A stretch of 64,000 nt of DNA, taken from the NCBI GenBank assembly GCA_032622095.1, contig CP136063.1, positions 7,171,814 to 7,235,813 of the forward strand, written 5' to 3'. How positions within the stretch are numbered: position 1 is the first letter of the stretch; every line of letters begins with the position of its first letter. The notes beneath the pieces are model-generated. The model searched no databases and was not told the origin of the DNA. It saw only the letters and a list, made by a program, of their open reading frames with translations. The position numbers were made by a program, and so were the translations under genes. This document shows, piece by piece, positions 1 to 64,000 of this stretch. This stretch comes from Siphonodentalium dalli (lineage: Eukaryota > Mollusca > Scaphopoda > Gadilida > Siphonodentaliidae).

Positions 1-202
1 TGATTTCACCATTTCTTTTGGGATATTATTGTTCCCAGGATGCTATGTGAAAGCGGAGGGGAAGTCACGTGATTTTTAACCTTTTTTTGTGCGCCATTTT
101 TCATCGCGTCGAAATTCTGTTTCATGGTATTGTTAAAATTAATGACGTCATTCACGCCTAAACTTGAAAAGCAACAACGCGCCTGTGGCGCGTTGTGGTT
201 GC
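1..202. other. Unassigned leading stretch with a short palindrome
   Basis: No coding signal is visible. The segment ends in a GC-rich imperfect palindrome at 171-202 with arms around a TGT loop (core CGCGCC/GGCGCG), directly outside the left arm of the long inverted repeat that follows. Confidence 0.5.
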
Positions 203-1290
203 TATAACTCCTTCAACACAATCATACCAAAGTGTATTCTTATAAACAGGTAGACAGAATGTAAAAGTTATAAGTTATGACACCACAACATGTTTGTGGA
301 TCCATAGTTGGAATGTTTATGGATCTATAGTTGGAAGATATAAATATAAGGACAATTCGTCTAGTCAGAACTAAAGTGTTCTATCTCCATATTTGTATTT
401 ATGTTTGAAATCGAGTTTATAATGTTGACCCCCCCCCCCGGTTCACATGTTCTCATAATATCCATCTTACTATTTCCTGAAAACGTATTGGTATCCGGTC
501 CGAAAATCATAAGATATCGTGTATAACTATAACGAATTTGAATGAGAGGTTGTGTAAATCTGTTCCATCGCAAAAACTAACTTTTTTGACAGTGCTATAT
601 TGATCTATCTCCACTATGGACCAATTTCTATATTTATTTTGTATCACGTAACAAATTTCAGTGCTAAAATGTTGTAGCTCTGACCTGCAATATATAGATT
701 GCAATGAGGCCCTAACTTGACAGAGTGCCAGCGAAGTGACTTGTTGGCAATAATCCTTTCTCACGTCTTATGTCTAAGATAATTATTTGGCTAAAATGAC
801 ATAGAAAATGGCGTGACTTGCACGTTTTAAATTATTGCAAAACACGAAAACTACTATATAGCACGGAATACAAACATAACATTTTACACAAATTATTCTA
901 TATCCAAAGAATGTTTTCGTGATTACATCCAATATATCATATGTTTTGTCTGAAAGCTCTCGTATTTTCACACCAGCTATCATACCGCTGTGTGCTACCT
1001 CACATGACCGAATGAGAACATGTGAATCGGGGGGGGGGGGGGTCAACATTATAAACTCGATTTCAAACACAAATTTAAATATGGAGATCGAACACTTTAG
1101 TTCTGACGAGACGAATTATCCTTATATCTTCCAATTTTGGATCCACAAACATTCCAACTATGGATCCACAAACATTCCAACTATGGCTCCACAAAAATGC
1201 TGCGGTGTCATAACTTATAACCTTTACATTATGCACCCTGTTTATAGTAATACACTTTGGTATGATTGTGTTGAAGGTGTTATAAATGGA
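203..1290. repeat. Long inverted repeat, ~250-280 bp arms, ~550 bp spacer
   Basis: The left arm (about 203-460) is the reverse complement of the right arm (about 1009-1290). Both contain the same landmarks in mirrored order: a C or G homopolymer tract, a Bam-type GGATCC/ATCC motif with ATTCCAACTATGG, and the motif AACACAATCATACC. The right arm holds an extra copy of the ~22-bp ATCCACAAACATTCCAACT unit, as the left arm does in diverged form. The spacer has no recognisable gene. Open frames in the arms are mirror images of each other and are not evidence of coding. This may be a foldback-type transposon or an inverted duplication; no terminal signature or target duplication could be fixed. Confidence 0.8.
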
Positions 1291-2221
1291 ACATTGTGTT
1301 CACGTATAGACTTAACACTATGTCTTGCAATGCCGCATTACTTATGTCCGTGTTGAACAAGATAAAATGTAACCTTGTTTCCACGTATAAACTTACCGCT
1401 GGCAATTGCTTGTTCCATTTTCCCGGATTGAACGAGTTGCCAATGTTACCAGCCGTATCACATGACATAACGCTATCGCTGCCCTGAAGACGAAAATGCA
1501 TGAGTTAGCTAATTCAGACAAAGGCCAACGTGACACAATTGGAGCATTCCGAATTATCCAATACAATACTACTTTCACAAGACACATAATCAGTTACATT
1601 TTCCGATGTACTATTACATGTACTTGTAAAATATCAGTGCCGTCGAGGAATTTGGAGGATCCGAACTTTTTGATACCACTGCTAAGTTAGAATGACGAAC
1701 GTATACCACTGTCTGCATGGTATAATAACTAAATAACAAATAAATAACTTTCCATATGTATAACTTGTAAAAGAAAAAAACAAATTTGCATTAATTTGTG
1801 CTGAGAGACGGCTTATATGTTGGTTAGCGTGTGAGAGGCCTGCGGTATTACCATGGTCGCCCGCTCGGTGTCGCCCACACGTAACAATCAAAACACGTGT
1901 AAGGTTGGACAGTTGGGGCTTAACATGGCAGCATACTGTATTACTAACGTCGCTCACTCGTTGCCCACACGCGTAACGATCAAACCACATGTCAGATTGG
2001 AGAGTTTGGCTTAACACGTCAGCCTAATGTGTCATTATCGTCGCCCGCAAGTTGAGAATATTCATTGTATTAGTTGCAACTTTTGATCGAGACGGCTGTT
2101 TTGATCGACACTCGCTAACACATACAAGTTTCGATTCAAAGCGGAAGGAAACAGCAGATTTAAAAAGGTGGTTGGTAACATGGTATGATAACGAATTTCG
2201 GTTTAGTGACATACCATCTCA
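1291..2221. other. No gene seen; a diverged ~96-bp direct duplication
   Basis: No coding or RNA feature is supported. Around 1858-2050 two diverged tandem copies of a ~96-bp segment share the motifs CCCACACG, GATCAAA and GGCTTAACA. They are shared only in part, so the copies are old. Confidence 0.4.
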
Positions 2222-2518
2222 GTAATTCTGACCACCGAGCGGTCGACTTGAATTGTGGACATGGTAATTATGACCACCGATTGGTCGACTTTAATTGGAG
2301 ACATGGAAATTCTGACCACCGATTGGTCGTCTTTAGTTGGAGACATGATAATTCAGATCAACGATTGGTCGACTTGAATTGGAGACATGATAATTCTGAC
2401 CACCGATTGGTTATCTTGAATTGGAGACATGTTAATTCTGACCACAGCTTGGTCGACCTGAATTGGAGGCATGGTAATTCTGACGACCGATTGGTCGACT
2501 TGAATTGGAGACATGGTT
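2222..2518. repeat. 42-bp minisatellite, about 7 copies
   Basis: The unit begins TAATTCTGACCACCGATTGG and ends GGAGACATGG. Because 42 is a multiple of three and the unit lacks stops in some frames, it stays open on both strands. The resulting peptides repeat with a 14-residue period and are not evidence of a gene. Confidence 0.9.
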
Positions 2519-2659
2519 ATACACGTTCGTTTCGATGCAGGGAATCTTGACGTTAAATACGTGATCTCAAGCACGAATCTGAAAAGTAAACCTGCGACAT
2601 GTTACTGTTATATTCCATTGATGAGCATTGCGCAGGGTATGTAGTGATACAACTTTAAT

Positions 2660-3140
2660 ATATGTAATTTGGGGAAACATGAGGCCTTTTTTCTAAATGT
2701 TTGGCCAAACTGTATCATATTGATAGAACTTTGATATGAGTAACATTCTGCAGTTACCGACATATTATCTCCCGGAGGAGACAGGCCATCTTTAATTATG
2801 TCCCAGACGATATATACCATCCTTAATTGTGACCTGGAGAAGATATTTAATTGTGACACGGATGAGGCCATCTTGCAACATATCCTAGCGCAAATACGCA
2901 CATACTCGACCCATTATATGAACAATGTACATGATTATGAAGTAAAGTAAATAATGGTTTCATATCCTTTATTATGTAGTTTAGCGCGGACAACAATAAA
3001 AACACACGTTAAAGAGGGTACATCAGTCGTGATTTGTCTTCTTTGTGCCATTATCCACACATAATCTGCTTAGTATCGCCTCATTATGAGTCGATAATTT
3101 GAATACAACGCTCTAATTTTATGTCATTGTTAAAGTGTGT
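2660..3140. repeat. Dispersed repeat, copy A (~480 bp)
   Basis: This matches 5495-6010 in the same orientation over roughly 500 bp. Shared landmarks are GTAATTTGGGGAAACATGAG at the start, ATTCTGCAGTTACCGACATA, CGCAAATACGCACATA and GAGTCGATAAT near the end. Inside is a short ~30-bp sub-repeat around TTAATTGTGACCCGGA. The two copies flank exon 10 of the FRRS1-like gene. They lie in non-equivalent introns (9 and 10) and so are better read as a dispersed element than as part of the DOMON exon duplication. A further fragment of the sub-repeat lies at about 6090-6130. Confidence 0.75.
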
Positions 3141-3251
3141 ATGTCCAAAAACTTGAACATGATGGACTACATCGATCAGTATACTGTACTAAACCCTCAT
3201 CTAAAATCGTGATTTAAAGAAGTGATGGTTATACTCATGCTGATTGAACCC

Positions 3252-4535
3252 AAATCATGTGTATCCAAATCCAATGATCTGACAATAGCTATGTTTAGAT
3301 AACATAATCATGTGTATCCAATGACCTGACAATAGCTATGTTTAGATAACATAATCATGTGTATCCAATGATCTGACAATAGCCATTTTTTAGATAACAT
3401 AATCATGTGTATCCAAATCCAATGACCTGACAATAGCTATGTTTTAGATAACATAATCATGTGTATCCAATTAACTGACAATAGCTATGTTTTAGATAAC
3501 ATAATCATGTGTATCCATTGACCTGAAAATAGCTATGTTTTAGATAACATAATCATGTGTATCTAAATCCAATGAACTGACAATAGCTCTGTTTTAGATA
3601 ACATAATCATGTGTATCCAATGACCTGACCACAGCTATGTTTCAGATAACATAATCATGTGTACCAATGACCTGACCACAGCTATGTTTCAGATAACATA
3701 ATCGTGTGTATCAAATGCACTGACAATAGCTATGTTTTAGATAACATAATCATGTGTATCCAATGACCTGACAATAGCTATGTTTCAGATATCATAATCA
3801 TGTGTATCCAATTAACTGACAATAGCTATGTTTTAGATAACATAATCATGTTTATCCAAATCCAATGACCTGACAATGGCTATGTTTTAGATAACATAAT
3901 AATGTGTATCCAAATCCAATGACCTGACAATAGCTCTGTTTTAGATAACATAATCATGTGTATCCAATGATATGACAATAGCTATGTTTTAGATAACATA
4001 ATCATGTGTATCCAATGACCTGACAATAGCTATGTTTCAGATATCATAATCATGTGTATCCAATTAACTGACAATAGCTGTTTCACATAACATATTCATG
4101 TGTATCCAACAACCTGACAATAGCTATGTTTTAGATAACATAATCATGTGTATCCAATGATATGACAATAGCTATGTTTTAGATAACATAATCATGTGTA
4201 TCCAATGACCTGACAATAGCTATGTTTCAGATATCATAATCATGTGTATCCAATTAACTGACAATAGCTGTTTCAGATAACATATTCATGTGTATCCAAC
4301 GACCTGACAATAGCTATGTTTTAGATAACATAATCATGTGTATCCAATGAACTGACAATATCTAAGTTTTAGATAACATAATCATGTGTATCCAATGATC
4401 TGACAATAGATATGTTTCAGATAACATAATAATGTGTATCCAATTATCTGACAATATCTATGTTTCAGATAACATAATCATGTGTAGCCAATGACCTGAC
4501 AATAGCTATGTTTCAGATAACATAGGCATGTATGT
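3252..4535. repeat. 48-bp minisatellite, about 26 copies, in intron 10
   Basis: The unit reads ATAACATAATCATGTGTATC then CAATGACCTGACAATAGC and TATGTTTTAG. Some units carry a 7-bp insertion (AAATCCA). The array starts about 50 bp downstream of the 5' splice site of exon 10 in the direction of transcription. It is not derived from the exon. Confidence 0.93.
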
Positions 4536-4584
4536 GGAGAAGAATAGTATATCTATTTGGCGACGGATGCTATAAAAAACCCAC

Positions 4585-4770
4585 CATTTTGTCATCCTCC
4601 GAGAAACCGATGGCGATAAAACGATTATTTGCGGACTCAGCAGTGATAGTGAAATCCGTATTGTCCCCGTTCTTAGCCCACTGTATGATGTAGCTACAGA
4701 CGTCGGAAGCGTCACAGTCATGGAGGCAGCCTGTTGTTGTTCCACAGGCTGACTTCTTGGCAACTGTTCC
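4585..4770 (-). CDS. FRRS1-like: FRRS1-like exon 10: start of second DOMON domain
   Basis: This exon encodes residues 368-429. The acceptor is TTTACAG before GGAACAG and the donor is ATG then GTGGGT, phase 0 on both sides. It is a clear paralogue of exon 6: 62 versus 63 codons, four cysteines with nearly the same spacing (C-x5-C-x3-C then C), and the same ending, IAIGFSEDDKM against IAIGFSEDDEM. DOMON domains are beta-sandwich heme- or sugar-binding modules. The terminal Met is the position expected of the heme ligand in heme-binding members, which is an inference from the family. The next exon should begin with a Gly and a DDVVEC-like motif in phase 0. None was found to the left, so it probably lies outside the window. 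Confidence 0.9.
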
Positions 4771-6177
4771 CTGTAAATTAATATTATTCAGTTAAAACAC
4801 TATACGTATACTATGACCATGTAATTCACGTTCAGATATTAAATATAAACTAATTTAGAACAACACTGAATAGTTCTGCTTTGTATATGATATATGCTGG
4901 ACATAATGAGACTGTGTTACTATTTAACTATTCCAAGTTAATACTGAAAGCTAGCAATTCACATATTCAAATAAATCACCGGTATTTACGATGTCGCGCC
5001 GTTCGCGTCCCCCCCCCCCCACTCCGTTTAACTAATCAGTCCATGTTATGTTAATATACCACTCCAGCTTAATGACCAGTCTATACGATCAGTCACACCG
5101 CTATTCTATCAATATATCACTCCAGCCAATGCTAACGCGCAGTCACATCGCTGTAATTATGATACGTAAGCTCGCCAGCTGATTGGATGACATACGGCCT
5201 ATAGAGTTTTACTTCTGATCAAAATTTGTCATCGTAAAATTGTGTTCGGAAAAGCTGTACTTTTCCGTCAAGATGTCGTGTTCTTTAAACTGAGGTTGAA
5301 TACAGATTATCCTGATACCGTGGCCTATATTGTTGATGTGTAAGTGGCATGACAATTGTGACACTCTTCGAATGATGCCACCTTTGATCTAGCTATGTTG
5401 TTAACGGAATGAGAGAGGATCCCAAGCGACACAGATGTGTTTAGCGATGGCACTTTTTCAACATGTTTCCCATGGTAACGTATATTAATACGAATCGGAG
5501 ATTGTAATTTGGGGAAACATGAGGCCTTTTTCTAAATATTTGGCCAAACTATATTATATTGGAACAACTTTGATATATGTGACATTCTGCAGTTACCGAC
5601 ATATTATGACCCGGATGATACGCCACATATAATTGTGCCCCGAATGAGATACGCCATCTGTAATTATGTCCCAGAAGATATATAACATCTTTAATTGTGA
5701 CCCGGATGAGATAGGCCATCCTTAATTGTGACACGGAGGAGATATGCCATCTTGCAACATATCCTCGCGCAAATACGCACATAATCGACCTATTATAACT
5801 ATGTACATGATTCTGAAGTAAAGTAGATCATGGTTTGATATCCGTTATTCTGTATTATGGCGCGGACACCAGCGTAAACACATGTTAAATAGAGTACAAT
5901 TGGACAGTCGTGAGTTGGCTTCTTTGGGCCATTATCCGCACATAATCAGTTTATAATTGCCTAAATATGAGTCGATAATGTGACTAAAACGCTCTCATTT
6001 TCAGAACATTGTCGATTCTAAGCAGATTATATATATAACCAAATTCAATTATAAGCAGATAATGTGCGGGTTTTTGTGAGAACAGGCTGTATCTTTAATT
6101 GTGACCCAGAATAGATAGGCCATCTTTGAAGTACTGTGAAACACTCAGTTCGGCGACCAGCTCAGTAGTGTACACAC
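4771..6177 (-). other. Intron 9 of the FRRS1-like gene
   Basis: The intron holds the second copy of the dispersed repeat (5495-6010) and a C homopolymer near 5011. Otherwise it is unassigned AT-rich sequence. No exon or RNA gene is seen. Confidence 0.6.
5495..6010. repeat. Dispersed repeat, copy B (~510 bp)
   Basis: This is the direct-orientation partner of 2660-3140. It has more copies of the internal ~30-bp sub-repeat (GTGACCCGGATGAGATA and variants around 5600-5750), which accounts for its greater length. Confidence 0.75.
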
Positions 6178-6260
6178 CGGAATTGAAGCTGGTTTCTTGT
6201 ATCTGTTGAAGTCAATCTGGCTGTTTGACTTCTTATCAACAGTGTGTTCTATGGCGACCC
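6178..6260 (-). CDS. FRRS1-like: FRRS1-like exon 9: end of first DOMON domain
   Basis: The exon completes residue 340 and encodes 341-367. The acceptor AAACAG precedes GGGTCGCC, and the donor is CCG then GTGTGT. The two leading bases complete the Gly codon split after exon 8, giving VDG-VAIEH. The pattern of a Gly followed four or five residues later by His (His345), then a SNSQIDFN strand, is the usual close of a DOMON domain in FRRS1 relatives. The exon ends in phase 0 and so closes the DOMON cassette cleanly. Confidence 0.85.
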
Positions 6261-6889
6261 CTGTTTAAGAGAGATGAGTATCATCATTGGAGGAGAGATA
6301 TGTGTACAATTATATACATTCCTACAAATACAATAGTGGCATTCAATTTATATCAATTTTACTTACATAAAGTCGCTTAACGAATGTCCGTAAACATATG
6401 AGCAAGTTGTAGTATTTATATCGTAGTATTTAAATTATCATACAACAGTTTGCCTCATGTGAGTATACCACACAACATTATATAATACTTCCCTGTGCTT
6501 ATGGACGCTCAACGACTAGATATGTTACTGACTATACTGAATGCCGAACATCGAGTAATTCTGCTAAGTCACATGTGAGTGGGCTGTAACATTTAAGTTA
6601 AACTATTTTGCCCTAATTAGAAAACACATAACAACAAAGGAAAGAGTGTATAACACTGGGTGAATATGGGTTTTGACCCTAACACACAATAGGCAACGGT
6701 ACATTACACTGCAGTAAAGAGACAGTGAATAAACCCGATAAGTTAATATTAAAAAACAATATCCCTAAGCTCGATAAGCTAGTTTTCAAACACTATATCG
6801 ACTGGAATAGTGTAGCACATACCTAAGGTTATAGCAACTTAAAACCAACTCGACTCTACCATTTCAGAGATGACAACGTCTACAATATA

Positions 6890-7345
6890 CGCACAAATGA
6901 TACTTCCTTATTCGGACGGGCTATTGGGCAACACTACGACAACGATGCCGCCAACAATAGGCACGGTATGTAATTCGTCCATTACTACGACGATGCCGCC
7001 AACAATAGTGACTGCGTGTAATTCGCATTCTTTACGACAACGATGCCGCCGACAATAGTCAATGGATATAATTCGTTCACTACGACAACGACAATGGTCA
7101 CTGTGTGTAATTCGTGCATTATGACAACGATGTCGCCAACATTTGTCACTGCACGTAATGAGTTCATTACGACAACGATATCGCCAACAATAGTCACTGC
7201 ATTTCCTTATGACAAGGATGCCGCTAACAACATTTATTTATTTATACAATGGTAACTGTGTGTAATTCGTGCTCTACAACAACGATGTCGCCAACATTTG
7301 TCGCTGCATGTACTGCGTTCTTAATTATGCCGCCAACAATTTTAA
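6890..7345. repeat. ~48-bp imperfect minisatellite, about 9 copies
   Basis: Units share ACGACAACGATGCCGCCAAC then AATAGTCACTG and TGTAATTCGTGCATT. They are more diverged than the other arrays, with some units missing parts. Stop-free stretches on both strands follow from the 48-bp period. Confidence 0.85.
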
Positions 7346-7359
7346 CTGCATATCGTCCA

Positions 7360-7510
7360 GACATGTTTTATAATGAGTGGTACGGTCAATTTGTTTGATA
7401 TTTTCGGCGATGTTAGTACAATACTACATTCCTCCTGGTGGCATATCGTCTGACTACTACTATCAATTGTATGATCCCGGCCACATCCATACTATGTCGT
7501 GAATGCGTTT
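7360..7510. repeat. Dispersed repeat, also present twice at 17.8-18.25 kb
   Basis: The motifs GAGTGGTACGGTC, ATTTTCGGCGATGTTAGTA and TTACATTCCTCC occur in the same order here and at about 17875 and 18112. This copy is the most diverged. Confidence 0.65.
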
Positions 7511-8722
7511 GTCAATATGACATATTGGTCGAATATAACACACGTGCGTGCATAACTACGCAGAGAAAATGGCTACAAATCCATATTTACAAAAAAAACA
7601 TCTACGGTATTAGTAGTCAACTACATGCATACTGAACTGGTCGAATATGTTTGTTTAGTCAGTAGACACCTTTCGCTTAATTGACAACAACAGATAATCA
7701 ATACAAATAGGGTAGGACGTCACTATTTCTCAGCTGCTCAATGTGGGATATGACTATGATATTATGTCCTTAAATTGTGGTCATCTAGTGGCCTTAATTC
7801 GTATCTATTTTTGGAAATCATATCATCCTTCGTCGTACAACACAATAATATTGCGCAACACAAATGGCTAACCTATGACCTGAAAGCAGCATAATTAAGT
7901 AAACAAAATATTTCGGTACGCATAACCATACTCCACCTTATCCGAGCGATAAACATGTTTTCTCACAAACATACTCGAAGTCTTCATTTCACTTCAAAAG
8001 GTGTTTGGTTAGTGCGAAACAAAACACTACGAATAAATATGTGTCACTGTTCGTTATGCGAAATATGTATATTATTATTTTATAGTATAGCTCACGTGAC
8101 TTTCTCGCTTCCTGGTTGGCTACACACGGCTATACTATTTTACGATAGTACCCCAGTGGTCATAATTGTCTACTATTCTTTTTTTCTATTCATTGTAACA
8201 AACTCATTTCGCGAAATCGGGTTTCCGCCTAAAGATACGACAATCATAAATTTTGCACTTTACGACATTTGTTGCAATATTGGAATGACGTTAGATTTAT
8301 TGGTGCATTATAATAATCTTACAAATGTCCTATCACAGCTATCCAATGTATTTAATAATTTGTACACTTAGTTGGCAAGCGAATATTTTGTTTAATGCCA
8401 GTGGACGCTATTTCTTTTCCGTTTTAATCGAAATTAAGCAAGTTATTTCAGAAATGTTGCCAAAATGTCTTTGCTAATGACGTAGTTATAGAAATAAATG
8501 CATGAATCATGAAAAGATACTGTTAGATGTAACTAATAATATAGCTATGCTCCCCTGCCATCAAAAGATTTCCGTAAATTGTAAAATCTGAGACCGATTT
8601 CCAAATTTCACGGTAAATAAAAATGTGACAAAATCAGATACAATTGTGCGAGAATTAGCACCAATGTTCGATATAATATAATAAATAATGAATGTCTTGG
8701 TCCTCGAGGAGGAATAGTCCAC

Positions 8723-9054
8723 GAGCCGTAGGCATACGATGACACACACCACATGCATCTAACGAACCGTAGGCATACGATGACACACACCACATGCATA
8801 TAACGAACCGTAGGCATACGATGACACACACCACATGCATCTAACGAACCGTAGGCATACGATGACACACACCACATGCATCTAACGAACCGTAGGCATA
8901 CGATGACACACACCACATGCATCTAACGAACCGTAGGCATACGATGACACACACCACATGCATCTAACGAACCGTAGGCATACGATGACACACACCACAT
9001 GCATCTAACGAACCGTAGGCATACGATGACACACACCACATGCATCTAACGAAC
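8723..9054. repeat. 41-bp minisatellite, about 8 copies
   Basis: The unit begins GAACCGTAGGCATACGATGA and continues CACACACCACATGCATCTAAC. Copies are nearly identical, so the array is recent. It ends about 85 bp inside intron 8 from the splice donor at 9138. The unit length is not divisible by three, so open minus-strand frames cycle with a 41-residue period over three units. Confidence 0.95.
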
Positions 9055-9138
9055 CGCAACTGGAATGTCCACTATGTTGGCTCCGAGCCATCATTATATA
9101 TATATAAGAGAACTGGGAATAATGTTACAGGCACTAAC

Positions 9139-9295
9139 CATCTACAACGGGGCCTGTCACATACAGCAGGTAGTAGTTGGTGGTCAGATTGAAGACCATG
9201 ACGTCACTAGACACTTTCTGTCTGCTGAATTTACACGTCAAGACGCCATTGTAGTATGTGTTCACGATGTTGGATAATCCCAGCGTCCGAATGCC
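9139..9295 (-). CDS. FRRS1-like: FRRS1-like exon 8: DOMON 1, third segment
   Basis: The exon encodes residues 288-339 plus one base. The acceptor is TATCCAG before GGCATTCGG and the donor is GATG then GTTAGT (phase 1). It carries the typical DOMON strand NGVLTCKFSR (303-312), then VMVFNL (329 region) and YYLLYVTGP (328-336 by simple count), followed by VVD leading into exon 9. In FRRS1-family DOMON domains the same order is seen: a cysteine strand followed by a YYLL-x-A/V-x-G strand. The match to the family is unambiguous by eye. Confidence 0.9.
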
Positions 9296-10899
9296 CTGGA
9301 TACAGAAGAAACATTGAAGTTACGACATGGGTCGTAGGAGGTGGTTCCTTCCGCCCACCGCCCTCCCTCGATTTTATCAAAATGTTCAACGCTGGGAAAT
9401 ATGAATTGGAATGTTGTATTTTGACATAGAGCAGGATATGTTCTATTGTTGGCCACCTGATATGTATGTAAATGACCGTCAGCTGAAAATGTTCAAGCAT
9501 TATGGGGGGGGGGGGGGGGGGGGGTGGGTGCCATATTATAAAGTTTTAGGTACCAGTTGGAAACCTCATGACGGAGACAATATAGCCACGCCCCGTGCGA
9601 CTCCCATGCCAGTTGGAATTCATTGTATGTCACACGCGTTGCTGGAAAGTTGACACCACATAAAGGTTAGAATATGTAACGTAATTAATTCGTAAATACA
9701 ATAACTATTGTAACAAATATATGTTATGATGTTATCCGAACGAACGAATGGATGAACTGTGTATAGTGTATAACACATATCACATACTTGTGATATCAAT
9801 GACAGGTAACCCAATAAGAACGCACCCGCCAATAAGGCATATCCGTCATTTTAAACACAATACTACATAATATTGTTGTGCACATTCATGGAATGGTAAA
9901 TATTTTGCTAGGAACATGTTGTGGTTTGTTTTACAACGCTGTGGTAAAATCTAGCTACTGGAAGAGGATAGGATTCATTGGCCGAATAAATAAGCCGATG
10001 TCACTAAGGTGTGTCTGTCCAGATTAAATCGCGATATATGATCAGTTTTAATAGCAGGTGTCTATACGCTTCACAGTTAAGGGGAAAGTGCATTTTGTCT
10101 TCAACATGGCTACCATCACATAAATAATAACTACTATTCAGGGGAGAGCACCACATCGAATGTGTGACATACTCGATCGTTCGGCTGTACTGTTGTTAAC
10201 AGTTGCACTATAGTCGACTGTTGGGAGATTACATTTGCGACGTATGTTCCGCCTCCAGTGAGAAACCGCGTCGTTGATTGGTCAGAGAGCTGCACAACAT
10301 ATCTTATGTTTACGTCCCGAGTCGTCATCATAAGGGAAACCAAGACAACGGTGTCATCGTCTCTCGCCGGCTGCTTTTTTCATGACGTCATTGTCGTTGA
10401 GCAACGTTATGGCGAGAGCTATAGGAGATTTTGACATTTTCTGCTGATAATTCTTCGGAATAAATGTCAAATTTATGAGAATGACCAGGACTAGTACTGT
10501 CGGCATAACATATACGTTATTGTGGTGGATTGACGGCAACATGGTGTGACATTGACGGCTTGGAGCGTATGTTCAACCTCGTCGCTTCGTGACTCGGTTG
10601 AACATAAACTCCAAGCCGTCAATGTCACACCATGTTACCGTCAATCCACCACTATAACTTATAATGTTCCTGATTTTGTGATGTGACGGTTTCCTGATCG
10701 TGGTGGCGGTTTGGATATTACCCTTAATGACGTAGGCTCATTGTCGCGCCATGCCACGTTTGAGAGATTACATTAGTGGTGCACACGTATGTGATTGATT
10801 GTGTGATGCGACGGTTTAGAGATTGCATTAATGGTGCGGTTTCCTGATCGTGAGTCAATAGCGACGTAGGTTTATGTTCCTGGTCATATTAATACGAAC
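9296..10899 (-). other. Intron 7 of the FRRS1-like gene
   Basis: It holds a 22-base G tract (about 9503-9524), a foldback element (10508-10668) and flanking sub-repeats around 10225-10260, 10680-10720 and 10800-10880 that share GAGATTACATT and ACGGTTTCCTGATCGTG motifs. Open frames here are not convincing as genes. Confidence 0.6.
10508..10668. mobile_element. Foldback element: near-perfect inverted repeat with a tiny loop
   Basis: The left arm (about 10508-10577) and right arm (about 10595-10668) are reverse complements over at least 57 bp, with few mismatches and a loop of under 20 bases. The arm core is GTGGTGGATTGACGG with CATTGACGGCTTGGAG further in. Such a structure would form a long hairpin in RNA or single-stranded DNA. 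It looks like a small foldback MITE. No target duplication could be read with confidence. Confidence 0.75.
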
Positions 10900-11019
10900 C
10901 GGTGGATTCGTGCTGGTTTTGGCATCATCAGGGGCGCTATCTGGTACAGGAGGGTTGTATGCCTGTATCAGGCTCACTTTGTCGTTGTAGTAGATGCATT
11001 CGACCACACTGTCGTGACC
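10900..11019 (-). CDS. FRRS1-like: FRRS1-like exon 7: DOMON 1, second segment
   Basis: The exon encodes residues 248-287 in phase 0 at both ends. The acceptor TTTTGTAG precedes GGTCACGAC. The donor CCG then GTTCGT is weaker than the others. The start GHDSVVEC (248-255) directly continues DDEM of exon 6 and recreates the DOMON hallmark of Met-Gly followed by a D/S-VV-x-C motif. The rest has the YYND and Pro-rich ending typical of the variable loop region. Confidence 0.87.
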
Positions 11020-13354
11020 CTACAAAACAATATAAAATGGTAACGGTATACATTGAGTATATACACACTTCGGCATTAATTATAGTTAAGCGACAAATAC
11101 CAGTTTATATTTTGCGCAATAGCTCCCCCCCCGCCCCGATAGGGTAATGCTCGGATGTATGTCTTTAAAACGGATATAACACTACAATTGTCGACATTGC
11201 GTTACAGATACATAATCCGATTTAACGTCCATAAATGTCGACGACGTTTGCGGCTTCGGTTTAAACAAATAATACATTTGAGTCCAGGAACCCACCCAAC
11301 AAAGTCCAGCGCTATCAGATTTTGAGTTTTTAAATATGCTATTATTCACAACCTCGAATAGTTGGCGGCCTGGCAAATATTCGATGAATGCCGACCGACA
11401 GACTCTCAAAACCAAACTACTTTGACCAAGGCGTTTAAATATCACACGTTTTGGACAGTTTGGTACTATAGTTGACATTGATCAGTATTATTGTTTGGCA
11501 AATAATAGATTACGATCACTGATGCGGCGTTTCAGAATATGTTTTATAGGTTAACCGATACAGGTAAGTGAGTGCCTGACAAGGTAACACATCTGCCCGG
11601 GTCAACGAAAATCACATCCGGGCCTCCGGAATGACAATATAAAGTCAGAATGGAACACTGGCTGACGGACCTTACGGCCTTTCCATTTGTCAACATAAGT
11701 AGAGTGAACGAAATAATGGCCTTCAACCTATCCATCATATAATTTTCCCACATAATGGAGATGTGCACAGATGTATGGATGTTAAAAGAAAGGGGAGGTT
11801 GTCTACTGTAGGCACATTAAAGAAGATTCGATGCTAAATGTGATGATGACAAATTTCCCAATTCCTCGCAGACAAATTGCTCCTCGTTTCGATGACATTA
11901 ATTTTGAGGTGGAAGCTGGACCCTGGAGCGGTTTATTAGAATTTTTAAAATAGTTTTAGAACGTACCCCCAAAACAAGATTAATTTAATGCCAAAGGTAG
12001 AATTTCTAAGTTTTTGAAAAATACTCCCAATGAGTTAAACAGATGCCAAAATGTTTTGATGAGACCATCATCAGTTGCAGTTTGCTGACTATATGCTATG
12101 CTATGATAAGCGCATGTCACGTCACGTTACGACCATCGAGACGGGGTGCGTACCCTTAATTGCTCCTTTTATGAACAAGCTGCAACGCCGGGCTTATAGA
12201 ACGTTGACGGTATTAAATGCTTATATGGATGGATAACTGTGCTCATTTGTAAATCCAAGAAGATCAGTCAATCGGACAAAATCATTGTATAAAAATGCAT
12301 AAAACCCAGGGTATCATTTCGATCATAGTAATCAACGGTTATTTATATGTTTATATCAAATAATTGGTGATTAGGTAACAACCCCTGATGCGAAGGCGAT
12401 GATCCACGCTCAATGTCCACACAGACATACCATTAAGACATTCCGGTCAAACCAGGTATGCAACTCTGGTCAAAATAAATGGACGAATCCCGTGGTATGC
12501 GGGTATCATCTACCGAATGTCGGGCAATCACAACACCAATCCACAACCTAATTAAATATCCAAGCCCGAGATAGCATCACAACATAATTTAATGATCCAA
12601 GCCCGAGATAGCATCACAACCTAATTTAGTGATCCAAGCCCGAGATAGCATCACAACCTAATTTAACGATCCAAGCCCGAGATAGCACCACACCCTAATT
12701 TAATGATCCAAGCCTGAGATAGCATCACAACCTAATTTAGTGATCCAAGCCCGAGGTAGCATCACAACCTAATTTAATGATCCAAGCCCGAGGTAGCATC
12801 ACAACCTAATGTAATGATCCATGCCCGAGATCCAATCCACAACCGAATTGAATTATCCAAGCCCGAGATAGCATCTGGCATGTTCGAAGGGAGACATCAT
12901 CGTAACCTCAACTGTGGTTAAGATGAATTTAGTAAGTCAGTATAATTTACCCAGAGCTGTGCTATCACCATGCGAAGCACCACTGACTCCGATTATATTT
13001 ATCCAGCTTACAAGCTGAGATGCTATTTCGGACAAGCAATTAAAACTATCCAAGTCAAACAATGGTCGTAACGCTGGTACAAACAACGAATATATGAACG
13101 CCACTTGTCCACCATATTTTGCTATCACGGCACCAAATGACCACCAAATGCATACCTTATTTACAAGCTGAAATGTCAGCACGGACAACAACTTCACAAA
13201 TGTCCAAGTAAAAGGACAACGAAAGTCACATGTGGTCACACAAACTATGCCCCCCTTTCAATGATTGGTCGAAATAATAACAACTAAATATGATATAAAA
13301 GCAACCCATCTCGCCATTAAGAACAGAAAACGATAATTTCATTGAATATCTCAC
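11020..13354 (-). other. Intron 6 of the FRRS1-like gene
   Basis: It contains the 37-bp array (12541-12876) and, next to exon 6, a diverged ~120-bp duplication (about 13005-13075 and 13155-13220) sharing TTACAAGCTGA and GTCCAAGT. The rest is unassigned. Confidence 0.6.
12541..12876. repeat. 37-bp minisatellite, about 9 copies
   Basis: The unit is GATCCAAGCCCGAGATAGCA then TCACAACCTAATTTAAT. The first and last units are shortened or diverged, and the inner ones are close to identical. Confidence 0.93.
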
Positions 13355-13543
13355 CATTTCGTCATCTTCAGAGAATCCTATAGCAATGTAAGTATTCGCC
13401 GCCTGCTTTCCCGTGATCATGAAGTCGATGACGTCACCAGATTCCTGCCACGTTACCATGTAACTGCACGAGCCACCGGGCGACGTGCAGTCGGTGTAAC
13501 ACCCTTTGGTCTTGTCACATCCAGCATCATAACTCACCGTGTC
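13355..13543 (-). CDS. FRRS1-like: FRRS1-like exon 6: DOMON 1, first segment
   Basis: The exon encodes residues 185-247 in phase 0 at both ends. The acceptor CCCACAG precedes GACACGG and the donor is ATG then GTGAGA. Four cysteines (193, 199, 203, 210) precede the aromatic strand YMVTWQ and the conserved strand YIAIGFSEDDEM (236-247). Met247 sits at the expected heme-ligand position of heme-binding DOMON domains. Exons 6-9 form a unit of 549 nt (183 codons) bounded by phase-0 introns. Exon 10 starts the next copy of this unit. Confidence 0.93.
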
Positions 13544-16500
13544 CTGTGGGGAAATAAAACACATTAGAGACCTTTCGCGAAATCACGAATACGATTACGG
13601 ATATGGAATGATCCTCCCATTTTACGGCCAAAACTCGATCTTTACGCACAGGGGTTCTTATGTGAGGCAAAATATACCCAACGCAGTTTAATTATGTGCG
13701 GATGTGTCAAGTTTGTTCCATCGGTGCTGCTTGGAGGCGATTTAACATTATCCGTTTGGTCTATACACACGGATGCGAGCACGGGATCTGAAAGAAACAC
13801 GCATGACTTTTTCCATCAAACATATAACTGAATATAGTTGGGCATATGCCGTCTTACCAATTAAACATCGTATCTAAATTACTAGGACATATGGAGGAAG
13901 CTTTTATTTTATGTAATCTTGTGATATATTTCTATAATACCATATGGGCGCACAAAACCTAAATTAAACAGTAAAATATAATATAGACACATAAACAAAC
14001 TCAAATGTTAATGTCGATGCGTACGTGCACATGTACGTCAGTGAGATATCCCGAATTTAAGTAGTCTTGTTGATTTGCTACGATGCTGGTGGGTATACCA
14101 CGGAGTTGAAATATGCTGATATGGTCGAAGCTTGCGACGACATAACTTATATACACTCAAACACCAAAGGACAGTCACTGCTTTGTGTGACCCACCTTAT
14201 GTGATTAAAGCTGGGATGTTCAATTGCAGAAGAGTCCACGAATAGAGGTACCACGTCTTACCTACTGAAGCTGTCATAAGCTAATGATAGGCAGAGCACT
14301 CTGCTGCGTAGGCAGTTTCTGATATGAGATGAATATATGTACAGTGACTGTGGGATCACAAATATGGATAATAGGTATACATGTAGTGACTATATGGTGA
14401 TGGTCAGCTGTTGGAGTATACCTAGTGTGCATGTATGGTGATTCATATATGTATGGTCATGTGTTGTCTACGGATATACACATGTGTGGCTGTATAGTTA
14501 GGTGTGAAGGGTAAACATCCTCATATGAACAGTATGCATACAAATGACAATAAATGTATGTTTAAGCATTGTAATATATGACAATAGTAGGATATAATAT
14601 ATAACGTCATAGAGCTATACGGTGTGCAAAAGATTATTGCATCGACATGTATTATTAATTTTGAAGATTGTCGATTAATTGATTAATTAACTATGAGATG
14701 CCCATTGTGTTACAAGAATAATATGCGGACCATATATATGAGAAATTGCATTGCATTTATCTGGAATATGTTTGGATAACATTTTGATGAGCTGCTCATT
14801 TAGGGTAATGCTCGCGCAGATTGGGAAATGTTTCTTGGTGAGGTTAATGCGCTCACGGGTGTGGGCTCGTTCCACCCAATTCCAACAAACAACAGTAGAT
14901 AGCGAGGAGCGTTATACATTGAGGTCGTATGCAACGCAATTGTAATGGAAGCGTTGTGTAATTTTCCGCGACGCGACATATATAACAATGTATCAATAGG
15001 TGTCATCCGAAATTCGCATATATCACATGGCCACGTTGAAACCACCGTCCTTTGGTATTGTTGCATATTGGAATTACTGTCTGGATATTAAGTTTGTTTA
15101 AGAGAGGTTTCGATGCAGGTACGGATATGTGCATGAATAATTGCCGCTGATTGACTTGCAATAGTTCAACTTGGTTATGTCTGCTACTCCGTAAAGTTTT
15201 GGGCACTCATACGGCATATTTAGTGTTTGTATATATATATATATTGCCTTAATATCAAGTGCGACAGCTGTATGTTGAGTTATCTGTAAAGTGCTGGTGT
15301 CATTGTTGTGTCTGATCACATATGATACGGGTGACTTGATCACAGTTACAACCCTGGTCAAGTTGTAATTATGCAATACGTACAACCAATATTTACAATT
15401 TCAATGTGGTTAAATTTACTAACTACACTGTTTATGGTGAACCCATAAGGTAAATTAGTTAAAGTGTCACATACTGTTTGAAACTTCGATTCTGCAAACC
15501 TTTAGTATTACACACCATCAACCATTTTGGCTGTTATAATACGGAACATTTAGAGTTAGTATGAACGAAAACAAATTAAGCATATTGTTTTATCACCATT
15601 ATTCTAGCTAAAGAACGCAACTTTAAACTAGTATAACTGCTTCGTCTGGCTGATATGTTGAATGTTGCTTGGAAAAAATCCCCAAACAGTTGCCTGTGGT
15701 TTATCCACCTGTGATTTCCACCATAGAGCGATGTATCTCCTGGCTCAGCTGTTATACAGCCTAATCGTGGTTAATCCACCTATATCTCGCCTCAGAGATT
15801 GAAATATTGGCTCAGCTGTTACCACTCGTGAATGATCCACATGCGACAATCGACATAATGATTGGGTCTGAGATCGGCTGATATTACTAGTTTGTCTAGT
15901 TTTTTGCCAGTACATATGGTACTCACAGAATGACCAGCGCCCCTGACGAGACACGGCCAATACATAATAGGTCGAAACAATGAATGGAGCCGCCGAATAA
16001 AGTGTGTGATATACCACTTATGCGGTTAAATGATGAACATATTATTATAATCATGGAATAGCGATATAGTTAGCCACCCGTTGTCGGGCGCCGATCAGAG
16101 GTGATTCAGCCTGCTGTGTCAGACTTTTAGGTAGAACAGGATTTAATTTACATACACTATGTGCTTGTACATATATCCCACAGACATGACAGTCACAAGT
16201 AAGAAAGTAGGACAGTTCATGGTTAAAGGCACGTGAGGCCTTAGTTGTCGAAAATATTCATATTAAATTTTGTTCCAATCACCGTAAACAGAACAAACAT
16301 TAATACGCATACAGTTTCGTTCATATATACCATGACCATCGCGTAAACAAAATGCTAGCATAAAGACCTACTATATTTTACCAAAAGCAAGAGCCTGATC
16401 GTGTTACAGAGGACAGCACAGTGTTACTGGCTAATCACACACAAATGATATAAACGCTCTTTATTAGTTCCATATCAGGAATTCAGCAACAAAGAACGCT

Positions 16501-17228
16501 CTTTATGTTTACCATCATAATATAAACACACACCAGGAAAGTAACTTGTTATGCTTTTGTTTACATAACAATTGTCAAACATATGACAATAAGATAAAGT
16601 ATGTCTACATTTTAATATTCTTTCTGTTTGTGGCAGTTTTTGACCGGTGAAAATATCTTCACAGCATACCCACCACCAAGGCCAACCGTATATGTAAGTT
16701 AAGCTGTTCCATGTCCTGGATTGAGAGCATGAACGCTTGTGTTTATTTTGTTTATTCTCCTTTTTTCCACTCTGGGAATACCCCTGGGGATTTGGTTCTC
16801 TACCCAGCTTTATTTACATTCCCTACCGATTAAAGTTTGGCGACGGCATATATTAATCTATCCAAGGCAGACAATCGAGTTATTCGGCGAGAACCGATCG
16901 CTCGGTAGAGAATCGGAGTCCTCGGCTAAGAATCGGAATCGGAAAATAAAATTATAAAAAGTCAATTTATGTGTATTTCGGGATTATTTTTTACATTTTG
17001 TACTCACACTGACGGCCAGTAACTATAATTTCACGGTACCTATATGAAACACACGAAACACTGTTCTGATGCTGTTGATTTTTACGTTTTATGCCGCGAT
17101 TGGTCTATAGAGAATCGAAATTGTCACTAAAACGCTCACGAAACTCGGTAAAGAACCAAATCTCTAGGAGTAGTTCCCCCCACAGTGCTTTGTTCTCAAT
17201 ACAAAAATAATAACAACGGAATACTCAC
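13544..17228 (-). other. Intron 5 of the FRRS1-like gene
   Basis: No exon, RNA gene or clear mobile element is seen in 3.7 kb. There is a loose, degenerate tandem pattern at about 14330-14520 (ATATGTA and GTATGGTGA motifs) and a region at 15650-15870 with two or three diverged copies of a ~60-bp segment (GCTCAGCTGTTA). Everything else is unassigned. Confidence 0.5.
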
Positions 17229-17290
17229 TGGACCTGGTGGCATTGGCGTAGTCGTTGCTGGGGGGTCAGTTCCGAATGATACGCCCTGTT
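17229..17290 (-). CDS. FRRS1-like: FRRS1-like exon 5: Pro/Thr linker
   Basis: This 62-nt exon completes residue 164 (Glu) and encodes 165-184. The acceptor is CTTTCAG before AACAGG and the donor is CCA then GTGAGT. The peptide is rich in Pro and Thr (PPATTTPMPPGP) and links the Reeler domain to DOMON 1. Small size alone would make it weak, but both splice sites are strong. The phase fits exon 4 (1) on one side and exon 6 (0) on the other. Confidence 0.85.
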
Positions 17291-17506
17291 CTGAAAGTTA
17301 GCATACGAGGTTATCAGCATGAGTATAGTATGTATAGCTCGTTACGAAACCCGGAAAAACAGGCACATTAGTAAGACAGAAAACGAACGAGAGCACAGGT
17401 ATGGATGTAAACATAGGAAGCATCGGCTACGTTTAGGACATGCAATGCGACAGGTAGATAACATAACAATATTCCCTCAGCATTACATGTTCTTTTAAAG
17501 TGATGT

Positions 17507-17757
17507 GAAACACTCCAGTATGGTGATCAAATAGAAATGGAGAATAATCTTATTCAAAGTAGTAATTATCACAAATAGCATACGCAAATTAACAACACAC
17601 ACCGCCATTCTTATATATGAATTAAAGTGATGTGAAACACTCCGGTATGGTGATCAAATAGAAATGGAGAATAATCTTGTTCAAAGTAGTAATTTTTACA
17701 AATAATATATCCTAATTCACAACACACACCGTCATTCTTATATTTTAATTAAATGCA
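17507..17757. repeat. Tandem duplication of a ~124-bp dispersed repeat
   Basis: Two copies in tandem share AAAGTGATGTGAAACACTCC, GGAGAATAATCTT and AACACACACCG. A third copy lies at 60255-60348, immediately before the Helitron-like array, where it is interrupted after CACCGTCA. These two copies therefore serve as paralogous empty sites for that insertion. Confidence 0.85.
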
Positions 17758-17760
17758 GTG

Positions 17761-18245
17761 ACTCTCGATGGCGTAGTCATTTCCCTTAGTTTATCACGGA
17801 TAGATGCGTTCCGAATCGAGTAGTAAATATTTACAATTGATCATAGTTTTGACGATGTTTTCTATGGAGTGGTACGGTCGATTTGCTTCAAATTTTCGGC
17901 GATGTTAGTAGAATGTTACATTCCTCCAGTTGTCATAGCGCCTGAGTACTAACATTTCAGTTGCATGCACCCGAATAAGTACATACTATGTCTTTAAATG
18001 CTTCGAATATCGATGGCGAAATCATTTTCGTACATTTATCGCCGATAGATGCGTCCTATATCGAGTAGTAAATATTTACAATTGGGCGTAGTTCTGACGA
18101 TGTTTTCTATGGAGTGTTACGGTCGATTTGCTTCAAATTTTCGGCGATGTTAGTAGAATGTTACATTCCTCCAGTTGTCATAGCGCCTGAGTACTAACAT
18201 TTCAGTTGCATGCACCCGAATAAGTACATCACATGTCTTTAAGAA
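17761..18245. repeat. Tandem duplication of a ~240-bp dispersed repeat
   Basis: Two head-to-tail copies share GAGTAGTAAATATTTACAATT, TGACGATGTTTTCTATGGAG and ATTTTCGGCGATGTTAGTAG. A diverged relative is at 7360-7510. Confidence 0.82.
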
Positions 18246-18869
18246 TCCTCGTCGAATATTGGGTTCAATATTTTCTTTTTCGACGTATTAGATTTTAACA
18301 CAGAAAACACATATGTGCTTGCTTCTTTAGTACAATTTCCAGATTGTGAGAACATAGTTATTCAAGACCCGACATCAGGTTACAGTCCATCTAATTACCA
18401 TATGTTAGTTGCGTTGACAGTATCACCGCGGTGATTTATAACGGTATCCTTATACAATTTAGGCCTTTTGCAAAATACTTCGCCATTGCTATGCTTTGAT
18501 CACTACCTAAAATCGTTTAAAATTAATTATTCCACCGACATGCTACTGATTACTCGTGTTTATATTTAGTTGACTATATCTGTGTCATTTTGATATACAT
18601 GTACGCCATAATATGCACCAAGAAACTGCAACGAATGCATGTGAACCAGTGGTTTAGGAGATTATTTATTGCCTCTTTAAAGAGATATGTGTACAGGTGT
18701 GTACATACATGTAGATATAAATACAACAATGAAGAGTGAGAACAAATAATATAGTAATCATATAAAGCGTGCATCGTGACTCTTCGTTAATTGCTTTTTA
18801 TCTGTGGAACTTTTATCGGTGTGACCCGCCATATCAAATCCAGTCGTAAGTCGGGATTTTTTGACCATA
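18246..18869. other. Unassigned part of intron 4
   Basis: This stretch is AT-rich. No gene, array or mobile-element terminus is recognised. Confidence 0.4.
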
Positions 18870-19000
18870 TGCCAATGCATTCTCTTATATATGCGAGTCG
18901 ACCATAGGTCGCCTCGCATATATAAGAGATTGCATTGGCCTAACAATTTTTCACAATTTTAATATTTGTTTCTTGTATTTTTTAACAATTTTATAATTTC
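18870..19000. mobile_element. Fragment of the TTAA MITE family (one palindrome plus spacer)
   Basis: The ~67-bp palindrome with arms GCCAATGCATTCTCTTATAT and its reverse complement is present at about 18871-18938. The TTAACAATTTTATAATTT spacer of the full-length copies at 30985, 52307 and 54930 follows. Both terminal CCCTTTACCC ends are missing. Confidence 0.85.
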
Positions 19001-19374
19001 ACCCAAACAGAGCCCCAGACAAACATGAGCAGACGACACTCTTCTATATGCTTCTATATATGTGTGGGGCTCCTGCATGATACTGGATGAGAGAAAAACA
19101 CAATGAATTACAATAGCAGTAAAAGTAAAAGAAGTGGAAAGAAAAACAAATGATTTTAACAAAAATAATAAATAGTACAACATTTCACATATCTACAATC
19201 CCTCGATGCTAGCTCGACAACTATATATCATTATCTGATTTAGATAATGCATACATTGATCATCAACCAATGTTTTCCTATTCTGCACTTAAGCTAGGTC
19301 ACATGCGTTCGGGCTGTAATTCTCTGAATTTATCTGCTAACAATTATTTGCTTTTGTGAACTTGCATAATATAA

Positions 19375-19690
19375 CAGCATGAACGTACCTGGTATTATTG
19401 TTGCTAGGTTGCATCCATGACAACCATTGGATAATATAACACATGAACGTACCTGGTGTTATTGTTGCTATGTGACATCCATAGCAACCATTGGATAATA
19501 TAACACATGAACGCACATGTACGTATCCGGTGTTATAGTTGATATGTGACATCCATAGCAACCATTGGATAATATAACGCATGAACGTACCTGGTGTTAC
19601 AGTTGCTAGGTGACATCCATAGCAACCATTGGATAATATAACACATGTACGTACCTGGTGTTATAGTTGCTAGCTGTTGTGCCGCCCAAA
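19375..19690 (-). repeat. 64-bp minisatellite seeded by the 3' end of exon 4
   Basis: Read on the minus strand, each unit ends with a copy of the last ~25 bases of exon 4 and its donor, of the form TAGCAACTATAACACCAG then GTACGT, followed by ATTATCCAATGGTTGCTATG and GATGTCAC. About five copies are present, counting the real exon end at 19655. Most keep the AG/GTACGT boundary; one near 19514 is altered. The array lies immediately downstream of the functional donor. Confidence 0.88.
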
Positions 19691-19719
19691 ATGTTGTCCT
19701 TACTTGAACTATGGTACCC
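19655..19719 (-). CDS. FRRS1-like: FRRS1-like exon 4: end of the Reeler domain
   Basis: This 65-nt exon completes residue 142 and encodes 143-163 plus one base. The acceptor is GTTAAAG before GGGTACC and the donor CCAG then GTACGT. The peptide GTIVQVRTTFWAAQ matches the last strand of Reeler domains, where an aT-x-VQ pattern is followed by a conserved Phe-Trp (152-153). It fits exon 3 (phase 2) and exon 5 (phase 1) exactly. It was found by looking for the missing Reeler end between exons 3 and 5. Its own donor has been copied into the 64-bp array. Confidence 0.83.
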
Positions 19720-19744
19720 CTTTAACATAACATAAAAAGTTACA

Positions 19745-19985
19745 CAATGTTTGCCAGTAAACTTGTGTATATATAAACAAGTATGTTTCTTATGCCACCA
19801 GTAAACTCGTGTATATAAAAACCATTATGTTTATTATGCCACCAGTAAACTCGTGTATATATAAACCAGTATGTTTCATATGCCACCAGTAAACTCGTGT
19901 ATATATATAAACCAATATGTGTCTTATGCCACCAGTAAACTCGTGTATATATAAACCAGTATGTTTCATATGGCACCAGCAAAAC
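19745..19985. repeat. 44-bp minisatellite, 5-6 copies
   Basis: The unit is GCCACCAGTAAACTCGTGTA then TATATAAACCAGTATGTTTCATAT. It begins about 25 bp upstream of the exon 4 acceptor, so exon 4 sits between two unrelated arrays. Confidence 0.93.
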
Positions 19986-21256
19986 ACTTGGACAATTGTT
20001 GAAGGGAACCGTATACAGTCGGACAAATAACGGAGGGAATACACATCTTAGTTATTGTTTGTTCCTTGTTAATTTACTTCACTGTATGTGAAGGTCCAAA
20101 CTCGAACTTACATGCTTCTCAGTGACTATTGCATCACAATAACATTGCATTAATTACCCACGAGAAATTCCATAATTGTAAGCGACAAATGCAAGATCGC
20201 TCACAATGTCACTTAAATCGTAAAATTTCGAGTTGTTACCTTATTACGTACGTTAAGGGGCAGTACGTAGCCTCTGAAATATATTCTTGCCTTCATATGT
20301 TTCGTCTTCTCGACAGGTTCCCTTCTAAACTTCAAAGCGTGTCCATGTTGTGTATTGGTGGAATATGATATCTACGGGGTTATACAGAGTAGACAACCGT
20401 GGCATGATCTAGCATATCTAATGAAATATATCCGCTGACTGTATTTAAATTGAACACCAACATGTCTGTCAATTGACAATTATAGCTATTGTGGCTACAT
20501 ATGGCTACTGGTGAAGAGAAATAACTCAATACAACAAATACTCTTTGAAACATAGTTACAGTAACCTGATTGTATTATTCTTAGTAAGTTAATAGTTTAC
20601 CATAGTCATGTACAATTAACAAAATAGTCCAACATGGTTACTTTTTCCTGACAAGTGTACCTAAATACAAGAACAGTAGATCACATATGGATGGACGCGA
20701 GTCCAATATCACATAGCATAACATATTTATAAACAGAAACACTGCCTAGCTATGCTTGTCGGATATTCCGCAAACTGGTGCACCGAATTGACACCGACAG
20801 TGGTTTCATCAATTTCTACTAAATAATAGCCCTCACCTTAGTTGCAACAGCTAGCGGTAAATGTTACGCGCCATGCCAATTGTTAACATATTGTTTTGCG
20901 ATAGTCAAATGTAGCTACAATAGCTACACATAGCTATAGTAGCTATACTTGAGAATTGCCAGACCTGATCAAAGAAGTTTGAATTTGTAATAACATATTA
21001 AATATAATTTATTGACAAAGGCCGATAGCACTGATATAAGTTCAGGGTGACGCTTATTCAACATTCTGATGTTATTCTGCATGTATAGTAAGCTTTTGTT
21101 TTAGAAACTTTGTCCAGGAGAACCATCTGGAATCAAGTTGTTGGCATAAAACGACTGGCGGTTGACTGTATATGGTCTCACTGTGTGTTACGGCTTCACG
21201 TTTTAGAAAGGGATCAGTTGGTTGAAATTGCCTGAAACACGTGCTACTATACTTAC
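19986..21256 (-). other. Rest of intron 3, unassigned
   Basis: No gene or clear repeat is seen, apart from a run of TAGCTAC/TAGCTAT motifs at about 20905-20950, reminiscent of the 72-bp array at 39.7 kb. Confidence 0.4.
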
Positions 21257-21354
21257 ATTACTTTTAATGTACCCTGCTCCGAGTTCGGAGCTGTCCATGT
21301 TATGCTGACCTCGGTCTTAGCTGCATTATTTGTGTGGGTGAAACCTCCGTTACC
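21257..21354 (-). CDS. FRRS1-like: FRRS1-like exon 3: Reeler domain, third segment
   Basis: The exon encodes residues 110-141 plus two bases. The acceptor CTTCCACAG precedes GGTAACGG and the donor AAT is followed by GTAAGT. The sequence contains GFTHTNN (113-119) and ITWTAP (127-132), the G-x-THT-x(n)-W-x-AP pattern that is diagnostic of Reeler domains. Exon 2 ends in phase 0 and exon 4 begins in phase 2, as required. Confidence 0.9.
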
Positions 21355-21410
21355 CTGTGGAAGATATGATAACAGTACTCAGTCAATGGTTTAATATCAA
21401 TAAATATGTT

Positions 21411-21811
21411 CAACCCGCTGACCATGTGACTAGTTCACACCGCTGACCATGTGACTAGTTCACCCCGTTGACAATGTGACTAGTTCACACCGCTGACCAT
21501 GTGACTAGTTCACACCGCTGACCATGTGACTAGTTCACCCCGTTGACAATGTGACTAGTTCACACCGCTGACCATGTGACTAGTTCACACCGCTGACCAT
21601 GTGACTAGTTCACCCCGTTGACAATGTGACTAGTTCACCCCGTTGACAATGTGACTAGTTCACACCGCTGACCATGTGACTAGTTCACCCCGCTGACCAT
21701 GTGACTAGTTCACACCGCTGACCATGTGACTAGTTCACCCCGCTGACCATGTGACTAGTTCACCCCGCTGACCATGTGACTATTTCACACCGCTGACCAT
21801 GTGACTAGTTC
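21411..21811. repeat. 25-bp minisatellite, 16 copies
   Basis: The unit is CTGACCATGTGACTAGTTCA then CACCG, with two interspersed variants (CACACCGCTGACC and CACCCCGTTGACA) that alternate and so mark past block duplications. It begins about 55 bp upstream of the exon 3 acceptor. Confidence 0.95.
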
Positions 21812-22069
21812 AGTCAGCTTGTAATATGCGTGTGCATGTATACGTGATTAGTTCAGTCAGCTTGTAATATGCGTGTGCATGTATACGTGATTAGTTCAGT
21901 CAGCTTGTGATATGCGTGTGCATGTATACGTGATTAGTTCAGTCAGCTTGTAATATGCGTGTGCATGTATACGTGATTAGTTCAGTCAGCTTGTAATATG
22001 CGTGTGCATGTATACGTGATTAGTTCAGTCAGCTTGTAATATGCGTGTGCATGTATACGTGATTAGTTC
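21811..22069. repeat. 43-bp minisatellite, 6 copies, abutting the 25-bp array
   Basis: The unit is CAGTCAGCTTGTAATATGCG then TGTGCATGTATACGTGATTAGTT. It shares the TGAYTAGTTCA string with the neighbouring 25-bp unit, with no gap between the arrays. One may have seeded the other. Confidence 0.95.
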
Positions 22070-22652
22070 ACCCTGCTGTTGAGCATCCTCAGTATTGATG
22101 GGTGGGTTCACCCCATTCGTACATGCAATATATATTCATAGTATTATGTGACTATAGCTCACCTCGCTTAACCTATGCATGTACTTGTATATGTGACTAA
22201 ATCATCCCGATTATACTATGCATGAATATTAATGTTTGACTACGTCATACCGCTTATACGTGTAAGAACATGCACGTGCATCTACTGATTTATGCTCAGT
22301 AAGTGCAAGCGCCAACAATAACGCGATTGTTATCACGAAATGACATCATATGCATCGGACTGCATTTTGCGATGTCCATAAATTCAAGAAATTTCTGGAA
22401 ATTCGTACCGAGTTTCGCTCATGTTCCGAATATAGGGCGTGCTGTTAAAGTGGGTCACATGCTCAGTTTAAAACATAGAGTTATCAAGCGGAGTATACGA
22501 TTGTTAAGATGCGACTGTCATGATTAATATATGGTGTCATTTTGGAAGTGTTTGTGAGATAACTATTCAAGCGTTTACATACAAATCTTAACGATTTTAA
22601 GTATAATCTTAGAGAGCGTTCATGACAATATTTAACTTTCGAAACTACGAGG

Positions 22653-22953
22653 TGATGTTGTTGTTGTTTGTTGTTTATTATGGTTTATCGTCGTTCTAGC
22701 CGCTAGGCCACACACGACGTTGTCAATTTTACGGGTGGAGGAAAGACCACGCAGAGGCTCAATTTCACCGGGAAATTGTTCCACTGCGTGTAGAAACCAC
22801 CGGCCCCCGGAAAGCAACTGAAAACTTGCCCAGATACACGATTCCGGTCACCCTCCCTATGACGGGGTTCGAACTAACTTCGTCAGCGCTGGACGGCCTG
22901 TGGCGGCGTAATACACCTGGCACTCTACCGACTGGACCACCGGGGGCCCCAAC
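22653..22953 (-). mobile_element. tRNA-derived SINE
   Basis: Read on the minus strand, the head carries an A-box-like TGGTCCAGTCGGTAGAGTGC (22920-22939) and a B-box-like AGTTCGAACCC (22865-22875), spaced as in a tRNA with an expanded interval. The body is a ~200-bp tRNA-unrelated region. The 3' tail is a simple AACAACAAC-type repeat (about 22653-22680). These are the hallmarks of a polymerase III SINE retroposed by a LINE partner. It is not a functional tRNA: no full cloverleaf can be drawn. The SINE family was not identified. Confidence 0.8.
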
Positions 22954-24042
22954 GTGGTGATGCATATACACATTATATGGTGTAACATCGGGATGTATAT
23001 CGCAGATTAGGCGTTATTGTTTTTACATAGTGTATGTTCTAACGATATTAACTGTAATGGGTTATATATTGCCAAATTTGCGATTGTGTTGTATGTAAAC
23101 TTACAGTACGTTAATTCGTGTGTCAAATAGTCGTGTTCATGAGCACAACATCACAGGATTATATCAGCACATGTATTCTATAAATTTATAAAATGCTATA
23201 GAAATTGAGATAGGCAATATTTAATTAATGCTTGGAAGACACTGACTTGAATATATCATGCCAAAGGTTACAAATGCCGTGATATGCACGAAAGTTTGTA
23301 CATACATTGTGATGTCCATGTAGCCATAATCACACCGGTCACCCGGGTATCACCAACACGGTGGAGTACCTATTGGCACGGATATCCGGTCGTCTGTTCA
23401 ATGTTTTGGAGTCAACAAAATGAGAGTTTATTTTTTTATATGCATTTTATTTATAATTGTTTCCGGTTTAATATTACGAAAATAAATCCATTCCAATATT
23501 ACTGTGTGTTGATACTCTGATATGTTGGCTTTCTTTGAATAATCTCGTTGTATTCAGTGATAACTACAGCGAAAATGGAAATGACAGTATTAATCGCTTT
23601 TGTTTTACTAATAACAACTGGCGCCGAACGGATCAAAGTGGCCATAATATATCATATGATGTGTACCCCACAAACCATGGTGTTAGCATTTTCACATGAT
23701 GCATAATTCTCATGAAACAGTCTCTTGAAAAAACGTTGATTGAAAAGAAATTTGTACCAACGACTCGGTGACAAGTACCGTTGTTGCGGTAAGAAATACG
23801 TGTTGAGTACCAACCGACTCGGTGTTAAAGTTTCCCAAAATTGGAATGTTTCTTGAATTTAGGACACGTCGGACAGATTATAACTCTGGAATATAGCATG
23901 CCAATAAACGGTATATGTAATTAGATGGAGCTGATGGGTTTTCAACCGATTTCCCCCGTCTGGCCGTCTTTTAAACATATTTATTAGTTCCAGGTTTATA
24001 TTTTATGTAACTTAACGTTATGTTTCCATTTTTTTTTCACAG
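22954..24042. other. Part of intron 2; one short frame with a signal-peptide-like start
   Basis: Mostly unassigned. On the plus strand a 43-codon frame (23575-23706) starts in a good context (AAAATGG) with a hydrophobic N-terminus (MEMTVLIAFVLLITTGA) that looks like a signal peptide. No splice donor in it joins in phase to the candidate exon at 24043, so it is not annotated as a gene. Confidence 0.3.
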
Positions 24043-24164
24043 AAATGAGATGGCAGATCACGTCCAAAGACCGATCTGATGTCAGCTTTTACCGACTCTT
24101 TTTTAACATCTTCGAGTGGCAGTCGAACACGCCATCAAATAACGTCAGCATGGAGAACTGTAGA
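24043..24164 (+). CDS. Candidate isolated exon, antisense within intron 2
   Basis: A long pyrimidine tract (TTCCATTTTTTTTTCACAG) is followed by a 122-nt stretch open only in the frame that uses two leading bases, ending AGA then GTACGT. The 40-residue peptide has a plausible composition (SFYRLFFNIFEWQ and a Cys near the end) but matches no family I recognise. Neighbouring exons of the same gene were not found. It may be a chance combination. Confidence 0.27.
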
Positions 24165-25283
24165 GTACGTAAAATTGACATTAGATCACACAACAGGACA
24201 CAACGGATGCCAGCGTATAACACATCATGGATTATGACCATCTGCAATTTCACAAAGTAATAGTGACATATTTGTGTCCGTGGACGACATGATAACGCTG
24301 CGCGAATACCATCTATATATAGCGACATTTAAGAAAAGAAAAATATCCATATCTAATGACCATAGCTATACCACCACCAATACCGAAGACGACTCAGCAA
24401 TACCATCAACACCACATTGATCAACAATAATGGTGATAACCAACAAGGCACCACCACTGCCACCTACAACAACAATACCAGAGCCTCAGGATTCCAGAAA
24501 TTATCAGCTCGGATCCAGCATGCGTTATCAGATCAACCACTGCATCGAGTTGGAGCTTGTACATGCAACACAAACTGTCACTCTTTGAGTTTAATTTTCA
24601 ACGTTACACCCAAGTTACATGCCAAGTAAAGTGGCATGCATGACATTTCCAACCATTGGCCATATTGACAAACTGTGGCGGAGTAGACACTCAAATATAT
24701 TAACCAATGTTCCATAATAAACAGTTATCAATTAAGGTTTTTACCCATAATGATAACCCACTTTTCCCCGTTAACGCTCCATAAATGAGCGTGTCGACAT
24801 GGGGTAGTTTTTGTAATTTCTTTCAACAATCGGAAATGTTATTCATGACACAACGTTAGTTGGAAACGTTATGTACACTAAGTATATAATAGATACAAAT
24901 TGTTTCCGTTCTTTGATTTTCCAAACATAAATTAAGGGGGGTATGTTGTTTTCAAAAGAACGAAAGCATATTTATTGTATAAATTTTGTCTGAAATGGCC
25001 ATCAGTTGAACATATTCAAACCATAGTTTGGAAAATGTCCAACAGTTGATGAGTTTGAAATGCCAGTTGGAAATTTCCAACCAATGTTGATGCAATATGG
25101 TATGTCAACTCTATGGATTTGGTCTGGCTGTTTGTGGATGGGTGCAGTTGGAAATTTCAAAGTGGAAACTCCCCCCAACTGGGTTCTGACAGCCACATCC
25201 TCTGACCCATATTAATAGTATGCAAACAATACCTAGGTTTTTACAACAAACGAAATTGGAAGACATTGCTTTATTGTGAACAC

Positions 25284-25567
25284 TTAATTCGTTGTCTTCT
25301 GTATGTGGTTTGTATGGCCAGTGTTGTACTTGTAAACCATGCCACATTCGCAACTGAATGTGGTCCCACTGTGTACGGCAATTATGTGAACTTTTAAACT
25401 GTTTGCGTCAGAGTAACACAGCGTACATTCTGAGGATGAGCAGCCAGAGTTTCCACCGCATGCTTTTGCATGACGTTCCGGGTACTCTTTAGCGGTAAAC
25501 ATTTTCCCGCGCGACTTACTTTTATATGGACATGAGCCAGTTTGTATATTCACTTGTGTCTGGAACG
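25284..25567 (-). pseudogene. C2H2 zinc-finger-like open frame, probably mobile-element derived
   Basis: An open frame of about 94 codons on the minus strand contains two irregular zinc-finger-like motifs: ECTLCYSDANSLKVHIIAVH (C-x2-C-x9-H-x4-H) and FSCECGMVYKYNTGHTNHI (C-x-C-x10-H-x2-H). An upstream Cys-rich segment (SCPYK ... HAKACG) could be a further remnant. The spacing is not canonical C2H2. It lies inside intron 2 on the same strand as the host gene. I read it as the C-terminal end of a transposon-encoded or degraded zinc-finger protein. The start is unknown; an AG acceptor could precede ACACAAGTG near 25567. Confidence 0.4.
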
Positions 25568-26898
25568 CCGTATTCTTGTAAACAGGATTTTGTTCTTAGT
25601 GACAAACCCCTGAGATTGTAGTTCGTACCCCCCAGACAAATGCGGAGCTTCTGTCACCATTTATTAATTAATATCTTCTTGTTGTTGTTGTTTTTGTTGA
25701 AATGTTACCCGGAAAGAGAAACAAAAAGACTTTTAAATCAGGAAAACACTTTGGACGTTTGCAAAATATCCGCACCAGTGGGTACTTCAACCGCGACAAT
25801 AGGTACTTTCACAAGACATTACAACGATTTGTTGATACTCATACAATTATCGACAACAATTATTTAAATCCATAATTTGGCGTTTTTGTATTATTCTAAC
25901 ACACCACAAGGACTTGTTCCTGTCAAAAGTAATACACATCTTTCCGAATAGCTTCAGGATGACATGGACAATTGAACACGGTTGGATTATATCAATATTT
26001 AGTCAGAATTATTTCCTCAGACCGTCAAATTTTCGAAATAATCGTTTCAAATCATTAGAAAAGTCACGATTTAAATGGATCGGATAATTTCTATCAACGA
26101 GTGATAATCCATCTATATAATATGTGGTTAACAGTTCTTCTGGAATATCGATTTGCAGTCATTTTAGCGATGCTAACATGCGTATATCTTCCTCCATCGC
26201 ACGGGATAGGCTTGACCGGATCCTCGATCGGCGGTACGATCACCAGGTGTGATAATGTGTATCTATTAGTGGCAATCAAACCATCCATCGTCGTGAAACA
26301 CGAGATTATTGTGAAACGCAAAGCGCTAAGCTATGATCTGACAACATTATGGCACGCAAAACCATAATCCCCTTAAAGCAAGTGGCAAGCACGATGGGGT
26401 CACATACGGACTAAATACTGCGAAAAGGTGTTTGGACCGCCCGACAAAAATTACGACTACAAATAGCTAGTCGTAATAATTATGTGTCGTCGATCATTAT
26501 GCGAAAGATGTCTAAGTGAGGGTTAGAGCACAATCATTATTCTTTACCAGAATCAATCGAATCGAAGACAATATTTATTCTGGTAAAGAACTATTCCCGT
26601 GCTCTGACCGACAATTGATCCCACACAATGCAATCAACTCGAAATGTGCCGTTGAGCGTCTTTTGACCACGACTCACAATCCGTTCGCTGGCAGCGATTG
26701 GACACAATAGCCGGTTGGCAACGCCCAGCAACGTGATTAGCACGCACGGGTCGCCGTTGAATATGTCCGAAACAACATGGACAGGTTCCACTTTGAAGCG
26801 CCCGTGCGATGTGTTTGTTATGAGTTGCGTGTGCAATGGGATAATCACTGAACTATTCCTTTGCCAGCCTTGGGGATCTAATTAGTTTTACTACTTAC
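25568..26898. other. Left part of intron 2, unassigned
   Basis: No gene is supported. Two short inverted motifs around 26530-26590 (TATTCTTTACCAGAAT and its complement) form a local hairpin. The stretch at 26320-26510 resembles 7880-8060. Confidence 0.4.
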
Positions 26899-27023
26899 GC
26901 ATGTCGGCTGGCCTATGGATCCGCTCATTGAGCCAATTACCTTCTCTGTCCCATCTGTCTTCCTCACCTCCACCAGAAAGCCGGCAAATGTGTTTGTGTT
27001 CGGTGGCTTTGCACGTAGAGTAA
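26899..27023 (-). CDS. FRRS1-like: FRRS1-like exon 2: Reeler domain, second segment
   Basis: The exon completes residue 68 and encodes 69-109. The acceptor is GCCATTCAG before TTACTC and the donor TGC then GTAAGT. The key motif is FAGFLVEVRKTDG (80-92), the F-x-GFL-x-x-AR core of Reeler domains, followed by VIGSMSG (96-102) and a terminal Cys109. Joined to exon 1 it gives YNPGQQIT-ITL, the expected PG-x-x-I-x-VTL strand. Confidence 0.9.
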
Positions 27024-27175
27024 CTGAATGGCGAGATTTTAAGACTGTACAATATTTATAATGATGATCACATCTCAAAGCTCCACAATGGAAGGGTTAT
27101 ATGTTTTAACTCGGTTTACTCGAATAAACATAACATACTTATAGACTAATAACTACTTCAAATTCATTGTACACA

Positions 27176-27177
<2 letters not shown>

Positions 27178-27247
<70 letters not shown>

Positions 27248-27250
27248 TTA
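27178..27250. repeat. (TA)n microsatellite
   Basis: About 60 bases of uninterrupted TA dinucleotides are followed by GTATATATTTA. It directly abuts the CTAG end of a Helitron-like element. Confidence 0.97.
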
Positions 27251-28241
27251 CTAGAAGGTGACCCGACTTCGTCCGGGCTTTGACCTTGAATTGACCATTT
27301 TGAAGGTCAAGGCCAGGTGGGGTCACGATTTGACCCGTGCAAAACACTCCCTGGAAACAATTACCACTAAGTATCAAATTGGCAGTTTTGCACCACCAAC
27401 ACCCCAAAAAATGGTGGAAATTGGCCCAGCGGATACCGGGAAATCGGCCCAGCGGATACCGAGATACCCTATGTATCAAATTTCGTCCGTAAAAATCCGC
27501 CAGTTTTACCCGATTTGATTTCCACTAAAGTATATAAACGCGCCTCATATACACAAGCTCATTAATTATCAAGCTTCAACGTAAAGATAAATTAGCATTG
27601 TGCGGTAAATTGTAACTAATTATAACTAATTATTTTCTCGCCGTCAAAGTTGAACAATGTCGATGGAATTGACGGCTTCCATTTCGGTAGATTCCATTTC
27701 GCAAGAGCGAAATAGCATTTCAGCTAAACGGATTATTGGATGAGATTCCAGACCCGCGGGTTAACTGTAAACGACTTGAGCCTATGCGTGGTGTGAATAT
27801 ACAAAAAATAAATATATCGACAATAGACCTAAGAATATCAGCTGTAACAAAATGTTATATATATCAGAAATAGTAAATGATATATTTTGGGATAGATACA
27901 CGACTCTTAATAGCCTGCAAATTGGCAATATATATTGTAAATGTTATAATTTTGGGATAAATACACGATGCGTAATTGCCTGCAAATTGCTTACGTTCGT
28001 CGACGTATGAATATAGAGTTATCCTCCCTGCATCGCAGTGCTAAATTTCGGCGTGATTAGCAATGCGGATCCAGATATATGAGTTTTGAAGGTCAAGGTC
28101 ACGCCGCACGGACAAATAGACGGGCACATGTTCGTTCCCGGGTCGAATTACGTGTCTGTACCAAGTTTGGTCGAAATCGGTCCAGCCGTGTTCGATTCCA
28201 TCGCGAACAAACACACACACACAGATCTTCCAAAATATATA
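27251..28241 (-). mobile_element. Helitron-like non-autonomous element, copy 1
   Basis: On the minus strand the 3' end is a hairpin (CCCGGACGAAGTCGGG), a short gap and CTAG (27251-27254), followed by T. That is the Helitron 3' signature: a hairpin, then CTRR, at an A/T target. The other end (about 28206-28241) reads TATATTTTGGAAGATCTGTG on the minus strand, like the 5' ends of the units at 60-62 kb. The body contains the module ACCAAGTTTGGTCGAAATCG near 28160. No Rep/helicase is encoded. The exact 5' TC is blurred by flanking TA repeats. Confidence 0.65.
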
Positions 28242-28262
28242 ATATATATATATATATATATA
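28242..28262. repeat. Short (TA)n between two Helitron-like copies
   Basis: About 20 bases of TA separate copy 1 from copy 2. This is probably part of the same target microsatellite as the tracts at 27178 and 29189. Confidence 0.9.
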
Positions 28263-29185
28263 CTAGAAGGTGACCCGACTTCGTCCGGGTTTGACCTTGA
28301 ATTGTCTATTTTGAAGGCCAAGGTCAAGTGGGGTCACGATTTGACCCGTCCAAAACACAGTGCCCGAACAAAAGTACCCGACAAAAGTACCCGTCGAAAT
28401 CCATCCGGTTTTACCCGATTTGACCTTGAATTGACCATTTTGAATGTCAGGTGGGGTCAAACACCAACACCAAAAATGGTGGAAATCGGCCCAGCGGATA
28501 CCGGGAAATCGGCCCAGTGGATACCGAGATACCCTATGCATCAAATTTCGTCCGTAAAAATCCGCCAGTTTAACCCGATTTGATTTCCACTCAAGTATAT
28601 AAACGCGCCTCATACACACACGCTCATTAATTATCAAGTTTCAACGTAAAGATAAATTACCATCGGTGCCCGAGATATCGCCAAGACGTCTGAAACAGTC
28701 GAATGCATCGGCCGGTTAAGCGTTAACGTGATCTAACGGTATGACCTCTAACGACGTCATAGAAGTTACGCATTGTTTTTATCCTGATGGAAGATAGTAC
28801 CACTTCTTCTTGATAATTGAGGCAGATAACTAAAACTGATACATACGCATTATGTATCGTTGGAAAGAGGAAACACGAAATATTCTCACAGTGTCATTAT
28901 TATGACTGGCATTTTATTATTCGCGCTGTTTCGAATCGATTTGTAAGCACCGAACTCAAATGAAAGTCACGTAACACAGCGTAAAAACAGATTTGACCTC
29001 AGCACGTGAAAAGTTGACATCGGATCTGAAAATCAATAGGCCTATGTTACTCCTGGCCCGAAAATACCCCCACATACCAAGTTTCATCGAAATCGGGTCG
29101 GCCGTTTTCGAGTTCATCGATTACACACACACACACTGTCAAACAAACAAACAAACAAACAAACAGATCTTCCAAAATATATAAT

Positions 29186-29188
<3 letters not shown>
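28263..29188 (-). mobile_element. Helitron-like non-autonomous element, copy 2
   Basis: This has the same orientation and 3' end as copy 1 (CTAG at 28263-28266, hairpin CCCGGACGAAGTCGGG). The 5' end TCTATTATATATTTTGGAAG is clear on the minus strand at 29169-29188. It shares about 350 bp with copy 1 at the 3' side and about 180 bp at the 5' side, but the middle differs. Near the 5' end are CA- and AAAC-type simple repeats and the module ACCAAGTTTCATCGAAATCG. Confidence 0.7.

Positions 29189-29266
<78 letters not shown>
29189..29266. repeat. (TA)n microsatellite
   Basis: About 75 bases of TA dinucleotides adjoin the 5' end of Helitron-like copy 2. Confidence 0.97.
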
Positions 29267-29267
<1 letters not shown>

Positions 29268-29483
29268 TGTTGTTTGATGCATGCGTACAGTTGTATATAA
29301 GAATAAATTGAAAGCATGGCTTAGAAAAACATTATTGTATTGTAACTAGGCCTTACACAGCTACTGCTGATCTTCAGGTTACACAATGTATAATATCATA
29401 ATGTATAATGAATATTAACGTCACTTCCGAATTTTGGTTTCATTGTGACGTCACTTCCCTGGATATTTATTCCAGTGATGGTT

Positions 29484-29905
29484 TTAAGTTTTTTTCTTCT
29501 CTGAATTTAGTTTCGGACGAAGTTTTTTTATCAACATTGTTTCCGTCCGAATTCTTTTCAATGGGTCCATTGATAGCATTTTGTATAATGGAAACACTGT
29601 GAATGAGCAACCGCCACAAATTTCCAGATGTTCGCTGAGATCAATTTGTCTCAGCTCTGGTTGTTTGATTTGTTGGCGGTGTATTCTCATGCGCTCACAC
29701 ACAGTGTTGCCCGTCTGTCCCACATAAAACTCATGGCATCCAGAACATATAATAATATAGATTAAGTTCCGTGATTTGCAGTCCATATCCGCATTGGGTT
29801 GAACTACTGTACCACTTTTAAACTTGAGTTGAGTACCAGTAACTATGTTTTTGCATGTACCGCATCTGGAATCTCTACACGTCCGAATTAGGTATGTGTG
29901 TATGA
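29484..29905 (-). pseudogene. Penelope-like element fragment: GIY-YIG endonuclease region
   Basis: The minus-strand open frame begins near 29905 without a start codon and ends at 29484. It opens with the Cys-rich CRDSRCGTCKN lead-in. The GIY-YIG core follows: NLIYIII (GIY-like), FYVGQTGN (YIG-like) and ERMRIHRQQI with the conserved Arg, and then a C-terminal ETMLIKKLRPKLN. In Penelope-like retroelements this domain follows the reverse transcriptase and nicks the target DNA. The reverse transcriptase part is missing, so this is a truncated copy in intron 1 of the FRRS1-like gene, on the same strand. A GIY-YIG domain from another element class is less likely given the CCHH-like spacing before it. 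Confidence 0.8.
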
Positions 29906-30980
29906 GATATATATATACACAACTATATTGTTATTATAATATAATTAATTTAAGGCTTGTAATCCTGTACAAATTGTATCATACAAATTACACGACATAT
30001 ATTGTTATATGTATTGATGACCAAGTTGTTCAAAAACCAATATGATCAAATATCTACTTTACACAAAATGGGTGTGAATGTGGTCCAATCGTGTACTTAA
30101 TGAGTAAACGAATGTTTTGCATACATCCTGAGAAAAATGGAATACATTTTAAACAACGAATTTATATCATGATATTGAGTTATAATATTAATTTCATAAT
30201 TTTAGATTCATACGCCCACATACTTTATAATGAAGAATACGGCAGTCGCAGATATTCCAGCCCTTTAACAACACATGTGAATATGTAGTGTGGCCCACTC
30301 AAGCACGAAGCGATCAAGTGTAATTAGGCCACAGTTTTAATATATATGTTGGTCAACTTTAACTTGGTTATGAACCGATAACCAAGAACTGACTTCAGCC
30401 AATAGTGACATGAACATTATCAAACATAGAACACTCTTTACGGGTAGTTGTCTTTTGATCTGAAAATAGTTACTAAATTGAAAGAATAAAGACAAATTAG
30501 GTATCCGCTCATGATTTTCTGTTAAATGAACTGCACTTTTGAAAAAGCAACATTTTACAGAAGTTCTTGGCACCGGAAAACAGCGAAATTTTAAATCGTG
30601 TTCATTGCCACAGTGGTGAATTAAATAAGTGATACTATCAAATTGCTCTCGTGTCTTTAATTGTAATTGCCATATGTTAACCATTGTACACAAGCGAATT
30701 TTTGTTTACTTCTTTTAAGATAACACAATTTAGTGAGAAAGTTTAGCGGTGGTGGATACCTCAAACCAGATACATCGATATACCATAACGTATCTTAAAT
30801 AAGCAGGGGCAAGTTTAAACAAAGTTATCTCACACAGTAATTAAGCATACATGCACTGGAGCAGCGGCCAATAGTTGTCGGGTACCCTTACCTTTGGTAG
30901 ATTAAGTTGAAACTAAATAAATGTTATCAGACTCAATCATGGCATCACTGGGGGGTCTGGAAGCATGCATACTAATGTCT
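29906..30980. other. Part of intron 1, unassigned
   Basis: Nothing convincing is seen. A 118-codon minus-strand frame at 30337-30693 has no recognisable motif. Confidence 0.4.
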
Positions 30981-30984
30981 TTAA

Positions 30985-31377
30985 CCCTTTACCCAACAAA
31001 CCGGCCAAAACCGGCCAAATAAAGATTCAACAGCCTAAAATATCTTCGGTCTGTCTCAATAGAACCATACACATATGGATATCATTGGAACCGGCTCCTT
31101 GACCACATTGTGATAGTTACAGGTACGCCCTGTGCCAATGCATTCTCTTATATATGCGAGTCGACCATAGGTCGCCTCGCATATATAAGAGAATGCATTG
31201 GCCTAAAAAAATAATCTTTTTTAACACTTTTTAACATTTTTTCTTACATTCTTTAACAATTTTATAATTTTTAATGTGTTAAGCCATTGCATTCTCTTAT
31301 ATATGCGAGGCGACCTATGGTCGACTCGCATATATACGAGAATGCATTGGCACAGGGCCGTTCTGTTGGGTAAAGGG
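30985..31377 (-). mobile_element. TTAA MITE, full-length copy A (393 bp)
   Basis: It is flanked by TTAA (30981-30984 and 31378-31381) with terminal inverted repeats CCCTTTACCCAACA. TTAA target duplications and CCCTTT-like ends point to mobilisation by a piggyBac-type transposase. Inside are two ~67-bp palindromes (about 31135-31202 and 31285-31352) with arms GCCAATGCATTCTCTTATAT, separated by an AT-rich spacer. The orientation is opposite to copies B and C. There is no coding capacity. Confidence 0.9.
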
Positions 31378-31436
31378 TTAACAACTCCAACGGTGTCCAC
31401 GGGGCCACTTTTCAGCACACGGTGCATCAATTCAGC

Positions 31437-32530
31437 TTGCTGATACTTACTTGACGACAGCCGGATTCCGTACGGTATCGACCCAGTCTGTTGATACTCA
31501 CTTGTGATCTGATGTCCCGGATTATACGTTGATGACGAGAGCTGGATTGCGTACGGTATCGACCCAGTCTGTTGATACTTACTTGTGATATGATGTCCCG
31601 GATTATACGTTTATGACGAGAGCCGGATTCCGTACGGTATCGACCCAGTCTGTTGATACTTACTTGTGATCTGATGTCCCGGATTATACGTTGATGACGA
31701 GAGCTGGATTTTGTACGGTATCGACCCAGTCTGTTGATACTTACTTGTGATCTGATGTCCCGGATTATACGTTGATGACGAGAGCTGGATTTTGTACGGT
31801 ATCGACCCAGTCTGTTGATACTTACTTGTGATCTGATGTCCCGGATTATACGTTGATGACGACAGCCGGATTTCGTACGGTATCGACCCAGTCTGTTGAT
31901 ACTTACTTGTGATCTGCTGTCCCGGATTATACGTTGATGACGACAGCCGGATTCCGTACGGTATCGACCCAGTCTGTTGATACTCACTTGTGATATGATG
32001 TCCCGGATTACACGTTGATGACGACAGCCGGATTCCGTACGGTATCGACCCAGTCTGTTGATACTTACTTGTGATATGATGTCCCGGATTATACGTTGAT
32101 GACGACAGCCGGATTCCGTACGGTATCGACCCAGTTGATACTTACTTGTGATCTGCTGTCCCGGATTATACGTTGATGACGAGAGCCGGATTTCGTACGG
32201 TATCGACCCAGTTGATACTTACTTGTGATCTGATGTCCCGGATTATACGTTGATGAAGACAGCCGGATTCCGTACGGTATCGACCCAGTCTGTTGATACT
32301 CACTTGTGATATGATGTCCCGGTTTATACGTTGATGACGAGAGCTGGATTGCGTACGGTATCGACCCAGTCTGTTGATACTTACTTGTGATCTGATGTCC
32401 CGGATTATACGTTGATGACGACAGCTGGATTGCGTACGGTATCGACCCAGTTGATACTTACTTGTGATCTGCTGTCCCGGGTTGTACGTTGATGAAGACA
32501 GCTGAATTTCGTATGGTATCGGGTCAGTTT
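31437..32530 (-). repeat. 81-bp minisatellite made from the 3' end of exon 1 with its splice donor
   Basis: About 13 units of 81 bp (three of 77 bp) follow the real exon end. On the minus strand each unit reproduces the exon-1 sequence for PY-x-I-x-LSSSTYNPG-x-QIT and then the donor, GTAAGT in most units and GTGAGT at about 31491, 31977 and 32293. In the exon frame the units read SIPYGIRLSSSTYNPGHQIT without stops, with a 27-residue period. The exon itself is the most diverged member (PIPYEIQLSSSTYNPGQQIT). Because the first step is 77 bp, use of the next donors would break the frame into exon 2, and a stop is met after the second 77-bp step. Confidence 0.93.
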
Positions 32531-32663
32531 GTGGTACTCCGTGATAATAGACATTCGGGATCATCGTTGAACACGCACCCGAAGGAGCACCAGATGGGTT
32601 ACCAATTGCGTCGCGTATACCCATTACGAGCATCAGCACACACAGCAGTGATGAATGCACCAT
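32462..32663 (-). CDS. FRRS1-like: FRRS1-like exon 1: signal peptide and start of Reeler domain
   Basis: The start ATG at 32661-32663 has a good context (AAATATGG). Residues 1-21 form a signal peptide (MVHSSLLCVLMLVMG then IRDAIG). The Reeler domain opens with NPSGAPSGACSTMIPN, in which the P-x-G then C-x-x-M-x-P pattern is typical, and continues to YNPGQQIT (60-67). The donor is ACAA then GTAAGTAT, phase 1. The protein should enter the secretory pathway. Upstream 5' UTR structure is not resolved; no TATA box was identified. The last ~75 nt of this exon are the parent of the 81-bp array. Confidence 0.93.
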
Positions 32664-32779
32664 ATTTAGGCTACCGACGTCAGCTACACCTGGAGTATCA
32701 ACAAAACTACATGACTGACATACAAGCAGTGTATTGGGCTAAAACAAGTATGTCCTAACACACATTGATAGTAAATACA

Positions 32780-33640
32780 ATCTTAAAATTGGGACTGTAC
32801 CTACATCCAGCAATTTATTGGAACATCTCATACTATAATCAGCACAGTATATCCGACAACTTAATGCAAAATGCACCTACGTATTCTGTGAAAAATGTAA
32901 GAGTAAAGAACAATGATAATATTTAAGGAATCGAAGTGGACAATAGAGATTATAAAATAAGTCAATATGCAGATGACTCTATCCTGTGGTTAAATGGTTG
33001 ACAATCCTCTCTCTTAAAGGAGCTATTTAACTAATAGAGCAGTTAGAATATATATATGGCCTATTTTAGGAAAAAATGGCACATTGTGAAGAAAAAACCC
33101 GAAGCGGTGTGGATCTGAAAAAAGCAAGGCTTCTTTAGATACCTCTGAAACAGAAATGGACATCAAATGGAATCTAAGAGGAAAATATAAGTCCCTATGT
33201 ATTGTCTTTGATTTAGAAGATCCACAATATGTGTTAGAAAAATTGTATAAGAACAACAAAAACATTGAACAAACACTGAATCATTTGGACATTACGGACA
33301 GTGTATCATGTTGGAAAAATAACAGTAACTAAAATGTTAGCACTACTAATCATGGCTGTACTATATAACCCGCCCAGTTCTCTGATTAAAGACATTCAAA
33401 ATATTGTTTATATATATTTTTTGGAATGATAAAAGGGATAGGTTAAAACGAAAGACACTCATTCAAAACACAACAGATGGAGGTGAGAAACTATCGGATT
33501 TAGCATGTTTTCTTAAATCACTTAATGTGATGTGGCTGAACAAAATTAATGGAACCTTTTAACTGTTCAGAATGGAAAATGATCCTTCTGGCAAAAAACT
33601 AGAAATACTGAATGTAAATACTGAAGTTAAATACTGAATT
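32780..33640 (+). pseudogene. Dead LINE reverse-transcriptase fragment
   Basis: The plus strand carries recognisable pieces of a LINE reverse transcriptase broken by stops and frameshifts. GIEVDNRDYKISQYADDS has the catalytic Y-ADD motif at 32966-32980. Farther on, about 33370-33560, are an IKDIQNIVY-like stretch and GG-x-KLSDLACFLKSLNVMWL, matching the thumb region of L1/Tx1- or CR1-type elements. The order of motifs is right for one element. It ends in a short ACTGAA/GTTAAATA direct repeat (about 33600-33665). The relic is just upstream of exon 1 of the FRRS1-like gene, in opposite orientation. Confidence 0.72.
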
Positions 33641-33665
33641 TAAATAAAGCAATACTGAAGTTAAA

Positions 33666-34557
33666 TAAAGCCAGTCTTGTCATTTTAGCAAAACATTTCA
33701 ACCCTTTTCGGGAAGATGTAAACAAAAATAAGAATAAAATATTAAAAAAAAATGTGAACCAGCATGCCGAGCATGGTGTTATATTGACAATGATTTACGG
33801 CTCGACCAGTAAAATCATGTTCATTATAACTGCCATGCTGTTTACATCGTCCGTAGATCATGTAAGTGTATTTTGCACTTGGTACTGGCTCAACTGGATT
33901 AATTTGTTTCACCTATTCTGTTGAGTATATTTGGAGATGTTCCCGCGATTGCCCGGATTTGGGTACATTCCCCGTTAAGGTGGTGTATAAACTGCCAGTG
34001 CTTATATACAAATTAAGGTATACACAACGAAATATTTAGTCGAGTTCTTAGTGAACTGACTGCATTATTATAATTGGCGAATATATGTTTTATTTGTGTA
34101 TACTCGTGTACCAATAACCAATTATGCAAGGAACATTGATTTAATATAATTACGTGACTGGGTTTGTTTGTGTGAACACAGTGTAGCGATTCACAAAAAA
34201 TAGTTTGCGGACATTTAGACATTGTGTTCGATGTTATAGGCTTCCAGATACAAGATGAAGAATATAACTAAATGCAATTCCGCTGAAAACAAAACAACAA
34301 GTATGTAATATGGCATTAAATATAAGCGTGTATATATGATGTCATGTTATTATTGAAAGATACATAAATACAGAAGTAAAATACCAATGTTTGTTTTATT
34401 CTGACCATCTATATTGTTATGGTCTTATAGAGATTCCGCCGGTGATTTTTCGGCGCACACCCGTTAATATCGGGGTAAATATACAAGTGGAATGGCTGAG
34501 TCGATAATACATCAATATTAAAAAACAGTTCATATTACTTGGAATTTTGCTCTACTG
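33666..34557. other. Unassigned stretch
   Basis: It is AT-rich, with no gene, array or terminus recognised. Confidence 0.4.
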
Positions 34558-34558
34558 G

Positions 34559-34674
34559 TCCAAACAACGGACAGGAATCACCCAAACAACGGACAGGAAT
34601 CATCCAAACAACGGACAGGAATCATCCAAACAACGGACATGAATCATCCAAACAACGGACAAGAATCATCCAAA
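34559..34674. repeat. 22-bp minisatellite, 5 copies
   Basis: The unit is CCAAACAACGGACAGGAATC then AT. It sits just before the 34-bp satellite but has an unrelated sequence. Confidence 0.93.
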
Positions 34675-34701
34675 GTTCATATTTTATACATGAACTTGAA
34701 C

Positions 34702-37700
34702 AACACATGGACTGACTGTCCACATACACTGAGGTACCACATGGACTGACTGTCCACATACACTGAGGTACCACATGGACTGACTGTCCACACACACTGA
34801 GGTACCACACGGACTGACTGTCCACACACAATGAGGTAACACATGGACTGACTGTCCACACATACTGATGTAATACATGGCCTGACTAGCCACACACACT
34901 GATGTAACACGTGGCCTGACTGTCCACATACACTGAGGTAACACATGGACTGACTGTCCACACACACTGAGGTAACACATGGACTGACTGTCCACACACA
35001 CTGAGATAACACATGGGCTGACTGTCCACAGACACTGAGGTAACACATGGACTGACTGTCCACACACACTGAGGTACCACATGGACTGACTGTCCACACA
35101 CACTGAGGTACCACAAGTACTGACTGTCCACACACACTGATGTAACACATAGACTGACTGTGCACACACACTGAGGTAACACATGGCCTGACTGTACACA
35201 CACACTGAGGTACCACACGGACTGACTGTCCACACACACTGAGGTAACACATGGACTGACTGTCCACATACACTGAGGTAACACATGGACTGACTGTGTA
35301 CACACACTGAGGTAACACATGGACTGACTGTCCACATACACTGAGGTAACACATGGACTGACTGTACACACACACTGAGGTACCACATGGACTGACTGTC
35401 CACACACACTGAGATAACACATGGACTGACTGTCCACATACACTGAGGTAACACATGGTCTGACTGTCCACACACACTGAGGTAACGCATGGACTGACTG
35501 TCCACACACACTGAGGTACCACATGGACTGACTGACCACACACACTGAGGTAACACATGGGCTGACTGTCCACACACACTGATGTAACACATGGACTGAC
35601 TGTGCACACACACTGAGGTAACACATGGTCTGACTGTCCACACACACTGATGTAACGCATGGACTGACTGTCCACACACACTGAGGTAATACATGGACTG
35701 ACTGTCCACACACACTGATGTAACACATTTACTGACTGTCCACACACACTGAGGTAACACATGTACTGACTGTCCACACACACTGAGGTAACACATGGAC
35801 TGACTGTCCACACACACTGATGTAACACATGGACTGACTGTCCACACACACTGAGGTAACACATGGACTGACTGTCCACACACACTGAGGTAGCACATGG
35901 ACTGACTGTCCACACACACTGAGGTAACACATGGACTGACTGTCCACACACACTGAGGTACCACATGGACTGACTGTCCACACATACTGAGGTACCACAT
36001 GGACTGACTGTCCACACATACTGATGTAATGCATGGACTGACTGTCCACACACACTGAGGTACCACATGGACTGACTGTCCACACATACCGAGGTACCAC
36101 ATGGACTGACTGTCCACACATACTGATGTAACACATGGCCTGATTGTCCACATACACTGAGGTAACACATGGACTGACTGTCCACACACACTGATGTAAT
36201 ACATGGACTGACTGTCCACACACACTGATGTAACACATTTACTGACTGTCCACACACACTGAGGTAACACATGTACTGACTGTCCACACAAACTGAGGTA
36301 ACACATGGACTGACTGTCCACACACACGGATGTAACACATGGACTGACTGTCCACACACACTGAGGTAACACATGGACTGACTGTCCACACACACTGAGG
36401 TAACACGTGGACTGACTGTCCACACACACTGAGGTAACACATGGACTGACTGTCCACACATACTGAGGTACCACATGGACTGACTGTCCACACATACTGA
36501 GGTAACACATGGACTGACTGTCCACACACACTGAGGTAACACATGAACTGACTGTCCACACACACTGAGGTAACACATGAACTGACTGTCCACGCACACT
36601 GATGTAACACATGGCCTGACTGGCCACACACACTGATGTAACACATGGCCTGACTGTCCACATACACAGAGGTAACACATGGACTGACTGTCCACACACA
36701 CACTGAGGTAACACATGGACTGACTGTCCACACACACTGAGGTACCACATCGACTGACTGTCCACACACACTGATGCAACACATGGACTGACTGTCCACT
36801 CACACTGAGGTAACACATAGACTGATTGTCCACACACACTGAGGTATCACATGAACTGACTGCCCACACACACTGAGGTAACACATGAACTGACTGTCCA
36901 CACACACTGATGTAACACATGGACTGACTGTCCACACACACTGAGGTAACACATGGACTGACTGTCCACACACACTGAGGTAACACATGTACTGACTGTG
37001 CACACACACTGATGTAACACATGGACTGACTGTCCAAACACACTGAGGTAACACATGGACTGACTGTCCACACACACTGAGGTAACACGTGGACTGACTG
37101 TCCACACACACTGAGGTAACACATGGACTGACTGTCCACACATACTGAGGTACCACATGGACTGACTGTCCACACATACTGAGGTAACACATATACTGAC
37201 TGTCCACACACACTGAGGTAACACATGGACTGACTGTCCACACACACTGAGGTAACACATGAACTGACTGTCCACACACACTGAGGTAACACATGAACTG
37301 ACTGTCCACGCACACTGATGTAACACATGGCCTGACTGGCCACACACACTGATGTAACACATGGCCTGACTGTCCACATACACAGAGGTAACACATGGAC
37401 TGACTGTCCACACACACACTGAGGTAACACATGGACTGACTGTCCACACACACTGAGGTACCACATCGACTGACTGTCCACACACACTGAGGTATCACAT
37501 GGACTGACTGTCCACATACACAGAGGTAACACATGGACTGACTGTCCACACACACACTGATGCAACACATGGACTGACTGTCCACTCACACTGAGGTAAC
37601 ACATAGACTGATTGTCCACACACACTGAGGTATCACATGAACTGACTGCCCACACACACTGAGGTAACACATGAACTGACTGTCCACACACACTGATGTA

Positions 37701-38065
37701 ACACATGGACTGACTGTCCACACACACTGAGGTAACACATGGACTGACTGTCCACACACACTGAGGTAACACATGTACTGACTGTGCACACAAACTGAGG
37801 TACCACTGGACTGACTGTCCACACACACTGAGGTAACACATGGACTGACTGTCCACACACACTGAGGTAACACATGGGCTGACTGTCCACACACACCGAG
37901 GTACCACATGGACTGGCTGTCCACACACACTGATGTAACACATGGGCTGACTGTCCACACACACTGAGGTAACACGTGGACTGACTGTCCACACACACTG
38001 AGGTACCACATGGCCTGACTGTCCACACACACTGAGGTACCACACGGACTGACTGTCCACACACG
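34702..38065. repeat. 34-bp satellite array, about 99 copies
   Basis: The unit is TGTCCACACACACTGAGGTA then ACACATGGACTGAC. Variants (GATG for GAGG, TACC for TAAC, CATA for CACA) are arranged in blocks, showing higher-order duplications; for example the run near 36590 recurs about 714 bp (21 units) later near 37305. The minus strand has no stop codons in any phase of most units. As 34 is not a multiple of three, all three minus frames stay open for kilobases, producing a 1153-codon frame rich in Cys, Val and Ser. I regard this as a by-product of the repeat. No splice, promoter or domain evidence supports a protein. Confidence 0.97.
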
Positions 38066-38272
38066 GTCCGACATTAGAATACGGGCCAACATTATAATAC
38101 GGCCCGGCATTATAATACGTCAAAACATTATAATTCACCCGGCATTATAATACGGCCCGACAGTATTGTAAGGTCCGACTTTATAATACGGCCCGACATT
38201 ATAATACGCCCGGCATTAGAATACGGCCCAACATTATAATACGCCCGGCATTATAATACGGACCAACATCAA
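38066..38272. repeat. ~18-bp degenerate repeat, about 11 copies
   Basis: The motif GGCATTATAATACGGCCC and close variants recur. Two or three more copies lie at 39052-39105. Confidence 0.88.
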
Positions 38273-39190
38273 GGTTGGCGCTGCCTATTGCCAATTTAGC
38301 AAATTGCTATAAAAAAATGAAATGGCTCCAAAAAAATCCCGATTGGCTATAAAAAGTGGCACCTAGCTTTTTGGCATTTGGCAAATAATAAAGCTTACAG
38401 TCAATCGGTCGGAAACAAAACACACATTGATATCCGGTCGCGACATAGCTCCTAATTAAACGCTTATAATAGATTCGCGGCTTATGCCAGATCGACTTAT
38501 TGTATGGCTGTGGTGAAAGGGTTTCGAATTTCTACTCGATAATAACACCAAGCACGGCTATTGACTCTAATTTGACAAACATTAGCCAAACAAAGGGCTT
38601 CCTTGCGTCTACGTCGTTAGGACGCTGTGTATTGATAGTAGGTGTTAGATAAATTACCATAAATATGTCATTCGTAGCTGAGTTTTCACAAATTGTGACA
38701 TACAACAAATATGAATCGTAAGCGCAAGTTAGATTTTAGCAATAATGCATCAGACACGCAACATCCTATGTTTCAAATTATATTTAAATATCACGCTATG
38801 TACAACGGGAGTAACTCTATCATTCATTTCTGTCATTTTCACACACAATTGTATTCGATACGTCACAAGTACGGCATTGCCGGAAATTTCCGAGGATATC
38901 TGATTGTTTAAAATGTGATGTAACTCTAACATTTATGTTCATCATATTATTAGTCGGAACTTCTCGGGTTTACTCGGATCATCCGAAAATCTTCGATATT
39001 AATTTTGACAAAGTGTTATTGTTACTAAAAGAATGGTAATTACATACTGGGCCAACATTATAATACGGCCCGACATTATAATACGCCCGGCATTATAATA
39101 TAAAATATTATAAAATAACATGCGTGGAACAAGAACTGGCACCTGATAAGCATATCGATTGCAGCGAAGAATAACATAGCAAACAATATG
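38273..39190. other. Unassigned stretch with an outlying 18-bp repeat cluster
   Basis: No gene is supported. The short plus-strand frame at 38711-38911 has no recognisable motif. Confidence 0.4.
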
Positions 39191-39572
39191 TAATCGGGGT
39201 TCATGATTCGATGGCTATTGGCATATAATCGCGGCCACGTGTGGGCACGTGATGTTCGATTGACTATCATAATATAGGATATCATATAATCACACATCCC
39301 ATAATATGTCAAATATAGCGAATTGCCGAAATATGAAATACAGCGATAAAACCCAAACCTCTCAAAAACCAACCCACCCAATAGAAGAATTTGGCATATA
39401 TTTCAACAGACTTGATCAATTGAGGTGTTGAAATTTCTCTTACAAATTGCCGTTAGTTCGTCAAAGTACATTTTGTATAGAGTCATCGCTCTTCATATAT
39501 AAATCGAAACCACGCGTGCCTCCCGTGGTCGCGATTATATGCCAATAGCCATCTAATCGTGAACCCCGATTA
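39191..39572. mobile_element. Small TIR element (MITE-like), 382 bp
   Basis: The terminal inverted repeats are about 48 bp, starting TAATCGGGGTTC at the left and ending GAACCCCGATTA at the right, with the shared inner part GATGGCTATTGGCATATAAT. The spacer is about 280 bp and non-coding. The target duplication is uncertain; TA or TTA is possible. Confidence 0.75.
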
Positions 39573-39724
39573 ACTATTATTATTATTATTATTTAATTCA
39601 GGCAGGATTGCCTATAGAAATATCATTATATCGCGCGTTGCTCAGTTAACCTTATTACAATGTCGGACGTTGCTAAGTTAAGATCTACCCGTGGAATTCC
39701 TGTTTACATTTGCACTCTTAAAAA

Positions 39725-40290
39725 TACAGCTACTATATAGTACCTATATAGGCACTATCCTTGCCACTGGGTTAGTGCCTAAGTTTAGGTACTATATAGT
39801 GCCTATAATATATAGCTACTATAACGTACCTAATTAGGTATTATATAGTGCCTAACTTTAGGTACTATATAGTGCCTATACGATATAGCTACTATAACGT
39901 ACCTAATTAGGTGTTATATAGTGCCTAACTTAGGTGCTATATAGTGCCTATATGATATAGCTACTATAACGTACCTAATTAGGTATTATATAGTGCCTAA
40001 CTTTAGGTACTATATAGTGCCTATATGATATAGCTACTATAACGCACCTAATTAGGTATTATATAGTGCCTAACTTAGGTGCTATATAGTGCCTATATGA
40101 TATAGCTACTATAACGTACCTAATTAGGTATTATATAGTGCCTAACTTAGGTGCTATATAGTGCCTATATGATATAGCTACTATAAAGTACCTAATTAGA
40201 TATTATATATTACCTAATTAGCTACGATATAGTAGCTATAAAGCAAATAGGTATTATATAGTCCCTAACTTTAGGTAATATATAGCTTGC
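39725..40290. repeat. 72-bp palindrome-rich tandem array, about 7 copies
   Basis: Each unit contains CTACTATAACGTACCTAATT then AGGTATTATATAGTGCCTAA and TTAGGTGCTATATAGTGCCT. The unit is itself built from small palindromes (ACCTAATTAGGT, and GCCTAA facing TTAGGTGC). Related motifs reappear at 40860-40965, on the other side of the SAM exon. Confidence 0.93.
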
Positions 40291-40619
40291 TTTATTCAAT
40301 ATTTTATAACGGAGGTCAGATAAACTCATCTTCACCGACTCATCCACATTTGCAGACCTCTGATTGTTCATCTCTGCTAAGAGCTGAAAAGAAGAATTAA
40401 AAAAGTTAAATAAAGTTCAATAAATTTTTTAATTCAAGTGTCAATGTTCTGGAACTCAACTTTGTGGAATGAGAACAAAATAATTCGCTGGTTAATTTGA
40501 AAACAAAATTAACAAGAGGTTGGATTATTATTGAAGTAATGGTGACGGTGTGTGTGTGTTTATCATTTGATGTTGATATAATGATAATAATTTCCAACAA
40601 ATGTGGTGCTAATACTAAC

Positions 40620-40719
40620 CTCTAAATGCCGATTTTAATTCAGACAATCCCGCGTCGTCCAGCCATTTCTCAACAGCATCTTCCGTCCAAAGTTCAACAG
40701 AGTCATTGGAAGCGTCCAT
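40620..40719 (-). CDS. Probable first exon of a SAM-domain gene
   Basis: On the minus strand, ATG at 40717-40719 opens 33 codons plus one base, ending at a donor AGAG then GTTAGT. The peptide MDASNDSVELWTEDAVEKWL then DDAGLSELKSAFR fits the first two helices of a SAM (sterile alpha motif) domain: W-x-x-EDV-x-x-WL-x-x-x-GL-x-x-x-x-x-x-F. SAM domains mediate protein-protein or RNA contacts. The next exon is unclear. A strong acceptor (TTCTTCTTTTCAG, exon start 40383) gives only 14 more residues before a stop, and a second AG ten bases later gives EMNNQRSANVDESVK and more but no SAM continuation. The gene may be broken here by the adjoining array, or the next exon may lie further left. Confidence 0.5.
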
Positions 40720-40859
40720 CTTTCTTTGTCTTAATTCTTCGATTAAAAATGGCTGCTCGAAAAATTAGATACGCCGCCTGCGAATATGCCCTCTGGCGGG
40801 TGCGTCTGTCAAATAACAGGTGGGCGTAATTCGGTTTATCCTGAATGCGATATAAGTTC

Positions 40860-41530
40860 CACGCTATAGGCACTATCTACGATATAGCTACTATATCACC
40901 CCAATAACCAATATGTGTTACATAGATAGGCACTATAGCTACGATAGGCACTATATAGTCGCTATAAGGACCCCGATTTCTGTGAGTGTGGAATGTCTTC
41001 AAAACAACGGGGAGAACAGTAGTATCCACGTTGAAGTCGAACTTCATTTTAACGCCTTTAATTATACACACGAACCAGTTTTATGTACACACGTATTGCA
41101 CACACATTATGGTTTAAGGAATGCTGCGACATTTATCCCACACGGCCACTATTGAAACATGCCATAACCAACTATAGTGCTTATGGTAACTGCCACGACA
41201 GCGCACTATTTCGGAAAACACGACATGTGTTAGTTTACCTTGTAATTTGCATAAAATTTGCTTTAAATGTTCTTTGCAATCTGAAAGAAATGCTTTCTGA
41301 ATTAGTTTGTATGCATATGTGTGTCCTTTTTAACTTTCGATATGTGCTGAACCATAGGTAAATTCTTTCAGAGACCCAGCAATTCACACACTCTATATTC
41401 CGTAGCCCTTTATAATAATTTAAAAGCCTAGCGTCGAATTAAGCGTGGTCACGTGGTGGTACTGTACAACCGTGATTCAGTCACGGGTGATATTACGACT
41501 CGCAATAGATTTTATAGCAGCAGAGTTTGC
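40860..41530. other. Mostly unassigned; scattered copies of the 72-bp array motifs
   Basis: CACTATCTACGATATAGCTA and GATAGGCACTATA motifs occur at 40860-40965. No gene is supported in the rest. Confidence 0.45.
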
Positions 41531-41532
41531 TT

Positions 41533-42830
41533 TAGGAATCAGGGAGCTAAATGTGTTCTAGAGTCGGGGAGCGAGTACACCGTTGAATGCTAAAGGTGAA
41601 GGTAACTGAAGAATGACCCTCACCTGATACATGCGACACGTTATTAAAGGATGACATCGCGTTTATTTGATTAGCCCCCCCCCCCCCCCCCCATTGGGAA
41701 AAGGTGACAGTTGACCCAATTAAGCTTTTCCGGCACCCAGTAGTCTTAACGGGGATCGTAGCCCCACCCCAAGTCGGGGGGGGGGGGGGGGGGTGATGGC
41801 ATCACCACTAGAGTTACTGTCGAGCAAAATTGCCATGGCAGGTTTGTTAAACAGACAGTATGCCCTGCCATCTGGTAAAATTTCATGTCTGAGGCTGTGT
41901 CTGATGTTGTATCATTATGTTTAGATATTAAAATTGACTTATGTTTGCTTTATATAGCTATTAAAGTATTTTTTATTTTAATTTTCTGTTAATTTTGGTA
42001 AATGTTTATTATAAATTGCCAAATTCTGCATGAACAGTGTTTAAAATTGCACAAGATATCCCTCTCAAAATGTATATTAACATTTCCTCTTCAATTTAGT
42101 AATATTATGGTATATAAGGACATACTTCAGTTATACGAGATGCATCAACTAGTAAAATTGAAAAACAAATCTTAATGTTTTGGCTTTATTTTGAGGATTG
42201 ACTCTAATTTTCAGGATGTATCATATTGGAAAAATAAACCACTATTGCTCGATATAATCCATTTGTAATTTCAGTAAGGTCTATATTTTGATAAAATACT
42301 ATAAGAAACGCTGTGTTTCACACATATACATATATATAGGAATCAGGGAGCTAAATGTTTTCTAGAGTCGGGGAGCGAGTACACCGTGGAATGCTAAAGG
42401 TGAAGGTAACTGAAGAATGACCTTCACCTGATACATGCGAAACGTTATTAAAGGATGACATCGCGTTTATTTGATTTGTACATAATATCAAAATAATTTA
42501 AGCTGGTGAATGAATGGGGGAATGAATTTTTGTGAGCGGGAAATTTATTTTACTAGCTGCTGTAGTCCTGGGTTTTTCCAGATCAAATTTGGCTGTGAGA
42601 TAGCCCTGTCGTAGACTTGGGGATTTATTTTCAAAAGTAAACACATGACCTATGATTTTTCTTGCATTTTCGTGATTAACTGGTGTCAATCTAGCTGGGT
42701 AAACATCACTGGTATGGTCTGCAGGCTTCAATTCAGTAAATTTGACCGAAACGTTAACAATGTCGCCTATGGGAAACCATTTAGTTCAGTGATTCCTATA
42801 AGGAAAATTTGAATTTTACGAAAATTCACG
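41533..42830. repeat. ~1.35-kb duplicated segment, first copy
   Basis: Three blocks can be followed. P (41533-41671, repeated at 42341-42475 and 43687-43822) contains TAGAGTCGGGGAGCGAGTAC and a GGTGAAGGT/ACCTTCACC inverted pair. Q (41692-42339, repeated at 43048-43685) contains GTGACAGTTGACCCAATTAA and C/G homopolymers. R (42475-42792, repeated at 43822-44140) contains the conserved minus-strand frame. Order here is P-Q-P-R, then Q-P-R. The copies are nearly identical, so the duplication is recent. Confidence 0.92.
42498..42790 (-). other. Open frame in block R, copy 1
   Basis: A minus-strand frame reads FPIGD then VNVSVKFTEL, DVYPARLTP and KIIGHVFTFEN. It is repeated with four or so substitutions in copy 2 (43895-44140). 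The opening GD-x-VNV-x-VKFTEL is reminiscent of the first strands of RPA-type OB folds that some transposons encode. The rest does not follow that pattern, so I give no function. Confidence 0.3.
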
Positions 42831-43029
42831 TCTCGCCATGATAAGTTGTTAATTCCATATTTTCTTATTTTCAAATGATAATGACCACATTTTGGACATA
42901 TTTATAGAATAAACCCATGGATTCGCCTGTAGATTGTAAAGAAAGTGATAAATCTCGGAATTTTGCATGGACAGCAGGTACCATTAGAGGGTCAGGGGGT
43001 CTAAAGCCCCTCTCCCCACAATTTTGAGG

Positions 43030-44140
43030 AGTGTTAGCCCCCCCCCCATTGGGAGAGGTGACAGTTGACCCAATTAAGCTTTTCCGGCACCCAGTAGTCT
43101 TAACGGGGACCGTAGCCACACCCCAAGTCGGGGGGGGGGGGTGATGGCATCACCACTAGAGTTACTGTCGTGCAAAATTGCCATGGCATGTTTGTTAAAC
43201 AGACAGTATGCCCTGCCATCTGGTAAAATTTCATGCCTGAGGCTGTGTCTGATGTTGTATCATTATGTTTAGATATTTAAATTGACTTATGTTTGCTTTA
43301 TATAGCTATTAAAGTATTTTTTATTTTAATTTTCTGTTAATTTTGGTAAATGTTTATTATAAATTGCCAAATTCTGCATGAAAAGTGTTTAAAATTGCAC
43401 AAGATATCCCTCTCAAAATGTATATTAACATTTCCTCTTCAATATAGTAATATTATGGTATATAAGGACATACTTCAGTTATACGAGATGCATCAACTAG
43501 TAAAATTGAAAAAAAAATCTTATTTTTTGGCTTTATTTTGAAGATTGACTCTAATTTTCAGGATGCCTCATATTGGAAAAATAAACCACTATTGCTCGAT
43601 ATAATCCATTTTTGTTTTCAGTAAGGTCTATATTTTGATAAAATGCTATAAGAAACGCTGTGTTTCACACATATACATATATGTAGGAATCAGGGAGCTA
43701 AATGTGTTCTAGAGTCGGGGAGCGAGTACACCGTGGAATGCTAAAGGTGAAGGTAATGAAGAATGACCTTCACCTGATACATGCGACACGTTATTAAAGG
43801 ATGACATCGCGTTTATTTGATTTGTACATAATATCTAAATAATTTAAGCTGGTGAATGAATGGGGGAATGGATTTTTGTGAGCGGGAAATTTATTTAACT
43901 AGCTGCTGTAGTCCTGGGTTTTTCCATATCAAATTTGGCTGTGAGATAGCCCTGTCGTAGACTTGGGGATTTATTTTCAAAAGTAAACACATGACCTATG
44001 ATTTTTCTTGCATTTTCGTGATCAACTGGTGTCAATCTAGCTGGGTAAACATCACTGGTATGGCCTGCAGTCTTCAATTCAGTAAATTTGACCGAAACGT
44101 TAACACTGTCGCCTATGGGCAACCATTTAGTTCAGTGATG
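43030..44140. repeat. ~1.35-kb duplicated segment, second copy
   Basis: This is the Q-P-R part of the duplication, offset by about 1350 bp from the first. It ends where sequence similarity stops, near TTCAGTGAT. The homopolymer tracts differ in length between copies, as expected of slippage. Confidence 0.92.
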
Positions 44141-45450
44141 CCTTTACATGTATGTGTTTTGTCATTATGGCAAAGAAGATGTCGAACACACTGGCTATCT
44201 AAGAATGGCCCGGTCAACATCATTGTTTAGGACAACGGCTGACTGTTACATTATTCCAATGTTAAGCGCGTGATAAACGTATAGCGCATGCATATAAACA
44301 TATTATTTGAACGTTTATGTTATACATCAAATTTGACATGCGTCATATTACATGCCAAACAGTTTCAAGAATCATTTATCATATAAGTATCAGCTGTTGG
44401 TCGGGTATAAACGAAGTCCACCCTGGTCAAGCTGCCCTGCTACTTCGATATGATGCTGGTAGGACTGAACAGCGATGTTGTTACTAAAACTACCGTTATT
44501 TTATATTGAAGTTATCAATGTCCCGGTATATGATCAATTGCAGGAAAAACAGCTATTGCTAGAAACATCCTACAACTTTTAAACGTTTTAGTAATTGTAA
44601 TAATGGATGTGCTGTAATCCGGCCATGAAATGGAACGCTTAGCTTATTCCTGTCGTTTGCACAACCGCCACGGTTATTAAACTATATTTTAAAATATACT
44701 TGATTCTTGACGCTGGCTTTTTCTCAAATCGCTCCAGGAAAAACAATGAGGACAAATAACGGTACTTAGCCTGAACAACATCACTTTGCCCTACCAGAAT
44801 CATAAAATTTACAGCAGGACCAACCAGCTTCATAGCAATTAGCAGGACCACTTTACCCGGGGTGCGGTCGGAATAAGTGTGGAAGTCTCACCTTATGGTA
44901 ATCCACGAAGCTTCATACAAATAAGCACCAACATGGGAGTTTCTAACTTCTAATATATAAGAACGTGATTCACAAATTCAAGTCACCTGTCAATACTTCT
45001 CATGAATGGGGAGTTATTTGTACACCCGTGATTCGTGTATGTTTTGTTAACCGCTGATCGTGCCATTACGAATCAAACGAGCCTGACGGCGGGTCATTAG
45101 ACTGTGTGGTTACTGTTTACCGATGCGCCCCATGTTTCATTAAAATAGAAGCCGTCAATAGTGTAAACTCAAATGGGCAGCGTATTCTGAGTTAGATAAT
45201 GATAGCCAATATAATGATGCGGCATTATTCCAATGGGTCAGCTGTACTTACGTGGATCATCAAATTCAATTTAATGCCGTGAACGATTTAGCAACATTGA
45301 CTAACATTGGTACCGCTAATAAATCCACACATGTGTGCAGCATAGTAGTCGTCGACTACGTTCACGAATAAAAAAGGATAATCGTCCACCAAAGCCTGGT
45401 CATCGACGAAATTTTGTGCAGCGACTGAAGCTAATAGCCCGGGTCCCCGC
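44141..45450. other. Unassigned stretch
   Basis: No gene, array or mobile-element end is recognised. Confidence 0.4.
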
Positions 45451-45454
45451 TATA

Positions 45455-46700
45455 ACGTATAGGTGTGATTACAGTGGCCAAAGCGTGTGGGTTGTCATTG
45501 AAACACACAAACGCACGGACGGTGGTCACGGCCACACACATGAACCGCTATTAACCGTCAAATTACCACCATCTTCGAAAATGTTTAACGCTAGCAGCCC
45601 GCGCCGGTGTAATTTGTGTGGCGATAACAAAGCGGGACTGTCAATGAAACCATCCACGCACGGACAGTGGTCGTGGCCACACAATGTTGCCGCTATTAAC
45701 CGATAACTTGCCAGATTCAGCAGTAATTACAATAGTGTGCCCGCATTGATAATAATTGTTGCAGCCTGCACTGCCCGCGAGTCCTGCTATTGCGGGCACA
45801 ATATTATAATTATGGCTAAATTTTGCAAGTTATGTATTAATAGCGGCACTTAATGTGTTGCCACGACCATCAGCCGTGCGCGGATGGCTTTCTGTGGCAC
45901 CCCCGCACTGTTATGATAACTACAATTACACCTATACACTACTGGCTGTTACAGCTTCATTCGGAGCAAATAAATTCGGCGATGGCGTTACTAGCGGTAC
46001 GTATGCGCGTCTGGGTTTTCATGACACCCACTTACTGCAATGACACTGCATTCACACTTAGACGCAATAAGGGCATTCCCGGCTGTCAGCTGGTGGCATT
46101 TTGAGGGTTACCTGCCAGGATTTGGTGGGTGATTCGCCCTTCTTTCATGGCTTTAGTCGGCGGTGGTTCCGCAGCATATATATGTGTCACAACCACCGAT
46201 ACAACATAGGGGCAGTGAGGGCGTTGTTTAATCGAAATATATATTTTTAAAGTTAGGGGTCATTGGCGCACTTATGTGTTGCCGCAACCACCGTCCGTGC
46301 GTTGGTAGTTTCTCACGACATCCTCGCAATGATATGGTCATTACAATCGCCCCTAGGCTTGCATAGGACCGATCAGGGCTGGCGGTTGCTGGTCCGGGTT
46401 GTGTTTAGTGAATGTTGTAATTCTGGCAAGGTAGGGTTAATTGCGGAAATTATGTGTTGCTGCGACCCTTCCCTGTGCAGGTGTGTGTTTCTACGACACG
46501 CCCTCACTATCCTCGCCACATAAATTCAACTAGACACAAAAGTGACTTTCCTGGCTGTTAGCTTCATTCGCGGCAAACACTCGGTGATGTCGGCATTTTG
46601 AGGGTTACTAGCGGTACTTGAGTGGCGGTGACCCCGTCCTTGTGTGCGTGACTATGTTTCCATGACACCCCGCACAGTTATGACCACCATAATCAACATA
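45455..46700. repeat. Cluster of an ~80-bp module in both orientations around a palindromic centre
   Basis: A module containing TGTTGCCACGACCATCAGCC-like sequence and a GACACCC/CGCAC element occurs at least twice on the minus strand (about 45465-45545 and 45620-45700). It occurs at least three times on the plus strand (about 45835-45915, 46260-46340 and 46610-46690). The two sets face each other across about 45765, where GTGCCCGCA and TGCGGGCAC form an inverted pair. The inner ~90 bp on each side align as an imperfect inverted repeat. Open frames here (for example 45335-45706) follow the module and show no domain. Confidence 0.6.
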
Positions 46701-47135
46701 GACACAGCAGGATCGTTTCTGTCTGGTCCGGGCGGTGTTTTGTCACACCTGTGTAATTTTATTTATAACGACTAATTACTCATTCGTAGCATGTCACTCC
46801 ATTCACTTGTAATTCGTAAACACAGATCCCGTATTGAGGCCACACGACCTGTGATTCTCCGCCATTGTACTGCCATATATCATGACATAGATGTAATGGT
46901 AATGCTAATCCCCTTATAAACACACTCTGATAACAGCCATAACGAATATTGTTTAAATGGTTCTACTCTGGTAAAATATGGTAAAGTCAGGTAAGCAATG
47001 CTATACTACAATAAAGGACATGTGGACGTGACATACCATTGTAAAGTCCAAGTAACTGCATGGTGTATCTAGTAAAATGCAGGTGAGACAGGACAAGCAT
47101 GGGTAAAGCCCATGTCTATCAGAACATCTATGAGA
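46701..47135. other. Unassigned stretch
   Basis: Nothing is recognised beyond loose GGTAAA motifs near 46970-47100. Confidence 0.4.
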
Positions 47136-50100
47136 CTAGCAGGGTTACCCGGCGTTGCCCAGGTTAATGCGATGAGAAACCCTCTGTAAGTTGTGGATAT
47201 TTGTTGGGGATAGAGAATGATCTTGCTTATAAGTGTTATACGTTTTCTCATAAATTGTATATTCAAATAGCGTCATAAACATGATATTACAGTCATGGGA
47301 TATAAGTAGTGGCTCACCTTGTCAATTGTCATTCTGTTTGTTGCGATTAATCTGTTCCAACAATAATGAAGTATGTATTTATTTACAACTGCGTATACAT
47401 TAGACGTTATACCACAAACACATTAGTTCGATAAAAGATGATAATTGGGTTTTAAATATTGAGATGTGTCAATCAATTTAGTGGGTTGGACTAAGTTCTC
47501 GAGGACACCTGGCAATCTCCATGAAAATACAGATGTTTCAAAGAAATTTCCAGGTGCTCCTCTGTTCATGGTGCTATATATTGGTTAAATATTCTCTGTT
47601 TAAACGACATGTTGATGCGCATAAATAGTAGCTACATTTTCCAGGCACAGAGCGAGATTTTGAGTTGTTTATGTCAGTCGAGGAGTCTGTTATAAAACCC
47701 TTGTCAGACGTGCAGTATTGGGAGTATCCTGAAAACTGTTATGCTACTAACTGCATTTTCTTGTATATCAGAAGAAACTATATTTGACTGCACACTGTGG
47801 CCACTATTTTTGAACAGGCCTTCCATATCTCTTGACAAATTGTAACTTTTTTGTGGAAACTGTATTGAATGGAACAGACTCAATTTTGTTATAATATATA
47901 TGCAATCCTCTGACTATTCGTGGTCTCTCAGTTTGCACGAATATATGTATCTCTTCAATATAATGATAAATATACGTGTAATACTTCTTCTATGTATCTC
48001 GTTTTGCTAGATCATTTTGTGAATGCCCTGATTGCTATTCCCATATAAATATGACAGTTAAGAAGATATAATTGTTCAAGTGACTTAAGTGGGTCACCAT
48101 ATGTCGGGATTGTGAAATGTGAACGTCCAAAACTACTTAAAATGATATGGAGATGGCCTGGGTGACTGTATATACCTTATATGTGGATAAAGGCGAATAG
48201 CAATCTTATCAATAAAAGTGCATATCCGCTCGCAAACGACACCAAATGTGATTTAATTCATGGTATATCATTAGAGAAAAACGTGTATGAATTCGGTGGA
48301 AATTGGTGCCAAATAAATTTGTACCAGCGTTTGCCTCTTTTGACACATTTAAACCATTCCCATTAGACTCATGGATGGATGATCTACTGGCAATGATTAT
48401 ATATATGTTCGGTGGTAATCAGGAACTAAACAAATTCTGAGAATAGTTATGACCCATATCTCTCACCCAACCGACACCAATGTGACGTCTTTAAATCACA
48501 CGATGATATTCCTCGTATCATAGAGAAGAATAATATATCAATATTGTGGAAATTTGGGATAAAAATAGTTTATTAAATCAATTGTTGATGCAACGCCGAC
48601 TCGAACAACGCCATATTGCGAAGGTAATTATGTATTCGTTTGGTGGAAATCGGCGACAAAACTATTTCACGATATATTTTGTTAATTTTGCCGACCTCCC
48701 CCGTTTCTTCCCCTGACACCAACAGTGTCATTTATAATGTTTTTACCGCACTGTTATCTTCTTTGTAAACACTTACCCTTCTTATAATGCCTTGGTGCCA
48801 TCTCGATTGTACCGCGTGAAGTTATATATATAACGCACACAGACAGACAGAAAGACAGACAGACAGCATGATTTGATTTATTGTGTCATTTGAGAAGAAC
48901 GTGTCTGAATTTGATGGTAATTAGTACTAAAAATATTTTGTATCAGTCTTGGTGACCCTCCCGTCCCTATTTCAGTCTCAAGCTGCACACACTAAGACTC
49001 ATTAGAGATTAGAGATGCATATATATATATATATATATATGAAACTGGTGAAAATTGCCGAGTATACAAATTCGTATCAAATTTAAGGTCCCCATATCTC
49101 TCACCCATAGAGCACAAATTTGGTGTATCACAGAGAAGAATATGTATCAATCTGGTGGAAATCGGCACTAAACACATCGATATAATTTGTTGTGTTCCTC
49201 TCATCTCTATACACCACTGACTCGAATGGCCCAACTTATGTCATCCTTAAACCACACGATTATACTCCTGATATCATGGAGATAATTGTTTATATGTTTG
49301 GTAATAATCGGCGACTAAACAATTATTTTTTATCAGATTTGGTACCAATCCACATCCCCCATCTATCAAACAAACAGCACCACTATGGCGTCTTTAAATC
49401 ACACGATTAGATTCCTCGTATCTTGGATAAGAACGTGTATCAATTTGGTGGAAATTGGCGCACAAATATACTGTGCATCAATTTTGGTGCCCCTGTCCCT
49501 TTCAATGCAACCCTGACTCGAATGAGGCCACATTTGACAGATATAAGCAACACCATTAGACTCCTCATATCATGGGGATTATTTTGTATAAGTGTGGTGG
49601 CAGTCGGTGACTAAACCAATTATTATCAAATTTAGTGCCCACCCCTCCCAATTTATCAACCAAAAGACAACAATTTGGCGTTGTTAAAGCGCACAATTTG
49701 ATTCCTTGTATAATGAAGAAGAATATCAATTTGGTGGAGATCGGCGCTAAAATTAGTTTTTCAATTTTGGTGACCCTCTCCCCTTCCGTGCATCCCTGAC
49801 TCGAACGACGCCACTTTTAAACCACACCGTTGGTTTTTTCATATCATGGGTTTGGCGTTGTTAAATCGCACAATTAGATTTCTTATATCACGAAGAAGAA
49901 TATATATCAATTTGGTGGAGATCGGCGCTAAAATTAGTTTTACAATTTTGGTGCCCCTCTCCCCTTCCGTGCATCCCTGACTGGAACGACGCCACTTTTA
50001 AACCACACCGTTGGTTTTTTCATACCATGGAGATTATTATATATAAGTTTGGTGGAAATCGGCGACAGAAAAAAAATCTGCCCCTCCCCCTTCCGGGCAC

Positions 50101-50410
50101 CCCTGACGCGAACGGCGCGACTTTTGCCATATTTAAACCACACCATTAGATTCCTCATATCATGGGGATTATTATATATAAGTTTGGTGGCCATCGGCGA
50201 CAAATTTTTTTCTGCCCCTCCCCCCCCCCCTTTTTCTGCCCCTGACAACAACGGCGTCACCTTAGAAAATTCTAACCCCGACCATTATCTTTCTCGAAAA
50301 AAGCTACTGCTAGTAGACCCCTTTGGCATCATCTAGATGGTCCCCTGTGAATTTCTATAGAACACAGACAGACAGACAGACAGACAGACATTCGCAAATA
50401 TAGATATAGA
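47136..50410 (-). mobile_element. Large Helitron-like element (or two nested/tandem copies)
   Basis: On the minus strand the 3' end is a hairpin (ACCTGGGCAACGCCGGGT), then AACCCTG, CTAG (47136-47139) and T, a textbook Helitron terminus. The other end (about 50370-50410) reads TCTATATTTGCGAATGTCTG followed by GTCT repeats on the minus strand, as Helitron 5' ends in this window do. Another GTCT-repeat end lies at about 48840-48870, so two elements may be present. The body has five or more diverged ~130-260-bp modules with TTTGGTGGAAATCGGCG and GACTCGAACGACGCCA. No Rep or helicase frame is seen. Confidence 0.6.
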
Positions 50411-51069
50411 TATACATGTACGCCAATAGCAGTAAACCTATTTGAAACAGCTCTATAATTTCCGCACGGAATTGCAAAAAAAATAAATGTGTAGTGTTTC
50501 ACTGATTGTTATTCAAACCGCTGGGACACCACACTGGTAGAACAATACCCGCCATTTAATGGTGCCATACCGCGCAACATCGCTGCCAACCTTGGGCCGT
50601 TCTAAATACGGTCAGGATTTAGCATGTTCCACGGTAAAAAACCGTTTAAGTAACTGGCAGACTGTAACCAGTAACTGTCAGACCGTTGTATTGTTACGGT
50701 TCAACAGCGTTTAATTAATATCGAGACCATGCTAGTAACTGATAACGTCATACCAATGATATGTTCACGGGTCAACACCATTGTTTTGGTCTTAATTTGC
50801 TAATTTACCATATAATTAACCAAATTCCCTGGGTGACGATATTATTTCCCTGTAGGCATTACGATTCATACGTTTTAGAATGGTCGAAATTTATATTATT
50901 TGTAAATGAAAAATCGATCCTAGTTTTTCTGTTACGAGCATAGTTTTGATCAAACTTATATCCTTAATGCATAAAATGACAGAAAATACCTATGAAACTT
51001 TGAAAAGGATCAAACTTGTTATCTGCCTCGGAAAAAGGACTGTGCGCGCGTGATGTGTCCACCGTTCAC
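50411..51069. other. Unassigned stretch
   Basis: No feature is supported. The 60-codon frame at 50761-50943 has no recognisable motif. Confidence 0.4.
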
Positions 51070-51235
51070 TGACTACTGTATAATACTACTGAATAAATAA
51101 TGGCTGGAAGCCGACCCATCAGTTACGAGTAATACTAATTTAAACCATTCTACAACATATGAATCGGGTACCCCCTTTGAGACGTAAAGGAATAAAGCTA
51201 CATGTATCACAGTTAAAACACAAATTTATGTACAC
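51070..51235. repeat. Segment duplicated at 52163-52306 (empty site for MITE B)
   Basis: About 140 bp, from ATAATACTACTGAATAAATA to CATGTATCACAGTTAAAACA, recurs at 52163-52306. In this copy the sequence runs straight through CACAGTTAAAACAC. In the other it is split at TTAA by a 449-bp MITE. Confidence 0.93.
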
Positions 51236-51247
51236 ACACCGAAGGAA

Positions 51248-51787
51248 GCATGGAAGCAGCTAATCTGCCAGGGAGTATCACACTTCCAGGAAGCGGTATG
51301 GAAAGCGCGTCTTCATAGAGAAAGTTCACTTCAACACTTTTCTGATAGCTACACCTCACTGGCTGTTTCGCCGTTATGGTTCACATGTAGAGCTTATCCA
51401 CAATACAGAGTTCAATTCCTTGAAATAGCGAAGCTCTTAGTAAAATCCGTGATTCCCGAAAACGGAAAGTGTATGCTCTGTAATAAACAATACAGCAACA
51501 ACGTTGAACACAGCATCATTGTGTGTCCAGAATTGTCTGCGGTAAGGAATGACATGTGGTTCACACTTCTTGAACATTTTGACATCCCCTGATTCATAGA
51601 AATCGACAAGCTCGCCACCTACGAACAGATGATGATATTTCTGTCATGCATCCCACAACATGTTCGGGAAAATATAACAGATATTAACAAATTTATTATA
51701 TTTATAACAATGAGTACGCTCCTCGTGTGGAACGATTATCACGAGCTGCTCCGGGCATCTGATGATATCATACCTATTATTCCATGA
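51248..51787 (+). pseudogene. LINE open-reading-frame C-terminus with one in-frame stop
   Basis: A 180-codon plus-strand frame ends at TGA 51785-51787 and is interrupted by one TGA at 51590-51592. It contains RRKAWKQL-like and LWFTCRAYPQYR stretches, followed by CMLCNKQYSNNVEHSIIVCP. The latter is the C-x2-C-x(n)-H-x4-C Zn-knuckle-like signature found after the reverse transcriptase in many non-LTR retrotransposons (E/V-x-H-x-I/L-x-x-C-P). A 3' UTR follows to about 52160, with a CTCCGTTACATGGAG hairpin. This is a 5'-truncated, inactivated copy. Confidence 0.78.
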
Positions 51788-52306
51788 TGGTATTATAGCA
51801 ATGTAGTGCAAATAATGCATGCACCCCGTCCGAGTATCCCAACCACAATATAGTATGGTGCGTATCATCGATTTAGTTCTGTCAATATAGCATCTTATTT
51901 CATCTTATCCCAATATTCCGAAACCCCATACGTTCGTGCTAAACAGGTACATCGTCTGTACACTTGTGCCTGAATTCTCACAATATATTATTGCATAATT
52001 GATAAAATGAAAAACGTATATATAATGACCATGAATGTCCTTCTGTGATTCACTTACTGTACATACTCACATGATGTATTATTTCTTGTATTATTGTTCA
52101 TTTGTATCGTTATTTGTTTAAATTTATTCTAAGATCTCCGTTACATGGAGGAAATAAAGGATTATATATATAATACTACTGAATAAATAATGGCTGGAAG
52201 CCGACCTATCAGTTACGAGTAATACTAATTTCAACCATTCTACAACAAATGAATCGGGTACCCCCTTCGAGACGTAAAGGAATAAAGCTACATGTATCAC
52301 AGTTAA

Positions 52307-52755
52307 CCCTTTACCCAACAGAACGGCCCGGTGCCAATGCATTCTCTTATATATGCGAGTCGACCTCAGGTCGCCTCGGATATATAAGAGAATGCATTGG
52401 CTTAACACATATTAAAAATGATAAAATTGTCAAAGAATGTAGAATTTTTTTTTTTTTTAAATATAAGAAACAATTATAAAATTGTTAAAGAATGTAAGAC
52501 AAAATGGTAAAAAGTGTTAAAAAAGATTATTTTTACGCCAATGCATTCTCTTATATATGCGAGGCGACATATGGTCGACTCGCATATATAAGAGAATGCA
52601 TTGGCACAGGGTATAACAGTAACCAACACAATGTGGTCAATGAACCGGTTCCAATGATATCCATATTTGTATGGTGTTATTGAGACAGACCGATGATATT
52701 TTTAGGCTGTTGAAGCTTTATTTGGGCGTTTTTGGCCGTTTTGTTGGGTAAAGGG
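52307..52755 (+). mobile_element. TTAA MITE, full-length copy B (449 bp)
   Basis: TTAA flanks (52303-52306 and 52756-52759) and CCCTTTACCCAACA termini are intact. Two internal palindromes lie at about 52332-52401 and 52537-52604. The spacer is longer than in copies A and C and contains a 13-base T run. The paralogous sequence at 51070-51235 gives the pre-insertion state. Confidence 0.93.
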
Positions 52756-52759
52756 TTAA

Positions 52760-53500
52760 AACACAAATTTATTTAGACACAAAATTCAAACATCTTAATG
52801 ACCTACTTGTTGGTAACATGTATGATGTGAGCGTGTCCACTGACTTGTAAACACAGTTTGTATTAGTAACAGATGAATGCGTACATCACGACAATATATC
52901 GGTAACATTGAAGGTGTTATGAGGTATAAAATGCAATGTCACCTTCCAAATGATATAAAATTATATACACAAAATATGTGTTATGGTAAACTAATACACC
53001 CAAATGCTATATTAATTTGCGATTAAGTTTGTTTCACAACATAGGGTTGTATGGTCAGTGGTGTGTGGCGGAAGATGTGGGAGCTTAATATGTCAATAGA
53101 CTCCTTGCATTAGTGCTGGGCGATCAAGCCGTCTCGAATGACACAGCGTGAAATGTGAATGTTTTTTTAAACAATCGATTTTGCTGCGTCATGTTTTCAG
53201 CAGGTAAAGATGATTAAATCAGGCGCACATGACTCGAACAAGATATCAATATGACGACCACGGGGCGTCTATACGCACTGAAAAAAACGCAAGTGTACGA
53301 AGTTCAAAGAAACCATAAGAGAAACGATGGACCCAATTTGCCCAATTAACCCGTTCTTTCCCAAATAACATGTTCAGATTTAACAGACTTATCGTTTTAG
53401 CTGACTCTCGTCTGCTCGCTGTCCATTAACACCCCCCTGCACAAGAATAATATACCATCCGGCATATACTTTCATAACTCGTTTATAACCTTCACTGTCC
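52760..53500. other. Unassigned stretch
   Basis: No gene or mobile-element end is recognised. Confidence 0.4.
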
Positions 53501-53504
53501 GACG

Positions 53505-53590
53505 TTTCCTGACAGTTTGCGAAAACCCTGTTCCAATGCACCATATGGAGTCCCGCAAATATAAAAAAAATACATTGTCCTAACAATATT
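53505..53590. mobile_element. Remnant of the diverged TTAA-MITE subfamily
   Basis: It shares TTTGCGAAAACCCTGT and the decayed palindrome arm with the element at 56315-56536. It is truncated against the LINE that follows. Confidence 0.55.
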
Positions 53591-53594
53591 TACC

Positions 53595-54059
53595 ATGACA
53601 TTGTATACAAGCCAGTGCATGGAATGGAACAAACTTCCCAAATTAATCACTGACGTTGACCAATTTTCTACCTTCAAAACCAACTTGCAACATATAGATC
53701 CAACGCCCAGTCCCCCTCGACATTTCTACGTTGGACTTAGAAAATACAATATTTTTCACTGTCGCCTACGTAACTTGTGTAGTGAACTCCGATCTGATAT
53801 GTTCAACAACTATATCGCTGACAGCCCCGCATGTTCGTGTGGAAACCGGTATGAAGACGCATATCATTATTTCTTCATGTGCCCATTGTACCAAAGAGAG
53901 CGCTCAGAATTATCTGAGAAACTAACCCGTGAAAATCTCATAATAAGCAACATTGCAGAACTCATGTGTGGAATACCTAATATCTCGTCCCAAAAAAATA
54001 TGAGACTATTTGACATCACACAGCAATATATTGCCGCGACTAAACGTTTCGACCCCTAA
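53595..54059 (+). pseudogene. LINE reverse-transcriptase C-terminus (5'-truncated copy, frame intact)
   Basis: The 154-codon plus-strand frame is open to TAA. It begins with WNKLPKLITDVDQFSTFKTN (the W-x-x-LP then F-x-x-x-L motif found near the end of LINE ORF2 proteins) and FYVGLRKYNIFHCRLR. The Cys/His motif CSCGNRYEDAYHYFFMCP-LY follows, and it ends near YIAATKRF. This is the usual C-terminal tail of CR1/Jockey-like non-LTR retrotransposons of marine invertebrates. The upstream polymerase is missing, so the copy cannot be autonomous. The first ATG is not meaningful as a start. Confidence 0.85.
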
Positions 54060-54562
54060 AAGATTTTATATTATATGTATGTATATGTGTGTCCATACGG
54101 ATCCATATATGTGTACATGTGTATATTTAGGTGTATGTACATACATAAGTATATCACTTCTGAATATACTTAAAGGTGCTTCAGAAATTTCAATTTTTAT
54201 GTGGCAGTAAACTGTTATCTCACAAACGGACCAACCTCCCCCACAAACATGCACGTTCTTATCAATTGTCGGTACTGTCTTCCAGAGCGCTACAAAAATT
54301 AAAACCTAGTTCATGACTGTCTACTATTATTATTTTTTCACAATGCAGCCTCATTGTTTTAAACACAAATCTACACAACCTCTGGAAGGCAATACAAATT
54401 ATATATCTCTAAACTGATCATCATGTAAATACGTTTATATACCGTCATCTTGATCACATGTATGTAATATTATTGTATCGGGAGAGGGGCTTCGTAAGTT
54501 GTAAAAACTTGTGCCTCAATCCCTTTTGTATATTATACAAATAAAATATGTTTCAAGTCAAG
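54060..54562 (+). mobile_element. 3' UTR and tail of the LINE copy
   Basis: Non-coding sequence follows the frame and ends with a conserved-looking terminal block: GGGAGAGGGGCTTCGTAAG, GTAAAAACTTGTG and TTATACAAATAAAATATG. A polyadenylation-like AATAAA lies at about 54540. Insertions of this kind usually end within a few bases of such a block. Confidence 0.65.
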
Positions 54563-54925
54563 CCAGTGCATATTTGTATAGATGCGGGCCTCCCCATGGT
54601 GAGCTAATACATATCCATTGAATTACGCCATGTACGCTAATTCGGCGCTGATATAGAGAAGGCCAAGTTGTACCTGCTGAATGCCTACCAATATACACAA
54701 CGGTTGTTATGTTTGAAATGCTGTCGAGTATTTGTTCATGACTCATATGAAGTCTGCACCTGTATTACTATAATAACTTATACAAAGCCCTGATCCGCCG
54801 CGGTGTTGCGATACGTTGATATACCAGCAAGTTCTAAACTGAATACTTATACAAAACACAACCTGGTTTTCGAGATATGCGTTGATAGAAGTCTACGAAT
54901 GATTCAACACGAGCACGGTTTGATA
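54563..54925. other. Unassigned stretch between LINE and MITE C
   Basis: No feature is supported. Confidence 0.4.
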
Positions 54926-54929
54926 TTAA

Positions 54930-55297
54930 CCCTTTACCCAACAGAACGGCCCTGTGCCAATGTATTCTCTTATATATGCGAGTCGACCATGGGTCGCCTC
55001 GCATATATAAGAGAATGCATTGGCTTAACACTTTAAAAATTATAAAATTGTTAAAGAATGTAAGAAAAAATGGTAAAAAGTGTTAAAAAAAGATTTTTTT
55101 TAGGCCAATGCATTCTCTTATATATGGTCGACTCGCATATATAAGAGAATGCATTGGCACAGGGCATAACTGTAACTATCACAATGTGGTCAAGGAGCCG
55201 GTTCCAATGATATCCATATTTGTATGGTTTTATTGAGACAGACCCAAGCTATTTTAGGCTGTTGAAGCTTTATTTGGCCGGTTTGTTGGGTAAAGGG
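54930..55297 (+). mobile_element. TTAA MITE, full-length copy C (368 bp)
   Basis: TTAA flanks (54926-54929 and 55298-55301) and both CCCTTTACCCAACA ends are intact. The first palindrome is complete (about 54955-55023). The second has lost its centre (about 55103-55158; arms meet at ATATATGGTCGACTCGCATA), which explains the shorter length. Confidence 0.92.
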
Positions 55298-55301
55298 TTA
55301 A

Positions 55302-56310
55302 CATGTCGTGAACGTCAATGCATTCGTTGAATGTCGCTGTGTATTGGAAAATTAAATATTCCATTTGCATAGCAGGTTAGCGGCTTAATTTCATTAGCAC
55401 ATCTATAATATGAGTTACAAGTGCGCCAGGTGTCGAGTAATTGGACACGGCCAGCATGGCATATTGTATTGTATAACTATTTTAAGTATTGTTTTTTAAC
55501 GTCATGTTAATAAATCACAGCGGGTAAATGTGTAAAACATATACAAGTACGCATGCGCAAACATCACCACTAAGCAATCGTGGATAAATATATTAACTGT
55601 GTTCTTATGAATTATGTCACGTCCCCAGTTAGATCAAGCGATTATTCTCTATATATTTCACTTACAGCATATATCTTTAATTTACAGTTATATTTACCAT
55701 TAATCGACCATGTCCACATTACACAATTAATATAGAAGCTCCGAACGCACCCGGTTGAGGAAAATAATGCATATATATCAATGTTTGCAAATGTATGTCT
55801 GTCGTCGGTCTGTCCACTATAGAACAGTTGGACCATGTATATACATGTAATGCAAAATAAGTTGATCAGAACGGGTGGTGTTTTACGAGGAAGCTATTGG
55901 TGCAGGTTAAACATTGCGTGTGCGTGATAGTTTAGTTTAAAGTGTTGCGACACACTTCGTGTGGGTGTTCATAACGGAATAACAAAGACTCATGCACTAT
56001 GCAATCAGTATGTTTTTCGTAAATTAGACATCAAAATATGCAGAACAATCGCCATTGTTATATAATAATTACATGACGTTACTGTTGGTTGTGAAAGCAT
56101 TGACGTACTGGTTTTACCAATAATTATCAAACAATCAAGTAGTAACTATTTACACGTGTGCCTATAGTTCAAATGCTGTGTTCTCTGAAAGTGTAAAGTC
56201 GCTACTGTTTGAAGTTCGATTATGTTAGTTGAGTTATACAGTATTCTAGTGGAGGTAGTGTTTGGGTTATTATCGGGTTTGTTTCACTGAAGTACGTCCA
56301 CCGTATGCCC
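55302..56310. other. Unassigned stretch
   Basis: No gene or repeat is recognised. Confidence 0.4.
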
Positions 56311-56314
56311 TTAG

Positions 56315-56536
56315 CCCTTTCAAGACTGGCGCTTCCTGATTGTTTGCGAAAACCCTGTGCCAGTGCAGCCTCTTACATATGCGAGTCGCCCACATGTAGC
56401 CTCGCATATATAATGCGTTGGCTTGACACTATTTACTTTGACCATGTTAACTAGTATGGGAGACTCGCATATATACGATAATGCACTGGCATATGATTGA
56501 TAATGCTGCACCAGCGCAGCTCCCGTCATGGAAGGG
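56315..56536. mobile_element. Diverged relative of the TTAA MITE (222 bp)
   Basis: It has an imperfect terminal inverted repeat (CCCTTTCAAGACTGGCGC versus CCCTTCCATGACGGGAGC) flanked by TTAG and TTAA, i.e. a mutated TTAA duplication. Two decayed palindromes share CATATGCGAGTCGCC and CTCGCATATATA with copies A-C. It appears to be an older subfamily. Confidence 0.7.
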
Positions 56537-56540
56537 TTAA

Positions 56541-57427
56541 ATGCCGCAAAGGGGCACGCGTCTGAGTGAGTTATTGGGATCGAAGCGCCATGCCAGTTAG
56601 GTATACGGTTTGATTTTGTTTGAGACTACAAAAAACTCAGAACAAATGCATTGTAGATTTGCCTGTCGACTTAACACATGTCAATACTCTTGGCTAGTTT
56701 AACACAGAGAAAGCATGACCAACCTGCGAATAATAAACTAATTTAATTCAATTTAAGTTATCTGTTGTCATCAATCGTCTACGGTAATTTACTTAGAACA
56801 CACATGCCATCCATATACAATACACTGCCCGTCACCGAATGATACTGATGTTGATAACTCGTGGCACATCAGTGGCCCCACCCTTAAAAGTAATGCAACA
56901 CACACCAACCTTCTAGAGCCGATACTGTATAATCCTGTATATATCCCAGGCGATGTTGTATATAACGAAATCCCGGCTCACAAGTTGGGCGGATCACAGT
57001 CCACGCTAATCAATGCACACCGAAGACCGAACTTCTTTAGAGCTTTTGAAGCGGTGACCGTAGATGCTATTGTGGGGTATTATTACCCGAGTTGTTACCG
57101 ATTTACCGATTATCCGCTTGCATGGGCGCACATAATGTCGCTTTATTGAAATTTAAATATATCGTATGAGATTCATTCACACTGCACGTAGCTACATTGC
57201 AATAAATAGTTCGTCTCGGTGTGTGATACAAAAACTATGTACTAATGATGCCGACATTGACATGTATGCGCTCGTATTGACGTACGCTGAAACCGGGTGT
57301 ACATTTAATGTCCTACCTTCCATTGATGCGTAGCACGGTCATAGTGATATATCGATTGCAACTATGCCACAAAGAACACGGCTGTACAACTAATCCATAT
57401 GTTGCCATTATGTTCTCGCTCGTTAAG
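56541..57427. other. Unassigned stretch with a 130-codon open frame lacking a start
   Basis: The plus-strand frame from about 56760 to 57148 is open but has no ATG near its beginning and no recognisable motif (it includes LLEPILYNPVYIPGDVVYNE). Its length is within what chance allows in a window of this size. Confidence 0.35.
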
Positions 57428-57431
57428 GGTA

Positions 57432-59352
57432 TATTCATATTGCACACGCGCCAGTGATTAATCGCCGCATTTTTTTAAGGTCGAGCTGCATTTTTTTAAG
57501 GTCGAGCCGCATTTTTCCTTCCTCTCAGTGCAGTTATGTTCTCCCCCAGTATGGGTGGAGGTCTGACGAAAAACATCATAAACAGGGTTGGGGTAGGTGG
57601 GTGATAAAGTACGTTTGGTAGGGGGTGACCACATATATGTTGAACCTCAACATAAATTTCCTCGGTTAAAATTGAACTGTGGTATCAAGTCCACTCAGGT
57701 ATTTTGAGTACCACGAGCCATGCCATCACAAATGCACCAGTTTTGGGGGAACAGTTTATAATTACCTGGATACATATTTACTATTGGACTATCATAAAAA
57801 TAGGGGGGGGGGGTGGTCAATTCCATGCAGATGGGAATAAATATTAATATTTGATTCCAATATGAAACGCATAAAACACAATATAGTATGATCACAACGC
57901 AGGCAACAGGAGTTTTATGTACATAAGTGTCACTATCACTCAGACTCATCAAAAGTGTTCGATTCAAGTGATTCGATCAGATCTTTCAAACGTTTACCTA
58001 TAGTTAGCTGAGTCTGACACATGTCAAGTCGTCTTTCTATATATAACTATTTTAAAGCAGGTACACTTAAACATATGATATCCAGTAAAAAAAAATGGGG
58101 GAAAGACGGGTTGGGACCCCCCCCCCCCCCCCCCCAAATATGTTATGTTGGAGGAAAACAATATGTTTGCTTGTATGGAGGACGGTGGACCCATGGTTGG
58201 GAGGGATTTTTATTTTCAACCCTGTGTACGACCATTGTTTTTCTTTTTTGACTGCCCCACCTTGTCATCGATTGATTAATGATATAGCCGGTGGCAACAA
58301 TGACAGTGTGGCACAAGAATTGACGAACGACCAAGAGTCAAATAAGATTCAGAATTCGACATTAAGAGTCACACACGCGTCGTTTAATGTTGAATTATGT
58401 TCACGTGAGCGATTTATATCGATTTGATCGTCATTGGCGGCTTATCATCAGTAGTCGCACATGCTAAACGGCACATGCCAATCAATCTTGGCCAGATAGT
58501 TGACCTATTGTGTGAATGTTCTATAAGTAATAGTTGATTCAGTTGTAAAATGCCCGCCAGTCGGAGTTATCTGCAGTCGAAAAAAGCGGAAATTATTTGT
58601 CTTGTGGTTTTGCAGAAATAGCACACACACGTGCTTTGAGCCAAATAAGATTCTGGGTTCATCCGATTTGTCAAAAAAAAAATCCCGTCTGAATTGTCTA
58701 TCAGTTGTAAATATGCCAACATATGAAATGCAGGATAATTCTAACAGTTGGAAATTGTTGGTACCAGTTATATAGGAAAATGGCAACATATATGTAAGGG
58801 ATTGGGTGAATAGGATTTAAAGTGGTTTCAAAAATACCCCAAGCGAAAACTGTCAACCTAAGCAAGGGAGTGGTGTGAATAAAGATTCACCCAATTTGGA
58901 TTTCTGGTTCCAAGGGAATGGTAAAGATGGACATGCATATGGGACCCCACTCCCCAACGGAAAATCTCTAGCATTACATGTCCCCGAGTATATAGATTCA
59001 TAATCTTAGGTAGAGTTTGGCGCGAGACTGACATGTGATATAATTTGATTGGATTTTACAAAACTCATTACTAATGCGTTGGAAGCCATTTCCGTACTTC
59101 ATTTATTATTTTGTCGGCCATCGGTTGTGAGAATGACTGTACCCGGACATTACATGCTGGTCGAGTGAGCCATGGCATTTCATGTAACGGCTATCTCGAG
59201 GACGAGGTTCATTGCATAAGATGATTGGTCACGAATAGGACGCGGTTGGTTGATGAAGGTAATTGGTCACGAATGGCTCTGCGTTATGTTAACACGCACA
59301 TTAAAAAATGTGGCGATTAATCGCCAGCGCGTGTGGAATATGAATATACACT
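57432..59352. mobile_element. Possible DNA element bounded by ~50-bp terminal inverted repeats
   Basis: The left end TATTCATATTGCACACGCGC (from about 57432) is the reverse complement of the right end, GCGCGTGTGGAATATGAATA (to about 59350). The match continues inward through GATTAATCGCC. TA lies on both outer sides, as in mariner-type insertions. The interior holds homopolymer C and G tracts but no transposase-like frame, so it would be non-autonomous. Confidence 0.55.
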
Positions 59353-60254
59353 GATATGTATAGTCAGCCGTATATTGGTGCAGCGGTATATGCGATGGCG
59401 TGGCTATTGTTGAGGAAAGGACGCTAGCCATTAAAACTGTTGTGATTAGATTGTTGTGTGGACTAACGGATTATACTAGCAGATCACGGCATAAACACTG
59501 AAATGAAAAATCTATTCAACTTAAAAAATGCATTTCATCGTGTTGGTATTATCTTAATAAGTCTATATACATTGGCTATGAGAATATGGGAAATATGTCT
59601 TCTTGAAAGATCCAGCTAAATTCGTATTGAACAATGTCGTGAAATATTTGCCTGGATTTATCCACACAAATATAGCGCGTTGGTCCACATAGGCTTGCCA
59701 AGGCGTGTAAAATAGCACAAAACAAATATAAGTTAACAAACCGGCGTGCCACTTTATTAAACGCATGACCAGTTATATAATATGTTACAATGGAGTGAAC
59801 TATGTCGAATACCTGCTCATCATAATTCTGAAATGCCTGGTTCGATTAATTAAATTCCAACGTTAAACGAGTCAAAGCTATATTTTACAAATCTGGTACA
59901 CAATTATAGGATAAACTGTTCCCAAATTATATAACATGCACGTTCATTCACGTTTCACTGCAGCGGAAAACAGACCGTCGATTTAAAATGCAGCATTTAT
60001 CGATGCAATACCTATCGTGTGTATACAACGTATGCATGTATCGACATAGCTAAATTAATGTTAATCTGCCCAAATCAATCGCATACCTGAATTCAAGTCT
60101 AGAAATTAGTTAGGCGCGAAACCCCCGGGATGGTCGAATAGATCGAGTGATCCTCTCCTTCACCCCACGTTTTGTCCTTTTGATGATATCTGAACACAGA
60201 AAATAGTCATCTATGACCGTGACAAAGTTGATGGGGTAGAGCCCACGAGTTTTA
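59353..60254. other. Unassigned stretch
   Basis: No feature is recognised. Confidence 0.4.
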
Positions 60255-60348
60255 AAGTGGTATGAAACACTAATATAAATGGAGAATAATCTTGCTCAAA
60301 GTAGTTATTTTTACGAATATTAATCAAAATTTCCAGCACACACCGTCA
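60255..60348. repeat. Dispersed repeat copy interrupted by the Helitron-like array
   Basis: It matches the tandem copies at 17507-17757 from TAAAGTG to CACACACCGTCA, where the match stops exactly at the first base of the array (60349). The uninterrupted copies continue with TTCTTATATTTTAATTAAA. Confidence 0.82.
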
Positions 60349-60870
60349 TCTCATATATATTTTGAAGACCTCTGTCTGTATGTTTGTCTGTATGTCTGTA
60401 TGTTTGTCTGTATGTTTGTCATTAATACAAATTTACGATTCTCGACCGATCGGGACGAAACTTGGTACGTGTGTGTAGTTTGACCAGGCGGTGGACGTTG
60501 TCGTATTGGCGAGCCCGTGTGGCGCCCGCTTCGCGCATGCGCAGACCATATCTCGGAAACGGGTGGAGCTATCGACTTGAAATTTGGTATGTGGATGTAT
60601 CTTGCCACGGATACGAATTTTATCGGGTCGTCGAGCCCATGCGACGCCAGCGTCGCGCATGCGCAGACGAGATCTCGGAAACGGGTGGAGCTATCGACTT
60701 GAAATTTGGTATGTGAATGTATCTTGCCCCGGATACGAATTTTATCGGGTCGCCGAGTCCGTGTGACGCCAGCTTCGCGCATGCGCAGACCAGATCTCGG
60801 AAACGGGTAGAGCTATCGACTTGAAATTTGGTTTTTGAATAGCCCGGACAACGTCGGGCTCATCGGCTAG
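60349..60870 (+). mobile_element. Helitron-like unit 1 (522 bp)
   Basis: It starts TCTCATATATATTTTGAAG followed by GTCT/GTTT simple repeats. It ends with the hairpin AGCCCGGACAACGTCGGGCT, CATCGG and CTAG (60867-60870), which fits the Helitron rule of 5' TC, 3' hairpin and CTRR at an A/T target. The body contains CGGGACGAAACTTGGTACGT and about two to three copies of a 122-bp sub-repeat with GAAATTTGGTATGTG, GGATACGAATTTTATCGGGT and CTTCGCGCATGCGCAGAC. It has no Rep/helicase and so is non-autonomous. Confidence 0.8.
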
Positions 60871-61392
60871 TCTCATATATATTTTGAAGACCTCTGTCTG
60901 TATGTTTGTCTGTCTGTCTGTATGTTTGTCTGTATGTTTGTCATTAATACAAATCTACGATTCTCGACCGATCGGGGCGAAACTTGGTACGTGTGTGTAG
61001 ATTGACCAGGCGGTGGACGTTGTCGTATTGGCGAGCCCGTGTTGCGCCCGCTTCGCGCATGCGCTGACCAGATCTCGGAAACGGGTTGAGCTATCGACTT
61101 GAAATTTGGTATGTGAATGTATCTTGCCCCGGATACGAATTTTATCGGGTCGTCGAGCCCGTGAGACGCCAGCTTCGCGCATGCGCAGACGATATCTCGG
61201 AAACGGGTGGAGCTATCGACTTGAAATTTGGTATGTGAATGTATCTTGCCCCGGATACGAATTTTATCGGGTCGCCGAGTCCGTGCGACGCCAGCTTCGC
61301 GCATGCGCAGACCAGATCTAGGAAACGGGTAGAGCTATCGACTTGAAATTTGGTTTTTGAATAACCCGGACAACGTCGGGCTCATCGGCTAG
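60871..61392 (+). mobile_element. Helitron-like unit 2 (522 bp)
   Basis: This unit joins unit 1 seamlessly as CTAG then TCTC. It has the same length and sub-repeat number as unit 1 and is nearly identical in sequence. It ends CTAG at 61389-61392. Confidence 0.8.
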
Positions 61393-61810
61393 TCTCATAT
61401 ATATTTTGAAGACCTCTGTCTGTTTGTCTGTATGTCTGTCTGTATGTTTGTCATTAATACGAATCTACGATTCTCGACCGATCGGGACGAAACTTGGTAC
61501 GTGTGTGTAGTTTGACCGGGCGGTGGACGTTGTCGTATTGGCGAGCATGTGCGGCGCCGCTTCGCGCATGCGCAGACGAGATCTCGGAAACGGGTGGAGC
61601 TATCGACTTGAAATTTGCTATGTGAATGTATCTTGCCCCGGATACGAATTTTATCGGGTCGCCGAGCCCGTGCGACGCCAGCTTCGCGCATGCGCAGACA
61701 AGATCTCGGAAACGGGTAGAGCTATCAACTTGAAATTTCGGGTTGGGTAGAGCTATCGACTTGAAATTTGGTTTTTGAATAGCCCGGACAACGTCGGGCT
61801 CATCGGCTAG
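61393..61810 (+). mobile_element. Helitron-like unit 3 (418 bp)
   Basis: The termini match those of units 1 and 2, with a seamless CTAG/TCTC junction. It is shorter by about one 122-bp sub-repeat and carries a small internal rearrangement near 61735 (ATTTCGGGTTGGGTAGAGC). It ends CTAG at 61807-61810. Confidence 0.8.
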
Positions 61811-62490
61811 TCTCATATATATTTTGAAGACCTCTGTCTGTTTGTCTGTCTGTTTGTCTGTTTCATTGTTTGTCATTTATACAAATCTACGATTCTCGAC
61901 CGATCGGGACGAAACTTGGTACGTGTGTGTAGTTTGACCAGGCGGTGGACGTTGTCGTATTGGCGAGTCCATGCGGCGCCCGCTTCGCGCATGCGCAGAT
62001 GAGATATCGGAAACAGGTGGAGCTATCGACTTGAAATTTGCTATGTGAATGTATCTTGCCCCGGATACGAATTTTATCGGGTCGCCGATCCCGTGCGACG
62101 CCAGCTTCGCGCATGCGCAGACCAGATATCGGAGACGGGTGGAGCTATCGACTTGAAATTTGGTATGTGAATGTATCTTGCCCCGGATACGAATTTTATC
62201 GGGTCGCCGAGCCCGTGCGACGCCATCTTCGCGCATGCGAAGACCAGATCTCGGAAACGGGTGGAGCTATCGACTTGAAATTTGGTATGTGAATGTATCT
62301 TGCCCCGGATACGAACTTTATCGGGTCGCCGAGACCGTGCGACGCCAGCTTTGCGCATGCGCAGATCAGATCTCGGAAACGGGTGAAGCTATCGACTTGA
62401 AATGTGTTTTTTGAATAGCCCGGACAACGTCGGGATGGGTAGAGCTATCGACTTTGAAATTTGGTTTTTGAATAGCCCGGACAACACGTC
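61811..62490 (+). mobile_element. Helitron-like unit 4, longest, with a broken 3' end
   Basis: It starts TCTCATATATATTTTGAAG and has about four 122-bp sub-repeats. The 3' hairpin appears twice (about 62420-62435 and 62480-62490) but the CATCGGCTAG ending is missing. The right boundary has been lost or rearranged. Confidence 0.72.
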
Positions 62491-62719
62491 GCCCTCAACT
62501 GCCACGTCAACCCGTCCGACAGCAACCGAAACATGTTCAACAGCCTCCAAAACCCGCCCAACAACATCGACAGCCACTCGCACAACGTCACCAATCAGCC
62601 CAGCAGAATCAACCGACTGAACCTCAACCAACGGATGCTTCCTACCCTGCCTCCGTTCGACCTCATGCACCGTCTCATCGACCAGCTCAACCGCACCTCC
62701 CAGTCATGCCACAGGTACA

Positions 62720-63290
62720 AATCAACCCCCCAACCAAAATACAAATGCGTGCCACCGTGTATTTATATATACAAACACGCACTATTACCCATCCCTCCCA
62801 CTTATATATAGAATCATGCCCGCCAAACAAACCTAACCCCAGTGTGTATACATGTATGTTCCTACTAATAATCCCATTAGCCCCAATAATATTCAGTTAC
62901 ATATAAAACCGTGTCCACCAAACAAAAGTAATCCATTGTGTATACATGTATGTTCATACTAATAATCCCACTTGCCCCAATAATATACACAGGTACAAAC
63001 CAAAACCCCCCTACCAAAATACAAATGCGTGCTACCATGTATTTATATATACAAACACGCACCATTACCCATCCCGCCCACTTATATATAAAACCGTGCC
63101 CGCCAAACAAAATTAACCCCATTGTGTATACATGTATCTTCCTACTAATAATCCCTCTATCCCCAATAATATATACAGGAACAAAATCCCCCCCCCCCCA
63201 CAACCAAAATACAAATGCGTGCCACGATGTATTTCTATATACAAACACGCACTTTTACCCATTCCGCCCACTCCAGCATGCTTATACGTA
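62720..63290. repeat. Imperfect tandem repeat, three copies (~190-280 bp)
   Basis: The motifs CCAAAATACAAATGCGTGC, TATATATACAAACACGCAC and TGTGTATACATGTAT recur at about 62730, 63013 and 63204. An internal part (CATGTATGTTC to AATAATCCCA) is duplicated once more in the first unit. It is non-coding; frames on both strands come from the repeat. Confidence 0.85.
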
Positions 63291-63429
63291 GACTGGTACC
63301 CTCCAAGTAAACTCAATCCAATTATGACCGATATAAACCCACTAACATGCACTATTTACCCCACACACCCGCCCATTCCAGCACGCCCAATATATAGATA
63401 AACATCTACCAAATATTAAATTTATTCTC

Positions 63430-63461
<32 letters not shown>

Positions 63462-64000
63462 GACATGCCATTAATAAACCATTTCGTCCCAAATAAAATA
63501 TAGGTATACCCACATCAACCCAACAGCATGCCTATAAACCCAGTCATGTACCTGAACCGACCCCAAAATGTATTTATGTAACACTAATATACCCATTCCA
63601 TTCCGGATAAATTCCAAATATCCAAGTTTACCAGAGCTCTATTTTGCTCATTATTTCATTTGGTTTTCCAAAAATCGGTTCACACTCTGACGAGACTTTA
63701 CCGAGGGGTATGACATTACACTATGCATGGGAGTGGACCACACATAACCCTCCACGGTCCAGACTGACACATTCCGTCACGTGCTGACAGAATATATCCA
63801 ATCATATTAAGCCACCCACCGGTCCAGTCACTGTAAACAAGAACACATGGGCGGGGCCTGCACAGCATGAGTACCGCTCCCCGTACCTCTGTCTCACCAC
63901 TGATCACTAACCATACATCCTCTCAATAATCTCAACATGACCAGACGATTAAATAGAGCCAAACACCAGCAAAAAGAATATGCCAACTTTGACCAGATGG
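63291..64000. other. Unassigned right edge with A and TA runs
   Basis: It contains an A run followed by a short TA tract at about 63430-63462. No gene is supported. Confidence 0.4.

What the first reader, a model, noticed from the sequence alone, without database searches (positions are those of the whole stretch)
31437..32530. A minisatellite that copies an exon end together with its 5' splice site about 13 times
The 81-bp units after exon 1 each repeat the last ~75 coding bases of the exon plus a good donor (GTAAGT or GTGAGT). Seen directly: 14 donor-like sites in a row, units open in the exon frame, and three 77-bp units that shift the frame. Inference: only the most upstream donor keeps the Reeler domain in frame; use of others should give frameshifted, decay-prone transcripts. 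The exon is the most diverged member, suggesting selection on it while the array homogenises. I know of no described family with this arrangement, but could not search.
Basis: partly seen in the sequence, partly recalled or inferred. Interest (0 to 1): 0.85.

Follow-up and report, generated by a model that had tools for sequence, protein, structure and literature searches.

The report
Repeated exon end with splice donors
In this animal genome a gene for a Reeler-domain protein carries, right after its first coding exon, thirteen tandem copies of the exon's own end with its "cut here" splicing signal, a rare but previously described kind of arrangement that recurs in at least three other genes of this genome and offers a natural test of how cells choose among identical splice sites.

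Summary
On the minus strand, coding exon 1 (32663-32462) of a Reeler-domain gene is followed by 13 tandem units (9 of 81 bp, 3 of 77 bp, 1 truncated to 51 bp). Each unit copies about 69 nt of exon end plus about 12 nt of intron start, giving 14 donors CAA|GTRAGT. Exons 2 (27023-26899) and 3 (21354-21257) were located; exons 1-3 together score 79 bits for Reeler. Only donor 1 keeps this frame: donors 2-4 lead to a stop in exon 2, donors 5-14 to a stop inside the array. Three paralogues have exon 1 and a donor at the same position but no array. The copies differ among themselves without coding constraint; the exon is the outlier. The array is unique in the 2.2-Gb genome.

New here: the same architecture recurs in this genome, supported by homology in UFL1, an F-type lectin and a WD40 (PAK1IP1-like) gene. 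Best explanation: minisatellites seeded across donors and tolerated because the original exon and donor stay upstream. Use of the extra donors is untested (no RNA).

The parts
32462..32663 (-). coding exon 1 (ATG at 32663; 202 nt; signal-like N-terminus and Reeler positions 1-35), ends CAGATCACAA|GTAAGT
   Evidence: end position shared with three paralogues
32689..32691 (-). possible acceptor (CTCCAG|GTGTAG) upstream of the ATG, so that 'exon 1' may be preceded by a 5'UTR intron or a leader acceptor (inference)
   Evidence: CCAGGTG[TC]AGCTGACGTCGGTAG is strongly conserved with the paralogue
31450..32461 (-). minisatellite: 13 units of 81/77/51 bp downstream of the exon, each = about 12 nt intron start + about 69 nt exon-end copy; donors at 32461, 32384, 32303, 32222, 32145, 32068, 31987, 31906, 31825, 31744, 31663, 31582, 31501, 31450
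26899..27023 (-). coding exon 2 (Reeler), acceptor GCCATTCAG|TT, donor TGC|GTAAGT
   Evidence: 80% identical to paralogue exon 2
21257..21354 (-). coding exon 3 (Reeler), acceptor TTCCACAG|GGT, donor AT|GTAAGT
   Evidence: exons 1-3 give Pfam Reeler 79 bits, E=6.1e-22
27024..32461 (-). intron 1 (5.4 kb) containing the array
31130..31381 (.). inverted-repeat (MITE-like) element next to the array, many copies genome-wide; outer borders approximate

Best explanation
A short tandem duplication that spanned the 5' splice site of coding exon 1 (about 69 nt of exon end + donor + about 12 nt of intron) grew into a minisatellite after this Reeler gene separated from its paralogues. Because the original exon end and donor stay at the upstream edge, the added copies lie inside intron 1 and leave the mRNA unchanged as long as the first donor is used: a duplication across a donor is self-healing. 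The 14 donors are nearly identical in strength, so the first must be favoured by position (first transcribed, nearest the upstream exon boundary). The array then drifts and homogenises as intron sequence. Leaky use of donors 2-14 would give only frameshifted or prematurely terminated transcripts. The same process has hit other genes of this minisatellite-rich genome (UFL1, an F-type lectin, a WD40 gene). Shown: anatomy, frames, paralogues without array, neutral divergence of units, recurrence. Inferred: donor-1 use, decay of other products, mechanism of expansion.
For: Array and donors. Gene model: exons 1-3 join in phase with canonical sites and give Reeler 79 bits. All 14 spliced forms computed: only donor 1 keeps frame. 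Three paralogues at C3:93.30, 93.41, 93.57 Mb share the exon 1 end and GTAAGT at the same position, with an intron of 4.7 kb in the one measured and no array. Many Reeler hits elsewhere in the genome begin at profile position 34-36, i.e. the intron position is old. Units differ from their consensus by 7 synonymous, 22 non-synonymous and 1 stop change over 16 S and 44 N sites, i.e. no coding constraint; three units carry a 4-bp deletion. Array sequence unique in the genome. 20% of the window is tandem repeat. Recurrence: UFL1 exon C1:47045936-47045856 ends at the first donor of a 72-bp donor array and raises the UFL1 Pfam score from 38.7 to 66.4 bits, colinear; F-type lectin exon at C1:8417 kb, hit to FBP32 E=1.1e-7, followed by a 38-bp donor array; WD40 exon at C1:148 kb followed by a 73-bp donor array of about 100 copies.
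Against: No RNA evidence. With equal donors, a proximity rule (nearest the acceptor) could favour downstream copies. Exon 1 as a whole is only weakly constrained against the paralogue (dN 0.35, dS 0.43; exons 1-3 dN 0.26, dS 0.41), so a decaying gene is not excluded. Exon and array founder differ about as much (15%) as exon and paralogue (17%), so the array is old or was re-amplified from one diverged unit; seeding from this very exon is inferred. Other gene cases were found by searching for donor motifs, so the sample is selected.
Confidence: 0.75

Rival explanations
1. The array is a regulated splicing switch: a stochastic or tissue-controlled share of transcripts uses donors 2-14 and is destroyed by nonsense-mediated decay, so copy number tunes protein output (a decoy-donor rheostat).
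For: All 14 donors are intact and near-identical; every alternative gives a premature stop; in human IFI6 downstream repeat units are really used as donors (PMC4526556).
Against: Donor retention is expected from homogenisation alone: variable sites are not clearly rarer around the donor (1 of about 17) than in the rest (10 of 60). No array in three paralogues. Similar arrays occur in unrelated genes with other unit sizes, as mutation alone would give.
Confidence: 0.15
2. The copies are exonic: the units are translated as a 27-residue repeat (TGSIPYGIRLSSSTYNPGHHITSKYQQ and variants).
For: 81 = 3 x 27 and 11 of 12 full units are open in the exon frame.
Against: First unit after the exon is 77 bp and shifts frame; stop at codon 166 when reading through; three 77-bp units; a stop in u11; neutral pattern of changes; array units in other genes are 73, 38 and 76 bp.
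Confidence: 0.03
3. The array supplies new introns or cassette exons (tandem-duplication intron gain), each unit acting as a 69-nt exon.
For: CAG triplets occur in each unit; 81-12 = 69 is a multiple of 3; tandem duplication is a known route to introns (PMC4974935).
Against: No pyrimidine-rich acceptor in the units: 0.30-0.50 pyrimidine before internal AGs against 0.62 before the exon 2 acceptor.
Confidence: 0.03
4. Assembly artefact: one unit stuttered by the assembler.
For: Two adjacent units are identical.
Against: Eleven of the twelve full unit sequences are distinct, with two length classes and a truncated end; 1.1 kb is short for long reads; similar arrays exist in many places.
Confidence: 0.03

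Closest known systems
[quoted passage not shown] cited in PMC2572611 and PMC4526556)
   Same: A minisatellite lies at an exon end and repeats a splice donor; PMC4526556 states that two downstream repeat units are used as donors, giving three mRNA species.
   Different: The IFI6 unit is 12 bp (from my own knowledge; the 1995 paper is not held), so it repeats little more than the donor; here the unit is 81 bp and repeats about 69 nt of coding exon. Use of extra donors is shown there, unknown here.
Internal tandem repeats at exon-intron boundaries of human duplicated genes (De Grassi and Ciccarelli 2009, PMC2812944)
   Same: Minisatellites spanning exon-intron boundaries whose copy number differs between paralogues (27 intron modifications); here 13 copies against none in three paralogues.
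   Different: There mean unit 30 bp x 4 copies and new introns or retained repeats with transcript evidence; here a longer array, no acceptor and no RNA data.
Intron gain by tandem genomic duplication (e.g. PMC4974935; Zhuo et al. 2007, title only)
   Same: Starts from a tandem duplication that includes splice-site sequence.
   Different: Needs a usable acceptor as well; none is seen in the units here.

Membership tests
Minisatellite providing multiple splice donors (IFI6 type) | array begins within the end of an exon | tested here: met
   exon tail 32530-32462 aligns as the first member of the array
Minisatellite providing multiple splice donors (IFI6 type) | each unit carries a donor-consensus sequence | tested here: met
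   14 of 14 CAA|GTRAGT
Minisatellite providing multiple splice donors (IFI6 type) | more than one of the repeated donors is used in mRNA | not testable with these tools
   no transcript data
Boundary ITR of paralogous genes (De Grassi and Ciccarelli) | repeat spans an exon-intron boundary and varies between paralogues | tested here: met
   present in the window gene, absent at the same boundary in three paralogues
Tandem-duplication intron gain | unit contains a usable acceptor | tested here: not met
   internal AGs lack a pyrimidine tract
Reeler domain protein (host gene) | Pfam PF02014 above gathering score | tested here: met
   79 bits against cut-off 21, positions 1-115 of 131; last exon not located

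The most novel reading that the evidence does not exclude
In this genome minisatellites are repeatedly seeded across 5' splice sites, so that dozens or more genes, including conserved single-copy ones, carry serial near-identical copies of their exon end and donor in the following intron; splicing tolerates this because the upstream-most donor wins by position.
Probability: 0.5. Interest if true: 0.65.

Novelty: new member of a known kind. Interest (0 to 1): 0.5.

Why it matters
Fourteen near-identical donors with near-identical flanks, in one intron, differ mainly in position: a natural experiment on splice-site choice that does not need a minigene. Finding the same layout in UFL1, an F-type lectin and a WD40 gene suggests a general tolerance rule: a tandem duplication across a donor is hidden by splicing. 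It would also warn gene annotators, because predictors may extend exons into such arrays or pick the wrong donor.

Tried and rejected
RNA folding of two units: no stability beyond shuffles (z = 0.24), so no hairpin masking of donors is proposed. Adjacent-unit similarity: not significant (p = 0.19). Dispersed satellite or transposon origin of the unit: rejected, array unique in the genome. Open-frame length as a test for other exon-end arrays: rejected, 30% of random window sites have 44 or more open codons, so L082, L054 and L084 stay candidates only. Counts of donor-bearing arrays (5427/4423/5366 places against 3244/1898/3334 for the reversed motif) are places, not arrays, and are not read as enrichment; an acceptor pattern gave a similar ratio (1063 against 449). 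Papers not held: Turri 1995, Zhuo 2007. The host species could not be named; no related eukaryote genome is held, so orthologues were not compared.

Full report
Observation. Tandem Repeats Finder reports 31452-32521, period 81, 13.4 copies, 93% matches. Read on the minus strand, the coding exon ends at 32462 and the first donor G is at 32461; thirteen further donors follow at spacings 77, 81, 81, 77, 77, 81 (seven times) and 51, all in the context CAA|GTRAGTAT. Outside the array the whole minus strand has only 20 GTRAGT and the plus strand 18. Of the other arrays in the window with four or more copies, all have none except one of 99 units with two. The regular donors therefore result from copying the junction.

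Gene model. I located exon 2 at 27023-26899 and exon 3 at 21354-21257 by comparison with paralogues. Joined in phase, exons 1-3 give Reeler at 79 bits, E = 6.1e-22. A conserved CCAG|GTGTAGCTGACG upstream of the ATG suggests an acceptor, so this may not be the first exon of the transcript (inference).

Consequences of each donor. I built all 14 spliced forms. Donor 1 gives the open Reeler frame. Donors 2, 3 and 4 add 77, 158 and 239 nt, shift the frame and stop in exon 2. Donors 5-14 meet a stop at codon 166 inside the array; donors 6-14 add a multiple of three but still carry that stop.

Origin and evolution. A genome-wide DNA search finds this array nowhere else in 2.23 Gb, but exon 1 has three relatives at C3:93.30, 93.41 and 93.57 Mb (73% identity). 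They end exon 1 at the same position with GTAAGT and have no array. Each unit is about 69 nt of exon end plus 12 nt of intron start. Over 60 aligned coding nt the exon differs from units by 9.2 sites on average, units from each other by 3.5, and the exon from the paralogue by 10. Changes among units are 7 synonymous, 22 non-synonymous and one stop over 16 and 44 sites, as expected without coding constraint. Using the paralogue as outgroup, the two exon-specific changes are synonymous while three of four array-fixed changes alter the residue; this agrees with selection on the exon but the numbers are too small to prove it. The gene as a whole is only moderately constrained (dN 0.26, dS 0.41 over exons 1-3).

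Recurrence in the genome. I searched for three donor motifs at regular spacing. Such places are common, and reading the upstream flanks of twelve arrays on C1 showed several whose first donor closes a coding exon. Three are supported by homology. (i) UFL1: exon C1:47045936-47045856 follows the exon at 47046643-47046771; joined, they raise Pfam UFL1 from 38.7 to 66.4 bits, colinear 30-97, and other UFL1 exons lie at C1:47.059-47.065 Mb on the same strand. The next sequence is a 72-bp donor array of about five units. (ii) An F-type lectin exon at C1:8417 kb matches FBP32 at E = 1.1e-7 and is followed by a 38-bp array, each unit with a GTGAGT donor. (iii) A WD40 exon near C1:148 kb joins in phase to an upstream exon with WD40 matches (best E 9.1e-10; PAK1IP1-like by my own knowledge), followed by about 100 units of 73 bp. 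Others (L082 with at least 17 donors, L054, L084) are candidates only, since open-frame length alone does not discriminate. The selection on donor motifs means that these numbers do not give a frequency.

Mechanism. A tandem duplication that spans a donor leaves the original exon end and donor at its upstream edge. All added copies fall into the intron. So long as the first donor is used, protein and mRNA do not change, and the array may grow by slippage or unequal exchange. This makes exon ends at donors a place where minisatellites can reach into coding sequence without harm. It explains why units need not be multiples of three (77, 73, 38, 76), why all copies keep the donor (homogenisation), and why the exon is the outlier. 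The unknown is why the first donor should win, as the others are equal in sequence; position is the only difference left. Whether a leak exists, and whether it matters, cannot be settled without RNA.

Known precedents. [quoted passage not shown] PMC4526556 states that two downstream repeat units serve as donors, giving three mRNA species. De Grassi and Ciccarelli (PMC2812944) list 27 intron modifications by tandem repeats at exon-intron boundaries of human duplicated genes. So the kind is known. What is added is a long-unit case with 14 serial donors, shown to be absent from paralogues, and its recurrence in at least four genes of one genome.

Verdict. The recurrence is the more interesting lead.

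Noticed in passing
window 21801-22070: A 43-bp tandem repeat in intron 2 of the same gene is shared with the paralogues (44-bp repeat at the same place), so it predates the duplication, unlike the 81-bp array.
   Followed up: partly
window 31130-31381: Inverted-repeat (MITE-like) element with many 96-98% identical copies genome-wide, about 70 bp from the end of the array.
   Followed up: partly
L082 / G000:C1:14499466-14500800: Donor array of 99- and 46-bp units with at least 17 GTAAGT; the first 99-bp units stay open in one frame (33-residue repeat), so this one might be read through as protein.
   Followed up: partly
G000:C1:30890557-30890771: 69-bp tandem units of the form TTTTCAG, about 54 nt open frame, GTATGT, looking like a repeated mini-exon with both splice sites.
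   Followed up: no
window 34702-38064: 34-bp repeat, 98.8 copies, open as one frame of 1155 codons on the minus strand; probably a chance open frame of a repeat.
   Followed up: no
window 60510-62403: Compound tandem repeats with 122- and 423-bp periods.
   Followed up: no
G000:C1:5917950-5922710 and 6326443-6327703: The same 55-bp donor-bearing repeat occurs as two large arrays about 0.4 Mb apart.
   Followed up: no
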